IMG/VR virus record: IMGVR_UViG_3300032217_000958
Span: 1-48,469 of that record
Source: a virus
Direction: 5' to 3' (one strand)
DNA length: 48,469 nt
Made by a program: the position numbers and the translations under genes. The stretch's first letter is position 1. Every line of letters begins with the position of its first letter. Below the pieces are notes generated by a model. It was given only the letters and a program-made list of their open reading frames with translations, was not told the DNA's origin and searched no databases. Below are positions 1 through 48,469 of this stretch, in pieces.

Positions 1-284
1 AGCCGGCGGAGCCGGCAGAAAAAAATCCATGCGCGAGAGCGCAGGCCAGAAGTCTGGAAGGTAAATCGATGGATCCGAATAGAAATACAGGCAGGCGGAA
101 ACGGCATCATCTGGATGAAAGCGAAGCGCCACGCGAACAAGGAGAACACGTATCAGGTACCCGGACAAACCACCGATAAGCGGCCAGGGAAACGACCCAC
201 CCGGCCAGAGCTGGAATTTCACAATCGGTAATTGGGGGATATACAAAACGCCAATAATTCACCAGGGATAGAAGGCACAAAAAA
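1..284. other. left window end, no confident gene
   Basis: This GC-rich stretch begins with a perfect 6-bp-stem hairpin at 2-16 (GCCGGC, loop GGA, GCCGGC). The only reading frame with a plausible ribosome site is a 36-codon ORF at 69-179 on the plus strand (ATG after GGAAGG); its product is very basic and polar and matches nothing I recognise, so I do not call it a gene. The segment sits just past the terminator of the minus-strand operon that follows, so it is probably intergenic or cut by the contig end. Confidence 0.4.
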
Positions 285-308
285 ACCGGATACCAAACGG
301 TACCCGGT
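279..308 (-). terminator. intrinsic terminator of the GP88-like operon
   Basis: Read on the minus strand, a 10-bp stem (positions 299-308 pairing with 285-294, one G-U wobble at 290/303) closes a 4-nt loop and runs directly into seven U residues (279-285). It lies about 90 bp past the stop codon of the 285-residue gene and would end the three-gene minus-strand operon. Confidence 0.8.
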
Positions 309-399
309 AGAAGAATCCTAAACGCTAGCGCCTACGGAAAACCGACAGCAGCCACAATGCACACAACGCCCATAGAGCGCACCAAAGGAAAGCGCCCAC

Positions 400-1257
400 C
401 TAATGCACCACGAACAGCACACAGTCAGGCAGGCCGACCGAAGCACCAGCCCCAGCCCCATCAATGCACATGCGACAGTCAGAACAGGACACAACGCCGG
501 TTAATTGCTTAACTGTATTACCGTGCGCGATTGACAAATCCCAAGGACACCACGAAGCACGGAAACCGATACCCTGCGCAGCCTGCCGGAATTCCCGCAG
601 GTAATCAAGGCTACCCGCCACCGTGACACGGTAACCAGCCCGAAGCCAACGCGCAGCAGACGCCCAAGAATCACAAGACAACCACGCGGTAATACCAGCA
701 GCCTTCAAGGTATCCAATAGGCGCCTAGATGGAATGTGAGTATAAACCCAGACACTACCAGACCGACCACGCGCCCAATCGCAGACGACCGAGACATATT
801 CCCAATCGATGGAGGCAGACGGCCTGCGACTATCGTAAGAGCGACCACGCTTGATGAAGTCTCCCGAAATATGCAGCCTAGCATCTAAGCTGGAAGGTAT
901 CGCGCGCAAATCCGCATCAGATCCCATAGAACGTAACGCGCTAAACTTGACCCGCCCGGACGCAGCGTAGCACTTTCCGAATTTGCCAGATGATAACTCG
1001 GCAGCCCAAACAACAGCAGCAGCCCGAAGCGCAGCAGGACTACCCGCAGCGCCTGCCACAATCCGCGCAGCTAAGGCGACAGGAGACATACCGCCCAAGC
1101 TTTCAGGCAGGAACATACACGTACTAGGACACGTTCCAGAATCCCCAGCGCCGACCGGACGGTAAGTAACGCCACATTGACCCGGCCCCAATTTAGAATT
1201 GTCAGAACAGCCAACCACCAAAGAATCAGATGCAAGCATGGGCAATTTTATTCTCAC
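400..1257 (-). CDS. GP88-like Cys-rich phage protein
   Basis: A 285-residue protein resembling the phage gene product 88 (GP88) family and related Cys-rich phage proteins, whose function is not established. Visible family-like elements in order: NSKLG and a TCPSTC cysteine pair near the N-terminus, CYAASG around residue 97, the RLHISGDF signature near residue 128, a DWEYVS...W stretch followed by WVYTH, and a C-terminal SCSDCRMC cluster. The clustered cysteines suggest metal or Fe-S binding, which is inference. The start is GTG at 1257, overlapping the stop of the upstream membrane gene (GTGA) with a G-rich ribosome site just before it. It is the last gene of a three-gene minus-strand operon that ends in a strong terminator. 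Family assignment rests on motif recall, without an alignment. Confidence 0.6.
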   Translation of the reverse strand: MRIKLPMLASDSLVVGCSDNSKLGPGQCGVTYRPVGAGDSGTCPSTCMFLPESLGGMSPVALAARIVAGAAGSPAALRAAAVVWAAELSSGKFGKCYAASGRVKFSALRSMGSDADLRAIPSSLDARLHISGDFIKRGRSYDSRRPSASIDWEYVSVVCDWARGRSGSVWVYTHIPSRRLLDTLKAAGITAWLSCDSWASAARWLRAGYRVTVAGSLDYLREFRQAAQGIGFRASWCPWDLSIAHGNTVKQLTGVVSCSDCRMCIDGAGAGASVGLPDCVLFVVH

Positions 1258-1538
1258 TTGGTACCCCCACGACGACCCGAAATATCGCAGAAAATACCCT
1301 GCCAGTCATGCAGAGTAATAAACAACCCGATAAGAATACAACCCAACGCAAACAACGAGAACAGGTAGCCGACAAGCCAGAACGGCAAAACGGCAGAATG
1401 CCGGACACCAGCCAACGCAGCGCCACCATGCACAGCCACCCACAACAGCAGCCAACCGACAATGACGCCAAGAAGGCAGATGAACACACACCCTGCCACA
1501 TGCAGCGCATATTCGCGCCGAGTAAGACGAGACAACAT
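1254..1538 (-). CDS. two-helix membrane protein
   Basis: A 94-residue protein with two clear hydrophobic spans, about residues 13-36 and 52-74, separated by a short loop rich in Gly, Ala and His. The C-terminus is basic (SGRRGGTK), so it probably faces the cytoplasm. ATG at 1538 follows AAAGGG at a normal distance. Its stop overlaps the start of the GP88-like gene by 4 bp, and the Cys-rich gene ends 1 bp upstream, so the three are co-transcribed. No family recognised; the context suggests a membrane partner of the GP88-like protein, but a lysis or exclusion role is equally possible. Confidence 0.6.
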   Translation of the reverse strand: MLSRLTRREYALHVAGCVFICLLGVIVGWLLLWVAVHGGAALAGVRHSAVLPFWLVGYLFSLFALGCILIGLFITLHDWQGIFCDISGRRGGTK

Positions 1539-1539
1539 A

Positions 1540-1854
1540 TTAATTACCCTTTACACTTTCCAACCTAGCAGCATCAGACGCCAACCGAACGCGCGCACAT
1601 TCTACAGAACGACAATATGCACACACTTCACAATCACAACCGTAATTGGATGAATACTGGCAACCTTCGCAGATGTCCCACACATGCGAATCAAAGCAAG
1701 CACAGCCCGGTACTTCAAGCACAGTAACAGCAACCGCATTGCACGTACCGTACATATCGCAGAGCTGGCAACGACTAAAGAACGAATCGGCAGATTCCAA
1801 CGAGGTACCGACAGCGCCTGCGCCCGTAGCGTAAGCGAACAATACTTTATGCAT
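1540..1854 (-). CDS. Cys-rich small protein
   Basis: A 104-residue protein with about fifteen cysteines, most in CxxC-like arrays: RCQLCDMYGTC near residue 28, a CACF/CEGC group near residues 50-64, and GCDCEVCAYCRSVEC near residues 72-86. This spacing suggests several zinc or iron-sulfur sites. No known family was recognised. ATG at 1854 is preceded by GAAGGG about 12 nt upstream, which is a long spacing, so the start is not certain. It is the first gene of the minus-strand operon with the membrane protein and the GP88-like protein, and all three could be a functional set. Confidence 0.5.
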   Translation of the reverse strand: MHKVLFAYATGAGAVGTSLESADSFFSRCQLCDMYGTCNAVAVTVLEVPGCACFDSHVWDICEGCQYSSNYGCDCEVCAYCRSVECARVRLASDAARLESVKGN

Positions 1855-2865
1855 ACTAAATAACTACCCTTCAAAAGAAACCAAACCAGTACACAGTATA
1901 CGACAAGGAACGCAAAACAAGGACAAAGGGATGTAAAAAACGCAGGCAGCCCCGCGAAATATTGCAATGAATGCCAGCGATAAATTAACAGCGAATTTTA
2001 GCCTATACATAAACGGCTAATACTTGCGTGTGAGTGTGACACTCCCACCCCAAACCGCTACCCCGTGGCCAGCCCACCGGATGGACTGTAAACCCTACCG
2101 CCTCCGCGCAGCTTGACTAGACTACAACGCCGCCTACCGTGCGCAGATCCTACGCTACGCTACAGACGCGCGCCCGGATGCAACGTCTACACAATCCGCT
2201 AACGCAGCGCAGCGCCACGCGTAGCCCCGCCGCCCTAGCACCACCACCTGCTAACAGCGCAGCGCAGCCAAACGTATACACCGCCACCCACCTACTAACA
2301 GGCGGTTGACCCCTATAAAAAATTTTTCCTACGCGGTAGCGTAGTTGTCTGCCTCTAGTAGAGCTGGGCTTGTGTGTTAGCATGACCCCTTCGGTACCCC
2401 TTCCGCCGTAAGACCTGCGCGCTTTGCGCTTGGCCTGTGTGACAGCCACTGCGAGCTTCGCTCTTGGGCTGTGTGCTGCTGCGAGCTTTGCTCTTGCACC
2501 GCGCTCGCTTCGCTCGCGGCTTGGCGTAGCGCTTTGCACTCACGCCGTGTGTGCAGCTAGCTGCTGCGCTTCCAGGCGGAGCCTGCCGCTTCGCGACGCT
2601 ATCTGCACCCACCACCCACCACCACCCCCAGCACCACCGTCCGAGGACACGTGTGCATTCGCACTGTGTCCGCACACTACGTGTGTCAGAAGGACGTGCG
2701 CAGCTTCGTGCTACGTCCGTGTGTGTGATCGTTACCCGAAGGTGTGGTGTGTGAGTGTTGCCATCTATCGTTGTGTTTGTGTAAACAGGTGCGCTCCGCG
2801 ACTCCCCCTTACTCTCCCCAAGTCGTCGTCCTCGTACCTGCGGTGCCTCCTTGGGCGGGTGCCAA
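1855..2865. other. hairpin-dense GC-rich non-coding block
   Basis: About 1 kb with no convincing gene. The long open frames here (for example 2355-2885 on the minus strand and 2424-2948 on the plus strand) are low-complexity Ser/Arg/Cys/Pro/His strings without ribosome sites and overlap each other, as expected of GC-rich non-coding DNA. The block contains many small inverted repeats: TTAGCC/GGCTAA at 1999-2021, CTACGC/GCGTAG near 2330-2345, a covarying hairpin set at 2415-2496, CCGCG/CGCGG near 2500-2518 and AGGC-GGA-GCCT near 2574-2584. An AT-rich island (TATAAAAAATTTTT) near 2313-2326 follows TTGACC. It could hold an origin, structured RNA or promoters; none is demonstrated. Confidence 0.5.
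2415..2496. repeat. three covarying mini-hairpin repeats
   Basis: Three 18-nt copies at 2415-2432, 2449-2466 and 2479-2496, start-to-start spacing 34 and 30 bp. Copy 1 is CTGC-GCGC-TTT-GCGC-TTG; copies 2 and 3 are CTGC-GAGC-TTY-GCTC-TTG. The C-G pair in the middle of the stem in copy 1 becomes A-T in the others on both arms, so the stem is kept while its sequence changes. That points to a structured element instead of simple repetition. Confidence 0.6.
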
Positions 2866-2898
2866 AACAACCCGGCTTGCATCATAAGCCGGGTTGTT
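2866..2898 (-). terminator. intrinsic terminator of the small zinc-ribbon operon
   Basis: A perfect 13-bp stem (2866-2878 with 2886-2898) closes a 7-nt loop. On the minus strand the arm ends in GTT followed by TT, giving a U-rich 3' side. It begins 2 bp after the stop of the 27-residue membrane peptide gene, which fits the end of the minus-strand operon that starts at 3700. Confidence 0.75.
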
Positions 2899-2900
2899 TA

Positions 2901-2984
2901 CTAGTGGCCGGTTATGCAACCGGCCATACCGACGATGAAAAAGAATAGCAGACTAAACGCTATACCTTGAAAGATTTCTTTCAT
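2901..2984 (-). CDS. 27-residue membrane micropeptide
   Basis: ATG at 2984 overlaps the stop of the zinc-ribbon gene by 4 bp (ATGA). The peptide opens with MKEIFQ, then has one hydrophobic span of about 17 residues (AFSLLFFFIVGMAG), and ends GCITGH. The stop is followed at once by the operon terminator, so the frame fits tightly between the upstream gene and the terminator, which supports it being real. It would be a single-span inner-membrane peptide with no recognised family. It is too short for most gene finders. Confidence 0.55.
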   Translation of the reverse strand: MKEIFQGIAFSLLFFFIVGMAGCITGH

Positions 2985-3256
2985 GGGTTATGCGACATCG
3001 TCTGCAGGACATAACGGTTTACCCAAAGATAAGTATCACCGTAAATCGAATGCGCGATAATGCAGGGAACGTCAATTCCTGATTTGTCGATAAAGACCTG
3101 CAAGAGGTCGTCACTGGTATCACCTTCGAAATTAAAACACTCGTCGCATCTCATAACTTGGCACCATGCATCATTGTTAGCACCCGGTACCGCGTCCTCA
3201 ATTGGCGCGCTTCCAACAATAAACCCGCGCCCGTTGCAACCTTCACACTTTGTCAT
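2981..3256 (-). CDS. small zinc-ribbon protein
   Basis: A 91-residue acidic protein that starts MTKCEGCNGRGF, a CxxCxGxGF knuckle like those of DnaJ zinc fingers, and has a second pair (RCDECF) around residues 36-41, so a four-Cys zinc ribbon is likely. The rest is acidic and unremarkable. ATG at 3256 follows AAAGG and lies 1 bp after the stop of a 29-residue membrane peptide, with the 27-residue peptide overlapping its 3' end. Function unknown; binding DNA, RNA or a protein partner is possible. Confidence 0.65.
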   Translation of the reverse strand: MTKCEGCNGRGFIVGSAPIEDAVPGANNDAWCQVMRCDECFNFEGDTSDDLLQVFIDKSGIDVPCIIAHSIYGDTYLWVNRYVLQTMSHNP

Positions 3257-3257
3257 T

Positions 3258-3347
3258 CTAATTACCTTTCCCTTTACTTACACCAAGTGAAATCAAACCA
3301 AAGCAAACCGACAGGATACCAAGCGTATCCAAAATTACTACTAGCAT
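3258..3347 (-). CDS. 29-residue membrane micropeptide
   Basis: ATG at 3347 follows AAAGGA at a good distance. The product begins MLVVILDTLGI, is hydrophobic through about residue 22, and ends with a basic tail (SKGKGN). Its TAG stop is 1 bp from the zinc-ribbon gene's ATG, so the two are probably coupled. A single-span membrane peptide with no family recognised. It lies just downstream of a long perfect hairpin at 3366-3394. Confidence 0.55.
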   Translation of the reverse strand: MLVVILDTLGILSVCFGLISLGVSKGKGN

Positions 3348-3365
3348 TCTAATTGTCCTTTATGT

Positions 3366-3394
3366 TTGGCCGGCCTATGATGCAGGCCGGCCAA
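3366..3394. other. intercistronic perfect hairpin
   Basis: An 11-bp perfect inverted repeat (TTGGCCGGCCT and its complement) around the 7-nt loop ATGATGC. No U-tract follows on the minus strand, so it is not a typical terminator. It sits between the 98-residue gene and the 29-residue peptide gene and may stabilise or process the message. The loop is the same heptamer, in the opposite orientation, as that of the terminator at 2866-2898. Confidence 0.6.
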
Positions 3395-3403
3395 TTCCAA
3401 TTA

Positions 3404-3700
3404 CTATTTAGACCACCGTAATTTACCGAGTGAATCCACGGTAAACACGTACCAGATATCGGGCAATTGATACATCTGCGCAATTGCACCAACAGCAGAC
3501 TTGACGCCAATCCATGACAGGCCGTCAACGTGGCCAATCAAAACAGTAGGCTCTAACATAGTGATATCCGCTTCACTGTTATGTCTTATGATAACTTCGA
3601 ATACAGTATCGGCGGCATCGTTTCCAAGTATCGTTTCTACAGCAGAAACGAATTGGTCTACATTGCAACCAACGAACGTGAGATACGGTTTAGGTTCCAT
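3404..3700 (-). CDS. hypothetical 98-residue protein
   Basis: An acidic, globular-looking protein with mixed alpha/beta composition, no membrane segment and no motif I recognise. ATG at 3700 follows AAAGGAAAG at a good distance. It is the first gene of the minus-strand operon that continues into the 29-residue peptide, the zinc-ribbon protein and the 27-residue peptide. No clear promoter could be defined in the GC-rich DNA upstream. Its average phage-like composition contrasts with the GC-rich DNA on both sides of the operon. Confidence 0.6.
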   Translation of the reverse strand: MEPKPYLTFVGCNVDQFVSAVETILGNDAADTVFEVIIRHNSEADITMLEPTVLIGHVDGLSWIGVKSAVGAIAQMYQLPDIWYVFTVDSLGKLRWSK

Positions 3701-3924
3701 GACTAACTTTCCTTTGCTCTAACTTTCCGACATCAATATGGTAACACTACCTGCAGGGGGATGCGATGCTCCGATCCAAACGCACATTCGTGCCTTCGTA
3801 TCCAGAGCTGCGCGCGTTCCGCGCGGGATCCATGCTTTCGGCCTTTGGCCTCCAGCCTGCCAGCTACGCTGGCGTCCAGCCGTCCGGCTCCGCCTCCCGG
3901 CTGCCCACCCGTCCCCTCCCCCGT

Positions 3925-3979
3925 CCCCTCCCCACCTGTGTGGGGAGGGGGGTGTGGCAAGCCCGCCCCCCCCTTTTTT
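3925..3979 (+). terminator. terminator-like G/C hairpin with U-tract
   Basis: A perfect 10-bp stem (3925-3934 with 3941-3950, loop CCTGTG) overlaps an alternative stem in which the G-run at 3947-3952 pairs with the C-run ending at 3973. The second form runs directly into six T residues (3974-3979). Two mutually exclusive stems of this kind can also behave as an attenuator. No plus-strand gene is evident upstream, so what it terminates is unclear. Confidence 0.5.
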
Positions 3980-4056
3980 CTTCCGTTACATACCCGCCGG
4001 CTACGGACAGTATCTCCAAAAACAAATATCTACCGCAGTAGATACGTCACTAACAG

Positions 4057-4085
4057 AAAAACCGCGATGACGAGTCGCGGCTTTT
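4057..4085. terminator. bidirectional terminator
   Basis: Stem CCGCGA (4062-4067) with TCGCGG (4075-4080), loop of 7 nt, with five A residues before it and TTTT after it. It can work on both strands and insulates the plus-strand promoter that starts about 50 bp downstream. Confidence 0.65.
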
Positions 4086-4133
4086 CCGTTTGGTTGTTGT
4101 TGATGTTGCTCACTCCGTTAGGTTGTGGCTCTG

Positions 4134-4139
4134 TATAAT
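4134..4139 (+). promoter_or_regulatory. -10 box before the 200-residue gene
   Basis: A consensus TATAAT lies 21 bp before the chosen ATG at 4161. Transcription would start near 4146, just before the GGGAG ribosome site at 4147-4151. No good -35 hexamer is visible at the usual spacing. Because the box lies inside an upstream GTG-initiated extension of the frame, it argues for the downstream ATG. Confidence 0.6.
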
Positions 4140-4160
4140 ACCCTATGGGAGCTAACCGAT

Positions 4161-4763
4161 ATGCAGGCAGATAGAAAGACAGCGGCTGTGCGTAAGACGC
4201 AGGCGATTGCGCGTGAGAGTCGTATTAGTAACCCTGATACGTTTACTCCGCGTTCGGATCTTGGTTATGATGCTAGTAGTGAGCAGGGTAATACGTTTCG
4301 TGGCCGCCAGGTTTGGAGTCGCATGCGTAATAGTGGCGCTCCTGCTAGTGCGCGAATCAATCGTTCGATTCTAGCTGACAACAATATGATGAATGCGCGT
4401 GACGCAAAGACTGCGCGTATCGTGCGCAATAGGCTGTCGGCACGTCAAGTGTCTGCGCCCAGAGTAGACCCTATGGCAGCTGCAGCGAGCAGTAGGGTGT
4501 TGAGTGGAGTAATCCCGCGCGTAGGCCTAATGGCTGCCGCATTGACGGCGTCAAAACACACTGTGGATAATAATACGGAGATGGCGCTACTTGATCAGGC
4601 AAAGCGCGATAAACCAGACCTGGGCCGCTTGCGCCAGCTGGATGCAGTCAAGCGTGTACCTGCGGGTTTAGGTGACGTCAGGTTTGCAGATCGTAACATG
4701 TACGTACCAGAGCCTAGTTTCATCGCTCGTACTGTCGGGCAGACACAAAGGAGAGTTCGATAA
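4161..4763 (+). CDS. basic Ala/Arg-rich protein, possible virion component
   Basis: A 200-residue, strongly basic, Ala/Arg/Ser-rich protein without recognised domains. Around residues 105-135 it has a weak hydrophobic Ala-rich segment (VLSGVIPRVGLMAAAL), like those of the larger basic proteins at 12.1-15.2 kb. The start is set at 4161 because the promoter box lies upstream of it and GGGAG gives a proper ribosome site; a longer GTG-started form from 4125 would include the promoter. The stop overlaps the next gene (TAATG). Its character suggests a DNA- or capsid-associated protein, but this is inference. Confidence 0.7.
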   Translation: MQADRKTAAVRKTQAIARESRISNPDTFTPRSDLGYDASSEQGNTFRGRQVWSRMRNSGAPASARINRSILADNNMMNARDAKTARIVRNRLSARQVSAPRVDPMAAAASSRVLSGVIPRVGLMAAALTASKHTVDNNTEMALLDQAKRDKPDLGRLRQLDAVKRVPAGLGDVRFADRNMYVPEPSFIARTVGQTQRRVR

Positions 4764-5011
4764 TGGGAGTAGTTAAGAAGTACCAGAACCCTAAAGGTGG
4801 GTTGAATGCAGCGGGTCGCGCTCACTTTAAGCGCACTACTGGCGCTAATCTAAAACCGCCGGCGCCTAAGCCTAAGACTGCAGCTGATGCTGGCCGAAAG
4901 GCGTCGTTTTGCGCCCGTATGGGCGGCATGAAGGCCAAGAACACGTCTGCTAAGACAGCTAAAGATCCTAACTCCCGCATCAATAAGTCGCTACGTGCAT
5001 GGGATTGTTAG
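4763..5011 (+). CDS. DUF6321-like phage protein
   Basis: An 82-residue basic protein with the pattern I associate with DUF6321 of phage genomes: GGLNAAGRAHFKR near the N-terminus, a Pro/Lys-rich middle, RKASFCARMGGM near residue 46 and a C-terminal DPNSRINKSLRAWDC. The two conserved cysteines and the fixed ends are typical. Its function is not known; in other phages such genes often lie near structural genes. It overlaps the upstream gene by TAATG and its stop is 17 bp from the stop of the convergent nuclease gene, with no clear terminator between. Confidence 0.75.
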   Translation: MGVVKKYQNPKGGLNAAGRAHFKRTTGANLKPPAPKPKTAADAGRKASFCARMGGMKAKNTSAKTAKDPNSRINKSLRAWDC

Positions 5012-5027
5012 TACTATTTTGCGACAC

Positions 5028-5372
5028 TCATCTCTTTCCCCCTTCGTAAGCCACGCCGTGATTGTTGATCATAAGTAAGTCAGCCAGGCTTTCGCCGTCC
5101 ATAATGACGGATCCTAAGATCCGTCCATACTTATCTTCTCTATGGTTTTTTACAATAACCACTAGATCTTTGCCGCCCATGATCCAGCCAGCTGTGAAAT
5201 TCCTGGCTTCGATACCTTCGGGTGTGTCTTTTTCTGGGCAGTTCACATGCTCCAGGCGGATCTTCTTACTTGCAAGGATTACGCCAAACCCTAGATCTAA
5301 ATCGGCTTTCAATGTATCTCCATCTACCACGGAGATATTCTTTAGGGTGTATTGATATAGCGTTGCTTTCAT
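5028..5372 (-). CDS. staphylococcal nuclease-like (thermonuclease) domain protein
   Basis: A 114-residue SNase-fold protein, which in this family cleaves the phosphodiester backbone of DNA or RNA using Ca2+. Visible elements: VVDGDT with the metal-binding Asp (about residues 15-20), RLEHVNCPE with the catalytic Arg and a nearby Glu (about 39-52), and KYGRILGSV with the second Arg (about 81-89). These match the D/R/E/R active-site pattern. There is no signal peptide, so it would act in the cytoplasm, for example on host DNA or during recombination. ATG at 5372 follows GGAG. The upstream metallophosphoesterase gene ends 14 bp away, so the two are one transcript. Confidence 0.85.
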   Translation of the reverse strand: MKATLYQYTLKNISVVDGDTLKADLDLGFGVILASKKIRLEHVNCPEKDTPEGIEARNFTAGWIMGGKDLVVIVKNHREDKYGRILGSVIMDGESLADLLMINNHGVAYEGGKR

Positions 5373-5386
5373 TTTTTTACTCCAAT

Positions 5387-6283
5387 TTAAATTTCCAACG
5401 TATCCGTTACAACTACACTAGCACCATTCCCTCTAACAGCATTAGGTTTAGATGTTTGTAAATTTAACATTAGTCCACCTTTAGGGAGAGTGGGAGAATC
5501 CCACAAGGCAGCGTAAGAATCTTTACGTCCATGTTTAATAAGATTTTCGCTTGTTGTTCCAGCATATGTATCAATGTACGATCCTGTCCTTAGAGTTAAC
5601 ACATCTCTGGTCTGTACTCTGTTTTCTGGCTTAAGCACACTTTTATGATAAACAACTTTACTATCACGTCCTGCTTGACGGTGGTGGGTATGCCCACGCC
5701 AAATAGCATCAGCACCTTCAATCCACATAGCAGCTCGCGAAAAGGTAATAGCACCTTTAGTCACAGGAGCTGCACCACCAGAACCGTGGTGATAGTGAAT
5801 AACATAATGCCCTACACGAGCTGGTTCTTTATATGGTCGCATCTGTATGTGAATAAAACCATGGTAGCCGCCATACTGAATCTTGCCAGTACCGTTATTA
5901 AGCATAACGACTAGTTGTTTAACCGGCTCTATATGATGATATCGTGCAACGCTATCATCATGGTTTCCGTCACCAATCATAATAATGTCGTCTTTGTATG
6001 GTTCTAGTATCTCGTAAGCCCATCTAATACTCTCACCCAGCATGTCATCTCCGGCGGAGAACATTCGTGGATGCAAATTATTAGCCCGGTATCTTTTGCG
6101 GTCACCGGGCATAATAGCGTCAAAAACATCACCGTTTATAAGGATTTTTGCTCCGCGTTTTTTAGCGGTTGTGAGTTCTTTCTCAATGAGGGAATAGTCC
6201 ACATGTAGACCACCAATATGGAGGTCACTCATTAAACACAGCAGTACGTCTGGTGTATCAACGCAATAGTCAATAACTGTCAT
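5387..6283 (-). CDS. calcineurin-like metallophosphoesterase
   Basis: A 298-residue protein carrying the full set of metallophosphoesterase motifs: SDLHIG (19-24), NGDVFD (50-55), GDGNHD (104-109), HYHHGSGG (about 165) and RGHTHH (about 197). These residues bind a two-metal centre that hydrolyses phosphoesters. It is longer than simple phosphatases; the exact substrate (DNA ends, cyclic nucleotides or phosphorylated proteins) cannot be told from the sequence. ATG at 6283 follows GAGGTGA. It has its own extended -10 promoter and shares a transcript with the nuclease gene downstream. A DNA-processing pair is a reasonable inference. Confidence 0.85.
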   Translation of the reverse strand: MTVIDYCVDTPDVLLCLMSDLHIGGLHVDYSLIEKELTTAKKRGAKILINGDVFDAIMPGDRKRYRANNLHPRMFSAGDDMLGESIRWAYEILEPYKDDIIMIGDGNHDDSVARYHHIEPVKQLVVMLNNGTGKIQYGGYHGFIHIQMRPYKEPARVGHYVIHYHHGSGGAAPVTKGAITFSRAAMWIEGADAIWRGHTHHRQAGRDSKVVYHKSVLKPENRVQTRDVLTLRTGSYIDTYAGTTSENLIKHGRKDSYAALWDSPTLPKGGLMLNLQTSKPNAVRGNGASVVVTDTLEI

Positions 6284-6314
6284 CAGTCACCTCGGAATAT
6301 CATCAGGTAACTAC

Positions 6315-6323
6315 AGTATAGCA
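6315..6323 (-). promoter_or_regulatory. extended -10 promoter of the metallophosphoesterase operon
   Basis: On the minus strand TGC-TATACT gives an extended -10 element 31 bp before the ATG at 6283. The leader carries the GAGGTGA ribosome site. No clear -35 at normal spacing (TTGTCG is only 14 bp away), which an extended -10 tolerates. Confidence 0.55.
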
Positions 6324-6362
6324 ATTTAGTTTATCGACAATGCGCAATGTATATACACAAAC

Positions 6363-6389
6363 AAAAACCACCGCAGATGGGTGGTCTTT
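6363..6389 (-). terminator. terminator-like hairpin upstream of the metallophosphoesterase gene
   Basis: Stem ACCACC (6367-6372) with GGTGGT (6380-6385), loop of 7 nt. On the minus strand it is followed by TTTTT (6363-6367). It separates this operon from the methyltransferase operon upstream and backs up the terminator at 6461-6488. Confidence 0.6.
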
Positions 6390-6442
6390 GTCTAACCATG
6401 CACAGGACTTTCCTAGTTAGATTCCCTTTCGGGTACTGTCAT

Positions 6443-6451
6443 TTTATAGCA
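6443..6451 (-). promoter_or_regulatory. possible second extended -10 promoter
   Basis: TGC-TATAAA on the minus strand, similar in context to the element at 6315-6323 (both read TTGCTATA). It lies between two terminator hairpins, so a transcript from it would be about 60 nt unless it reads through into the metallophosphoesterase gene. Confidence 0.3.
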
Positions 6452-6460
6452 ACTAAATAG

Positions 6461-6488
6461 AAAAAGACCAGCGTGGCCGGCTGGTCTT
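6461..6488 (-). terminator. terminator of the methyltransferase operon
   Basis: A perfect 9-bp stem (AAGACCAGC at 6464-6472 with 6480-6488), 7-nt loop, followed on the minus strand by U residues from 6464 to 6461. It lies about 80 bp past the stop of the 80-residue gene. Confidence 0.75.
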
Positions 6489-6570
6489 CCTGTTTGCAGA
6501 GTTTGGTTTGTCGGGCAGGTTCGGGTTTCTCTGGAACCTTTCTATTCATTCCGTGTGCATTATACACGTT

Positions 6571-6813
6571 TTATTTCGTGTTTATTTGCACTGTACGTAC
6601 AGCGTTTTTACGCTTGATGTTATCCATTGCATAACTCACAGCGTAGATAAGTTCGGTGAACTCTGGGTTATTAATTCTGCCAACAACTTCTCTTGTCCCA
6701 TCTCGATCATAGACTAAATCAATGTATGGTTCGTCTGGGTTGTCAATAAAATGCTTATGTATAGCAGTGACAGCCAGGTACATATCGTCTTCAGTTGAAA
6801 TCTTAAATGTCAT
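6571..6813 (-). CDS. hypothetical 80-residue protein
   Basis: A small acidic/mixed protein with no recognised family, no membrane segment and no cysteines. It has the look of a compact alpha/beta domain (a helix near residues 9-22, then YIDLVYDRDG and VVGRI strands, then a long C-terminal helix ending in basic residues). Its ATG at 6813 overlaps the stop of the MT-A70 gene by 4 bp, so it is translated with the methyltransferase. A role with that enzyme is possible but unproven. Confidence 0.6.
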   Translation of the reverse strand: MTFKISTEDDMYLAVTAIHKHFIDNPDEPYIDLVYDRDGTREVVGRINNPEFTELIYAVSYAMDNIKRKNAVRTVQINTK

Positions 6814-7358
6814 TCCAATTCATTCCCCCATACGTCCCATCCTTCGTAAGGCCTACGTGCAAACATCTCTAGTTTTTCACCTCCAGGATAAAGTCTGTCT
6901 ATACGTTCGTGTATGTCGTCTGGCTTGCGGCTGTGTTCTTGCCTTGGCGCTAACACAACTTGACGCACAGACTCATCCATGAGCTTCATTGGTCGCCCTA
7001 CCTTAGTCAAACTGCCAGCTATAACTAACTCTGTAGTTGGCTTTATGATCGATGGGCGAACACCTTGCGCTCCTACCGGGGTTCCGTCTTTCTTTGTTTT
7101 GACCCACACGAAAGCAACTCCCCGGTAGACAAGTCCCCATGAGCGAAGAAGATCCATAGCTGCGTCTAAACGTGGGCAGGTAGCCCACATGAAGACCACA
7201 GAGGACGGTTTGAGCAACGACGGTACATCCAATGATCTAAGGTCATCATCGGTCATGGTCGTATAGAATTTACTAGCTGCTCCCCACTTGTCTTGTTGTC
7301 CAGTGTAAGACCAAGGTGGATCCATCAAGACTACGTCGTATTTTTTATCTGGAAGCAT
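6810..7358 (-). CDS. MT-A70 family N6-adenine methyltransferase
   Basis: A 182-residue S-adenosylmethionine-dependent methyltransferase of the MT-A70 type. The catalytic DPPW is at residues 13-16, followed by WGAASKFYTTMT (the KFY...M element), FMWATCPRLDAAMDLLRSWG (the typical FLWAT-like strand) and a C-terminal GRPMKLMDESV and HSRKPDDIHERI segment that is also characteristic. These enzymes methylate adenine in DNA in phages, often to evade restriction. There is no target-recognition domain, which is normal for the family. The wall hydrolase gene ends 13 bp upstream and the 80-residue gene overlaps downstream, forming one operon. Confidence 0.9.
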   Translation of the reverse strand: MLPDKKYDVVLMDPPWSYTGQQDKWGAASKFYTTMTDDDLRSLDVPSLLKPSSVVFMWATCPRLDAAMDLLRSWGLVYRGVAFVWVKTKKDGTPVGAQGVRPSIIKPTTELVIAGSLTKVGRPMKLMDESVRQVVLAPRQEHSRKPDDIHERIDRLYPGGEKLEMFARRPYEGWDVWGNELE

Positions 7359-7371
7359 GTTCCATTTTACG

Positions 7372-7968
7372 TTACTTGCGGGGCATGAGCAAACTTTGTA
7401 CTGGTGGTCTGTAGTTCCCTATTGTTGGTGCAATCTGTGGCGATCGCTGCATCATTCCTATCAAACGACTGTTTGGCATCATGCTTTGAGGTACTGATGG
7501 CCCAGGCACTGGTTGCTGCTTAGAGAAGTAATTGCTACCAGCTTTTACTAGCTGCTGTTGGTCGTATTGATCTAGGGGTAAATCATTACCACTAGCATCT
7601 AAAGGTATTTTAAAACCTTTAGGCATGATCGTAAGATTATGCTTTTGCCTGCCAAACTTTTTCATCGCCTGTTCGTTTGACATTGGGATATCAATCTCGT
7701 TGCCACGAATAGCTGGCCCAACATCATCGGCTACGTAATACCGTTTAGTCGATGGGTTATAAACTGTGCTTCCAAGTGGAATTACATTGCGGTCTACAGC
7801 TAGTGATCGTGGGCCGATCTTGCCGCCAATTGAGTTAGATAAGCCGCCTTCCATACGCAGCTTCTTGTCATATGCGTTATATGCTGCTGTGCCTCGCGGA
7901 TGCGGGTTAGGTTGCATTGGCATATAAGCCGTAGCGTCTACTGATAAGGTTTGGCGTACTCCAGGCAT
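7372..7968 (-). CDS. 3D-domain cell-wall hydrolase
   Basis: A 198-residue protein whose middle (about residues 55-112) matches the 3D domain of lytic transglycosylase-like enzymes: LAVDRNVIPLGSTVY, then YVADDVGPAIRGNEIDI with the three Asp residues (81, 82, 93) that give the domain its name, then AMKKFGRQ. It would cut or remodel peptidoglycan. The C-terminal 80 residues are Pro/Gln-rich and disordered-looking. There is no signal peptide, so it would need a holin or be virion-borne. The start at 7968 has a short AAGG; a CATAAT box 5 nt before the ATG is also visible. It lies on the opposite strand to the CHAP-like endolysin gene at 8821. Confidence 0.75.
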   Translation of the reverse strand: MPGVRQTLSVDATAYMPMQPNPHPRGTAAYNAYDKKLRMEGGLSNSIGGKIGPRSLAVDRNVIPLGSTVYNPSTKRYYVADDVGPAIRGNEIDIPMSNEQAMKKFGRQKHNLTIMPKGFKIPLDASGNDLPLDQYDQQQLVKAGSNYFSKQQPVPGPSVPQSMMPNSRLIGMMQRSPQIAPTIGNYRPPVQSLLMPRK

Positions 7969-7999
7969 ACCTTATTATGCCACAGTGTTGTTTGACCTA

Positions 8000-8027
8000 T
8001 TGTAATACTTGCGGGTTAGCGTATAAT
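8000..8027 (+). promoter_or_regulatory. promoter of the 8.0-9.35 kb operon, leaderless layout
   Basis: TTGTAA (8000-8005), a 16-bp spacer, then TATAAT (8022-8027). The -10 box ends exactly 6 nt before the ATG at 8034, so the transcript would begin at or next to the start codon, with no room for a ribosome site. Confidence 0.65.
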
Positions 8028-8033
8028 CCATGT

Positions 8034-8321
8034 ATGGATAATAGAATTAGGTATACTTATACACTGTTTAACCCTTTGGGTATGAGGTTAAACCAGCATC
8101 GTGACTGCACTCGCGTGAAGCGACATGCAGCTATTCACATTAGCCAAACCAAAGAGTCTATCTACATTGCTCGCTACAGCTCCGATGGAAACATTCACTC
8201 TATAGCTAGTGTTGATGAATCATGGAGACAGAACTGGCTGCACAACCCACGCAACATCATTGAATGGAATCAGGACTTCCCTGATTTTATACCAAAGACA
8301 ATAGACGTAAAATCAATCTAA
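8034..8321 (+). CDS. hypothetical 95-residue protein
   Basis: A small basic protein with no recognised family. It begins MDNRIRYTYTLF and has several aromatic residues and a WRQNWLHNP stretch near residue 66. The ATG at 8034 is chosen because TATAAT ends 6 nt upstream; an upstream start would be inside the promoter. The message is therefore likely leaderless. A strong AAGGAG ribosome site for the next small gene follows its stop. First gene of the operon that continues to the endolysin. Confidence 0.65.
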   Translation: MDNRIRYTYTLFNPLGMRLNQHRDCTRVKRHAAIHISQTKESIYIARYSSDGNIHSIASVDESWRQNWLHNPRNIIEWNQDFPDFIPKTIDVKSI

Positions 8322-8334
8322 CAAGGAGACTGAT

Positions 8335-8499
8335 ATGTTTAAAAAGTTGGCGCTCAAGTTGATCTCTGGATCACCACTATCTGATTTGCTTCGTAACCGT
8401 AACATTGAACAAGATCTCAATGAGATGGCTCATGAAGAACTAAAGGACTTGTTCAGCAAAGCTGCAGAAGAACTTAAAAAGCGGAAGGCTAGTAAATGA
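8335..8499 (+). CDS. 54-residue helical protein
   Basis: A short protein missed by length cut-offs. ATG at 8335 follows CAAGGAGAC at ideal spacing. It begins MFKKLALKLISG, an amphipathic or weakly hydrophobic helix, and continues as a charged helix rich in Glu and Lys (EELKDLFSKAAEELKKRK). The stop overlaps the next ATG (ATGA). No family recognised; a membrane-surface or coiled-coil helper is conceivable. Confidence 0.65.
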   Translation: MFKKLALKLISGSPLSDLLRNRNIEQDLNEMAHEELKDLFSKAAEELKKRKASK

Positions 8500-8828
8500 C
8501 GTTATCCATTGTGTTGGATGCACTACGTGACGGTAAGTTGTCGTACCGAATTTCCGATGAGGGTTACAGCTACTTGATCTTCAATGGGCGAAACCTTGAG
8601 AGCGGAACATACGTGACGGATGATGAAGACTTTCCTGAAATTGGTACAGCGTATGTTGTCAAGCGACTAATTGACGCTAATGAATCCGTGACGCAACCAA
8701 TGTTTGAATGTTTCTCATGGATTCTCACAATCGATGACCTCATGGCTACCGATTGGCAAATTATTCCATTTGACATTGATAACGTGCAGCCATACATATT
8801 GACCCGACCGGAGGATCACAATGAGTAG
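8496..8828 (+). CDS. DUF2829 / Tad2-like protein, candidate anti-Thoeris
   Basis: A 110-residue acidic protein with the outline of the DUF2829 (Tad2) family: an N-terminal SIVLDALRDGKLSYRI helix-turn, a strand containing YLIFNG, and a C-terminal WILTIDDLMATDWQIIP, which corresponds to the typical end of the domain where D(L)xATDW is conserved. Tad2 proteins bind and sequester the cyclic ADP-ribose signal of Thoeris immunity. The usual Arg-x-x-Trp of the first strand appears only in a degenerate form, and the middle is longer than I remember, so family membership is probable, not certain. Start overlaps the upstream stop (ATGA) and its own end overlaps the endolysin gene. Confidence 0.55.
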   Translation: MTLSIVLDALRDGKLSYRISDEGYSYLIFNGRNLESGTYVTDDEDFPEIGTAYVVKRLIDANESVTQPMFECFSWILTIDDLMATDWQIIPFDIDNVQPYILTRPEDHNE

Positions 8829-9354
8829 ACCGATTGCTCTGAAGTCCGTAGAGATAGCGAAGAAGTATCTTTACGTTCGTGAAAAAGGGGACAATGCTGG
8901 TAAGGAAGTTGAATACTTTCAAAGTCTCTGTAAACCTCCAGTAGGAGCTAATGGGCCTTGGTGTATTGCATTCTTGCGTACATGCCTCAAGGAAGCCTGT
9001 ACAGAATTATCCCTTACGTACGACACCAATTTCCCTAGAACAGGGTTTACACCTGATTGGGTTGCGTACGCGCAGGAAGTTGGTATTTGGATACCAAGAA
9101 CTGCATTAAGGGATGACCATGAGCTGGCCAGGCGTGGTGACATTGCAATGTTTTACATGAAAGCACTTGGTCGCCATGCTCACGGTGAGATCATTACCGC
9201 AAGTGACAGTGAAGGCATGAACACTATTGGTGGAAATACAGGCCCTGAACCAGTTAGTGGAATTATCAATAGAGATGGCGATGGAGTTTACAAAAAACGC
9301 AGAGACTGGTTTGAACTTGGTGAGTGGGGTGGGATTATTCGTATAAACTTTTGA
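8821..9354 (+). CDS. CHAP/NlpC-P60-like endolysin
   Basis: A 177-residue cysteine amidase/peptidase-like protein expected to cut peptidoglycan at lysis. The likely catalytic Cys is in PWCIAF (C48), the His in RHAHGE (H119 or H121) and the polar third residue in TIGGNT (N139), followed by DGDGVYKKRRDW, a pattern common at the end of CHAP-like domains. There is no signal peptide or separate binding domain. It overlaps the Tad2-like gene by 8 bp, with GGAGG just before its ATG. The neighbouring minus-strand 3D protein could be a second hydrolase. Confidence 0.75.
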   Translation: MSRPIALKSVEIAKKYLYVREKGDNAGKEVEYFQSLCKPPVGANGPWCIAFLRTCLKEACTELSLTYDTNFPRTGFTPDWVAYAQEVGIWIPRTALRDDHELARRGDIAMFYMKALGRHAHGEIITASDSEGMNTIGGNTGPEPVSGIINRDGDGVYKKRRDWFELGEWGGIIRINF

Positions 9355-9378
9355 TTATTCTTTAAAAGAATGTACAAT
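9351..9378 (+). promoter_or_regulatory. promoter of the SSB operon
   Basis: TTGATT (9351-9356), a 16-bp spacer, then TACAAT (9373-9378). The -35 box overlaps the stop of the endolysin gene. The leader of about 22 nt carries AAAGGAG before the ATG at 9407, so this promoter is of the ordinary leadered kind. Confidence 0.65.
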
Positions 9379-9406
9379 GTTTACGTTTGAAAATAAAGGA
9401 GTTTAG

Positions 9407-9667
9407 ATGATTACGATTCTTCAAAGTCGTGGCATTGGTGGCATTGGTATCCAAATTAGCCACGCTACTGGCGCCCCTATGTACACCATCACTGGTCATG
9501 GCGAAACGCCATTTGTTTGCTCTCCAGTTGCAGCCTGGAAGCGCCTGTTGGAACTGCGCGCTGCTGGAGCTACTATTCCATCCAAGGTAATGATTGATTT
9601 TGCTAGCGACATTATTAACAACCTTGCGTTTGCTGCTAATGTTGTTGAAGAAGAGGTTGTTGCATGA
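9407..9667 (+). CDS. hypothetical 86-residue protein
   Basis: A small Ile/Gly/Ala-rich soluble protein with no recognised family. The N-terminal half reads as short beta strands (ITILQSRGIGGIGIQISH), the C-terminal half as a helix. ATG at 9407 has a strong AAAGGAG site. The stop overlaps the SSB start by 4 bp (ATGA), so it is coupled to SSB. It is first in this transcript, and it may belong to DNA metabolism by position only. Confidence 0.6.
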   Translation: MITILQSRGIGGIGIQISHATGAPMYTITGHGETPFVCSPVAAWKRLLELRAAGATIPSKVMIDFASDIINNLAFAANVVEEEVVA

Positions 9668-10041
9668 ATCTAGTTGTTCTCACTGGACGTTTGGTAGCTG
9701 ACCCGCAGAGCAAGTTTCTGCAGTCTGGCAAAATGGTTGTATCAATGCGTATTGCTGTGGATCGCGGTAAAGATCAGCCATCTGACTTTATTGACCTTTC
9801 TGCATTCGATCGCACAGCAGAGTTTGCATCTAAGTACTTGGCTAAAGGACGTAAGCTTTGCGTAACGGGCAAACTACGTACTCGCGAGTATCAGACCGAT
9901 GGTGGTGAAAAGCGTCGCGCATTTGAAATCCTGTGCGACAACCTGGAGCCACTTGACAGCATGAAGGAAGGCGGAGCGCCATCCGCTGCGCCACAGCAAC
10001 AAGCTGTGCAGACGGACGATATCGAGGATCCGTTTGGATAA
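9664..10041 (+). CDS. ssb: single-stranded DNA-binding protein
   Basis: A 125-residue SSB: an OB-fold over about the first 100 residues (NLVVLTGRLVADPQSKF, SMRIAVDRGK, DFIDLSAFDRTAEFASKYLAKGRK, VTGKLRTREYQTDGG) followed by a short Gly/Ala/Gln linker and the acidic tip DDIEDPFG, which in bacterial SSBs recruits partner proteins. It coats single-stranded DNA during replication and recombination. It overlaps the upstream gene by 4 bp and the downstream gene by 8 bp. Slightly shorter than bacterial SSB, as is usual in phages. Confidence 0.92.
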   Translation: MNLVVLTGRLVADPQSKFLQSGKMVVSMRIAVDRGKDQPSDFIDLSAFDRTAEFASKYLAKGRKLCVTGKLRTREYQTDGGEKRRAFEILCDNLEPLDSMKEGGAPSAAPQQQAVQTDDIEDPFG

Positions 10042-10312
10042 GCATCTTCTAACCAACGCAGTGGTGGCAGCAGAAATGCTGCCACCAGAGGCATTGACTG
10101 CCGATGGGTTTGAAGATGCTCTTATAGGCTTATCTTCTGTATGGACTGAAGCAGGGCAACTTGAAGTTGCAACATATGACTTCCATTTAATGGTTGACAT
10201 TCTAATGGAACGCGACGGTATGGACAGTGATGAAGCTATTGAGTATCTCAATTTCAATACTATTGGATCCTATGTAGGCCCTTACACTCCAGTGTATCTA
10301 CATAGATATTGA
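10034..10312 (+). CDS. conserved-looking hypothetical phage protein, TTG start
   Basis: A 92-residue acidic protein that resembles an uncharacterised small phage protein with the pattern DGFEDALIG, VATYDFHLMVDILMERDGMDSDE and YLNFNTIGSYVG..TPVY. The chosen start is a TTG at 10034 inside the SSB gene with GAGGAT just upstream; an ATG at 10075 would lose the beginning of the conserved-looking part only marginally, so the start is uncertain. The stop is followed at once by a strong terminator. Function unknown. Confidence 0.6.
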   Translation: MDKHLLTNAVVAAEMLPPEALTADGFEDALIGLSSVWTEAGQLEVATYDFHLMVDILMERDGMDSDEAIEYLNFNTIGSYVGPYTPVYLHRY

Positions 10313-10314
10313 TA

Positions 10315-10343
10315 AAACCCCCTCATTACGAGGGGGTTTCTTT
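10315..10343. terminator. bidirectional terminator between converging operons
   Basis: A perfect 10-bp stem (AAACCCCCTC at 10315-10324 with 10330-10339), 5-nt loop, then CTTT on the plus strand. The A-rich side gives U residues on the minus strand. It ends both the SSB operon and the minus-strand dUTPase-ThyX-HTH operon, whose last stop codon touches it. Confidence 0.85.
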
Positions 10344-10605
10344 ACTTGATTAGGCCAAGTTCGCGTCCTTTACGAACTGCACGATCTTTAGCGTTCATCC
10401 CACTTACACCAAGCTTCCAGTACAGGTTGTCCATATGGAACTGAACTGTACGGTGCGAGATACCCAGTGCGACGCCCATCATCTTAGCTGTACGGTTGCG
10501 TGGCAACATCAGTAAGATCTCAAGCTCGCGATCTGACAGTGGATACTGCAACTTCTCATTAGGAGTCTGCTCTTTAGGCTCCTCAATTACTTGTGTTTCT
10601 TTCAT
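10342..10605 (-). CDS. LuxR-type helix-turn-helix regulator
   Basis: An 87-residue DNA-binding protein consisting of a charged N-terminal tail and a GerE/LuxR-like HTH: LSDRELEILLML (from residue 23), a helix containing TAKMMGVALGIS and the recognition helix HRTVQFHMDNLYWKLGV. There is no receiver or ligand-binding domain, so it would act as a stand-alone transcription factor. ATG at 10605 is preferred over 10629 because GGGAG precedes it at 6 nt and the ThyX stop lies 2 bp upstream. As the last gene of the dUTPase-ThyX operon, it may regulate that operon or late genes. The palindrome over the dUTPase promoter is a possible target, by inference. Confidence 0.8.
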   Translation of the reverse strand: MKETQVIEEPKEQTPNEKLQYPLSDRELEILLMLPRNRTAKMMGVALGISHRTVQFHMDNLYWKLGVSGMNAKDRAVRKGRELGLIK

Positions 10606-10607
10606 GT

Positions 10608-11225
10608 TTACTCCCAAATTGTAGGGCATCTGTTTTTCAGGATTGCGTGTATTAACTTTGCAATATCCTGATGCTCGCCTTGCGCCCCTTCATCAAGACG
10701 GGTTTCCAGGTAATGGATCCAGCTGCGCAATGTCCCTGACATGTACAGAGTTGTAGGTGTACACATAGGTAATACGTTACGAGCTGTTTCTGGAGCTACT
10801 CCACCGGCTATCATCCTGTCGTATGTTGCATACGCAAGAGATACCGACTCATCTGCTTCCATTTCCAAGTAGTCCAAAATACCAGACTCACTTACATCGA
10901 TAGATGATTGCCTGTTAGTTGGATGCTTTAGCCTCAACCTAATTGGGTCAGGCATTTCGGTTACTGGGCTGTATCGCTGTGAGAACACCTGGAATGAAAA
11001 TGATTTGTGGCGAACCATTTGCTGTGCGATGGCGACCGTAGTCTTTATCTCAAAGCATGCACTTGCCATTTCAAATACAGACCAGTGTCCTTTCTTTCGA
11101 CAATACTTGAGCAACTTAGAGAACTCTTCATTCTCTTGATTAGTAGGGTTACTCACGCGCGCGCAGTAAGCAATATGCTTCTCTGCATCTTCTGTAATCC
11201 AGACAAGTTTAGCTTGTTGTCTCAT
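10608..11225 (-). CDS. thyX: flavin-dependent thymidylate synthase ThyX
   Basis: A 205-residue enzyme that makes dTMP from dUMP with methylene-tetrahydrofolate and FAD. The ThyX motif RHKSFSFQVFSQRY is at residues 72-85, and the HWSVFEMA segment (from residue 47) supplies further FAD/substrate contacts. LPMCTPTTLYMSGTLRSWIHYLETR (split over about 155-185) is the usual C-terminal flavin region. Length is close to the family norm. It overlaps the dUTPase gene by 4 bp, so dUMP made by dUTPase is directly followed by dTMP synthesis. Phages use this pair to raise the thymidine pool. Confidence 0.95.
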   Translation of the reverse strand: MRQQAKLVWITEDAEKHIAYCARVSNPTNQENEEFSKLLKYCRKKGHWSVFEMASACFEIKTTVAIAQQMVRHKSFSFQVFSQRYSPVTEMPDPIRLRLKHPTNRQSSIDVSESGILDYLEMEADESVSLAYATYDRMIAGGVAPETARNVLPMCTPTTLYMSGTLRSWIHYLETRLDEGAQGEHQDIAKLIHAILKNRCPTIWE

Positions 11226-11680
11226 ACACCAGTACTCCCAAATCCACCTGATCCGCGAATCGTTTCCTCAAACAGATTGCCTGTTTCTACGGCTACAATA
11301 TTCATGTCTACCACAGTAGAAAACACTAGCTGCGCAACACGCATGTTTGGCAGGACGAAGAATGGTTCATCGCCGTGGTTGATAAGGATAACTTTGATTG
11401 ACCCACGGTAGTCACTGTCAATAGTGCCTGGTGTATTTAGTACAGTGATGCCGTTTTTCCAAGCTAGTCCACTACGTGGAACAACAAAACACACCATATT
11501 CTTTGGCATGGTTAGTTTCCATCCGGTCTCAATCAATGCTCGTTTACCTGGAGCAATTGTAACCATCTTGTCAATACAAGCGTACAAGTCAAAGCCAGCG
11601 GATCCTTCAGTAGCCCTAGTTGGTAGAGTTGGCCTCATTCCATCTACAGCTACAAAAGGTAGTGTTATTGGTTCGTTCAT
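11222..11680 (-). CDS. dut: trimeric dUTPase
   Basis: A 152-residue dUTP pyrophosphatase with all five family motifs: SAGFDLYA (27-34), PRSG (68-71), GTIDSDYRG (85-93), RVAQLVF (114-120) and the C-terminal RGSGGFGSTG (142-151). It hydrolyses dUTP to dUMP, keeping uracil out of DNA and feeding ThyX. First gene of the minus-strand operon. A -10-like TACAAT ends 6 nt before its ATG, so the mRNA is probably leaderless, and the box lies in a short palindrome that could be an operator. Confidence 0.95.
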   Translation of the reverse strand: MNEPITLPFVAVDGMRPTLPTRATEGSAGFDLYACIDKMVTIAPGKRALIETGWKLTMPKNMVCFVVPRSGLAWKNGITVLNTPGTIDSDYRGSIKVILINHGDEPFFVLPNMRVAQLVFSTVVDMNIVAVETGNLFEETIRGSGGFGSTGV

Positions 11681-11681
11681 T

Positions 11682-11696
11682 CAGGTATTGTACCTG
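11682..11696 (-). promoter_or_regulatory. dUTPase promoter with overlapping palindrome
   Basis: The sequence CAGGTA-TTG-TACCTG is a perfect inverted repeat with a 3-bp centre. On the minus strand it contains the -10 box TACAAT (11687-11692), which ends 6 nt before the dUTPase ATG. An operator sitting directly on the -10 box would repress the whole dUTPase-ThyX-HTH operon, possibly through the encoded HTH protein. No clear -35 box. Confidence 0.5.
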
Positions 11697-11733
11697 CTTA
11701 CTTGCCAGTTATGAAACACAGTTTAACGTAGAG

Positions 11734-11739
11734 TACAAT
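11734..11739 (+). promoter_or_regulatory. -10 box of the 11.75 kb operon
   Basis: TACAAT about 17 nt before the ATG at 11756, followed by the AGAGGT ribosome site. No convincing -35. It would drive the small Cys-rich gene and the basic protein genes after it. Confidence 0.45.
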
Positions 11740-11755
11740 CGTATAGAGGTAAAGT

Positions 11756-11854
11756 ATGGCTAAAGCTGTTAAAGGTATGTCAGATCTAATGGGCATTAAG
11801 AAGCCACATCCTAAGGGTTGCATGTGTGCTGGCTGCAAGAAAAAAGGATGCTGA
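11756..11854 (+). CDS. 32-residue Cys-rich micropeptide
   Basis: A very short gene, with ATG at 11756 after AGAGGT. The product is basic and ends in a metal-binding-like cluster (GCMCAGCKKKGC, four cysteines) after MAKAVKGMSDLMGIKKPHPK. Its TGA is 1 bp before the ATG of the next gene, so they are coupled. No family recognised; a tiny zinc knuckle is the likeliest reading. Confidence 0.6.
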   Translation: MAKAVKGMSDLMGIKKPHPKGCMCAGCKKKGC

Positions 11855-11855
11855 C

Positions 11856-12098
11856 ATGAACAAGAATATTAATCATCCACGATTTTTTATGCGTGACTTA
11901 CAGAACGTAGAGCGAAAAGAACACGGCATGGCTAAAACGCCAACTAAAGCTCAATTACCAGCGATGGAAATGAAAGAGCATGGCATAAAGAAAAAGCCAA
12001 CTATGTCCGAGATCATGAAGATTGAGCGCAAAGAACACGTCAAAGGTAATAAAGTCGTAGTCGGCAAAGGATATATGGGAAGGGCTAAGGCTAAGTAA
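11856..12098 (+). CDS. 80-residue basic protein with three KEH repeats
   Basis: A basic protein built of three imperfect repeats of about 19-20 residues: VERKEHGMAKTPT, MEMKEHGIKKKPT and IERKEHVKG, each preceded by a helix-like lead-in. The start is the ATG at 11856, 1 bp after the preceding stop; a non-ATG extension to 11826 is less likely. The stop overlaps the next ATG (TAATG). Such Lys/Glu-rich repeats are common in small phage proteins near the packaging genes, but I cannot assign a function. Confidence 0.65.
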   Translation: MNKNINHPRFFMRDLQNVERKEHGMAKTPTKAQLPAMEMKEHGIKKKPTMSEIMKIERKEHVKGNKVVVGKGYMGRAKAK

Positions 12099-13366
12099 TG
12101 AGTGTATTAGGAAGATTAGCTGGAGCTGTTGTCCGTAGGGGTGCTAGCCTGCTTCGTCGTGATGCTGTATCCGCAGTCAAATCGTCAGTAAAACGTGTTC
12201 CTGTAAAAGGAACTGCTGGCTTAAGTAAAACAGCATTTATTGGCAAAAGAAGTAAATTCTTTGATAGGTATCCCGATGGTGTAGCAGTTGGAAAGCCAGG
12301 ATCGTACGCAAAGCAAGGTGTTAGATATTCCGAAGACATCCACGCAAGAGCAGGACACGGATCCGGTGGTAGATTTGGTACTGGTGGTACTGGTGGTACT
12401 GCTCGCAGTGGTGGATTTGGTGCTTCGCGAACCACACCTCCATCCACACCTAGCCCTACACCGCCCGAACCGCGCGTTCCAGGGTCAATACCAGTAACTC
12501 CTGCTGGATCTCGTCTTGGTACAGATGCTGCAGGCCCTACTATTGCTGGTCGCACTCGTACTACTGGCCTAACTATGGCTGCTCGTCGTGAGGCAACCAG
12601 GGAACGATCTAGACAATATTTTGCAAACATGTCACCAGTTAATGCTGCTGCACGTAAAGTCAAAACAGTTGCAAAACGCTACTTTACGGAAGGAACTGCT
12701 GGAAAAGGCTTAAATATGAAACGAGCCATTCCAGCAGCAGCAGCAGCAGCTGTACCCTTATCTATTGGCCTTGGTGAAGGTGTTTTAGCTATTAAGCGTA
12801 AAGTAGACGCTAATAAACAGGAAGCGCAACGTATTCAGCGTTCCGCTGAAACGGCAAGCCAGGCAACACCAACATCGTCATCTATTGCTGCAGCTGATCT
12901 AAGCTCATCTGGATCATCCAGTTCGTCAGGATCAACATCCACTGATCAAGCACCTGTAAGTAGAACTGACTCTACAACTGGTATTGGTGGAGCATTGCAA
13001 GGCGAGATGCGCGCGTCAGCTAAAGCTGTTCGCCCAGACCGTGATTACATGGGCGAGTCATTTGACGCGACCCTTCGTAAGGGTGTTTCATCAGGTCGTG
13101 CATATCTTAAGCAACAACTTGCATCAGACAAAATTGACAGTAAGCGCCAGGGTACACTTCTTGATCAGTATGACCGCAAAATCGGTAAAGACACGCTTCT
13201 TGGACGAGATCGTGGTGTTGGCTATGTTAGTAAAGCTGATACGGATCAAACACAAAAAGATCTTCTTTCTGCTTACCGTGGTCGATTTGGTCAGTATCGT
13301 AAGAATGCTAAAGCGTCTGAGGTTGAGGCTATGGCCAAGGCAGCCGCGGCTAAACGAGGCAACTAA
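12098..13366 (+). CDS. basic protein with membrane-like segment and paralogous C-terminal domain, part 1
   Basis: A 422-residue basic protein. Order of parts: an Arg/Lys-rich N-terminus, a Gly/Thr/Pro low-complexity linker (about 85-150), an Ala-rich hydrophobic segment around residues 210-232 (AIPAAAAAAVPLSIGLGEGV), a Ser-rich linker (about 265-290), and a C-terminal domain from about 316 that starts YMGESFDATLRKG and includes LLSAYRGRF. The next gene carries a homologous C-terminal domain. It overlaps neighbours by TAATG on both sides. Probably a virion-associated or DNA-ejected protein by composition and position; no known family was recognised. Confidence 0.65.
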   Translation: MSVLGRLAGAVVRRGASLLRRDAVSAVKSSVKRVPVKGTAGLSKTAFIGKRSKFFDRYPDGVAVGKPGSYAKQGVRYSEDIHARAGHGSGGRFGTGGTGGTARSGGFGASRTTPPSTPSPTPPEPRVPGSIPVTPAGSRLGTDAAGPTIAGRTRTTGLTMAARREATRERSRQYFANMSPVNAAARKVKTVAKRYFTEGTAGKGLNMKRAIPAAAAAAVPLSIGLGEGVLAIKRKVDANKQEAQRIQRSAETASQATPTSSSIAAADLSSSGSSSSSGSTSTDQAPVSRTDSTTGIGGALQGEMRASAKAVRPDRDYMGESFDATLRKGVSSGRAYLKQQLASDKIDSKRQGTLLDQYDRKIGKDTLLGRDRGVGYVSKADTDQTQKDLLSAYRGRFGQYRKNAKASEVEAMAKAAAAKRGN

Positions 13367-14328
13367 TGGCTGATACTTCACGTATTGATGAAATAGCAAG
13401 GCGTACTCCCGTAGACCGACGAATGCATATTTGGTCGGAAATGAGTCAGCGTGAAAGAGAAGCTGGCTTAAGTGTTGGCCGTGAAGGTACGCGAAGGGCG
13501 ACGAGTGCTGCTGGACGCATTATTGAAGACGCAAAAAGAAGGGATGCAAGGCATACTGGACGTCTAGTTGATTTGGTTCGTCGTGACCGTGCAATAGGCC
13601 TTAAGGCTGTTCGTAAAACTGCAGACATTGCTCGTTCATTAGCAGCTAAAAACAAGAAGCTTGCTATTGGGGCAGCTATTGCTGTACCAGCAGTAGGCGC
13701 TGTTAGTTATGTCGGTGGTCTTTTGCGTGGTCGTCAAAGCGTTAAGCCTAAACCAGTACCACCTAAATTTGAAGACCTGAAAATTCCAGGCCGTTCAATG
13801 ATGGCTTATCAACAGGAACCACAAGCTGACCGACAATCTGGTGAGTTTAACGTAAACGTTAACTCTAATAGCAATCGCTCCGAACCCGCACCTTCTGAAC
13901 CACAGCAAAGATCTTATGGTGAATCTAGGAGTTATAGCGCTAGTCGTAGTGAACCAAGTCAAGGTAGCAGTATGACCAAGCAGATGCGTAATCAACAACG
14001 CGCTGTACGAGATACTAAGTCGTACTTGGGCGAAGCTTTTGATGCCACTGTCCAACGTGGTGTGAACGTTGGACGAAAGCATCTTGCTGCTATGCTTCAG
14101 CGCGACGGATTGGATCAAGATCAAGGTCAAAGGATTATGAATAAGTTTGAACGCGAGATTGGCGATCAGACTTCTTTAAAAGACTTTAAAGACAAGGGTG
14201 TAACTGAAGATTACGATAAGCGTTACCCTGGCCGTGGTAAAGCTTTGCTTGAAGCCTATCGTGGTCGTTACGCGCCTAACACAACCATGTCAGAAATGAA
14301 AGCAACCGCAAATGCCTCAAGATCCTGA
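13366..14328 (+). CDS. basic protein with membrane-like segment and paralogous C-terminal domain, part 2
   Basis: A 320-residue basic protein, paralogue of the preceding gene. It has an Arg-rich helical N-terminus, a hydrophobic segment around residues 97-120 (LAIGAAIAVPAVGAVSYVGG), a Gln/Ser/Pro-rich linker (about 145-205) and a C-terminal domain from about 219 beginning YLGEAFDATVQRG and including LLEAYRGRY, aligned with the domain of its neighbour over about 100 residues. Overlaps the previous gene by TAATG and the next by about 17 bp. The same plan in two adjacent genes indicates tandem duplication. Function unknown; a membrane-active virion protein is an inference. Confidence 0.65.
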   Translation: MADTSRIDEIARRTPVDRRMHIWSEMSQREREAGLSVGREGTRRATSAAGRIIEDAKRRDARHTGRLVDLVRRDRAIGLKAVRKTADIARSLAAKNKKLAIGAAIAVPAVGAVSYVGGLLRGRQSVKPKPVPPKFEDLKIPGRSMMAYQQEPQADRQSGEFNVNVNSNSNRSEPAPSEPQQRSYGESRSYSASRSEPSQGSSMTKQMRNQQRAVRDTKSYLGEAFDATVQRGVNVGRKHLAAMLQRDGLDQDQGQRIMNKFEREIGDQTSLKDFKDKGVTEDYDKRYPGRGKALLEAYRGRYAPNTTMSEMKATANASRS

Positions 14329-15178
14329 ATACATTGATAGTGGTGCAACTACACTTCGCGATACTCGCAACTTAGCCGGTGGTGTCTTTGACCTCCTTGG
14401 TTCTGGCGCACGTGCCGGCTATGAAGGTGTTAAATCAGGTTTAGGTAGTGTTTTACCTGGTTTAGCAAAAGTCCCTGGTTATCTTGGTTATCAAACAAGA
14501 CAGGCTGGCCGCGCATTAAACAATGTAGTCCCTCAAGGGTTACAGCCTGACATACTTGATCTAATTGCAAATTCTAATCCTATGGTGGCAGGGCTTACAG
14601 CTGATGCGCGTAACCCTGCACCAGCAAACCCTTCGCAAGATGATGAGATGGCTTTATTGTTGCGCCAGCAACTGTATAACCACGTAACCAACATGGTGAG
14701 TAAAAATCAATACACTCCTGGTAATTACATGCAATTAGATAGGATGCTCACTGAAGCACAACAACGTGGGTTTAATCCTTCAGCTCTTACTGGACTTGTT
14801 GATTACATTGGTTCGAAAGGTAAAGCAGGTACAGTTTCAGGGTTGACTAATAGTGACTATCGTATTGCAAACACGAGACCAGCCAAGCGTGGTGAGGCAG
14901 GATACGTACCTTATAACCCTGAAGGTACAAGTCATTCTGCCAGTATGCCTGGTGTGTCTGCAGCTCCTTTTAACCCATATGACACCATTCTACGTGCAAT
15001 ACCATTTGCTAAAGCTGGTGGTATGGGAATCCGTGCTGCTATAGGATCAAAAAATCCAGCGATTAGCAACCTTGCTAAACGTGCTACGTTCTATGGAACA
15101 AAGCAAGCAGTCAAGAGTGTGGGGAAAAAAGCACTAGGTGCTGTTACAAAAACAGCTAACAAAAGATTTGGCCTCTAG
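14312..15178 (+). CDS. hypothetical 288-residue protein, possible virion component
   Basis: No family recognised. The N-terminal third is Gly/Ala/Leu-rich with amphipathic segments (FDLLGSGARAGYEGVKSGLG), the middle is Gln/Asn-rich and helical, and the C-terminus is basic and hydrophobic-patchy (AIPFAKAGGMGIRAAIG, then KKALGAVTKTANKR). This resembles the two basic proteins upstream in style but not in sequence. Its TAG stop shares a CTAG with the stop of the convergent DUF3310 gene. Together with its neighbours it may form a set of injected or internal proteins. Confidence 0.6.
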   Translation: MPQDPEYIDSGATTLRDTRNLAGGVFDLLGSGARAGYEGVKSGLGSVLPGLAKVPGYLGYQTRQAGRALNNVVPQGLQPDILDLIANSNPMVAGLTADARNPAPANPSQDDEMALLLRQQLYNHVTNMVSKNQYTPGNYMQLDRMLTEAQQRGFNPSALTGLVDYIGSKGKAGTVSGLTNSDYRIANTRPAKRGEAGYVPYNPEGTSHSASMPGVSAAPFNPYDTILRAIPFAKAGGMGIRAAIGSKNPAISNLAKRATFYGTKQAVKSVGKKALGAVTKTANKRFGL

Positions 15179-15432
15179 GCTTCTTCTTTCTTGATGTTGT
15201 CTGTGATCGTGTTAACCACATGGTCACAGACACCTTTGTTACCCGTTAGATCTCTAGTTAGATACCAGATAGCCTTGAGGATGTCGTCCTCGTACAACTC
15301 ATTAGGCTTTGAACCCGCGCGTTGAACGTACTTGAGCGCAGCAGCAGGCCAGCGGTTCAACATCCAATCATCAGCTACATCGCAGGCATCTATTTTGCTA
15401 TTACGGTAATGAGCTGGCTTTGTTTTTGACAT
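15175..15432 (-). CDS. DUF3310-like protein
   Basis: An 85-residue protein matching DUF3310, a small family common in phages: HYRNSKIDACDVADDW near the N-terminus, ALKYVQRAGSKP around residue 33 and DILKAIWYLTRDL around residue 50. The family's role is unknown; it is sometimes found with nucleotide metabolism genes. The start is the ATG at 15432, because a TATACT box ends exactly 6 nt upstream and the longer frame would run through the promoter. The mRNA is therefore probably leaderless. It diverges from the packaging operon over a 20-bp symmetrical promoter. Confidence 0.8.
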   Translation of the reverse strand: MSKTKPAHYRNSKIDACDVADDWMLNRWPAAALKYVQRAGSKPNELYEDDILKAIWYLTRDLTGNKGVCDHVVNTITDNIKKEEA

Positions 15433-15438
15433 GGTGCC

Positions 15439-15446
15439 AGTATACT
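15439..15446. promoter_or_regulatory. symmetrical divergent leaderless promoter pair
   Basis: The palindrome AGTATACT contains TATACT on both strands (15441-15446 plus; 15439-15444 minus). Each box ends exactly 6 nt before an ATG: 15453 on the plus strand and 15432 on the minus strand. So two overlapping -10 boxes fire outward into two leaderless genes, and RNA polymerase can probably serve only one at a time. A plus-strand TTGACA at 15426-15431 overlaps the minus-strand start codon but is too near the box to be its -35. Confidence 0.65.
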
Positions 15447-15452
15447 TGCAGT

Positions 15453-16256
15453 ATGCTAGATTCCCAAGGAGTTGATAATCCTTCATACGTTGAGCGCCAA
15501 GATGGTGTGTATAAACGTCTGTCTGGTGGTCATTATGCTAAATGTTGTGAAGCAATGATTACGACTGACGGTTCAAGGCGTCAATGTAAAAATCCTGCAC
15601 TTAAAGACCAAAAGTATTGCACAGCTCACGGGCAAGTTCATTTACTTAAAAGTGAAAAACCACAGTACTTGAATCATTTGTTTCAGAAGGAGCGTGTACG
15701 GTTTAAGAAAGTAGGCGCACAATTACTTGATAAGGTTGATAAATATCGAGATGATCCAGATTTATTCAGTCTTCGTGATGACACTGCATACATTACAGCT
15801 TTAGTTGACGTTCGTGCGGAAGCTGCTGCAGAAGGTGTTGGATTAGAACAGTATCGCAAAATAGAATCAGCTTATTATCTAGCGCAGTCTAAACTTGGAA
15901 GCCCTGACTTTATCGACGCCTTTGAACAGATAGGTGACTTACTCAAAGAACGCATGGATGAATACTCTGCGTCGAAGGATGTCCTTGAGTTAATCGAGCG
16001 TCGTTCAGACCTTGTCGAGAAAGAACAGAGGATGATGGCAACCAAGGCGTACACTATAGAAGCTAATCAAGCCATGATGTTAGTCTTGCAAATTGTTGAT
16101 GTTGTAAAAGGAAGTGTTCGAGATCAAGAAGTGTTGGTATCTATCAGATCTGGCATCAATAAGTTAATGCGTATGTATTCACATGAACTTGAGTTTGAAC
16201 CGATTATTGATGCAACTATAGTTGGAGAAGATAATGGCCCAAAACAGATTCAGTAA
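15453..16256 (+). CDS. putative packaging protein (candidate small terminase) with Cys/His finger
   Basis: A 267-residue protein directly before the large terminase gene and overlapping it by 23 bp, the usual place for the small terminase subunit. The N-terminus has a CC...C...C-x-x-H arrangement (KCCEAM, RQCKNP, YCTAHG, about residues 30-62), a small zinc-finger-like element that could bind DNA. The rest is helical and charged, with a likely coiled-coil stretch in the C-terminal half, suited to oligomerisation. No sequence match to a known small terminase was recognised, so the role rests on context. ATG at 15453 is chosen from the promoter position. Confidence 0.55.
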   Translation: MLDSQGVDNPSYVERQDGVYKRLSGGHYAKCCEAMITTDGSRRQCKNPALKDQKYCTAHGQVHLLKSEKPQYLNHLFQKERVRFKKVGAQLLDKVDKYRDDPDLFSLRDDTAYITALVDVRAEAAAEGVGLEQYRKIESAYYLAQSKLGSPDFIDAFEQIGDLLKERMDEYSASKDVLELIERRSDLVEKEQRMMATKAYTIEANQAMMLVLQIVDVVKGSVRDQEVLVSIRSGINKLMRMYSHELEFEPIIDATIVGEDNGPKQIQ

Positions 16257-17967
16257 GAATATAAGCGATGAGTTTAAACAGTACACACGCAGCGATAAAC
16301 CACTGGCCTTAGCCCTGCTTGAAGCTCTTGATGGACAGATTGAAGACGTTATCAAAACTGGTGATTATGATAGTGGGAGGGCATTTGCCGTGGATGGTGC
16401 TAGCTTAGATTACAAACAATGGCTTAGGACATATGCACCACACGCTATGTCCAGCTCCCTCGGTACACATCACGAGCGCGCCTGGGAATGGGCTGAAAGC
16501 ATCACTCCAGGTGTTGCACCCCCAGCTCTTATTGAGTGTTGGTTTCGTGGTGGCGGTAAGTCAACCACAATGGAACACATTGCTGCTAGGATTGCAGTAA
16601 AAGGTACTCGTAGGTTTCTGCTGTACGTATGTAGTACACAAGAAGCTGCTGATAGACACGTATCGGATATTGGTCACACAATGGAGCGTTGTGGGATCGA
16701 AAGGGCATTGAATAAGTATGGCTTTTCAAAGGGTTGGAATGCGTCTAAGCTTAGGACTGCTAATGGGTTTAACGTTTTGGCGTTTGGTCTTGATACTGGA
16801 GCAAGAGGTGTCAAACTTGACCACCTTCGTCCTGATTTCATCATCCTTGATGACATTGATGAGCTTGATGACAGTGTTAATCGCGTTGATAAGAAGATAT
16901 CCACGATAACACAGACGATTCTTCCTGCTAAATCGACGGACTGCGCGATAGTCTTTGTGCAAAACAAAATCCATGCAAACAGCGTAATGGGACAGGTACT
17001 GTCTGGTGAATTGGACATGTTGCAGTATCGTGTACAGAGTCCAATAGTTCCAGCTGTCCAAGGCCTAACTTACGAACCTTTTGAGCGTGAAGATGGACGT
17101 ACTGGCTACAAGATTACAGGTGGTACGCCTACGTGGTCACATAAGGACATAAGTGTATGTCAGCGTGAGATAGACGACTACGGTGTGATTTCATTCTTGC
17201 GAGAGTGCCAGCATGAAGTTGGTGTTGGTGGCCGATTCTTCCCTGAGTTCCAGGAGTACGATCCATCAGGAAAACCATGGCATGTAATCGATAGTGTAGA
17301 TGTACAACCTTGGTGGAGAGTATGGGCATCGCACGACTTTGGTACAGGCGCGCCTGCCGCTACGTTGCTATACGCATCCGACGAGAATGAAGACATCTAC
17401 GTTATAGGTGAGATCTACGAAGCAGGACGTGTTAGTAGTAAACAGGCTGAAGATTTAATTCAGATGTTAAAAGAACATAAGATGGCGGAGCCTGTTGCGA
17501 AAGATAAACCTGATGGCCCGTGGCGTACAAAAATTGAAGCAATTGCGTTTGACTGGGCTAACACTTTCCCTCCTAAGAACCACGAGCAACGCATTGGTGA
17601 ATATCCAGTAGAAATTTGGTGGAGGAGAAATCTACCAGCTGTTCCCGCAGTCAAAGATCGTAAAGCTGGCTGGCGAAGACTGAAAGAATGGCTAGCAGGT
17701 AAACGTGTCAAGGATGGTGTTCATTACCCTCGTTTTAAAATTGTACGACGCGCATGCCCTCATCTCATCAGGGAGATTACCGCTGCAATGGCAGACCCAC
17801 GAGACCCTGAAGACCTCGACGCAGGCACTAAAAGTGACCACGCTCTTGATAGTTGCCGTTATGGGGTTATGTGGAGAGAGTATCCTGTTAAATGTCCAGA
17901 GACAGAGCGTGGGAAACCTTGGAAGTCATCGTGGCTAAACGACAACAATGAGGACAAGTTTGTATGA
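16234..17967 (+). CDS. terL: terminase large subunit
   Basis: A 577-residue packaging motor. ATPase part: Walker A-like RGGGKST around residues 105-111 (K109), a CSTQEAA motif soon after, Walker B FIILDD ending at D206-D207. Nuclease part: ASHDFG with D368, AFDWAN with D440 and DHALDS with D535 are the expected acidic metal ligands. It cuts concatemers and drives DNA into the prohead through the portal. Start is ATG at 16234 after GGAG; a TTG 12 bp upstream is less likely. The stop overlaps a 47-residue gene (ATGA) that is itself overlapped by the portal gene. Confidence 0.93.
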   Translation: MAQNRFSKNISDEFKQYTRSDKPLALALLEALDGQIEDVIKTGDYDSGRAFAVDGASLDYKQWLRTYAPHAMSSSLGTHHERAWEWAESITPGVAPPALIECWFRGGGKSTTMEHIAARIAVKGTRRFLLYVCSTQEAADRHVSDIGHTMERCGIERALNKYGFSKGWNASKLRTANGFNVLAFGLDTGARGVKLDHLRPDFIILDDIDELDDSVNRVDKKISTITQTILPAKSTDCAIVFVQNKIHANSVMGQVLSGELDMLQYRVQSPIVPAVQGLTYEPFEREDGRTGYKITGGTPTWSHKDISVCQREIDDYGVISFLRECQHEVGVGGRFFPEFQEYDPSGKPWHVIDSVDVQPWWRVWASHDFGTGAPAATLLYASDENEDIYVIGEIYEAGRVSSKQAEDLIQMLKEHKMAEPVAKDKPDGPWRTKIEAIAFDWANTFPPKNHEQRIGEYPVEIWWRRNLPAVPAVKDRKAGWRRLKEWLAGKRVKDGVHYPRFKIVRRACPHLIREITAAMADPRDPEDLDAGTKSDHALDSCRYGVMWREYPVKCPETERGKPWKSSWLNDNNEDKFV

Positions 17968-18107
17968 GTGCTTTTGATATCATCGAAGTATTGATGCTTG
18001 CAACTATCGCTACGTTTACCGGTTTAACTTGGTCTAATCTGCGAAAAATCCGCAGACGTCAAGAAGGTATTGAATATATTCGATTGACTGAGGAGCGGTT
18101 CATCTAA
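17964..18107 (+). CDS. 47-residue single-span membrane protein
   Basis: A short gene squeezed between terminase and portal with 4-bp and 1-bp overlaps, which supports its reality. The product has one hydrophobic segment (IIEVLMLATIATFTGLTW, about residues 6-23) followed by a basic, charged tail (NLRKIRRRQEG, ending EERFI), so N-out/C-in topology is likely. No family known to me. Small membrane proteins at this place are found in other phages, function unclear. Confidence 0.65.
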   Translation: MSAFDIIEVLMLATIATFTGLTWSNLRKIRRRQEGIEYIRLTEERFI

Positions 18108-20326
18108 TGCCCCCAAGGAACACTAATAACGTATTTCCGCAAAGCATCTCACAGATGATGTCTCGCGCAAGTCAACAACCTAAGTCATTGGCTTTTAGTC
18201 AGCCTAATGATAAGGGTACACCTGGCAGTTTTGATAAAGGTAATTTACAAACATCTGATCCAGATATTCTTAAATTGGACATTGATCCTAATGAATGGTC
18301 TGTGGATCCACTTGAAGATCCTGACGAAGCGCGTAGGGTTTCGGCATACGTCAAAGAACAATTTGATTCTGCGTATCGAGCCAGGCAAGAGATGGAACTT
18401 GAATGGGCGCAGGCCTTAGCGTTTTTTGAAGGCCGGCAATGGTTCCGTATCAATAGTCAAACTCGTAACCTTGTACAGCTTCAGAATCCATCTGAAGCTA
18501 ACCGATACATGACAGTCAATAAGATCAGGCCGTTAATTGATGGTGTAGTTGGTAAGTTGACGCAAGTTGCGCCTGACTGTCGCGCAGTGCCTTTGTCACA
18601 AAATCCTAAAGATCAAAAAGCTGCAGACGAAGCTAACTTTATTGCAGGACATTACACTCGCAAGTTTGCGCGTGAAACACAGACAAAAGAACGAGTACGC
18701 TGGGCTTGTGTTACTGGTACTAGTTACGTCAAAGTGTACTGGGACGCCAAGAGCGAAGTCATTATGCCTTACCGTAGCTTAGATACAGGTGAGATTACAG
18801 GTTACGAAAGCCTACCGCTTGGTGATGTAGAAGAAGAAATTGTTCCATGTTTCAACGTATTTATAGATCCCAAAGCTGCGCGTGATGCAGACGTACGCTT
18901 TATCATTCACGCCAGCATCAAGCCATTAAGCTGGTTTGTAGATAACTATGGCGAAGCGGGTAAAGGTGTCCAGGCTGACGCTCTGTCGGGCGTAAACGCT
19001 GGATATGTTGATGCATACTTGGAAGGCGCTAACGGATCTGGTAACGGTTGGGTTCAACCTTCTAGTAGCCGGCTTAATAATACTGACACTAAGAAGCATG
19101 CCGCCATTGTGTTTGAGTATTGGGAAAAACCAACAGCTCGTTATCCAAAGGGTCGTTACATTGTAACCACCAACAATAAGTTACTATACGCCGGCGATTG
19201 GCCTTACAAGAAGCGTGATGAGTTTCCTTTTATCCCACTTCGATGGCAACCAAGATCAGGCACTAGCTACGGACATAGTCTAGGGTTTGACTTGACTCCT
19301 TTGCAGCTAACGTACAACCGTGTATACAGTCGTGCGCTTGAACAGTTTGAGCAGAATAAAGACTACGTTATTGTAGAACGTGGATCTAACATTGGTGCAG
19401 AAGCATTTCAACAAACCGGTGATGATATTGACGACAAGAGCCGCATCTATCGAAAGGTCTATCACAACCGTGGAACACAGCCGCCACAGATCATGCGCGC
19501 GCCTGGAATTAGTGCAGACTTGTTCCCATTCATGCAGATGATCGAAAAGGACATGCAAGACATTGCAGGTCTTCACGATGTTAGTCAAGGCCAGGCACAA
19601 GCTGGTACACCTGCTGAAGCTGTTACACTTTTGCAACGAGCCGACAATACGCAACATAGCTACATTAGGGCTGACATTGAAGTGTCTATTGCTAAGATTA
19701 AAGAGTGGGAAATTTCGCTTGTTGATCAGTTTGCTGTTGCTCCATTTATCGGTTCTGTAGACGATCAAGTCAATCCTCGCAATGACGTGCAACAGGGATT
19801 GATTACATTTGACAGTATTCGTAACGGTGGACAGTATAGGGTTATCTATATCCCTGGTTCATCGCAACGTGAGAGTGACGACCAAAAACTACAGAAATTG
19901 GTTATGTTGCGACAGATGGGATTGTTTGGTGATCCAAATGATCCAGAGACAAACGCGCTTGTTGTGCGAATGCTTCAGCTTCCAGAGACGTCTGACATTC
20001 TACAGAACCTTGGTATGCAAGCTCAGAAGCAACAAGCTATGCAAGCACAGATGCAAGAAATGCAACAGATGCAAATGCAAAACCAGGCTAAGTTTAATCC
20101 TGAAGCAGAGCAAATGAAAGCACAGCTTGACATGCAAAAGATTGAACACCAACAGCAATTGAAAGCTCAGTCTGACATGATGAAGCTTCAAGAGCAAAGC
20201 CGATTGAATACAAACGATTATGCAGCGAAGGCTATTGCCGACGTTAGTAAAGACTTGCTTACACCGGGTAAGCAGGATAAGTCACCTACCCCGTCTGTGG
20301 GACAGCAGAACAAAAATAAAAAGTAG
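18107..20326 (+). CDS. portal protein
   Basis: A 739-residue protein with the features of a large P22-like portal: an acidic leader, the EWAQALAFFEGRQW segment early in the core, the NKIRPLIDGVVGKLTQ stretch, and a long Gln/Met/Lys-rich C-terminal helix (from about residue 645) that would form the barrel inside the head. It forms the dodecameric DNA gateway and binds terminase and the adaptor proteins. The size is similar to P22-type portals. It overlaps the previous gene by TAATG; the scaffold gene follows after 28 bp. Confidence 0.88.
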   Translation: MPPRNTNNVFPQSISQMMSRASQQPKSLAFSQPNDKGTPGSFDKGNLQTSDPDILKLDIDPNEWSVDPLEDPDEARRVSAYVKEQFDSAYRARQEMELEWAQALAFFEGRQWFRINSQTRNLVQLQNPSEANRYMTVNKIRPLIDGVVGKLTQVAPDCRAVPLSQNPKDQKAADEANFIAGHYTRKFARETQTKERVRWACVTGTSYVKVYWDAKSEVIMPYRSLDTGEITGYESLPLGDVEEEIVPCFNVFIDPKAARDADVRFIIHASIKPLSWFVDNYGEAGKGVQADALSGVNAGYVDAYLEGANGSGNGWVQPSSSRLNNTDTKKHAAIVFEYWEKPTARYPKGRYIVTTNNKLLYAGDWPYKKRDEFPFIPLRWQPRSGTSYGHSLGFDLTPLQLTYNRVYSRALEQFEQNKDYVIVERGSNIGAEAFQQTGDDIDDKSRIYRKVYHNRGTQPPQIMRAPGISADLFPFMQMIEKDMQDIAGLHDVSQGQAQAGTPAEAVTLLQRADNTQHSYIRADIEVSIAKIKEWEISLVDQFAVAPFIGSVDDQVNPRNDVQQGLITFDSIRNGGQYRVIYIPGSSQRESDDQKLQKLVMLRQMGLFGDPNDPETNALVVRMLQLPETSDILQNLGMQAQKQQAMQAQMQEMQQMQMQNQAKFNPEAEQMKAQLDMQKIEHQQQLKAQSDMMKLQEQSRLNTNDYAAKAIADVSKDLLTPGKQDKSPTPSVGQQNKNKK

Positions 20327-20354
20327 GTGTGCTAAGATAAGGAGTATCTGTTAA

Positions 20355-21242
20355 ATGCCAGATGAGATGGAGATGCGTAGCGCGGACTCCCCAGCCGCGC
20401 CTGATGGCAATACAGGTGGTTTGGCAAATGCGGTCTATGACTTTGTTCGGGATAACGCCGGTTCCGAAGACTTTTCCCAACAGGCGACACGGGAATATAA
20501 CAGTCCAGACGCAAGCGACAATGATGGTGGATATGATGATCTTGATTACGACAACATTGTTAATGATGTCCTTGGTCTAGAACAGAAAAATCCATATGTT
20601 GAATCTGTCCCTGATGACAGAGGTGCCGTACCTTACGAGCGATTTCGTGAAGTAAACGAAAAAGCTCGTCAGGCGCAAGAGTATGAAGACAAACTCTCGC
20701 GATGGGGCCGAGTCATCGAACAGTTTGAGCAGCAAGGCTATACGGATGCAGATGCAGTTGACGCAGCGCTTACCCAACAGCGCGTGGATCAAGAAGACAT
20801 GCAGATGCGCCAGTATTACGCAAATCTTGCCGAATCACAGGGTGTAGATCCGTATGTTGCAAACATGCAGATGGAGGCCGAAATGGCCAAACGTCAGTAT
20901 GAGCGACAGATGGAGGAAGTCAATAGTTATATGTTGATGCAGCAACGTGATGTTGCTGTCCAACAGTATCCATTGGCCAACCGCGCACCCGCTATGGTGG
21001 ACAACCTTATTGCCGCAGGGTTTGACCCTTACGAGGCAGCCGAGGCTGTTCACGAGCAAGTGAGAATCATAACATCGTCTCTTATTCCTGAAGTTGCAGC
21101 AAAACTCAAGAACCAGTCACGCGCACCACAGCCTATGGGCGGAGGTAACTCTGCTCGTATGCAAGCACCGCAAGGTGGGCCGGCGCCACGTCAGGGTATT
21201 GCATCGTTGCTTGGAATTTCAAGAAACCGTAACGTAATCTAA
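20355..21242 (+). CDS. capsid scaffolding protein
   Basis: A 295-residue protein between portal and major capsid genes, the standard place of a scaffold. It is acidic at the N-terminus (many Asp and Glu, NDVLGLEQ around residue 73), strongly helical and Gln/Glu/Ala-rich in the middle (about residues 95-235, coiled-coil-like), and basic and Pro/Gly/Gln-rich at the C-terminus, ending ISRNRNVI, which could contact the shell. There is no protease motif, so it may be released instead of digested. ATG at 20355 follows AAGGAG at a longish spacing. Confidence 0.8.
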   Translation: MPDEMEMRSADSPAAPDGNTGGLANAVYDFVRDNAGSEDFSQQATREYNSPDASDNDGGYDDLDYDNIVNDVLGLEQKNPYVESVPDDRGAVPYERFREVNEKARQAQEYEDKLSRWGRVIEQFEQQGYTDADAVDAALTQQRVDQEDMQMRQYYANLAESQGVDPYVANMQMEAEMAKRQYERQMEEVNSYMLMQQRDVAVQQYPLANRAPAMVDNLIAAGFDPYEAAEAVHEQVRIITSSLIPEVAAKLKNQSRAPQPMGGGNSARMQAPQGGPAPRQGIASLLGISRNRNVI

Positions 21243-21252
21243 GAGGTATTAG

Positions 21253-22275
21253 ATGGCTATTGCATCTGGAGCAGTATTGCTCGACACACAAGCTTTGACG
21301 CTTGCAGATCAAGCGATCATTTCGAATGATCCATTGGTCAAGGAGATCACAAAATCTCTTCATAAGACATGGAATGCCCTTAAGGATATTCCTCTCGTAA
21401 CGAACCCAAGCCTTCGACAGGTTGGAACTCGTATGACGAACCAGTCAGGATCGTTCCCAACGATCAACTGGGCGACCATTAACGAAGAACCAGTAGTCAG
21501 CAAGGGTAAACCAAAGCAGTACGAAGAAAGCATGTACCTGATCCGTAACAAGATCCAGGTTGACCACGTGCTTCTCGACCAGCCAAACAACATCATTGAC
21601 CCAGTTGAGATGCAGATACAGTACTACATGGAGTCTCTTGCGTATGACTTCAATGATAAATTCATAAACAATTCGCCCGTCACGGGCGATCAGGATTGTT
21701 TCCCTGGTCTTCGTTATCGTATGGATAACTACGATCAGTTTGACATTCCTGCTGAAATGCGTGTTGACGGTGGTGCCGTTGACCTTACCGCTACTGGTGG
21801 AAACGCATTTATGGAAAAACTTCAGCAGCTCATGGATAACATGAACAGTCCTGATGGAGAAGGTATCGTTTTGTATTGTTCTGAAAAGATGAAGCGCCGT
21901 ATTGAATTTTCAATCCGAGCTATGGGTATAGGTGCTGGTTTTGACATCACTAGGGATAATTTCGATCATCCTGTCGAGATGTACAAGGCTGCTAAGGTAC
22001 GTGCTGTTGGACGAAAATCTGATGGTGTGACTCACATCCTTTCTGCAGAAAACGGCAGTGGTGTTGCTGGGTCTGGTAACTTTGAGTCCATCTTTGCAGT
22101 CCGTTATGGAACTGGTTATGTCACAGGTTGGCAGCCAGGCCCATTCAAGCCAACTTACCTTGGTCTTTCCAAGGAAAATGGCGTTCTACACAATATCGTT
22201 TTTGACTGGGGAGTAGGCCTGTGGCAACCGCACGTTCGTTCGGTTGGTCGTCTATTCAATGTCAAGGTTGTTTAA
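21253..22275 (+). CDS. major capsid protein
   Basis: A 340-residue protein right after the scaffold gene, in the size range of HK97-fold capsid proteins. It has an N-terminal helical stretch (LADQAIISNDPLVKEITKSL), an E-loop-like Asn/Glu-rich region (NWATINEEPVVSKG), a central helix with MESLAYDFNDKFINNSP, and C-terminal strands with WQPGPFKPTYLGLSKENG. No N-terminal prodomain is evident, in agreement with the separate scaffold. AAGAGGT precedes the ATG at 21253. The codon bias looks like that of a highly expressed gene: more C-ending codons than its neighbours. Confidence 0.85.
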   Translation: MAIASGAVLLDTQALTLADQAIISNDPLVKEITKSLHKTWNALKDIPLVTNPSLRQVGTRMTNQSGSFPTINWATINEEPVVSKGKPKQYEESMYLIRNKIQVDHVLLDQPNNIIDPVEMQIQYYMESLAYDFNDKFINNSPVTGDQDCFPGLRYRMDNYDQFDIPAEMRVDGGAVDLTATGGNAFMEKLQQLMDNMNSPDGEGIVLYCSEKMKRRIEFSIRAMGIGAGFDITRDNFDHPVEMYKAAKVRAVGRKSDGVTHILSAENGSGVAGSGNFESIFAVRYGTGYVTGWQPGPFKPTYLGLSKENGVLHNIVFDWGVGLWQPHVRSVGRLFNVKVV

Positions 22276-22286
22276 GGAGATAAATT

Positions 22287-22814
22287 ATGGCAGCTGACGC
22301 ATTATTGGGTTTTAAAACAAGCTCTCTTACAAAATCGGGAGCCGCTGCAACTACTACGTTTGGCGCTGGTACAACACTTGCAGCAACAGATGCACCACTC
22401 AACATCTTGCCACAAGTACAACTTCGCGAAGGCAATTTGTACTTAAAAGTTTTGATTAGCACTACGTCGATCACTGCAACAGGCACTGGTTATGTACAGT
22501 TCCAAGTTGGCCTTAAAGCCAGTAAAACTGTAAACGGTACATATACAGTGCTTCATCAAACCCCATCTGACATGGTTTACATGCAGGCTCCAACGGCAGC
22601 AACGAATACGTTTAGCGGTAAATCAACATTTGTCGCGTATATTCCAATGATTGCTCCTTCGGGCTTTACGGATTCAACTTCTACAGTACAGGATCTGTAT
22701 ACATTCTTCCGTGTCGATGTAACTGATACGTACAATGGTGCTACAGCTCCTTCTGCTGGTGGCTACACGTACAAGGTTCAGGTCGTTAGTGGTAAGGACG
22801 GCGGTATCCTTTAA
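22287..22814 (+). CDS. possible head decoration protein
   Basis: A 175-residue Thr/Ser/Ala/Val-rich protein with beta-strand character and no cysteines, directly after the capsid gene with an AAGGAGAT ribosome site. This place and composition fit a capsid decoration or cement protein, though it might be a neck component. No sequence family recognised. Its stop overlaps the next ATG (TAATG). Confidence 0.5.
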   Translation: MAADALLGFKTSSLTKSGAAATTTFGAGTTLAATDAPLNILPQVQLREGNLYLKVLISTTSITATGTGYVQFQVGLKASKTVNGTYTVLHQTPSDMVYMQAPTAATNTFSGKSTFVAYIPMIAPSGFTDSTSTVQDLYTFFRVDVTDTYNGATAPSAGGYTYKVQVVSGKDGGIL

Positions 22815-23461
22815 TGACAAGGGGAGAGATCAAACGTAGAATCCGTCTTTTGGGACGGCATTACTTCGGGTCTGAAAATGATCAGGATCCGTTTGGTCTC
22901 GACCTACTCATTATTGAGGTTTGCAACCAGATTGCTAGGTCTACTGATTGCTACATAGGCAAAAGGTATCTAGATCTGGTTGCAGACCAAGTTGCTTACT
23001 GTGCAAGTGACCTATATAAGGTTCGCAACATCCAAGTACTTTCAACCTCCGGTAACTGGGAACGCATGCGTACCTGGGATGCTTGGGATAAGAAAGTTGA
23101 CATGGTGAGAAACGATGGCTCTGGCGCCTATCCATCTCACGCAGTCATCTTTGGTATGAATAAGATCGAGGTATACCCACCTCCAGCTACAAATATTACT
23201 CAGGGTTTGATGGTTGAAGGATATGGGATACCTGGAGATTACTGGTCATACGACAGTAGTGGTATTGCGCAAACTATGTCTGATGCTACAACCTGCCCTT
23301 TACCTGAAGTGGCACACGACTGTTTGGTTTACGGTGTGTTGTCCATCCGTGCAATGCAAGAGGGTGATACTAACTCATTTCAAATGTATAACGCACAATA
23401 TGAAAATCGTCTTGGACTTGTCGAATCGTACGCAGCTACGTACGCAAGGAAGGCAGTCTAA
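22814..23461 (+). CDS. head-tail adaptor-like protein 1
   Basis: A 215-residue protein that begins MTRGEIKRRIRLLGRHYF and has an alternating helix/strand make-up like phage head-tail connectors (gp6/T7 gp11-like proteins that plug the portal exit). Helix LLIIEVCNQIARSTDC, the strand-rich part with RNIQVLSTSG and MNKIEVYPPP, and a C-terminal helix DCLVYGVLSIRAMQ are visible. The next gene has the same layout, and together they would form successive rings below the portal. Overlaps both neighbours by TAATG. Confidence 0.6.
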   Translation: MTRGEIKRRIRLLGRHYFGSENDQDPFGLDLLIIEVCNQIARSTDCYIGKRYLDLVADQVAYCASDLYKVRNIQVLSTSGNWERMRTWDAWDKKVDMVRNDGSGAYPSHAVIFGMNKIEVYPPPATNITQGLMVEGYGIPGDYWSYDSSGIAQTMSDATTCPLPEVAHDCLVYGVLSIRAMQEGDTNSFQMYNAQYENRLGLVESYAATYARKAV

Positions 23462-24195
23462 TGGCACAAACCATGGCGCAGTTGCGCAAAGAAACTTACA
23501 AGATCTTAAACGAGGCCAATAACACCACTGTCGGTGCATTGGGTGACGGTACCGGTGGTATTGTCTCTAGCTATGACAGCGACTCCACAATCAACATGTT
23601 TATTGCTGAAGGAGTTGCTGAATTATGCCGTTCATGTGTAGCCTATCCAGTTACTGGTACATTATCTTTTTCGTCCGGTATACGGACTGGTTTGATTCAG
23701 GACATAACAAGTCCAAGCCCGACAAATGCGACTCTTTGGTTTCCAACAGATGCCCTGATTGGTAGTACATTATTGACGCACACTGGTGAGTCCAGTTTGC
23801 GCGCAAATGATCTTACATACGCATCTACCACAGTAGCAACTTCCGCAAACGTAACTCATTGGTATAGGCATGACAACTTTGCTGTTAGCCTTTATCCTTA
23901 CGTAGTGGGAGCCACTACAACTTTAACCCTACGTGGTTACGGTGTTCCAGACTGTACATTGGCTGACGGGACGTCATTTAGTTTCTTGCCAGATGACTTA
24001 CTGCGACAAGCAATTCCAGCGTTTGCTGCAACTAAAGTCATTATGAAGAACATAGATGACCCTACATTAGCTAGTCGCATGTTCTGGAAGAACTGGTACG
24101 ACACAGTCCGCATGAAGCTGTATATGCAGCTAGATACTGGCCTTAGACGTCCAGGTGGCCCTTTTGCAATCCCTCCAGTGGTGGCACAGCAGTGA
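23461..24195 (+). CDS. head-tail adaptor-like protein 2
   Basis: A 244-residue protein with the layout of the previous one: N-terminal helix (MAQLRKETYKILNEAN), the helix MFIAEGVAELCRSC, a strand-rich core ending in LTLRGYGVPDC, and a C-terminal helix LPDDLLRQAIPAFAATKVIMKNIDDPTLASRM (in parts). The shared xVxGYGIP/LRGYGVP element suggests the two are distant paralogues. Probably a neck or adaptor protein. It ends in a Pro-rich tail and overlaps the next gene by 4 bp. Confidence 0.55.
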   Translation: MAQTMAQLRKETYKILNEANNTTVGALGDGTGGIVSSYDSDSTINMFIAEGVAELCRSCVAYPVTGTLSFSSGIRTGLIQDITSPSPTNATLWFPTDALIGSTLLTHTGESSLRANDLTYASTTVATSANVTHWYRHDNFAVSLYPYVVGATTTLTLRGYGVPDCTLADGTSFSFLPDDLLRQAIPAFAATKVIMKNIDDPTLASRMFWKNWYDTVRMKLYMQLDTGLRRPGGPFAIPPVVAQQ

Positions 24196-24488
24196 ACGTA
24201 GCCTGGGGACGCATGATGATAATTGCTATTGCTGCTTTTATTACATCGGCAGCTCCTGAGTTTGACTCTGCGTGGAAGACACAACACATCTCCGATACCG
24301 CAACTTATGGCACAGTGACTAAGGCTATACTCTTGTCTAGTGTTGAAGGTATCCGTGCTGGTATACCAGCTATGGCAACTGCGTTGATTGCATTCTTTAT
24401 GAGGCAAGATAGCAATCTTCCAGTGTTTACTGCTAAGTTACCGGAGGTGAGAAAAGTCAGTGAAACGACGAGGGACATCGATGGATAA
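24192..24488 (+). CDS. small membrane protein, GTG start
   Basis: A 98-residue protein with a hydrophobic N-terminal span (MMIIAIAAFITSA, about residues 8-20) and a second one near residues 50-68 (GIPAMATALIAFFM), then a charged tail. The GTG at 24192 overlaps the stop of the adaptor gene by 4 bp; an ATG at 24213 is an alternative and would shorten the first span only slightly. Followed by a holin-like gene overlapping by 8 bp. A holin, antiholin or spanin-like role is possible, not shown. Confidence 0.5.
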   Translation: MNVAWGRMMIIAIAAFITSAAPEFDSAWKTQHISDTATYGTVTKAILLSSVEGIRAGIPAMATALIAFFMRQDSNLPVFTAKLPEVRKVSETTRDIDG

Positions 24489-24765
24489 GTTGCAAATTGA
24501 CTTGAACACATTGCTTGCAGGTTTTATTGGTGCGTTAATTGGCACTGATTGGAACAAGATAAAAAATGTGTTGCAGGGAGCCATCACAGTATTGTCTGGT
24601 ACTGCCTCTGCTATCTACCTTACTCCCATCATGGCTAATCAATTAGGTTGGGAAAAACCACATCAAATGATTGGACTATCGTTCCTACTTGGTACTCTTG
24701 GCTTACGTACCGTACAAGCGTTTAACTTAATTATTGAAAAGTCTCTTAAGAAGGTAAGCGAATAA
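24481..24765 (+). CDS. holin-like membrane protein
   Basis: A 94-residue protein with a short polar N-terminus (MDKLQIDLN) and three hydrophobic segments: LLAGFIGALIG (about 11-21), a longer one including AITVLSGTASAIYL (about 36-57) and MIGLSFLLGTLGLRTVQAF (about 64-82), with a basic end. Size and topology fit a class I holin, which would let the CHAP or 3D enzymes reach the wall. The start at 24481 is chosen as the first ATG with GAGGGA upstream; the longer frame has no ribosome site. The family is not recognised by sequence. Confidence 0.55.
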   Translation: MDKLQIDLNTLLAGFIGALIGTDWNKIKNVLQGAITVLSGTASAIYLTPIMANQLGWEKPHQMIGLSFLLGTLGLRTVQAFNLIIEKSLKKVSE

Positions 24766-24766
24766 T

Positions 24767-24949
24767 ATGTCTTGGCTAAGTAAGTTTGTAAAAAAGATTG
24801 CTAACATTCCTGAAGTCAAAGTGCCTTTTGGTGAGGCTATGGTATTGCGTCAGATTGCTGACAACCTAGACTTTATGAGTACATCAGATCTTGAGATGCT
24901 ACGTGATCTTACGTTGGTTGCTATTGCAAACAGGAAGGTCAAGAAGTAA
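24767..24949 (+). CDS. hypothetical 60-residue protein
   Basis: A short helical protein: MSWLSKFVKKIANIP is an amphipathic basic helix, followed by VPFGEAMVLRQIADNLDFMS and a C-terminal helix ending in KVKK. It starts 2 bp after the holin-like gene's stop and overlaps the next gene by TAATG. An amphipathic membrane-surface helix adjacent to a holin is suggestive of lysis control; unproven. Confidence 0.55.
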   Translation: MSWLSKFVKKIANIPEVKVPFGEAMVLRQIADNLDFMSTSDLEMLRDLTLVAIANRKVKK

Positions 24950-25227
24950 TGGCACAAGTAACAACAAACATACGGTTACTTTCCGTAGAGCAAACAGACG
25001 CTGGTGAATTGATTTTCAGATTTAGTGATAATCCGTTAGTTGGTGTGTACTTTGAAAACATGGATGTTTTCAATAGCCTTATTCAACAAGTTGATCAATA
25101 CAATGAATTATTGAAAAAGCTGTTAATCCTTGACTGGTCACAAGAAAACGTTGAAGGTAAGTATGCGATGCTTGACTGCGACACACTTGATGACCTATGG
25201 GTTAAAGGGACTATGATTGCACCGTAA
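24949..25227 (+). CDS. hypothetical 92-residue acidic protein
   Basis: A small acidic protein with a strand-like N-terminal half (ITFR-type alternation: LIFRFSDNPLVGVYF) and a helical middle (VFNSLIQQVDQYNELLKKLL). No motif, cysteine pair or membrane span of note (one Cys near residue 77). Overlaps neighbours on both sides by TAATG. Position before the fibre genes suggests a tail-related or chaperone role, which I cannot support further. Confidence 0.55.
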   Translation: MAQVTTNIRLLSVEQTDAGELIFRFSDNPLVGVYFENMDVFNSLIQQVDQYNELLKKLLILDWSQENVEGKYAMLDCDTLDDLWVKGTMIAP

Positions 25228-26360
25228 TGGCAACACTAGCGTATCCACATACCATACGAGCATTCTCAACATTCCAAGGTGCATCAGATAATAAATCGTG
25301 GAATACGTTTGACCTTGCCACTGGCCCAACAAAAATAGGTTATCTTTTTCAAGCTGAAGTAACTGGAAGTATTACTCAAGTTTGTTTTAAATTTCAATCT
25401 GCTACCGCATCTAGTTCTGGCGTTATCAAGGTAGGCATTCAAAATGCAACAAATGGTGGTACGTGGTCAACTCCAGATGGAACATATTTAGGTTCGGTCA
25501 ATGTATCTTGGACGCAATCTACACAAGCCGGAACAATAGTTGAAGCGACTTTAGGTACGTCAGTCAGTGTAACTAAAGGTAATGTTTACTACTTTGTTTT
25601 GGAATATGTCAGCGGAACAACACTTACTTTGGGTACATGGATTAACACAGTCGGTTATTCAAGTGGATTGCCCGGATCAACTTATTGGAACGGATCTAGT
25701 TGGACAGGAGTAAACGGCACTAATTCTCAGCCACCTGTATTTGGGTATTACGTAGGTCAATGGTATGGAAACATATACAAAGATTTTACTTACCTAACAG
25801 CTGGCGGTACACCTGTTACTGAGGGCAACATAATTACGTTTAACACTGACGCAAGCGTTACGTCTTTGCAATTATCAAAAGTTAGTGCAACTGTAAATAT
25901 AAATGCATTCTTTGGGTCTTCTTCAAAAAGTGTTAGAGTCAGAGTTGGGTCTGTTTCTGGAACTACGTACACCGATATATCGACTGCAACAATTGCAGCA
26001 GATTTGCGTAACGTAATTGTAAAAGATGCTGGTTCTTCTCAGTGGGCTATGGAATATTGTTTTACGTTGCCTACGGCGGTCAACGTGCCAACTAATACAC
26101 CTGTGTATATTGGCATTGAAGCTAATGCAGGTGATGGAAACAATAGAGCATTAAACACACTAAGTACAACTGCTCAATCAACTTCTCACTGGGCGTGTTG
26201 GACTCAATGCCCTAATGGTTATTTTGCAACTTTAAGTGGAACAACGTTAACAACAGACACGCTTAAAAAATGTTGGCACAATTATCACTTTGATGGAATT
26301 ACTACATCTGCCAGTGGCGGTGGTGGAACATCCGCATCGTTTGCAATGTTTAACGGGTGA
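25227..26360 (+). CDS. beta-rich tail/fibre protein, module copy 1A
   Basis: A 377-residue protein dominated by Thr, Ser, Gly, Val and aromatic residues, typical of a beta-sandwich fibre. Strands such as KIGYLFQAEV, VIKVGIQNA and GNVYYFVLEYV are visible, with a Gly/Ser-rich tail near the C-terminus (SGGGGTSAS). The gene two downstream (27029-28162) is also 377 residues and has the same order of parts, and each is followed by a homologous partner gene, so this is the first half of a duplicated pair. Probably a host-recognition or tail-decorating protein. The catalytic or sugar-binding site, if any, is not evident. Confidence 0.6.
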   Translation: MATLAYPHTIRAFSTFQGASDNKSWNTFDLATGPTKIGYLFQAEVTGSITQVCFKFQSATASSSGVIKVGIQNATNGGTWSTPDGTYLGSVNVSWTQSTQAGTIVEATLGTSVSVTKGNVYYFVLEYVSGTTLTLGTWINTVGYSSGLPGSTYWNGSSWTGVNGTNSQPPVFGYYVGQWYGNIYKDFTYLTAGGTPVTEGNIITFNTDASVTSLQLSKVSATVNINAFFGSSSKSVRVRVGSVSGTTYTDISTATIAADLRNVIVKDAGSSQWAMEYCFTLPTAVNVPTNTPVYIGIEANAGDGNNRALNTLSTTAQSTSHWACWTQCPNGYFATLSGTTLTTDTLKKCWHNYHFDGITTSASGGGGTSASFAMFNG

Positions 26361-26363
26361 CAT

Positions 26364-27029
26364 ATGTACCAGATCAAACTCTCAGAATCAACAGCTACAC
26401 GCAGACGCATTCCAGTTTTACTTGTAGATTCCACGGACGGCTATACGCCTAAGACTGGACAGACTGCGCCTACGGTAACTATATCTAAGAATGGAGCCAC
26501 CTCAGCAATTGGAACTGGTACATGGACAGAAATTGCGAATGGCCAGTATTACTATGAGTTTGCTTCTGGTGAAGTAGACACGCTTGGATGGATTGCAGTT
26601 AATGTGCAGAAAACGGCTTGCCGTCAGTACAACGCTATTGTCCAAGTCATGGCTTACGACTATGCTGCTGGCACTAACCTAGGTCTTACTAACCTTGATG
26701 CACTCATTAGCAGTCGTCAGGCTACGTTTGCATACACGACTCCACCAACAACTACCGACATATGGTCAGCAGCTACTAGAACACTTACTAGTGGTGCTGC
26801 TCCTAGTGCTACAACTATTGCAGATGCTATACTTAACAGGAAGTTAGATAGCACAGGTGACGGCACAGACACACTAAATGAGCGCACTGTTCGATCCGCG
26901 TTACGTGCAATGCGTAACAAAGTATCTGTCGCATCGGGAGTAATGACGGTGTCTAAAGAAGACGATACTGCGACAGCGTGGTCTGCTACGCTTTCTAACA
27001 CCGCTAACGTAACGGTGGATCCAACCTAA
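26364..27029 (+). CDS. tail-associated protein, module copy 1B
   Basis: A 221-residue protein. N-terminal beta-domain (IPVLLVDSTDGYTPKTG, ... YYYEFASGEVDTLGW), then a linker, then a C-terminal segment IADAILNRKL...RTVRSALRAMRNKV...MTVSKEDDTATAWSATL that recurs almost unchanged at the end of the gene at 28164-29288. That segment looks like an assembly or trimerisation tip. It starts 4 bp after the upstream stop (ATG 26364) and overlaps the next gene by TAATG. An upper-baseplate or fibre adaptor is the best guess. Confidence 0.6.
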   Translation: MYQIKLSESTATRRRIPVLLVDSTDGYTPKTGQTAPTVTISKNGATSAIGTGTWTEIANGQYYYEFASGEVDTLGWIAVNVQKTACRQYNAIVQVMAYDYAAGTNLGLTNLDALISSRQATFAYTTPPTTTDIWSAATRTLTSGAAPSATTIADAILNRKLDSTGDGTDTLNERTVRSALRAMRNKVSVASGVMTVSKEDDTATAWSATLSNTANVTVDPT

Positions 27030-28162
27030 TGGCAAACATAGAGTTATATTGGCCGCCAATGCTACAGGCAAACAACGGTACACCCAATGCTACTACATCT
27101 ACTTTTACGTTAAGCTCAACTAGTACCACTTCGGTTACAGGTCTAGGATGGGTATTTCGCGTTAAAGAAAATGTTACTATTACATCTTTTTCATTTTTAA
27201 CAGTAACAGTAACAGGAACTCCCGGAACATTAACTGGAGGATTAAAAGCAGTCAGTACAGGTGGTGGAGTGATCACAGCTGACACAACAACGTGGCTTGG
27301 TGGCAATACTGCATTTGGTACGGCAACATCCTACACGTCTGGTACTTGGAATACAATTACGTTAGGTACGTCATACACAGCACAACGAGGCGATGTTATA
27401 GGAATTTGGATACAACCAACTAGTGGAAACTGGAGTGCAACAGCAACACCAACAGTTCACACTATAGCCGTATTGCGAGCGTATCAAAACGTATCTCATT
27501 TAACTCGCGCTCCATATGTAGTTTCAGCCAATGGGTCAACAACGGTTACAAAACAAAGTGTTACAACTCCTTGTTTTATGTATCATTCGTCAACTAAATC
27601 TTATGGTTGGCCGTTTACACTTGCAACAGACATTGGTGCGGCTATCGACAGTACAACGACTCCCGATGAGTTTGGTTTACGGTTCAGGTTGCCTACATCT
27701 TCGTGTTCTTCGTATTCTGTTGCGGGTGTCTTAGTAAGCGGTCTTCTTGGAACTGGAGATTGGGATTTAGTTTTGTATGATTCAAACGGTACGACTGAGT
27801 TACAAAACATCACCATTGATAAAGATCAAATTTACAACGCTTCATCCTACCCGCATCACGTTTACTTTAATGAGACTACGTTGTCTTCGTTATTGCCAAA
27901 CACTTATTACCGAGTAACACTTCGCCCAACATCTGGTACCAGTATGGGTACTACGCATTACTGGACACTGAAAAGTGCTGCTGATAGAACTGCATTGACT
28001 GATCAGGCGGCAGACATCAACTGGTGTGAGCGAACTGACGCTGGTGCATGGACAGACACCGACACTAGGTTGCCAGTAATGCAACTTATCATTACTGATA
28101 TAACTGGCGGAACTGCTGGAATGATTGTGCATCCGGGGACTGCTGGCGGGATGAGAGGTTAG
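27029..28162 (+). CDS. beta-rich tail/fibre protein, module copy 2A
   Basis: A 377-residue Thr/Ser/Gly-rich beta protein, counterpart of the gene at 25227-26360: same length, a lectin- or carbohydrate-binding-module-like beta-sandwich in the N-terminal half (WVFRVKENVTITSFSF, GDVIGIWIQPTSG), a central part with an aromatic-rich strand (SYGWPFTLATDIG), and a second sandwich towards the C-terminus (YYRVTLRPTSGTS) ending in a Gly-rich tail (GGTAGMIVHPG). Sequence identity with copy 1A is low, so the duplication is old or the resemblance is in layout only. Followed by its partner after 1 bp. Confidence 0.6.
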   Translation: MANIELYWPPMLQANNGTPNATTSTFTLSSTSTTSVTGLGWVFRVKENVTITSFSFLTVTVTGTPGTLTGGLKAVSTGGGVITADTTTWLGGNTAFGTATSYTSGTWNTITLGTSYTAQRGDVIGIWIQPTSGNWSATATPTVHTIAVLRAYQNVSHLTRAPYVVSANGSTTVTKQSVTTPCFMYHSSTKSYGWPFTLATDIGAAIDSTTTPDEFGLRFRLPTSSCSSYSVAGVLVSGLLGTGDWDLVLYDSNGTTELQNITIDKDQIYNASSYPHHVYFNETTLSSLLPNTYYRVTLRPTSGTSMGTTHYWTLKSAADRTALTDQAADINWCERTDAGAWTDTDTRLPVMQLIITDITGGTAGMIVHPGTAGGMRG

Positions 28163-28163
28163 T

Positions 28164-29288
28164 ATGAAGGAAATTGTAAAACGTGGCGCAACTAGCAATA
28201 TTATGCGCGTGTTCCTTCAGGACTCAACATCTACAACAGGTGCTGGTAAAACTGGATTATTATTTTCCACTACGGGACTTATTATTGCTACCATTGCTGA
28301 CAATGAGTCAACGGCTACAACATATACGGTTGCTGGTTCTACCATTGAAAATATTACAACATTAGGCACATTTGCTGCTCCTACTGCAACTAAATGTCGT
28401 TTTAAAGAAGTTGACGCTACTTACTTTCCCGGTGTATATGAGATTCATATTGCTGATGCCAGGTATGCAGTAGCAAACTCAACACAGCTGCTTGTCAGTG
28501 TTCAATGTACTGGAGTTGCTCCAGTAATGTCAGAAGTACAATTAGTAGCCGTTGATCTATTGGATACAGTGCGATTTGGCCTTACAGCCATACCTAACGT
28601 GGCTCAAGGCACAACAGGATCTCTTGCATTAGGTAACGCTACTGGGCAAGTAACAGTGGTGACAAACAACGACAAAACTAGTTACGCACTATCTGGCACA
28701 CAAACGTTTAACGTCACGGGCAACATTACTGGTAACCTGTCTGGATCTGTTGGATCTGTAACGGGAGCAGTAGGCTCTGTTACTGGTGCTGTTGGATCAG
28801 TTACTGGCTCAGTTGGGTCTATTGCTACTGCTGGTATAGCACCTATAGCAGATGGAATACTTAGCCGCAAACTTGCCATGAATGGCAACATAAGCGATGT
28901 GTCCGTCACGTCGATTTCATCTGCAACGTTTACAGGTGCTAACACGTACATTGCTGGAGATGCTGTGCAGTTTATTACAACCGCTCCAACAAGTTTTGCG
29001 CTTGCGACAAAGTATTACGTTATAGCAACTAGCCTTACCGCTACAACCTTCCAGCTTTCTGCAACGTCAGGTGGATCAGCTATTACTACTGTATCTACGG
29101 GTGCGTACACTGTTTACCCAATTGACGATAGGACAGTCAGATCGTCGATGCGATACATACGCAATAAGGTGGCAATCTCAGGTAGTACAATGACTGTATC
29201 GACGGAAGATGACGCAACCGCATCCTGGACGGCAACACTTACAACATCACCAGGTGTGGATCCTGTAACTACACTTGATCCAGCATAG
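28164..29288 (+). CDS. tail-associated protein, module copy 2B with inserted repeats
   Basis: A 374-residue homologue of the 221-residue gene at 26364. The N-terminal domain is similar in layout. Two inserts make it longer: a Gly/Ser/Val/Thr 7-residue repeat tract (GSVTGAV and variants, about residues 193-222) that looks like an elongated fibre stem, and a beta-domain of about 75 residues (243-319) carrying YYVIATSLTATTFQLSAT, the same type seen three times in the 1440-residue hub protein. After this comes the shared C-terminal RTVRSSMRYIRNKV...MTVSTEDDATASW end. ATG follows GAGAGG. Confidence 0.6.
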   Translation: MKEIVKRGATSNIMRVFLQDSTSTTGAGKTGLLFSTTGLIIATIADNESTATTYTVAGSTIENITTLGTFAAPTATKCRFKEVDATYFPGVYEIHIADARYAVANSTQLLVSVQCTGVAPVMSEVQLVAVDLLDTVRFGLTAIPNVAQGTTGSLALGNATGQVTVVTNNDKTSYALSGTQTFNVTGNITGNLSGSVGSVTGAVGSVTGAVGSVTGSVGSIATAGIAPIADGILSRKLAMNGNISDVSVTSISSATFTGANTYIAGDAVQFITTAPTSFALATKYYVIATSLTATTFQLSATSGGSAITTVSTGAYTVYPIDDRTVRSSMRYIRNKVAISGSTMTVSTEDDATASWTATLTTSPGVDPVTTLDPA

Positions 29289-29296
29289 GAGTAATA

Positions 29297-29794
29297 ATGG
29301 CAACAACAGTCGCAATGACACAGTACAGCGCAAACAAAACGCTGAACTTTTGGCTAAATGGAGGAGGTACATCTGTCACCCAAGCAGCTGCGCGTCCTTA
29401 CATTTATCTTATGAAAACCGCTCCAACTGATGACGTTGGAACAAGTTATACAGCCGTTACTGGTGTAACTTATACTCCAGTGCTAGTCACAGCAATGACT
29501 GTTGGTGCGCCAGCAACTCCTGCTGACTTTCAAAGAGCATTTAACGCTGCCGCAATATCAGTAACCATTAGTGGAGGAACAACCGATACTTGTGTAGGTA
29601 TATTGCTTACACTAGGTAATGCTGCTGTACCGGCCCTAACCGGCAACAACGATTTTAGTTCAGCCGCGACTGTCAATCCTGTTATTTATTATGGAACTTT
29701 TGCAAGTTCAATTACTTTGAATAGCGGTGACACATTGACGTTTGCAATCGGAACTAACGCTGGCGCGACTGGTATTACAGTAGATCAGTATTAG
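29297..29794 (+). CDS. tail/fibre protein
   Basis: A 165-residue Thr/Ala-rich beta protein with a layout that I associate with small phage tail-fibre or tail-tip proteins: MATTVAMTQYSANKTLNFWLNG, a turn with YIYLMKTAPTDD, and ending in a DTLTFAIGTNAGATG strand region. No recognised domain name. ATG at 29297 follows AGGAG after the stop of the preceding gene, and the repeat protein gene follows 8 bp later. Probably part of the adsorption apparatus. Confidence 0.5.
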   Translation: MATTVAMTQYSANKTLNFWLNGGGTSVTQAAARPYIYLMKTAPTDDVGTSYTAVTGVTYTPVLVTAMTVGAPATPADFQRAFNAAAISVTISGGTTDTCVGILLTLGNAAVPALTGNNDFSSAATVNPVIYYGTFASSITLNSGDTLTFAIGTNAGATGITVDQY

Positions 29795-29802
29795 GTAATT
29801 AA

Positions 29803-31635
29803 ATGGCTATACCCGTAGCGGGTCTTCGCGCTGGCCCAAGGTTTGGTGTCCTTGGAAAAGCATTCGGAGCAACCACTACATCTAAATCGGGTATAGCCAA
29901 TATTGGTGGTAGAGGTGCTGTTACAGTAATTGTAACTGTAACTCATAGCGTTTCAGTCAATATTAGTAGTAAGGTAACGCTTACACCAACTAAGCAACTT
30001 ACAAAGAATCCAGTTACCAACCTTAGCAGTAAGGTTACGATTACACCTATTGGTGTAGTCACAAAAACGGCAAGCGTACAGATCAGTAGTAAGGTAACTG
30101 CTACACCAGTTGCAACAATAACGCATCTAGGCGTTGCCTTACTTAGTTCTAAAGTAACATTAAATCCCGTAAAGCAACTGACTAAAAATCAGTCTGCAAA
30201 CTTGAGTTCAAAGGTTACTCTTGCTCCAGTTCAGTCGCTTACTAAAAATCAATCAGTAAACATTAGTAGTAAGGTTACGTTGACTCCTGTTCAGCAACTT
30301 ACTAAAAATCCTGTAGTTGGTATTAGTTCTAAAGTCACTGTTACGCCTATTAAAACACTGACTAAAAATCAGACAGTTAGTATTAGTAGCCGTGTAACAC
30401 TTACTCCTGATGGTCAAAAAAGTGGTAACCCAAACGGCGTAGCAAACATAAGTGGGCGAGCAACGGTTTCGCTTGTTGCTACAGTTACTCGTGTTGGAAT
30501 TGTTTCAATAAGCAGTAAGGTGACTCTTACTCCTACACAGCAACTTACAAAAAATCCTGTAGTAGGAATTAGTTCCAGAGTAACTCTTACTTCAATACAA
30601 GCACTTACTAAAAATCAATCAGTCAACATTAGTAGTCATGTAACGCTTACACCAAATGGACAGAAGTCAGGAAGTCCTACTGGTGTAGTTAATATGAGTG
30701 GGCGCGCAACGCTTACTCCTGTTGCTGTAAGAACGCAAACACCATCTGTTCAAATAAGCAGTCGTGTTACCGTCTCGCCCGTTGGCATTGTTGCATCAAC
30801 AAAAACAGGCGTAGTTAGCATAAGCAGTAAGGTAACTCTTACTCCTGTTGCTACAGTTGGGTCAATAAAAACTGCAATCGTCAATGCTTCTAGTAAAGTT
30901 ACACTTACTCCGTTTGGCGTAAAGACTATAACTACGAGTGTTTTACTCAGTAGTAAAGTAACTGTAAACCCAGTCAAGACGCTTACTAAAATTTCGATAG
31001 TTGGAATAAGCTCACGAGTAACACTTGGCCCTGTAGTCAAACAAACGTTTTTATTATCGGTACAAATCAGTAGCCGGGTAACTCTTACTGCAACGCCTGT
31101 TCCATTAGCTGTTGTTTGCACATGTCCTCCATGGCAAATAATAGATGAAACGTTATGTGGCTGGAAGTATGCAGCTGGATTAATAAGTGTTCAACCGTAT
31201 CCATTTCCGTTTACAATTCCGGTTTACAAGATATACGAACTTGCATTACCATTTGAAGCCAGTGTAGGTAATTGGACTGTAAATACTAGCGTTGTACCAA
31301 CGTATACAGTAGATCAAACTATTGCATCTACGTATAGCAAAACTGCTACGTTGCAAGCTAGTTTTACTGTCCCACAATCACTGACGTACTTATTTACCAA
31401 TAGTGGAACACTGGTTAATAATTGGTCACCGAGTACCATAAGTAATCCATCGTATATATTGCCATATACGTTGCCTATATTTAGATTGTATGACTTAGCC
31501 AGCATTCAGCCTATAAACACGTATACAGTAGCTCCGAATGCATCATGTAATTACGTCATCAATACAACGCAAGTATCTGTGTACAAACAAGAAGCATCAA
31601 GTGCAATACAATGGAGTCGAGGATCGTGTGACTAA
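29803..31635 (+). CDS. repeat-built tail fibre or adhesin-like protein
   Basis: A 610-residue protein. Residues 53 to about 432 consist of nineteen tandem repeats, most of exactly 20 residues with the pattern (N/S/G)ISS(K/R)VTLTPVxxLTKNxxV. A regular beta-solenoid or beta-helical stalk is the natural reading. The C-terminal 170 residues are different: a CTCPPW motif, then alternating aromatic/Pro/Thr strands (PFTIPVYKIYELALPF and LPYTLPIFRLYDLAS), ending RGSCD, with a few cysteines. This part may be the binding tip. No known adhesin family was recognised. The stop overlaps the hub gene by TAATG. Confidence 0.7.
   Translation: MAIPVAGLRAGPRFGVLGKAFGATTTSKSGIANIGGRGAVTVIVTVTHSVSVNISSKVTLTPTKQLTKNPVTNLSSKVTITPIGVVTKTASVQISSKVTATPVATITHLGVALLSSKVTLNPVKQLTKNQSANLSSKVTLAPVQSLTKNQSVNISSKVTLTPVQQLTKNPVVGISSKVTVTPIKTLTKNQTVSISSRVTLTPDGQKSGNPNGVANISGRATVSLVATVTRVGIVSISSKVTLTPTQQLTKNPVVGISSRVTLTSIQALTKNQSVNISSHVTLTPNGQKSGSPTGVVNMSGRATLTPVAVRTQTPSVQISSRVTVSPVGIVASTKTGVVSISSKVTLTPVATVGSIKTAIVNASSKVTLTPFGVKTITTSVLLSSKVTVNPVKTLTKISIVGISSRVTLGPVVKQTFLLSVQISSRVTLTATPVPLAVVCTCPPWQIIDETLCGWKYAAGLISVQPYPFPFTIPVYKIYELALPFEASVGNWTVNTSVVPTYTVDQTIASTYSKTATLQASFTVPQSLTYLFTNSGTLVNNWSPSTISNPSYILPYTLPIFRLYDLASIQPINTYTVAPNASCNYVINTTQVSVYKQEASSAIQWSRGSCD
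29959..31100 (+). repeat. in-frame 60-bp coding repeats (19 copies)
   Basis: Nineteen tandem units, mostly 60 bp (a few 66 bp because of GlyAsnPro- or ThrGly-type insertions), encoding the 20-residue unit above. Copies differ mainly at third codon positions; the cores AGTAGTAAGGT(T/A)AC and CTTACTAAAAATC recur. The high protein-level and lower DNA-level similarity shows selection on the repeat structure. Confidence 0.85.
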
Positions 31636-34600
31636 TGCCAGATAATTCTAGAAGTGCTGCTACAGTAAACCAACCTTACACATTTGGTGATAGGCGTTTT
31701 ATTGGTATTAATACCAACACACAACCAAGCTTACTTGAGGCCGGTCAGGTTCAAGACGCAGTCAATCTTTGGAATGATGGTGGTGCTTTAGTTGTACGTC
31801 CAGGCTGGCAAGCGCAGTTATCATCAGCTGAAGCTACGCCTATTTATCAAATGATCGCATACCGTAAAGGTAATAACGCTAGTAATGAAATCATATACGT
31901 TACTGGAACTTCTACTGGTGCGCAGATCAAAAAGTTTATCAAGGGTGGATCATCAAGTACTACGTTAGCAAGCATCACCGCTAATGCTGCAGACGTCAAA
32001 CTGATACAACATGGAAAGTACATCTATGGTGTACCTGGCAGCGCAGGGTTTAATATGTTTCGCACCGATGGTGTGACGTTTGACTACGTACCTTCATTGA
32101 AAGGCCCTATGAAAAATGGGCGAGATCTAATAACTCCATCAGCTACATCGACAACTATTCCCGTCAAAGCTATCACTGGAATATCATCTATTGATAATGA
32201 TGAAGCAGTGTCAACATTTGGCAATAAGTTCAATGTATCCACTGGTGAGTACGAGTTAATTACTAACACATCGACTGCGTTTGGTTATACCTTTGAAGGT
32301 GACACAGCTGGCAACGTCCCTGGGTCTCCATGGGTTACATCTGGTGGATCGACGTCAACCGTAAAAACCATCACTGGTATCACGTGGCATGGTGGTAAAG
32401 GATCAATTTCACCGTACGTGACCGGTTCATCTAACACTAAAGCTTTGCTTTTGGATGCCGGTGGAGACTTTATCTATGTTGATAAGACTGTCCCAGACCT
32501 GACATATGATGGCGTTACGTCTAAGGCTGGCTTGTTCTACTTTAAGTCAGTCATGTTTAACAATGACGCGCTTAGTGCGCCAAGGCAGCAGTCAGTATTA
32601 ATAACTGTAACTGGTTTGGATAGCGCAGGTACAGCAATTCCTGGCGCTGTGTTTACCCAGCTTGTTCAACCAGCTATTGGCACAAGTCCTACAGATTGGA
32701 AGAAAATTACAGCTGTTATTGACTTCCGTGCTTGGATAACACCGCTTAGTAAGGTGCGACTTAGGTTAGAGACCGGGAACTCTGCTCAAGGTACTTCAGA
32801 TGACAAGGGTATCTTGGTAGATAACATCTGTCTTTATGCTATGTGTCAAAACCTAACGTCAAAAGCTGATGACGTATTGAATAGCTCCAACATGCTTCCG
32901 ATTAGAGTACAGGAGCGCAATACTAGTGTTTTGCCAGCCGGAGCAGGTTATGTGAAAAACCTGGCTATTAGATTAAGTGGGTTTAGTTCTCCTGATAATG
33001 ACTGGTCTAACAAAGACTACGTTAGTATGAAGATGGACTTCCCAGATGCGCTAAAAGCTTCTCCTCCATACGTTTCGTTAGGTATAAAAAGTTCTGGGGC
33101 CACAGCTATCACTTGGTCTGGATTTGGCACGTATGACGCAACTAAAGGATACATGTCTTGGAACATCTATCCAATTGCGCAGGACAAGAGAACTAACGTT
33201 CAGTACGTTTATGTACGGTTGGAGCAAGACGTATCCACGTTAAACCACAATGACATCATCTTCAATATTGGAGAGCTTGTAGTCAATGGTCGCCTGACTT
33301 CGGATGCAACCTACGATTATCTATTTACTCGTTGGTATAGTTCAGATCAACCAAATCTTAGGCCGCCAACATATCGAGTAAACGATGTTAGTCAGACCGG
33401 TATGGAATCTGATGCGTCTAACTCGTCTAATGCTGTACTTGCAACAAAAGCGTTTAGCAGTATGTCTATCATCCTCAATCCGGATGAAAGCCTGCCGTAT
33501 GACATTCGGTACGACACTACAGAAATATCGCTTCAAGCCTCGTCGCCAACAGCATACTTTACTGCTGTCGTACCTGCAGTTAATCAGATTGATATTGTGT
33601 CATCGACAAGTGGGTCGTTTGTTTACAGGAACACAGGAGATTCAGCAGACATAACCTGTTCTATTGTTGCCAATACTCCATTCAAGGTAGATCCAGCAAA
33701 CGCCTTGTGGTACGGCAAGACTTTTACTGGAGATGCCAATACTGTCACATTTACAAACGGAATCTCTAGTATTGGTGGCACGTTTGATACAACTAGAATA
33801 TTAGTTAACTCAACAGTAAAGCTAACTACAACAGGATCACTTCCGACTAACTTTGCTATAAACACTGTTTACTATGTAGTCTCTGTGACGTCATCTATTT
33901 TGACGTTATCAGCCACAAAAGGTGGTACGCCTATAATCGCTGGATCAATTCCTAGTGGTACTCACACTATGACTGGCCAGGTCTCTACGATTTACATGCG
34001 GCATTCTGTCCCATGGGGAACGTTTGGTACGAAGTCAGTCTCTATTGTTAGTGGTAACGTTTTGATTACGGTGGCTAACCAATTTAGAGCTGGTGATCCG
34101 GTAACGTTTACGATTACAGTCGGCAACATTACAGCTAACATCACGTATTACGTTATTGCTACGGGGTTGTCAAAAGAACAGTTCAGCATATCTTCCACCT
34201 ATGGTGGGACAGTTCTGACTCCATCGGCTAGTGGAACGACAACACTAAACATACATCCACAGTATAGCCATGCTCTTGTCTACCGACGTAGTACAACGGT
34301 GTTTACCGACGGAAGATACAGACTTATAGCTGTAGTTCCATTGGATGCAGCAATCACTGGTACTAAGTGGACTAGTTCGTTTACAAGTAAAACTAACGGC
34401 AACGCTACATGGAACATGATTAGCATAGCTGATAATGTTCCTGATGGAGACTTGTTCTATGAGGGAGCGCCCTATGACCAGGGTCAGATCTACCAACAAG
34501 GACGCGATCCGATGCCGTCGGGAGCTTCCTGTATTGCAGTACACCAGAATCGCCTCTGGGTCGTCAAAGAGAACACGGTTTATGCGTCCTGGATCCTCGA

Positions 34601-35957
34601 CGTGCAAAACGAGTTTGCGGTCTACAGCACCTGGGTTCCGGACTTTAATGACCCCTCCCACACGTACAAGGGAACGTCGTTTACCATCTCCTCAAAAGAC
34701 GATAACGAAAAAGTAGTTGCTTTGTTGCCGTACGGTGGCGACAACATGGTTATGAGTAACAGCTCGACAGCTGTTATGCTAGTCCTTAGAGAGAACAGTG
34801 TCTTACCGTTACTCGGTTACGATCCATCTACGTTTACGATTCAGGCTATGATTCGTGAGCCATCCTCTGGATGCATTGCACCGAATGCTGCAATCAGTAT
34901 TGCTGGTCGTCTACTGTGGCAGACACCAGTTGGTATGGTTGAGTTCAACGATGGTGTTATTGAACAGCGTTCAACTGAACTTCGTAAGATGTTGTCACTG
35001 GATAAATCAATGAGCGCCCCTGACTTAGATAATGCTGCTTATAGGAGAATCACCTATGCATTACATAATCAAAGGCTGTATATATTTGCTCCTGGTGTGG
35101 GTGATGTTATAGCGACTAGTACTGACCCGCAATCAGCAAACACCTATGTGTATGTGTTTGATTTCCGTACGATGGGTTGGACTCGTTGGCGTCCTCTTCG
35201 TAACGCAGCAAATACTGACTACATTAGGTTTACCGACGGTATAGCTATGTCAGCCGGCAATGACACTCAAGAGTTTTACGCTGCTGGTCATGACGGTAAT
35301 TCTGGTCAGATTTACAAACTGACAGGCACACGTGATCGCGGAACTGGTGGGACGGTTGCTGATATTCCATGGAGTATGCTAACTAGGCAGCACGGTCAAA
35401 CATATTCTGAAGGCATTGCTTACTATAACCTCAATCGCGTGTCGCAAGTTGACTTACATTACGCTAATAACTACGTAACCGTGTTGTCAAAATTCACAGC
35501 TAGTTCAACAACTATTACTGGTGACAATGACTTTGTTGTAGATGACACGCTGGTTTACGATTCAACTATTGGTAACGTAACGGTCAATACTACGTATTAC
35601 GTCATTGCGCGTACCAACACTACATACCAGATAAGTACATCAGCTGGCGGGACAGCAGTGACGCCTAGTGTAACTGGATACCGTATAGCAACGTCAGGTG
35701 TATCTCAATCTGTTGCATGGTCGGTGCAAAACCAGATGGGCGTATACGCTGCTGCAGGTAATCCATTAGGTATATCAACAGGGTCTACATGGACGTTCCC
35801 TGCTGGTGTCAATAGACCTGTTGCTATACGTGCTGTTTCACGCGATGTACTGGCGCCTCTGTTTCAAATAGCGTTGTCTGGTACTACTCGTACACCAATG
35901 AAATTACTTGGTGTGCATATACATGCACTTGATGCAAGAATTGCGAGAGTTAACTAA
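31635..35957 (+). CDS. large tail hub / nozzle-like protein
   Basis: A 1440-residue protein. The N-terminus (RRFIGINTNTQPSLLEAGQVQDAVNLWNDGG) is typical of proteins that dock at the tail centre. From about residue 960 the sequence looks like the beta-propeller of podovirus nozzle proteins: AVHQNRLWVVKENTVYAS, FTISSKDDNEKVVALLPYGG, MLVLREN, ITYALHNQRLYIFAPG. Three YYV-type beta-modules (about 700-781, 802-874, 1281-1356) are inserted. It would form the tail channel and attach fibres. Overlaps the previous and next genes by TAATG. The match to T7 gp12-like nozzles is by architecture, not by close sequence. Confidence 0.65.
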   Translation: MPDNSRSAATVNQPYTFGDRRFIGINTNTQPSLLEAGQVQDAVNLWNDGGALVVRPGWQAQLSSAEATPIYQMIAYRKGNNASNEIIYVTGTSTGAQIKKFIKGGSSSTTLASITANAADVKLIQHGKYIYGVPGSAGFNMFRTDGVTFDYVPSLKGPMKNGRDLITPSATSTTIPVKAITGISSIDNDEAVSTFGNKFNVSTGEYELITNTSTAFGYTFEGDTAGNVPGSPWVTSGGSTSTVKTITGITWHGGKGSISPYVTGSSNTKALLLDAGGDFIYVDKTVPDLTYDGVTSKAGLFYFKSVMFNNDALSAPRQQSVLITVTGLDSAGTAIPGAVFTQLVQPAIGTSPTDWKKITAVIDFRAWITPLSKVRLRLETGNSAQGTSDDKGILVDNICLYAMCQNLTSKADDVLNSSNMLPIRVQERNTSVLPAGAGYVKNLAIRLSGFSSPDNDWSNKDYVSMKMDFPDALKASPPYVSLGIKSSGATAITWSGFGTYDATKGYMSWNIYPIAQDKRTNVQYVYVRLEQDVSTLNHNDIIFNIGELVVNGRLTSDATYDYLFTRWYSSDQPNLRPPTYRVNDVSQTGMESDASNSSNAVLATKAFSSMSIILNPDESLPYDIRYDTTEISLQASSPTAYFTAVVPAVNQIDIVSSTSGSFVYRNTGDSADITCSIVANTPFKVDPANALWYGKTFTGDANTVTFTNGISSIGGTFDTTRILVNSTVKLTTTGSLPTNFAINTVYYVVSVTSSILTLSATKGGTPIIAGSIPSGTHTMTGQVSTIYMRHSVPWGTFGTKSVSIVSGNVLITVANQFRAGDPVTFTITVGNITANITYYVIATGLSKEQFSISSTYGGTVLTPSASGTTTLNIHPQYSHALVYRRSTTVFTDGRYRLIAVVPLDAAITGTKWTSSFTSKTNGNATWNMISIADNVPDGDLFYEGAPYDQGQIYQQGRDPMPSGASCIAVHQNRLWVVKENTVYASWILDVQNEFAVYSTWVPDFNDPSHTYKGTSFTISSKDDNEKVVALLPYGGDNMVMSNSSTAVMLVLRENSVLPLLGYDPSTFTIQAMIREPSSGCIAPNAAISIAGRLLWQTPVGMVEFNDGVIEQRSTELRKMLSLDKSMSAPDLDNAAYRRITYALHNQRLYIFAPGVGDVIATSTDPQSANTYVYVFDFRTMGWTRWRPLRNAANTDYIRFTDGIAMSAGNDTQEFYAAGHDGNSGQIYKLTGTRDRGTGGTVADIPWSMLTRQHGQTYSEGIAYYNLNRVSQVDLHYANNYVTVLSKFTASSTTITGDNDFVVDDTLVYDSTIGNVTVNTTYYVIARTNTTYQISTSAGGTAVTPSVTGYRIATSGVSQSVAWSVQNQMGVYAAAGNPLGISTGSTWTFPAGVNRPVAIRAVSRDVLAPLFQIALSGTTRTPMKLLGVHIHALDARIARVN

Positions 35958-36391
35958 TGTCTATAGTTCCACCAACGGGCGGAGAGCCACCAGATTCCAT
36001 ACCAATTGGTGGAATTATGCCTGGAGTGTCAATGATTACCATTGATGACGGTGTCGAGTACGGTGTACAGATACCTCCCTACACTCCGTCTAACTACAAG
36101 ATATATGAAGTCACAGCTAGTATTAGCTTGGAGGAAGGTTCTACGTTCGTCATCATGGACGCTACCTCTGCAGCTGCAGTGGTTACGTTACCTAGATCTG
36201 GAGCGGCTGTTGGTAAACTTGTAGTTGTGGTAAAGAAAGATTCTTCAGCTAACGCAGTTACTTTTGCTGTCCAGACTGGCGACACGTTATACATGCAGTC
36301 TGGATTCACTGGATTAACAACGCAGTATTCAGCAGCTACGTTCATAGGCATTAATTCAGAGACAACTTACGCTTGGTACAAGGTGGCATAA
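35957..36391 (+). CDS. small tail protein
   Basis: A 144-residue protein with a Pro/Gly-rich N-terminus (VPPTGGEPPDSIPIGGIMPG) and a beta-rich remainder (FVIMDATSAAAVVTLPRSG, VVVVKKDSSANAVTFAV), the pattern of short fibre or tail-tip domains that close on themselves as a trimeric jelly-roll. No catalytic motif. Overlaps its neighbours by TAATG. A tail-fibre chaperone or head-fibre like protein is possible; the sequence gives no decisive evidence. Confidence 0.55.
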   Translation: MSIVPPTGGEPPDSIPIGGIMPGVSMITIDDGVEYGVQIPPYTPSNYKIYEVTASISLEEGSTFVIMDATSAAAVVTLPRSGAAVGKLVVVVKKDSSANAVTFAVQTGDTLYMQSGFTGLTTQYSAATFIGINSETTYAWYKVA

Positions 36392-37761
36392 TGGCTAACG
36401 AATACGGTGGATATGGTTTTGATGAAAACGGATTTGTACTTCCTAGTCAGAATCCTTACCAGTATGGTGGAAATCAAGGCGGTGGACAGGTCAGCTTAAA
36501 CCCTAACCCAGGCGCGACTTACGGTAGAGGAATGGGCGCTTATGGACGTCTAGGTAAGTGGGCGGGTAAAAGTCCTTGGAATTCCATGGGGCTTACGGCT
36601 GGAATGGATATGCTTGCTGGTGGAGATCCACGTAAAGCACTCATGGGTTCTGCCATGGGTACAGCCAAAAATGAACTCCTTAAGTACGGCCTAAAGCAAG
36701 GCTTAGGAACTGCTCTTGGTGGACAAGCTCTAGGTGCGCTTGGTGGGCCACTAGGTATGGCAGCTATGGCAGCTGCTCCTTTCCTTATTAAGGGCATAAG
36801 TGGAGGCATTGGAAAGCTTTTCGGTCACGGACACAAAGACCCATCTGCGCAACAACTTGCTATGGGTGATGCAAAAGCCGGCCTAAATAACATGCGTGGT
36901 ACTTACGGGACTGATATGAGTACCGGCCAGCAGATGCTGGATAAATACAACCCGATGATGGAAGCGCAGATCTCGCGACTAAACGATCTATCTTCCCGTG
37001 GGCTTTCTAGTGATTACGCTACGCGCGCACAAGCGCAAGCCGCTCAGTTTTCTCAAGCTGGAGCCGATAAGGCTATGGCTGGTCTACGCGGCGCCGCTGG
37101 CCTTATGGGTGGTGGTAACTTGCTTGGCCGTGCAGCTCAAGTACAGCAAGGTTTGGCGCAAGGCGCAGCGCAAGGCGCATATGGTCTTGCACAGCAAGAT
37201 CTTGCTATGCAGCCGCAGTACATTAATGCCCTTCAAGGAATGATTGGTAACCAGGTTAATCGTGGGCAAAGCTTGTTTAATCAAGGACGCTCCGGAATGA
37301 TGGGTATAGACCAGCAAATGTACAACCTCAACGCACAGGAGAAGGCTCGTGCGGATGCGATGTCTCAGAATAATCGAGATCGTGAAGCTATGGCGCTTGG
37401 CGGCATCGCTAACCTTGCCGGCACTGCGATGGGTATGGAGCAGTCACGTGGTCAGTTTAATGACATGATGAACCTGTACGGAGATGGTGCTGGCGTGAAA
37501 AAAATGGGTGATGGGTTTATGAATCAAGGCCCTATTGAGCAAGCTCCTGATTTCGGAGGCGTTGGTTTAAACCCACAAGGTAATTACGATGTCCAGGCTG
37601 GTGCTGGATCAGGTTTTAGGCCTGAAATTTCAGGTGGAATACCTGAGCTACCATATCAAATGCAAGTGCCTGGACTATTTAGGAACTCAGGCCCAAGATT
37701 CCCAGGACAGAGGCAACCCGTTACAGGGACAAGGCTTCCAGTATCTGGTTATAGATTGTAG
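36391..37761 (+). CDS. putative internal/ejection protein, Gly/Gln-rich
   Basis: A 456-residue protein with a Tyr/Gly-rich N-terminus, a Gly/Ala-rich hydrophobic segment around residues 105-145 (LGGPLGMAAMAAAPFLIKGI) long enough to insert into a membrane, and a long Gln/Ala/Met-rich helical part (about 185-330, for example AAQVQQGLAQGAAQGAYGLAQQDLAMQPQ, in parts). This layout fits T7 gp14-like proteins that are ejected to form a channel in the cell envelope. The ATG at 36391 is chosen because the TAATG overlap is the rule in this cluster; a TTG 18 bp upstream is less likely. Confidence 0.55.
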   Translation: MANEYGGYGFDENGFVLPSQNPYQYGGNQGGGQVSLNPNPGATYGRGMGAYGRLGKWAGKSPWNSMGLTAGMDMLAGGDPRKALMGSAMGTAKNELLKYGLKQGLGTALGGQALGALGGPLGMAAMAAAPFLIKGISGGIGKLFGHGHKDPSAQQLAMGDAKAGLNNMRGTYGTDMSTGQQMLDKYNPMMEAQISRLNDLSSRGLSSDYATRAQAQAAQFSQAGADKAMAGLRGAAGLMGGGNLLGRAAQVQQGLAQGAAQGAYGLAQQDLAMQPQYINALQGMIGNQVNRGQSLFNQGRSGMMGIDQQMYNLNAQEKARADAMSQNNRDREAMALGGIANLAGTAMGMEQSRGQFNDMMNLYGDGAGVKKMGDGFMNQGPIEQAPDFGGVGLNPQGNYDVQAGAGSGFRPEISGGIPELPYQMQVPGLFRNSGPRFPGQRQPVTGTRLPVSGYRL

Positions 37762-37768
37762 GTAAATT

Positions 37769-39595
37769 ATGGCTGTATCAAGTGGTTTGGCTAAAGTCTT
37801 TACCGGTCTAGGCACCGGTTACCTTAACGCTCTGAATCAAGGACGCCGAGAGCGCTCGACCATGTTTACGAACATGCAGCGCGTCAAAAGTGATAAGCAA
37901 CGCAATGCGCTTGAGTCACTAAAGCTTGGCTTACTACAAGATGAGTCTGCACGTAAATCTGCAGCTGACGAAGATCAAACAAAGTATCAGCAACAACTCG
38001 CGCGAAACTCTATGATTGGTCAAGCTAATACAATTATTGCGCCTTACATCAAACAAGCATTTGAAACTGATGATCCAGATCAACAATACACGGCTATCAA
38101 TACTGCACGGCAAGTATTAAAACGTGTAGCTGGCGCGGGGCCAGGTCGGGAGTATGGTCTTTCAGAGGAAGATATTGATGGAATGCTGGCATTGCCTGGC
38201 GCCCCTATGCAAGGCGTCATGGAAAAGGGGCTTGTTCCAGGCGCACAAATCCAACAACCAACTGGCGGAATGGTAGGTCAAATCCTTCCTTACAGTGAAG
38301 CCATGAAGAATGAGCCTGACCCGTCTTTAATTACTAAACAGCAGTCTGTCCTTGGCCAGAATCAAAGGACTGGTAATTTTCTTACTGGTCAACGCATGAA
38401 CTTGACTCCACAGCAAAGTTCCATGGCTGGTATTTATGGGCCACCAAATATTCAAGGCCCAGATCAAGAAGACCGCGCTATGCAGAAAGCTGTATGGCAG
38501 ATGCCATCTACTCCTGCATACAAGCGGCCAGCTGGTCAACCATTTGTTCCTCCTACTGATGTTGTTGCTTATGGTGAGCGCGCGCCTAAGGAAGGCCTAG
38601 TTCCTGCTACAGCTAAATACGGGTTAGGCACAATCAAGTCCGCTAACGTAGATAAGACGTTAGCGGGCGTGGATCTAGCTAAAGCAAAGACCAAAGATAT
38701 CACTGAGAAGATGAGTCCTTCCATCAGGTTGATTGAGCAAAAAATCGTCTCAATGAAAGCCAATGATGCAACAAAAGCATACCTAGCTAAGTTTGCTGGT
38801 TTAAAAGCGCAGATTGCACAAGACCGTTTGCAAATTGCACAGATGATGGAAGACGGTCGAATGACTCGTTGGGCTGGCAACCTTAAACAACGTGGTAGGG
38901 AATTTAACTTCAAAGAAGATGCTAACGTACAAGGTGTTATTCAGCGTGGCATGGACACAATGAATAACTTTAGGACTACTATTCAAGTGGGTACTAAAGC
39001 ATATAGCGACCTGATGAATAATCAGGCCATTAAACCTGATGACAGGAAGATTCAAGCTAAAGCTATTCTAGACACAGTCAATGAAACTGAACGAATGGCT
39101 GGTATCTATTACAACTGGATTACAGCTGAAACTGGTGACGTTGGTGAGATAAACGCAATTCGTGCAAACGCTATTTATGGTCATAAGTTAGCAACTGATT
39201 TTCTAAAACGGTATCCAAACGATCCAGATGCAAAACGTGTATACGACGCAAGTGCAAAACGTGCATACAATCCATCTGCATCCGCAATGCCAGGAACTAC
39301 CCACGGTGTAAAGTATGGGCAAGGTATTGGTTATCAAGAAGATATGTCTAATGAAACTGGAGATTACCTTTTAAGTAATGTTCCAGAATTTCAAGGTGGG
39401 CCAGATTCAGCCGGTGCATTGCCTGGTATTACTCCACGCGCTACAACTGGTAGTGGCCGTCGGCCTGGGCCTAGTCCTGTACAGCCACCCAAGCCTACGC
39501 CGCCACAGCCACCAACTAAACCTAATGCTACAAAACCAGTCACTGTTGATCCGGCTGACTGGGCAAGTAAATGGCGTAGTCGTATTACCAAATAA
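37769..39595 (+). CDS. putative internal/ejection protein, helical
   Basis: A 608-residue soluble helical protein rich in Gln, Lys, Ala and Met. N-terminal helices (FTGLGTGYLNALNQGRRER, QQQLARNSMIGQANTI), a middle with a Gly/Pro linker (about 130-280) and a second helical part (about 290-500), then a Pro/Gly/Lys tail (PVQPPKPTPPQPPTKP). This resembles gp15-type internal core proteins by position and composition; no sequence family recognised. It comes 7 bp after the upstream stop and 28 bp before the giant gene. Confidence 0.55.
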   Translation: MAVSSGLAKVFTGLGTGYLNALNQGRRERSTMFTNMQRVKSDKQRNALESLKLGLLQDESARKSAADEDQTKYQQQLARNSMIGQANTIIAPYIKQAFETDDPDQQYTAINTARQVLKRVAGAGPGREYGLSEEDIDGMLALPGAPMQGVMEKGLVPGAQIQQPTGGMVGQILPYSEAMKNEPDPSLITKQQSVLGQNQRTGNFLTGQRMNLTPQQSSMAGIYGPPNIQGPDQEDRAMQKAVWQMPSTPAYKRPAGQPFVPPTDVVAYGERAPKEGLVPATAKYGLGTIKSANVDKTLAGVDLAKAKTKDITEKMSPSIRLIEQKIVSMKANDATKAYLAKFAGLKAQIAQDRLQIAQMMEDGRMTRWAGNLKQRGREFNFKEDANVQGVIQRGMDTMNNFRTTIQVGTKAYSDLMNNQAIKPDDRKIQAKAILDTVNETERMAGIYYNWITAETGDVGEINAIRANAIYGHKLATDFLKRYPNDPDAKRVYDASAKRAYNPSASAMPGTTHGVKYGQGIGYQEDMSNETGDYLLSNVPEFQGGPDSAGALPGITPRATTGSGRRPGPSPVQPPKPTPPQPPTKPNATKPVTVDPADWASKWRSRITK

Positions 39596-39611
39596 GTATT
39601 ACGCTAGTCGG

Positions 39612-39617
39612 TAGAAT
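39612..39617 (+). promoter_or_regulatory. possible -10 box before the giant gene
   Basis: TAGAAT ends exactly 6 nt before the ATG at 39624, as at the other leaderless starts. A GGAG lies only 2 nt from the ATG, which is too close to work well as a ribosome site, so a leaderless start is the more coherent reading. No good -35. Confidence 0.4.
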
Positions 39618-39623
39618 GGAGAT

Positions 39624-42600
39624 ATGCGTATAGGACGTCCAACGGAAGATCAACGTGCAAATGCTATCAATAACTTGGTATATAGTCAGCCTGACCTTAC
39701 TACCAAAGATGGTGCATTAGAATACATAGCAAATGCTTCACGGTATGACAGGGTTCTGTTTTCCCGTAGATTCAAAGATACCATTGACGGCTTATATAAA
39801 GATGGTCTTGTAGATCAAGGTACACGCCAACAGCTCGCTAAGTTTAAAGCAGAGCGAGCTTTGGTGCTTGCTAATGATGAAGAAAAACGACAGCACTTTA
39901 CTCCTGAAAATGAGTATCGCCCAGACCTATCAGCTGAATCAATCCAAGCAAAACGTCAATCGTATAAAGAGTCTCTTGGTGAACAGATACCGCAGATACG
40001 CGCTGACGAAGAAAAGTACTTAGGTAAGTTAGGGTATGACCGTTCCGACGTAGAGAGGTTTGGCCCTGCTAGTCGTGGTCGCGCGCCAGAAGGTGCTGCG
40101 TTTATTGGTGGAACGGACTTTGATCCGGCATCAGGCAACTATACACTCCGAGACCTTGGCATAGGATTTAAGCAGGCACCACAGATTGCTGCAGGTATGA
40201 CTCAGGGTTTCTATAAACCTGTCGAAGCTGCGATTGACAAGCTTACTAATGCCGGCGGCATTGGTGCAGAAGCAGCGTATCAACAAGGTGAGGAACCACT
40301 ACAAGATGCTGGAGCTGCTTTTGGATCTGGTTATCAAGAGCGCCTATCCACCATGCCTGGCACTATATATGGTGGCGCTGGTGGTTCGCGTATTGGTGGA
40401 GCTTTGGGAGCATTGCTTCCTAAAAAATATAGGGGCGTTGGAATACTTACTGGGCGACTTTTAGGTGCAGCTGGCGGAGGCACACTTGGTACATCTATCA
40501 ACGAGACTATTAACAACAATGCCTTCGGTACTTTGCTCGGCTCTGCAGCAGATGCAGCTAGAACGGAATTTCGCCAGACTAATGCTTATGAATACCCGCT
40601 TGCCAGCCGAATGGGTTCACTTGCTGGCGACCTTACATTCTTCAAACCTACCCTGAAGATTCCAGGTGTAGGTGTAAAAGCAGCTGTTGAGCAGCTATCC
40701 AAGAAGGGTACACGCGCTCTTAAAAATACAGGTGTAAACAAAACTGTCAGCGATCTTGGCGACCGCTCGATTGAAGCAGCACAGGGTATGTACGAATCGT
40801 ACATGCAATCCGAACGTAATAAAGCTGCTGGTGGAGATGGTTATTCTCCATGGCAAATTATCGGCGATGGTTTGACTGGTGCATTACTTGGTGGGGAAAC
40901 ACCAATTGGTAAAGCAGCCTTCCATTTTGCTGAAAAGACTATGGATCCACGGTATTTGGCTAGTAAGCTTGCTGAAAAGCGTGACAACATGCTTGAAGCC
41001 AGAGCTGCCAAAGCTCCTATGGCTGAAAGTATTCCATCAGAGCCTAGCGATGGAATGATTCGTTTGAATTTAGGCGGCAAGTTGACTGGCGATACGGATG
41101 AATACGGGCGTCCTATTTTGCGTGGTGCAGAATACGCTTTGTACAACCCTAAGGCGCGCAAGGCGACTATACACGTCGATAACGAATTTCCTCTTGAGGG
41201 TAGGCGATCAGCATCTGCAGCCGAACGTTTGCAGACAGTGATGTATTTGTTTAAGCGTCAGCCTGTAATCTCATACACAGATAGCCGTAGTGGGATTACC
41301 CGTAATGTTATTGGTATTAGTCGTGATGCTGGAATTGTTGTACGTGACGTAAATCGTGATGGACGCAGCCGTGTTCAAGTTGTACCTATTACATCAATTG
41401 GTAATGCGCAAATCCGTAAGCGTGTAGGTGAAGTTCTTGCAGCACAAGGTGTAACCCCTAATACAAAGCCAGCTAATTTTGATCCCAATGTTTTTGATAA
41501 TGCAGATACACGGATATTTAAAGACAAGATACTGCTATCAAACGATCTACCGCTGTTTCCAGGGCGTGTTGTAAAACAAGTTGGTAACGACCGTCAAGGC
41601 ATGTATATAGTGTCGTTACCTGATGGTACTCACATCCGTTTGAATGAATCCCAGATCAATCCAGAGGATGCTGGTAAACCATATGTACGCGGTATGGTTC
41701 GTGATGAAGACCTACCTTCTTCCCTGGCTGAACTATCGCCAAGGCAACGCATCGGGCCTAATCAATGGCGGTTTGCTGATCCATCTGGTGCTGGTAATGC
41801 AGAAGTCGTTGAACTTACAGATGACCAGATGCGATTGCTTCGTCGTGGTCGCAGTGCTAGATCTGCTGAATGGGATGCCTATAAGTCTGAAGAAGACCCG
41901 GCAAAGCGAAATGCATTGCTTGAAATTTACCGAGCTAATGTAGCCAAGGATATTGAAGGTGATTTAAAATTTGAGCCTGCAGATGACCGTTTTGCTCGTG
42001 CAGATGTTATTGATGTACAGACTAAAGAATTTGGACGTGCTGTAGCAATAGTTGTCGGTAAGGGTGAAAGGGGTTACGTCGTAAGACTTGTAGATCATCC
42101 AACCAAGAGCGCATTTGTTGTACAGAATAGTCAAATCGTTGGCGATCACTTAGGTAATGATATTACTCCTGGAGTAGCTGAATCAGCGATAGGTGAAGAT
42201 GTAGATGGTGACGGAACCATTGGTGCTGTTGACGGCGAGGATACAGGTGATATTGCAGCGGCAGCTGGTATTACAGCTGATCGCGTTGACATTATTGAAC
42301 TGTCATCCACCACACGTACACGCCTTGGTACATCGTTAGCATCTGCTCTGGATACTATTGACTTTTCATCTTTACTTGATGGGTTCGACTTGTCTACACC
42401 TGAAGGTGAAGTAGATACTGAAACTGAAGGTGAACCACTAGCACCTGAAGCAGGCACTGAAGCTGAAACCGAAGCGTTGCCAGAGGTTATGCTTTCAGCT
42501 AGAGATGCTGAAACAGAGGTTGAAGCGCCAACGTCTCAATCCTTTGTTGCGCGTACACGATATAGCAATGTAGATGGAACCATCTATAGAACAGACGATG

Positions 42601-45600
42601 GTCATCTTGGACTTCGTGTCAAGCTTACAGAACTAGATGGTAAGGGTGCGCCTAAACGTGCGTTTGAGACAGAGTACATAATCATTCCACAACCTGATGG
42701 ATCATTTGATGTACATAATGCTGTCGATGGATTTGATCCTGCAAGAACACCTGAAGCTGTATACACACCAGCAGCTGGGACTGATCGCCGTGTTGCCGTC
42801 AATACAGCTATTCAGCGTACAGTTCAGTACGCGACTGGTCAAAGTATTCGTGACGCTAATTGGTTGGCAACAGCTAATATCGAAGCACCATCAGCAGCCG
42901 ATCTTGAAAAGAAGCGTAAAGCAGATGAACGTGAAGCTAAAGCAGCCGAAAGGCTTGCCGCTCGTGAGGAAGAAAGAGCTAAACGGGAAGCTGAACGAGA
43001 GCGTGATAGAGCTGAAGCAGCTCGGAGATTTGATGCAAACCTTGAACTACGTCGTCGAACTCAACAGCAAAATGCTGAACTGCGCGCAGCAGAAGTTGAG
43101 GTGGAACGCCTTAAAGCCGAAAACACGACACGTCTCAATGAAGCGCGCCAGCGACTAGCTGACCTGCAGGAACAGGCTAATAAAGACAAACAGGAAGCAC
43201 GTGCTGCACAGCAGGCATTGCAGCGTGAAATGAATCAGCTACGAGCTGATATGAATCGCGCAACAACTGAAGCACAAAGAGCAGCTACAGAGCAACAACG
43301 CCAGGCTGCAGAGACATTGCAGCGTGAGTTGGAGCGCCAGGCAAGAGAGTACGAAACGCAGATGCAGAATCTGCGGACAATCATTACTAACGGTACTCCA
43401 CAGAATGCATCGAACACCGCTGCTGTAGAAGAAGCAATTCGCCTTCTTACACAGAACATGACTACGCTCACAGACCGTCTAAATGAAATTGGATCTGGTC
43501 GAGCTGTCAGTGCTGAACAACAACGTGTTATTGATGAGCAGCTTGCTGCCCTTGAAGCTGATAGACAGCGACGTGAGCAAGAATATGCAGACACCCTTGC
43601 TGCAGTACAAGCTGAATTAGATGCATTGAAAGAGCAACTTGAGGAAGCACGTAAGGCTGCAGTAAACGCAGCGTATAACCGCGATGGTGGTGCCACTGGG
43701 CGTACACGGACACGACGAACCGCTTCGGAATCACGTCCAGTAAGAGTTGAGTATGGTGACATAAACAATAGTCGTCAAATCGAGACAATCACTACCGAAC
43801 TTTATGGTAATCGTGTTGAGGTTGATGCTACGACTGTTAGAAACCGTAATCAGTTTGAGACAGTCATGATTGAGCAATACAACTTTAGTCCTGAAGGCGC
43901 TAGTGCCTTTGGTGGTATCGTTGATCATTTTGCACGTGCCTGGGCTATGCGACAGCTAAATATTCGGAAGTCTAGGATTACTGGTACTGCGTCAGAATTA
44001 GAGACTAAACGTCGTGAAGATGAAACGGTTGAAGTTTACGATGAAGAAGGCAACCCAATTGAGGATGGGGTAGTTAGATCTATCTTGTCTACAGATAACG
44101 ATGCTGCTAAAAGTGTCGCGTTCTACATGCGAAAGTTCTATTCAGAACGATTGGCGTCGTTTGCTTTATTGCGCAATGCACCAGCATTGGATGCTATGGC
44201 TAATGCTCTTATCTTTAAAAGAGCTGCTGCAGAAGGCATGTCATCCAGTGTTATTGTTGGTCTATCTGCACGTAGTGTAGAAGACGGTATGCATGAAGTA
44301 TTTCATGCGTTACTGCGTGGCATGACTCCAGATGAACGTAAAAAATTCTATCAAGCACTGCGTTCCAATGTCAAAAACATGAACATTGACTTTGACAATG
44401 TACCTGCATCCGTAGAAGAAGAAGTTGTAGGAATGCTGATAGCTAGTATTCGCAACAACTCAATGCCAAGGATATTCCGTGGTTATAACCGCGAGACCAA
44501 CAAAGCACAATTCAGAAAGCCTAACAAGGACATTGCAAAGTTTTGGCGTGATTCCTCATCTTACTTGAATGGAACAGTTCAAAACGTAACACGTAAATTC
44601 ATTGACAATAAGCAGCTTGTTGAATGGAAGGCACCATACGACGGTCAAAGTAAACTGTATAAGGGTACGCAACTAGTCATTAAAGGTGCAGATGGCAAAG
44701 ATGCACTGGTCACCGTAAACGTCACGTCTACTACGGACATGGATTCGTATGAGCGTAACAAAGATAAGTATGGGACGTTGCCTCCAAATATAGTTGTTGT
44801 TAAAGATGCATCCGGTAATGTGTCGCAAATTACAAAAGACAAAATCGTCAAGTATGGAGGTTATACAAATGGCCTAAATCCTGAGATGTTGTCAGTACTG
44901 AGTGATTACCTTGGTGCGTATTACACACGCACTGACGAAGCTATGCGTGAGGTAGCACCTGAAGCGTTTGACGGCTTTAGTGATGAAACTCAACGTGACC
45001 TTGATGATTCAGGTGGCGATGATGATGATGCAGGCGATGAGCTTGACGATGACTTTAAGTACACCAGTATTGATGCGTATAAGGCAAATACTCCAGCTAA
45101 TCGTGTTGCTGGTCAACCGATCTACATCATTTATCCTGGGATGTCACAGAAATCTATTGAAGCTAATATTGACTTAGCTAAAACACTTGGTGTTCCTAAT
45201 CGCAATATTATTGTTTCCGATAACGTACGTCGATTTGATTATCGTGACGCAGGACGTGGTGAACGTGTCATATCAAGTGGCATGTCTAGAGGTAGGGATT
45301 CACAAGATGTATTGGGATTTGATATCTATTCCTACATCCAGGCTAGTCCTTCTTACGATGGTGCATCAAACGATGTTAAGTACGCTCAAATCCTAAAAAG
45401 TCCGGAGATCATTAACGCTATCAAGCGTTACATGAACAATGACCTTGGATATACAGCTGAACAAGTAGAAGCTGAACTGGCAAGGCCAAGGACAGGAACT
45501 GATTTGTCGTATGACAACATTAGTGAGAAGAACAACATAAAGCGCATAGCGTTTTTGATGTCTAGGTTTAAACAACCTGATGGTTCGTATGACGTGTCTA

Positions 45601-48469
45601 GGTCTAGTACCCAGGCAGGTGGCACTGTCGCTACAGGCATTGACCAGTTGTACGCTTACGCTACGCATGTTTGGAACAACCTTGATGGCGACTACGTTGT
45701 CAAGCAACTTGCAAACAATGGTGAAGTAGCTAAGTTCCTCAAGCCTGACTACCTTGGTGATGCTAAGACTTTTGGTGAAGTGTTCGGAAAAGTACTTGAG
45801 CATGTTGCAACTGGAAAGCCTGTTGCACTGAACGCTCCATCGTTACCTGTAGCTGACCGCTTGTTACCTATGCAAACAATGCGAGCATTCTTTGACCCAA
45901 GTAGTTACGTGACACACTTCCTTAATTCGCTTGGTTCTGACAGGAAGGCTAGAGTTGAGCAATTCCCTGAAGAAATCAGGAAAGCAATTGATGCTGTGCG
46001 CAATGTCGTCGGAGGTGTGGTTGGAGATCGTACTGGTATTTGGCATAGAGATCTAAATGAGATGCATCCTGCCGATGTTTTAGATCGAGCTGTAAAGAAG
46101 ATAATTGCCAATCGTATAAAAGAAATTGACGCACCTCATAGATTCAAAGATGAGGTTGAGATCAGTAATATTGAAACGTATTTACGTGGACGTTTATCAG
46201 TTAGTCTAGTTGAAGCTTCCAGGGCTGTATCAGAAATTTGGCAACTTAGCGCAGATACTGGACGTGGTGAATACCGCCGCTTCCTTCTTCCTGAGATGCG
46301 CGTTGAAGATCCGCAAACTGTTACGTTTGTCAAGTCTAAGGGTACATCTGATAATCCAAAGGGAACCGTCAAAGTTAACATGCTTACTGGTAAAGCAGTT
46401 ATCAATGTTGATGGTGAATGGCGAGACGCACCTGTTGTTGCGAATATGAATACGCCATGGAGTCGCAACTTCAACCGACAAGACTTGCTGAAATTGAATG
46501 ACATTCTCGTCCCAAGTAGACATTGGTGGACTGTTGCTATCATCAATGGAATTAGCGGTACGAATGAGCGAATGGCGAGTCTAGATGTACCTAAGTCCAT
46601 CATGTTCTCATCGCGCAAACCATTGATTAACGTTGAAACCCTAGATGTCGTGACTGACACAACATTGGGAACTGATGAAGTAAAATCACAAGTCCGTAAG
46701 GGGTACGCAGAGCTTGATAGGTCTGGTCGTATTCAGACTGACGCTGATGGCAAGGTAGTTGGCGCTTACGATACTAGAGGTAACGCATCACATACGTATC
46801 ACGTTTATACCAACGTCCTTCGTATGTCGCCGGCGCGCGCGATTGCACACTACGCAAGAACAGAATCCCCAGAGTTTAAGCGTTGGTCTAACGGCGCTCC
46901 GTTAATCGAGAGTGTTGTATCTGACGATAGCCGTATCAATGTCCCTCTTAAAGACCTTAGTCCAACACAGACAAAGGCTATTCGTAAACATATGTCCGGC
47001 CAGGAGATCCTACGTAAGTTGGATGAAATGGAAGGCACTACTGTTACAGATGATGACGTTGCAGAGCTTATAGTGGCGATGGATGACTACTATCGTGGTG
47101 AGCGATCTCCAACACACATTAAACGTGTTGCAGAACACGTTGCGTCAGATAACACCGCCAATAGAGTTTACTATGCTGGTGTTTCTAACGAACTAAATAG
47201 TGTGGCTGGAACTCAAGCTAAGTCATTCATGCGTGACAAAATGATGTACGACAGAGCAAGTGTACGTCCAAAGACAGGTAAGCCTATTGTTTCTATTGGT
47301 TATGTCCCTGGTGATGGAACAGCTCGGTGGCTTCCTTCGGCTCATGCGTACGTTATGCCATCTGGTGTAAGTAAGACGTCTGGTTTTAACAACAAACCAT
47401 ACTACGTACGTATGGATAACCCAGTGGTTATTGATATGGGTGGACGTGGTATCGCTGCTGCTGATGTAGAAGCTTTGTATAAGAAGCATCCAACACGAGA
47501 TGGCATAGTGTTATTGAACGTCAAGCATAGTGTTGGTGGAAACCATGAGTTACAAAACATATCAATTCCACGTAACAGTATTGCGCCATTGTCATTGGAT
47601 AAATGGAACACAGCTGACACAAAGAAGAAAGCTGATCGCACCGGCCCTGTGTTGTCCGTCATGCTTAGTTCACGCGATGACTTAGATATTGCACATGAGG
47701 TCGTAAGACCTCCGGTAAAGATAGCTTATGACTGGGGTGACGTTGAGCCAACTGCTAGTGTTACAGGTAAGTCTGAACGCACTACACCAAATAAGCCAGT
47801 CAACGTAGCTGACATGGGTGGATACATCATTGACCAGATGAATGATATTACTCGTCTTACACTCTCTGCTGACTTTGCATTTACTACACTACAGGCCGGT
47901 ATTATCCTCCTTACTAACCCAGCTGTTGGCTTCAAGGCACTTATTGCTGGCATGCGAGGCATGATGCCTAACCTGCAGATTGAACTACCTAACGGACAAA
48001 AGGTTGGTTACCGTAAGCTTGGACGTGAGCAGTTCCATGAGTATGGCAACACGTTGCGGCAGATGGATGTATACGAGGAAGCACGAGAGGCAGAGTTGCC
48101 GCTTTCAATGTTTGAAATTGATAGGCGGTTTGATGAAGTCAGAGAGCGTGAACTTTACAATCTGCGTCTGTGGAATCCAGAAGCAACAATTGACGATGTA
48201 CGTACAACATTAATGGACATCGACGAGTTGGGAACCAATGACGAATGGTACATGAAAAACCGTTTATCAGGTCACCTTCCAGGCCAGGGAATGTTTGAGC
48301 GATACAACATCCTTGTTCATGACACGATCCTGTTACTTCAATTTGACCAGATGAAGAAGTCGTTGATGGCGCACGGCTACGAGCCTGGAACTGAGAAGTA
48401 CAAAGTTGCGCTCCGTGATTCAGCTCGGATACTTGCGGTTAGTGTTGGTGATATCAAATATTCAACTAA
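39624..48469 (+). CDS. giant polyvalent-type virion protein, truncated at window end
   Basis: An open frame of at least 2948 codons that runs off the right end (too large to have been fully called in this window). Parts in order: helical N-terminus; Gly/Ala-rich hydrophobic stretch (about 248-308); Thr/Glu acidic linker (about 843-966); long charged coiled coil (about 1093-1349); a zincin-like domain with HEVFH at 1557-1561; acidic loops (about 1796-1811); an ADP-ribosyltransferase-like segment (about 2513-2673: YYVRMDNPVVIDMGG, ADVEALYKKH, GIVLLNVKHSVGG, ISIPRNSIAPL); and a C-terminal part (from about 2726) with ADFAFTTLQAGIILLTNP, known from large polyvalent phage proteins. Such proteins are packaged and injected with DNA and protect the incoming genome or reprogramme the host. 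Substrates unknown. Confidence 0.75.
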   Translation, partial: MRIGRPTEDQRANAINNLVYSQPDLTTKDGALEYIANASRYDRVLFSRRFKDTIDGLYKDGLVDQGTRQQLAKFKAERALVLANDEEKRQHFTPENEYRPDLSAESIQAKRQSYKESLGEQIPQIRADEEKYLGKLGYDRSDVERFGPASRGRAPEGAAFIGGTDFDPASGNYTLRDLGIGFKQAPQIAAGMTQGFYKPVEAAIDKLTNAGGIGAEAAYQQGEEPLQDAGAAFGSGYQERLSTMPGTIYGGAGGSRIGGALGALLPKKYRGVGILTGRLLGAAGGGTLGTSINETINNNAFGTLLGSAADAARTEFRQTNAYEYPLASRMGSLAGDLTFFKPTLKIPGVGVKAAVEQLSKKGTRALKNTGVNKTVSDLGDRSIEAAQGMYESYMQSERNKAAGGDGYSPWQIIGDGLTGALLGGETPIGKAAFHFAEKTMDPRYLASKLAEKRDNMLEARAAKAPMAESIPSEPSDGMIRLNLGGKLTGDTDEYGRPILRGAEYALYNPKARKATIHVDNEFPLEGRRSASAAERLQTVMYLFKRQPVISYTDSRSGITRNVIGISRDAGIVVRDVNRDGRSRVQVVPITSIGNAQIRKRVGEVLAAQGVTPNTKPANFDPNVFDNADTRIFKDKILLSNDLPLFPGRVVKQVGNDRQGMYIVSLPDGTHIRLNESQINPEDAGKPYVRGMVRDEDLPSSLAELSPRQRIGPNQWRFADPSGAGNAEVVELTDDQMRLLRRGRSARSAEWDAYKSEEDPAKRNALLEIYRANVAKDIEGDLKFEPADDRFARADVIDVQTKEFGRAVAIVVGKGERGYVVRLVDHPTKSAFVVQNSQIVGDHLGNDITPGVAESAIGEDVDGDGTIGAVDGEDTGDIAAAAGITADRVDIIELSSTTRTRLGTSLASALDTIDFSSLLDGFDLSTPEGEVDTETEGEPLAPEAGTEAETEALPEVMLSARDAETEVEAPTSQSFVARTRYSNVDGTIYRTDDGHLGLRVKLTELDGKGAPKRAFETEYIIIPQPDGSFDVHNAVDGFDPARTPEAVYTPAAGTDRRVAVNTAIQRTVQYATGQSIRDANWLATANIEAPSAADLEKKRKADEREAKAAERLAAREEERAKREAERERDRAEAARRFDANLELRRRTQQQNAELRAAEVEVERLKAENTTRLNEARQRLADLQEQANKDKQEARAAQQALQREMNQLRADMNRATTEAQRAATEQQRQAAETLQRELERQAREYETQMQNLRTIITNGTPQNASNTAAVEEAIRLLTQNMTTLTDRLNEIGSGRAVSAEQQRVIDEQLAALEADRQRREQEYADTLAAVQAELDALKEQLEEARKAAVNAAYNRDGGATGRTRTRRTASESRPVRVEYGDINNSRQIETITTELYGNRVEVDATTVRNRNQFETVMIEQYNFSPEGASAFGGIVDHFARAWAMRQLNIRKSRITGTASELETKRREDETVEVYDEEGNPIEDGVVRSILSTDNDAAKSVAFYMRKFYSERLASFALLRNAPALDAMANALIFKRAAAEGMSSSVIVGLSARSVEDGMHEVFHALLRGMTPDERKKFYQALRSNVKNMNIDFDNVPASVEEEVVGMLIASIRNNSMPRIFRGYNRETNKAQFRKPNKDIAKFWRDSSSYLNGTVQNVTRKFIDNKQLVEWKAPYDGQSKLYKGTQLVIKGADGKDALVTVNVTSTTDMDSYERNKDKYGTLPPNIVVVKDASGNVSQITKDKIVKYGGYTNGLNPEMLSVLSDYLGAYYTRTDEAMREVAPEAFDGFSDETQRDLDDSGGDDDDAGDELDDDFKYTSIDAYKANTPANRVAGQPIYIIYPGMSQKSIEANIDLAKTLGVPNRNIIVSDNVRRFDYRDAGRGERVISSGMSRGRDSQDVLGFDIYSYIQASPSYDGASNDVKYAQILKSPEIINAIKRYMNNDLGYTAEQVEAELARPRTGTDLSYDNISEKNNIKRIAFLMSRFKQPDGSYDVSRSSTQAGGTVATGIDQLYAYATHVWNNLDGDYVVKQLANNGEVAKFLKPDYLGDAKTFGEVFGKVLEHVATGKPVALNAPSLPVADRLLPMQTMRAFFDPSSYVTHFLNSLGSDRKARVEQFPEEIRKAIDAVRNVVGGVVGDRTGIWHRDLNEMHPADVLDRAVKKIIANRIKEIDAPHRFKDEVEISNIETYLRGRLSVSLVEASRAVSEIWQLSADTGRGEYRRFLLPEMRVEDPQTVTFVKSKGTSDNPKGTVKVNMLTGKAVINVDGEWRDAPVVANMNTPWSRNFNRQDLLKLNDILVPSRHWWTVAIINGISGTNERMASLDVPKSIMFSSRKPLINVETLDVVTDTTLGTDEVKSQVRKGYAELDRSGRIQTDADGKVVGAYDTRGNASHTYHVYTNVLRMSPARAIAHYARTESPEFKRWSNGAPLIESVVSDDSRINVPLKDLSPTQTKAIRKHMSGQEILRKLDEMEGTTVTDDDVAELIVAMDDYYRGERSPTHIKRVAEHVASDNTANRVYYAGVSNELNSVAGTQAKSFMRDKMMYDRASVRPKTGKPIVSIGYVPGDGTARWLPSAHAYVMPSGVSKTSGFNNKPYYVRMDNPVVIDMGGRGIAAADVEALYKKHPTRDGIVLLNVKHSVGGNHELQNISIPRNSIAPLSLDKWNTADTKKKADRTGPVLSVMLSSRDDLDIAHEVVRPPVKIAYDWGDVEPTASVTGKSERTTPNKPVNVADMGGYIIDQMNDITRLTLSADFAFTTLQAGIILLTNPAVGFKALIAGMRGMMPNLQIELPNGQKVGYRKLGREQFHEYGNTLRQMDVYEEAREAELPLSMFEIDRRFDEVRERELYNLRLWNPEATIDDVRTTLMDIDELGTNDEWYMKNRLSGHLPGQGMFERYNILVHDTILLLQFDQMKKSLMAHGYEPGTEKYKVALRDSARILAVSVGDIKYST

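Follow-up and report, generated by a model that had tools for sequence, protein, structure and literature searches.

What kind of protein does the giant reading frame at the end of this viral contig encode, and what might it do as infection begins? The window, that is, the whole 48,469-nucleotide stretch of DNA that we analysed, closes with a frame on the + strand (39624..48469) that begins with ATG and runs free of stop codons for 2948 codons (39624-48467) up to the contig end, in agreement with the initial annotation of a frame of at least that length standing last in a structural operon. The true C-terminus could be reached in a twin contig, L002 (IMGVR_UViG_3300013212_000047), which is 95% identical over the matched stretch and whose whole gene encodes 3280 amino acids; compared with it, the window copy is shorter by about 332 C-terminal residues. 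Genes for terminase, portal and major head protein lie upstream of the giant gene. The next genes downstream in L002 are on the opposite strand and encode a DnaB helicase, an O-like initiator, and Gam-like and Erf-like proteins, and because these replication genes converge on its 3' end the giant gene is the last one of a rightward late operon, so that the operon position first proposed also holds in the full-length copy. The product is a giant multidomain protein that is probably virion-borne. Elsewhere in the window, the minus strand carries an MT-A70-type adenine methyltransferase gene (6810-7358; E 1.8e-28) and a calcineurin-like phosphoesterase gene (5387-6283).

Searches of the giant frame against Pfam, PHROGs and the PDB yielded no match other than a coiled-coil one (FlxA). 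Scans of viral contigs identified relatives belonging to at least six lineages, with lengths ranging between 2842 and 4553 amino acids and with a C-terminal domain common to them: L003 and L004 (2842), L006, L007 and L013 (3313), L008 (3315; L014 is incomplete), L009 (3686), L040, L042 and L043 (about 4072-4434), L019 (4553) and L015 (at least 3835). This C-terminal domain, of which the first 224 residues are in the window (47796..48467, +) and about 330 more in L002, is the best-conserved part in the alignments, showing 60-72% identity between most lineages; two remote relatives, L028 and L029, keep it and are missing the HEXXH motif discussed below. The cultured phage collection held no relative of the window protein and none of L015, the matches listed for L019 among cultured phages all fell on its methylase domain, and a profile of the C-terminal domain found no relative in the bacterial genome collection. 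The LPD38 model did not match the C-terminal domain, nor did it match the control.

Alignment of the relatives allowed us to divide the protein into regions, all on the + strand. Residues 1-470 (39624..41033) are conserved in the family and include a Gly/Ala-rich part at 250-315, and a second conserved region follows at residues 470-850 (41031..42173). SH3-like repeat units considered at residues 540-845 were above shuffles in one of six comparisons and are not claimed. The coiled coil expected from the initial annotation agrees with the residue composition of a coiled-coil or low-complexity stretch at about residues 1095-1350 (42906..43673), which is almost missing from L003 and L004. Residues 1800-2320 (45021..46583) make up a long region with an unreliable structure model, present in L002, L007, L008 and L009 and mostly missing from L003 and L040.

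Between the coiled-coil stretch and this long region lies a zincin-like region, residues 1395-1650 (43806..44573, +). Its HEVFH motif is placed exactly where it had been reported, at residues 1557-1561 (44292..44306). A lone HEXXH is weak evidence, since chance alone produced one in 35 out of 2000 shufflings of the giant frame, but H1557, E1558, H1561, A1562 and E1599 are invariant in a 10-member alignment and again among 13 sequences, with identity down to 18-30% in these alignments, and HExxHA followed by a Glu some 35-45 residues downstream is kept in 13 family sequences; the motif is therefore not due to chance. Within the pair E1598-E1599 (44415..44420), the alignment and a predicted helix point to E1599 as the candidate third zinc ligand. 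Compared as profiles, this region and the zincin of N4-like virion RNA polymerases scored 35.8 (E 7e-4), with none of 60 column shuffles as good (best shuffle score 22.1). The AF2 model of the zincin segment, which is of low confidence (mean pLDDT 51.5) and had no zincin among its Foldseek matches, puts HEVFH (helix 1552-1565) and E1598-E1599 (helix 1595-1610) on successive helices; the zincin-like peptidases of polyvalent proteins are described in PMC5512222 as having HEXXH on one helix and the Glu on the next. The MPTase-PolyVal model (PF18818) did not match the window protein at E<=10, and since it missed the N4 and RPP1 records too, it covers only part of such peptidases. Taking the invariant HExxHA and E1599 together with the N4 profile match, the zincin motif first noted is well supported, and we consider it very likely that residues 1395-1650 are a zincin, which would bind zinc. 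It is the sole well-supported enzyme within the window protein itself. Just after it, the best-modelled part of the protein is a small barrel at residues ~1656-1752 (44589..44879, +), with pLDDT of 67-82 in most blocks and Foldseek matches at E 0.02-0.1 and a target TM of ~0.7, values that are suggestive only of an SH3/Tudor-like fold.

The match to N4 raises the alternative that the protein is a divergent virion RNA polymerase resembling N4 gp50, as its size, its position closing the late operon and its zincin profile would all suggest. The remaining comparisons argue against this: no vRNAP Pfam domain was found, the profile of the polymerase part reached only E 0.71, the C-terminal domains were unmatched (E 0.62), and the upstream proteins of 144, 462 and 608 amino acids matched N4 gp51/gp52 no better than shuffles did. 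With no T7-like polymerase domain, C-terminal match or neighbour match, we rejected this identity, which we regard as extremely improbable.

The second enzyme proposed in the initial annotation was an ADP-ribosyltransferase (ART)-like domain at about residues 2513-2673, in the area where we find a conserved helical part followed by an ART-like segment (residues 2355-2660; 46686..47603, +). The segment itself stands, being conserved in nine relatives with the consensus [RK]TG..[VF]V....P..........SG.....G......Y[VI][RK]..NP.V.[DN].......RD[GS][IV]V.LN...H, and its core at residues 2545-2655 (47256..47588, +) consists of the strands Y[VI]R..NP.V.D and RDG[IV]V.LN. True ARTs of roseophage virion polymerases follow the pattern YHGT...FLTTRKG..REYA...V.L.NPL...YDGI.L.N, and the local profile match to them was equalled by none of 60 shuffles in either of two set-ups; the correspondence covers only the NP and DG strands, about 41 columns in the second half of the segment. 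According to PMC5512222, the active-site set of ARTs comprises an H in strand 1, a Y in strand 2 and a D in strand 5. The catalytic Asp (RDG) is kept in our family, whereas the His (YHG, strand 1) and the Tyr (strand 2) are missing in all aligned relatives. The ART-PolyVal model (PF18760) matched none of 13 family records and did match the two vRNAPs that served as positive control, and the structure model of the segment (mean pLDDT 45) is unreliable and gives no ART support. Because only two strands are matched and the H and Y are missing, the segment is perhaps a degenerate ART fold, at best a remnant of one, and judged by its sequence it is probably inactive as an ADP-ribosyltransferase. 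The initial annotation suggested that the protein, if injected, could cleave or modify host proteins of defence or transcription at the outset of infection, which would make it a bifunctional effector whose metalloprotease and ADP-ribosyltransferase are both active. The shuffle-tested roseophage match and the retained Asp of the H-Y-D set speak for such a protein; the shortness of the match, the failure of PF18760 and the loss of YHG and of the strand-2 Tyr from every segment-bearing relative speak against it, and make it a very improbable account.

If the window protein has one well-supported enzyme, its relatives have more. They carry cargo domains after the ART-like segment and ahead of the C-terminal domain. 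In L003 and L004 this slot is occupied by what looks like a complete C5-cytosine DNA methylase (E 4.8e-26 and 3e-26). PF00145 is matched at E 3e-26 to 6e-18 in L003, L004, L040, L042 and L043, and four members of the six-member set A9 have a match to it. Methylase motifs I, IV (with the catalytic Cys), VI (ENV), VIII and X, in the form of the strings FSGGG, SPVC, IENV, R.RL..RA and NGVP, are present in L003, L004, L040, L042 and L043, and in L019 the same patterns pick out motifs I and IV. The methylase is followed by a P-loop (AAA_33) domain in L040 and L042 and by MerR-type helix-turn-helix matches in L043. No methylase, P-loop or MerR cargo was found in the window protein, L002, L007, L008 or L009, and these cargo-free members have instead a long region before the ART-like part. 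The methylase of L003 (L003:14300-15200; residues ~1932-2221) is an apparently complete one embedded in a giant late protein, and embedded methylases of this type likewise occur in L004, L019, L040, L042 and L043.

How might such regions be separated from one another? In the window protein a short motif, [IV]M[LF]S[SA]R, occurs three times, around residues 958, 2329 and 2682: VMLSARD after the conserved N-terminal part (residues 955-961; 42486..42506, +), IMFSSRK before the helical and ART-like part (residues 2326-2332; 46599..46619, +) and VMLSSRD before the C-terminal domain (residues 2679-2685; 47658..47678, +). At the matching borders the relatives have motifs of their own, such as AYQE and M[FY]xxVD, with FMFERVDSGDD and VMYERVDSTDD in L007, EEIALSGKLP and EDVAFMGRMP in L009, and MAYQTD, ITFQTN and MAFQST in L003. 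This is the pattern to be expected if one agent per phage must recognise all the borders, which would then be alike within a protein and differ between phages. No clear matching border motifs were seen in L028 and L029. A different kind of repetition is present in L009, where residues 878-1125 hold an internal duplication above shuffles (IPFYCSSG...PPGKWYPFFG / IPFYCSTG...NPGQWYPFFG).

Repetition in the L040 lineage goes well beyond chance. L040 has five copies of [VA]A[FY]QE as against 0.013 expected by shuffling, and in an untargeted comparison the best motif triple of L040, L042 and L043 scored 69-70 versus 54-56 for the best shuffle. The copies also bracket cargo: in L042 copies at 2902 and 3060 enclose the P-loop domain (2915-3053), the first lying 13 residues before it and the second 7 after it, and the MerR-type matches of L043 sit between copies at 3217 and 3561. 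AYQE-type repeats thus placed around swappable domains after the C5-methylase were observed at L040:9195-12885, in L042 and at L043:7563-12207, an arrangement suggestive of cassettes swapped between motif boundaries. Hand-picked copies gave 12/5000 in a permutation test, which was set aside because it was biased by selection, and we relied instead on a pairing test that used two fixed border regions of six lineages (720 pairings) and no preselected motifs, the motif itself having been noticed beforehand. The own-protein pairing ranked first of 720 at length 10 and seventh at length 8, both significant; at length 6 it ranked 149th, which is not significant, and L019 and L003 showed a weak within-protein match.

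These figures bear on an alternative in which a polyvalent ejection protein of the ordinary sort does not process itself, its zincin serving as an effector against host proteins and its motifs being an incidental similarity of linkers. An effector role of the zincin domain is allowed by Iyer et al. (PMC5512222), and within the window protein alone the three copies do not exceed the untargeted shuffle test. The repetition in the L040 lineage, however, is far above chance and brackets cargo, and the pairing test gave rank 1/720 at length 10. This alternative appears unlikely while deserving more weight than the others. As judged from sequence, the simplest agent to recognise the borders would be a cutting protease, and the giant protein has a zincin site. 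The motifs might instead be sites for a separate prohead-type protease acting in trans, as in giant phages where such a protease cuts head and ejection proteins; for SPN3US, a phage rich in ejection proteins, cleavage by the prohead protease during head assembly is reported (PMC10052503 and PMC7411985). Six-frame translation of the whole window confined the motif pattern to the giant frame, no other window protein having it, and none of the structural genes compared with PHROGs, several of which matched nothing, was identified as a prohead protease; we hold a protease in trans to be decidedly improbable. The motifs could also be docking signals, packaging signals or recombination seams.

Taking all these results together, we favour a polyvalent-type protein, packaged and ejected, whose zincin cuts its own chain at the border motifs, which has a slot for cargo and whose ART-like part is inactive; as a joint explanation of the observations we rate it a little short of an even chance. 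The phage is tailed and probably podovirus-like. The giant protein would be a late product that probably goes into the head and leaves it together with the DNA. The zincin (HEVFH and E1599) would most likely cut its own polypeptide at the repeated border sites, and cleavage within the [IV]M[LF]S[SA]R copies would release four units of ~105, 154, 39 and 66 kDa (sizes taken from L002). In the relatives, the C5-methylase, P-loop or MerR domains of the cargo slot might serve protection or takeover as infection starts. A bolder form of this proposal, a virion polyprotein in which a structural or ejection backbone holds an embedded zincin and swappable cargo and in which the repeated cut site co-diverges in each phage, seems to us possible and yet rather unlikely. 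If true, cargo would be swappable between fixed cut sites in the manner of eukaryotic viral polyproteins. For zincin-bearing polyvalent proteins, in which the zincin is the commonest domain, autoprocessing has been proposed, and P1 DdrB is processed before packaging, while the N4 vRNAP, with a comparable zincin site, is reported to be packaged unprocessed, which counts against self-cutting (all from PMC5512222). In the open-access literature we found cutting by the zincin of polyvalent proteins as a proposal and no demonstration of it. With candidate cut sites now named in several independent phages, the self-processing proposal becomes directly testable.

How does this protein compare with known systems? 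N4-like gp50 of Schitoviridae is likewise giant, last in the late operon and endowed with an HEXXH zincin region with a downstream Glu, but the window protein is without the polymerase domain, a matching C-terminal domain and related neighbours among those tested. Head-packaged proteins of SPN3US and phiKZ-like phages are proteolysed as well (PMC10052503 and PMC7411985), by a protease in trans, whereas the window protein has a metalloprotease-like site within itself. The likeness to P1 DdrB, processed as mentioned above, and to DarA and Hdf, attached within the head according to PMC12810830, is one of theme and comes from the literature. The initial annotation knew of no characterised phage with this order of domains; a zincin-like peptidase and an ART in one giant phage protein are, however, already described for polyvalent proteins in PMC5512222, and the vRNAP of Roseovarius Plymouth podovirus 1 has in one chain an ART-PolyVal match (E 9.8e-9) and, behind it, one to M90/SprT-type metallopeptidases (E 6.9e-6). 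In this vRNAP (L046), the M90/SprT match falls at 1252-1387, between the ART and polymerase domains, and is additional to the C-terminal zincin region. Because the zincin and ART combination is known and a vRNAP identity was rejected, we assign the window protein to the class of polyvalent proteins. With these, as PMC5512222 presents them, it shares a very long multidomain chain, a zincin hub, an ART-like part, a late-gene context by virion structural genes and, here in its relatives, cargo enzymes acting on DNA; several unrelated enzymatic domains per chain, which define the class, are found when the zincin of the window protein is taken with the C5-methylase, P-loop and MerR domains of the relatives. 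It differs from them in matching none of the ART-PolyVal, MPTase-PolyVal and LPD38 models. Repeated phage-specific border motifs find no mention in the available passages of PMC5512222, an earlier description being possible since our comparison covers the open-access literature; the word cytosine occurs in that paper only in the reference list, and the methylases in its available passages are adenine ones. C5-cytosine methylation would thereby join the list of cargo that such proteins may deliver, and what is less expected in this family is the phage-specific border motifs and the C5-methylase, P-loop and MerR cargo that its members carry after the ART-like segment.
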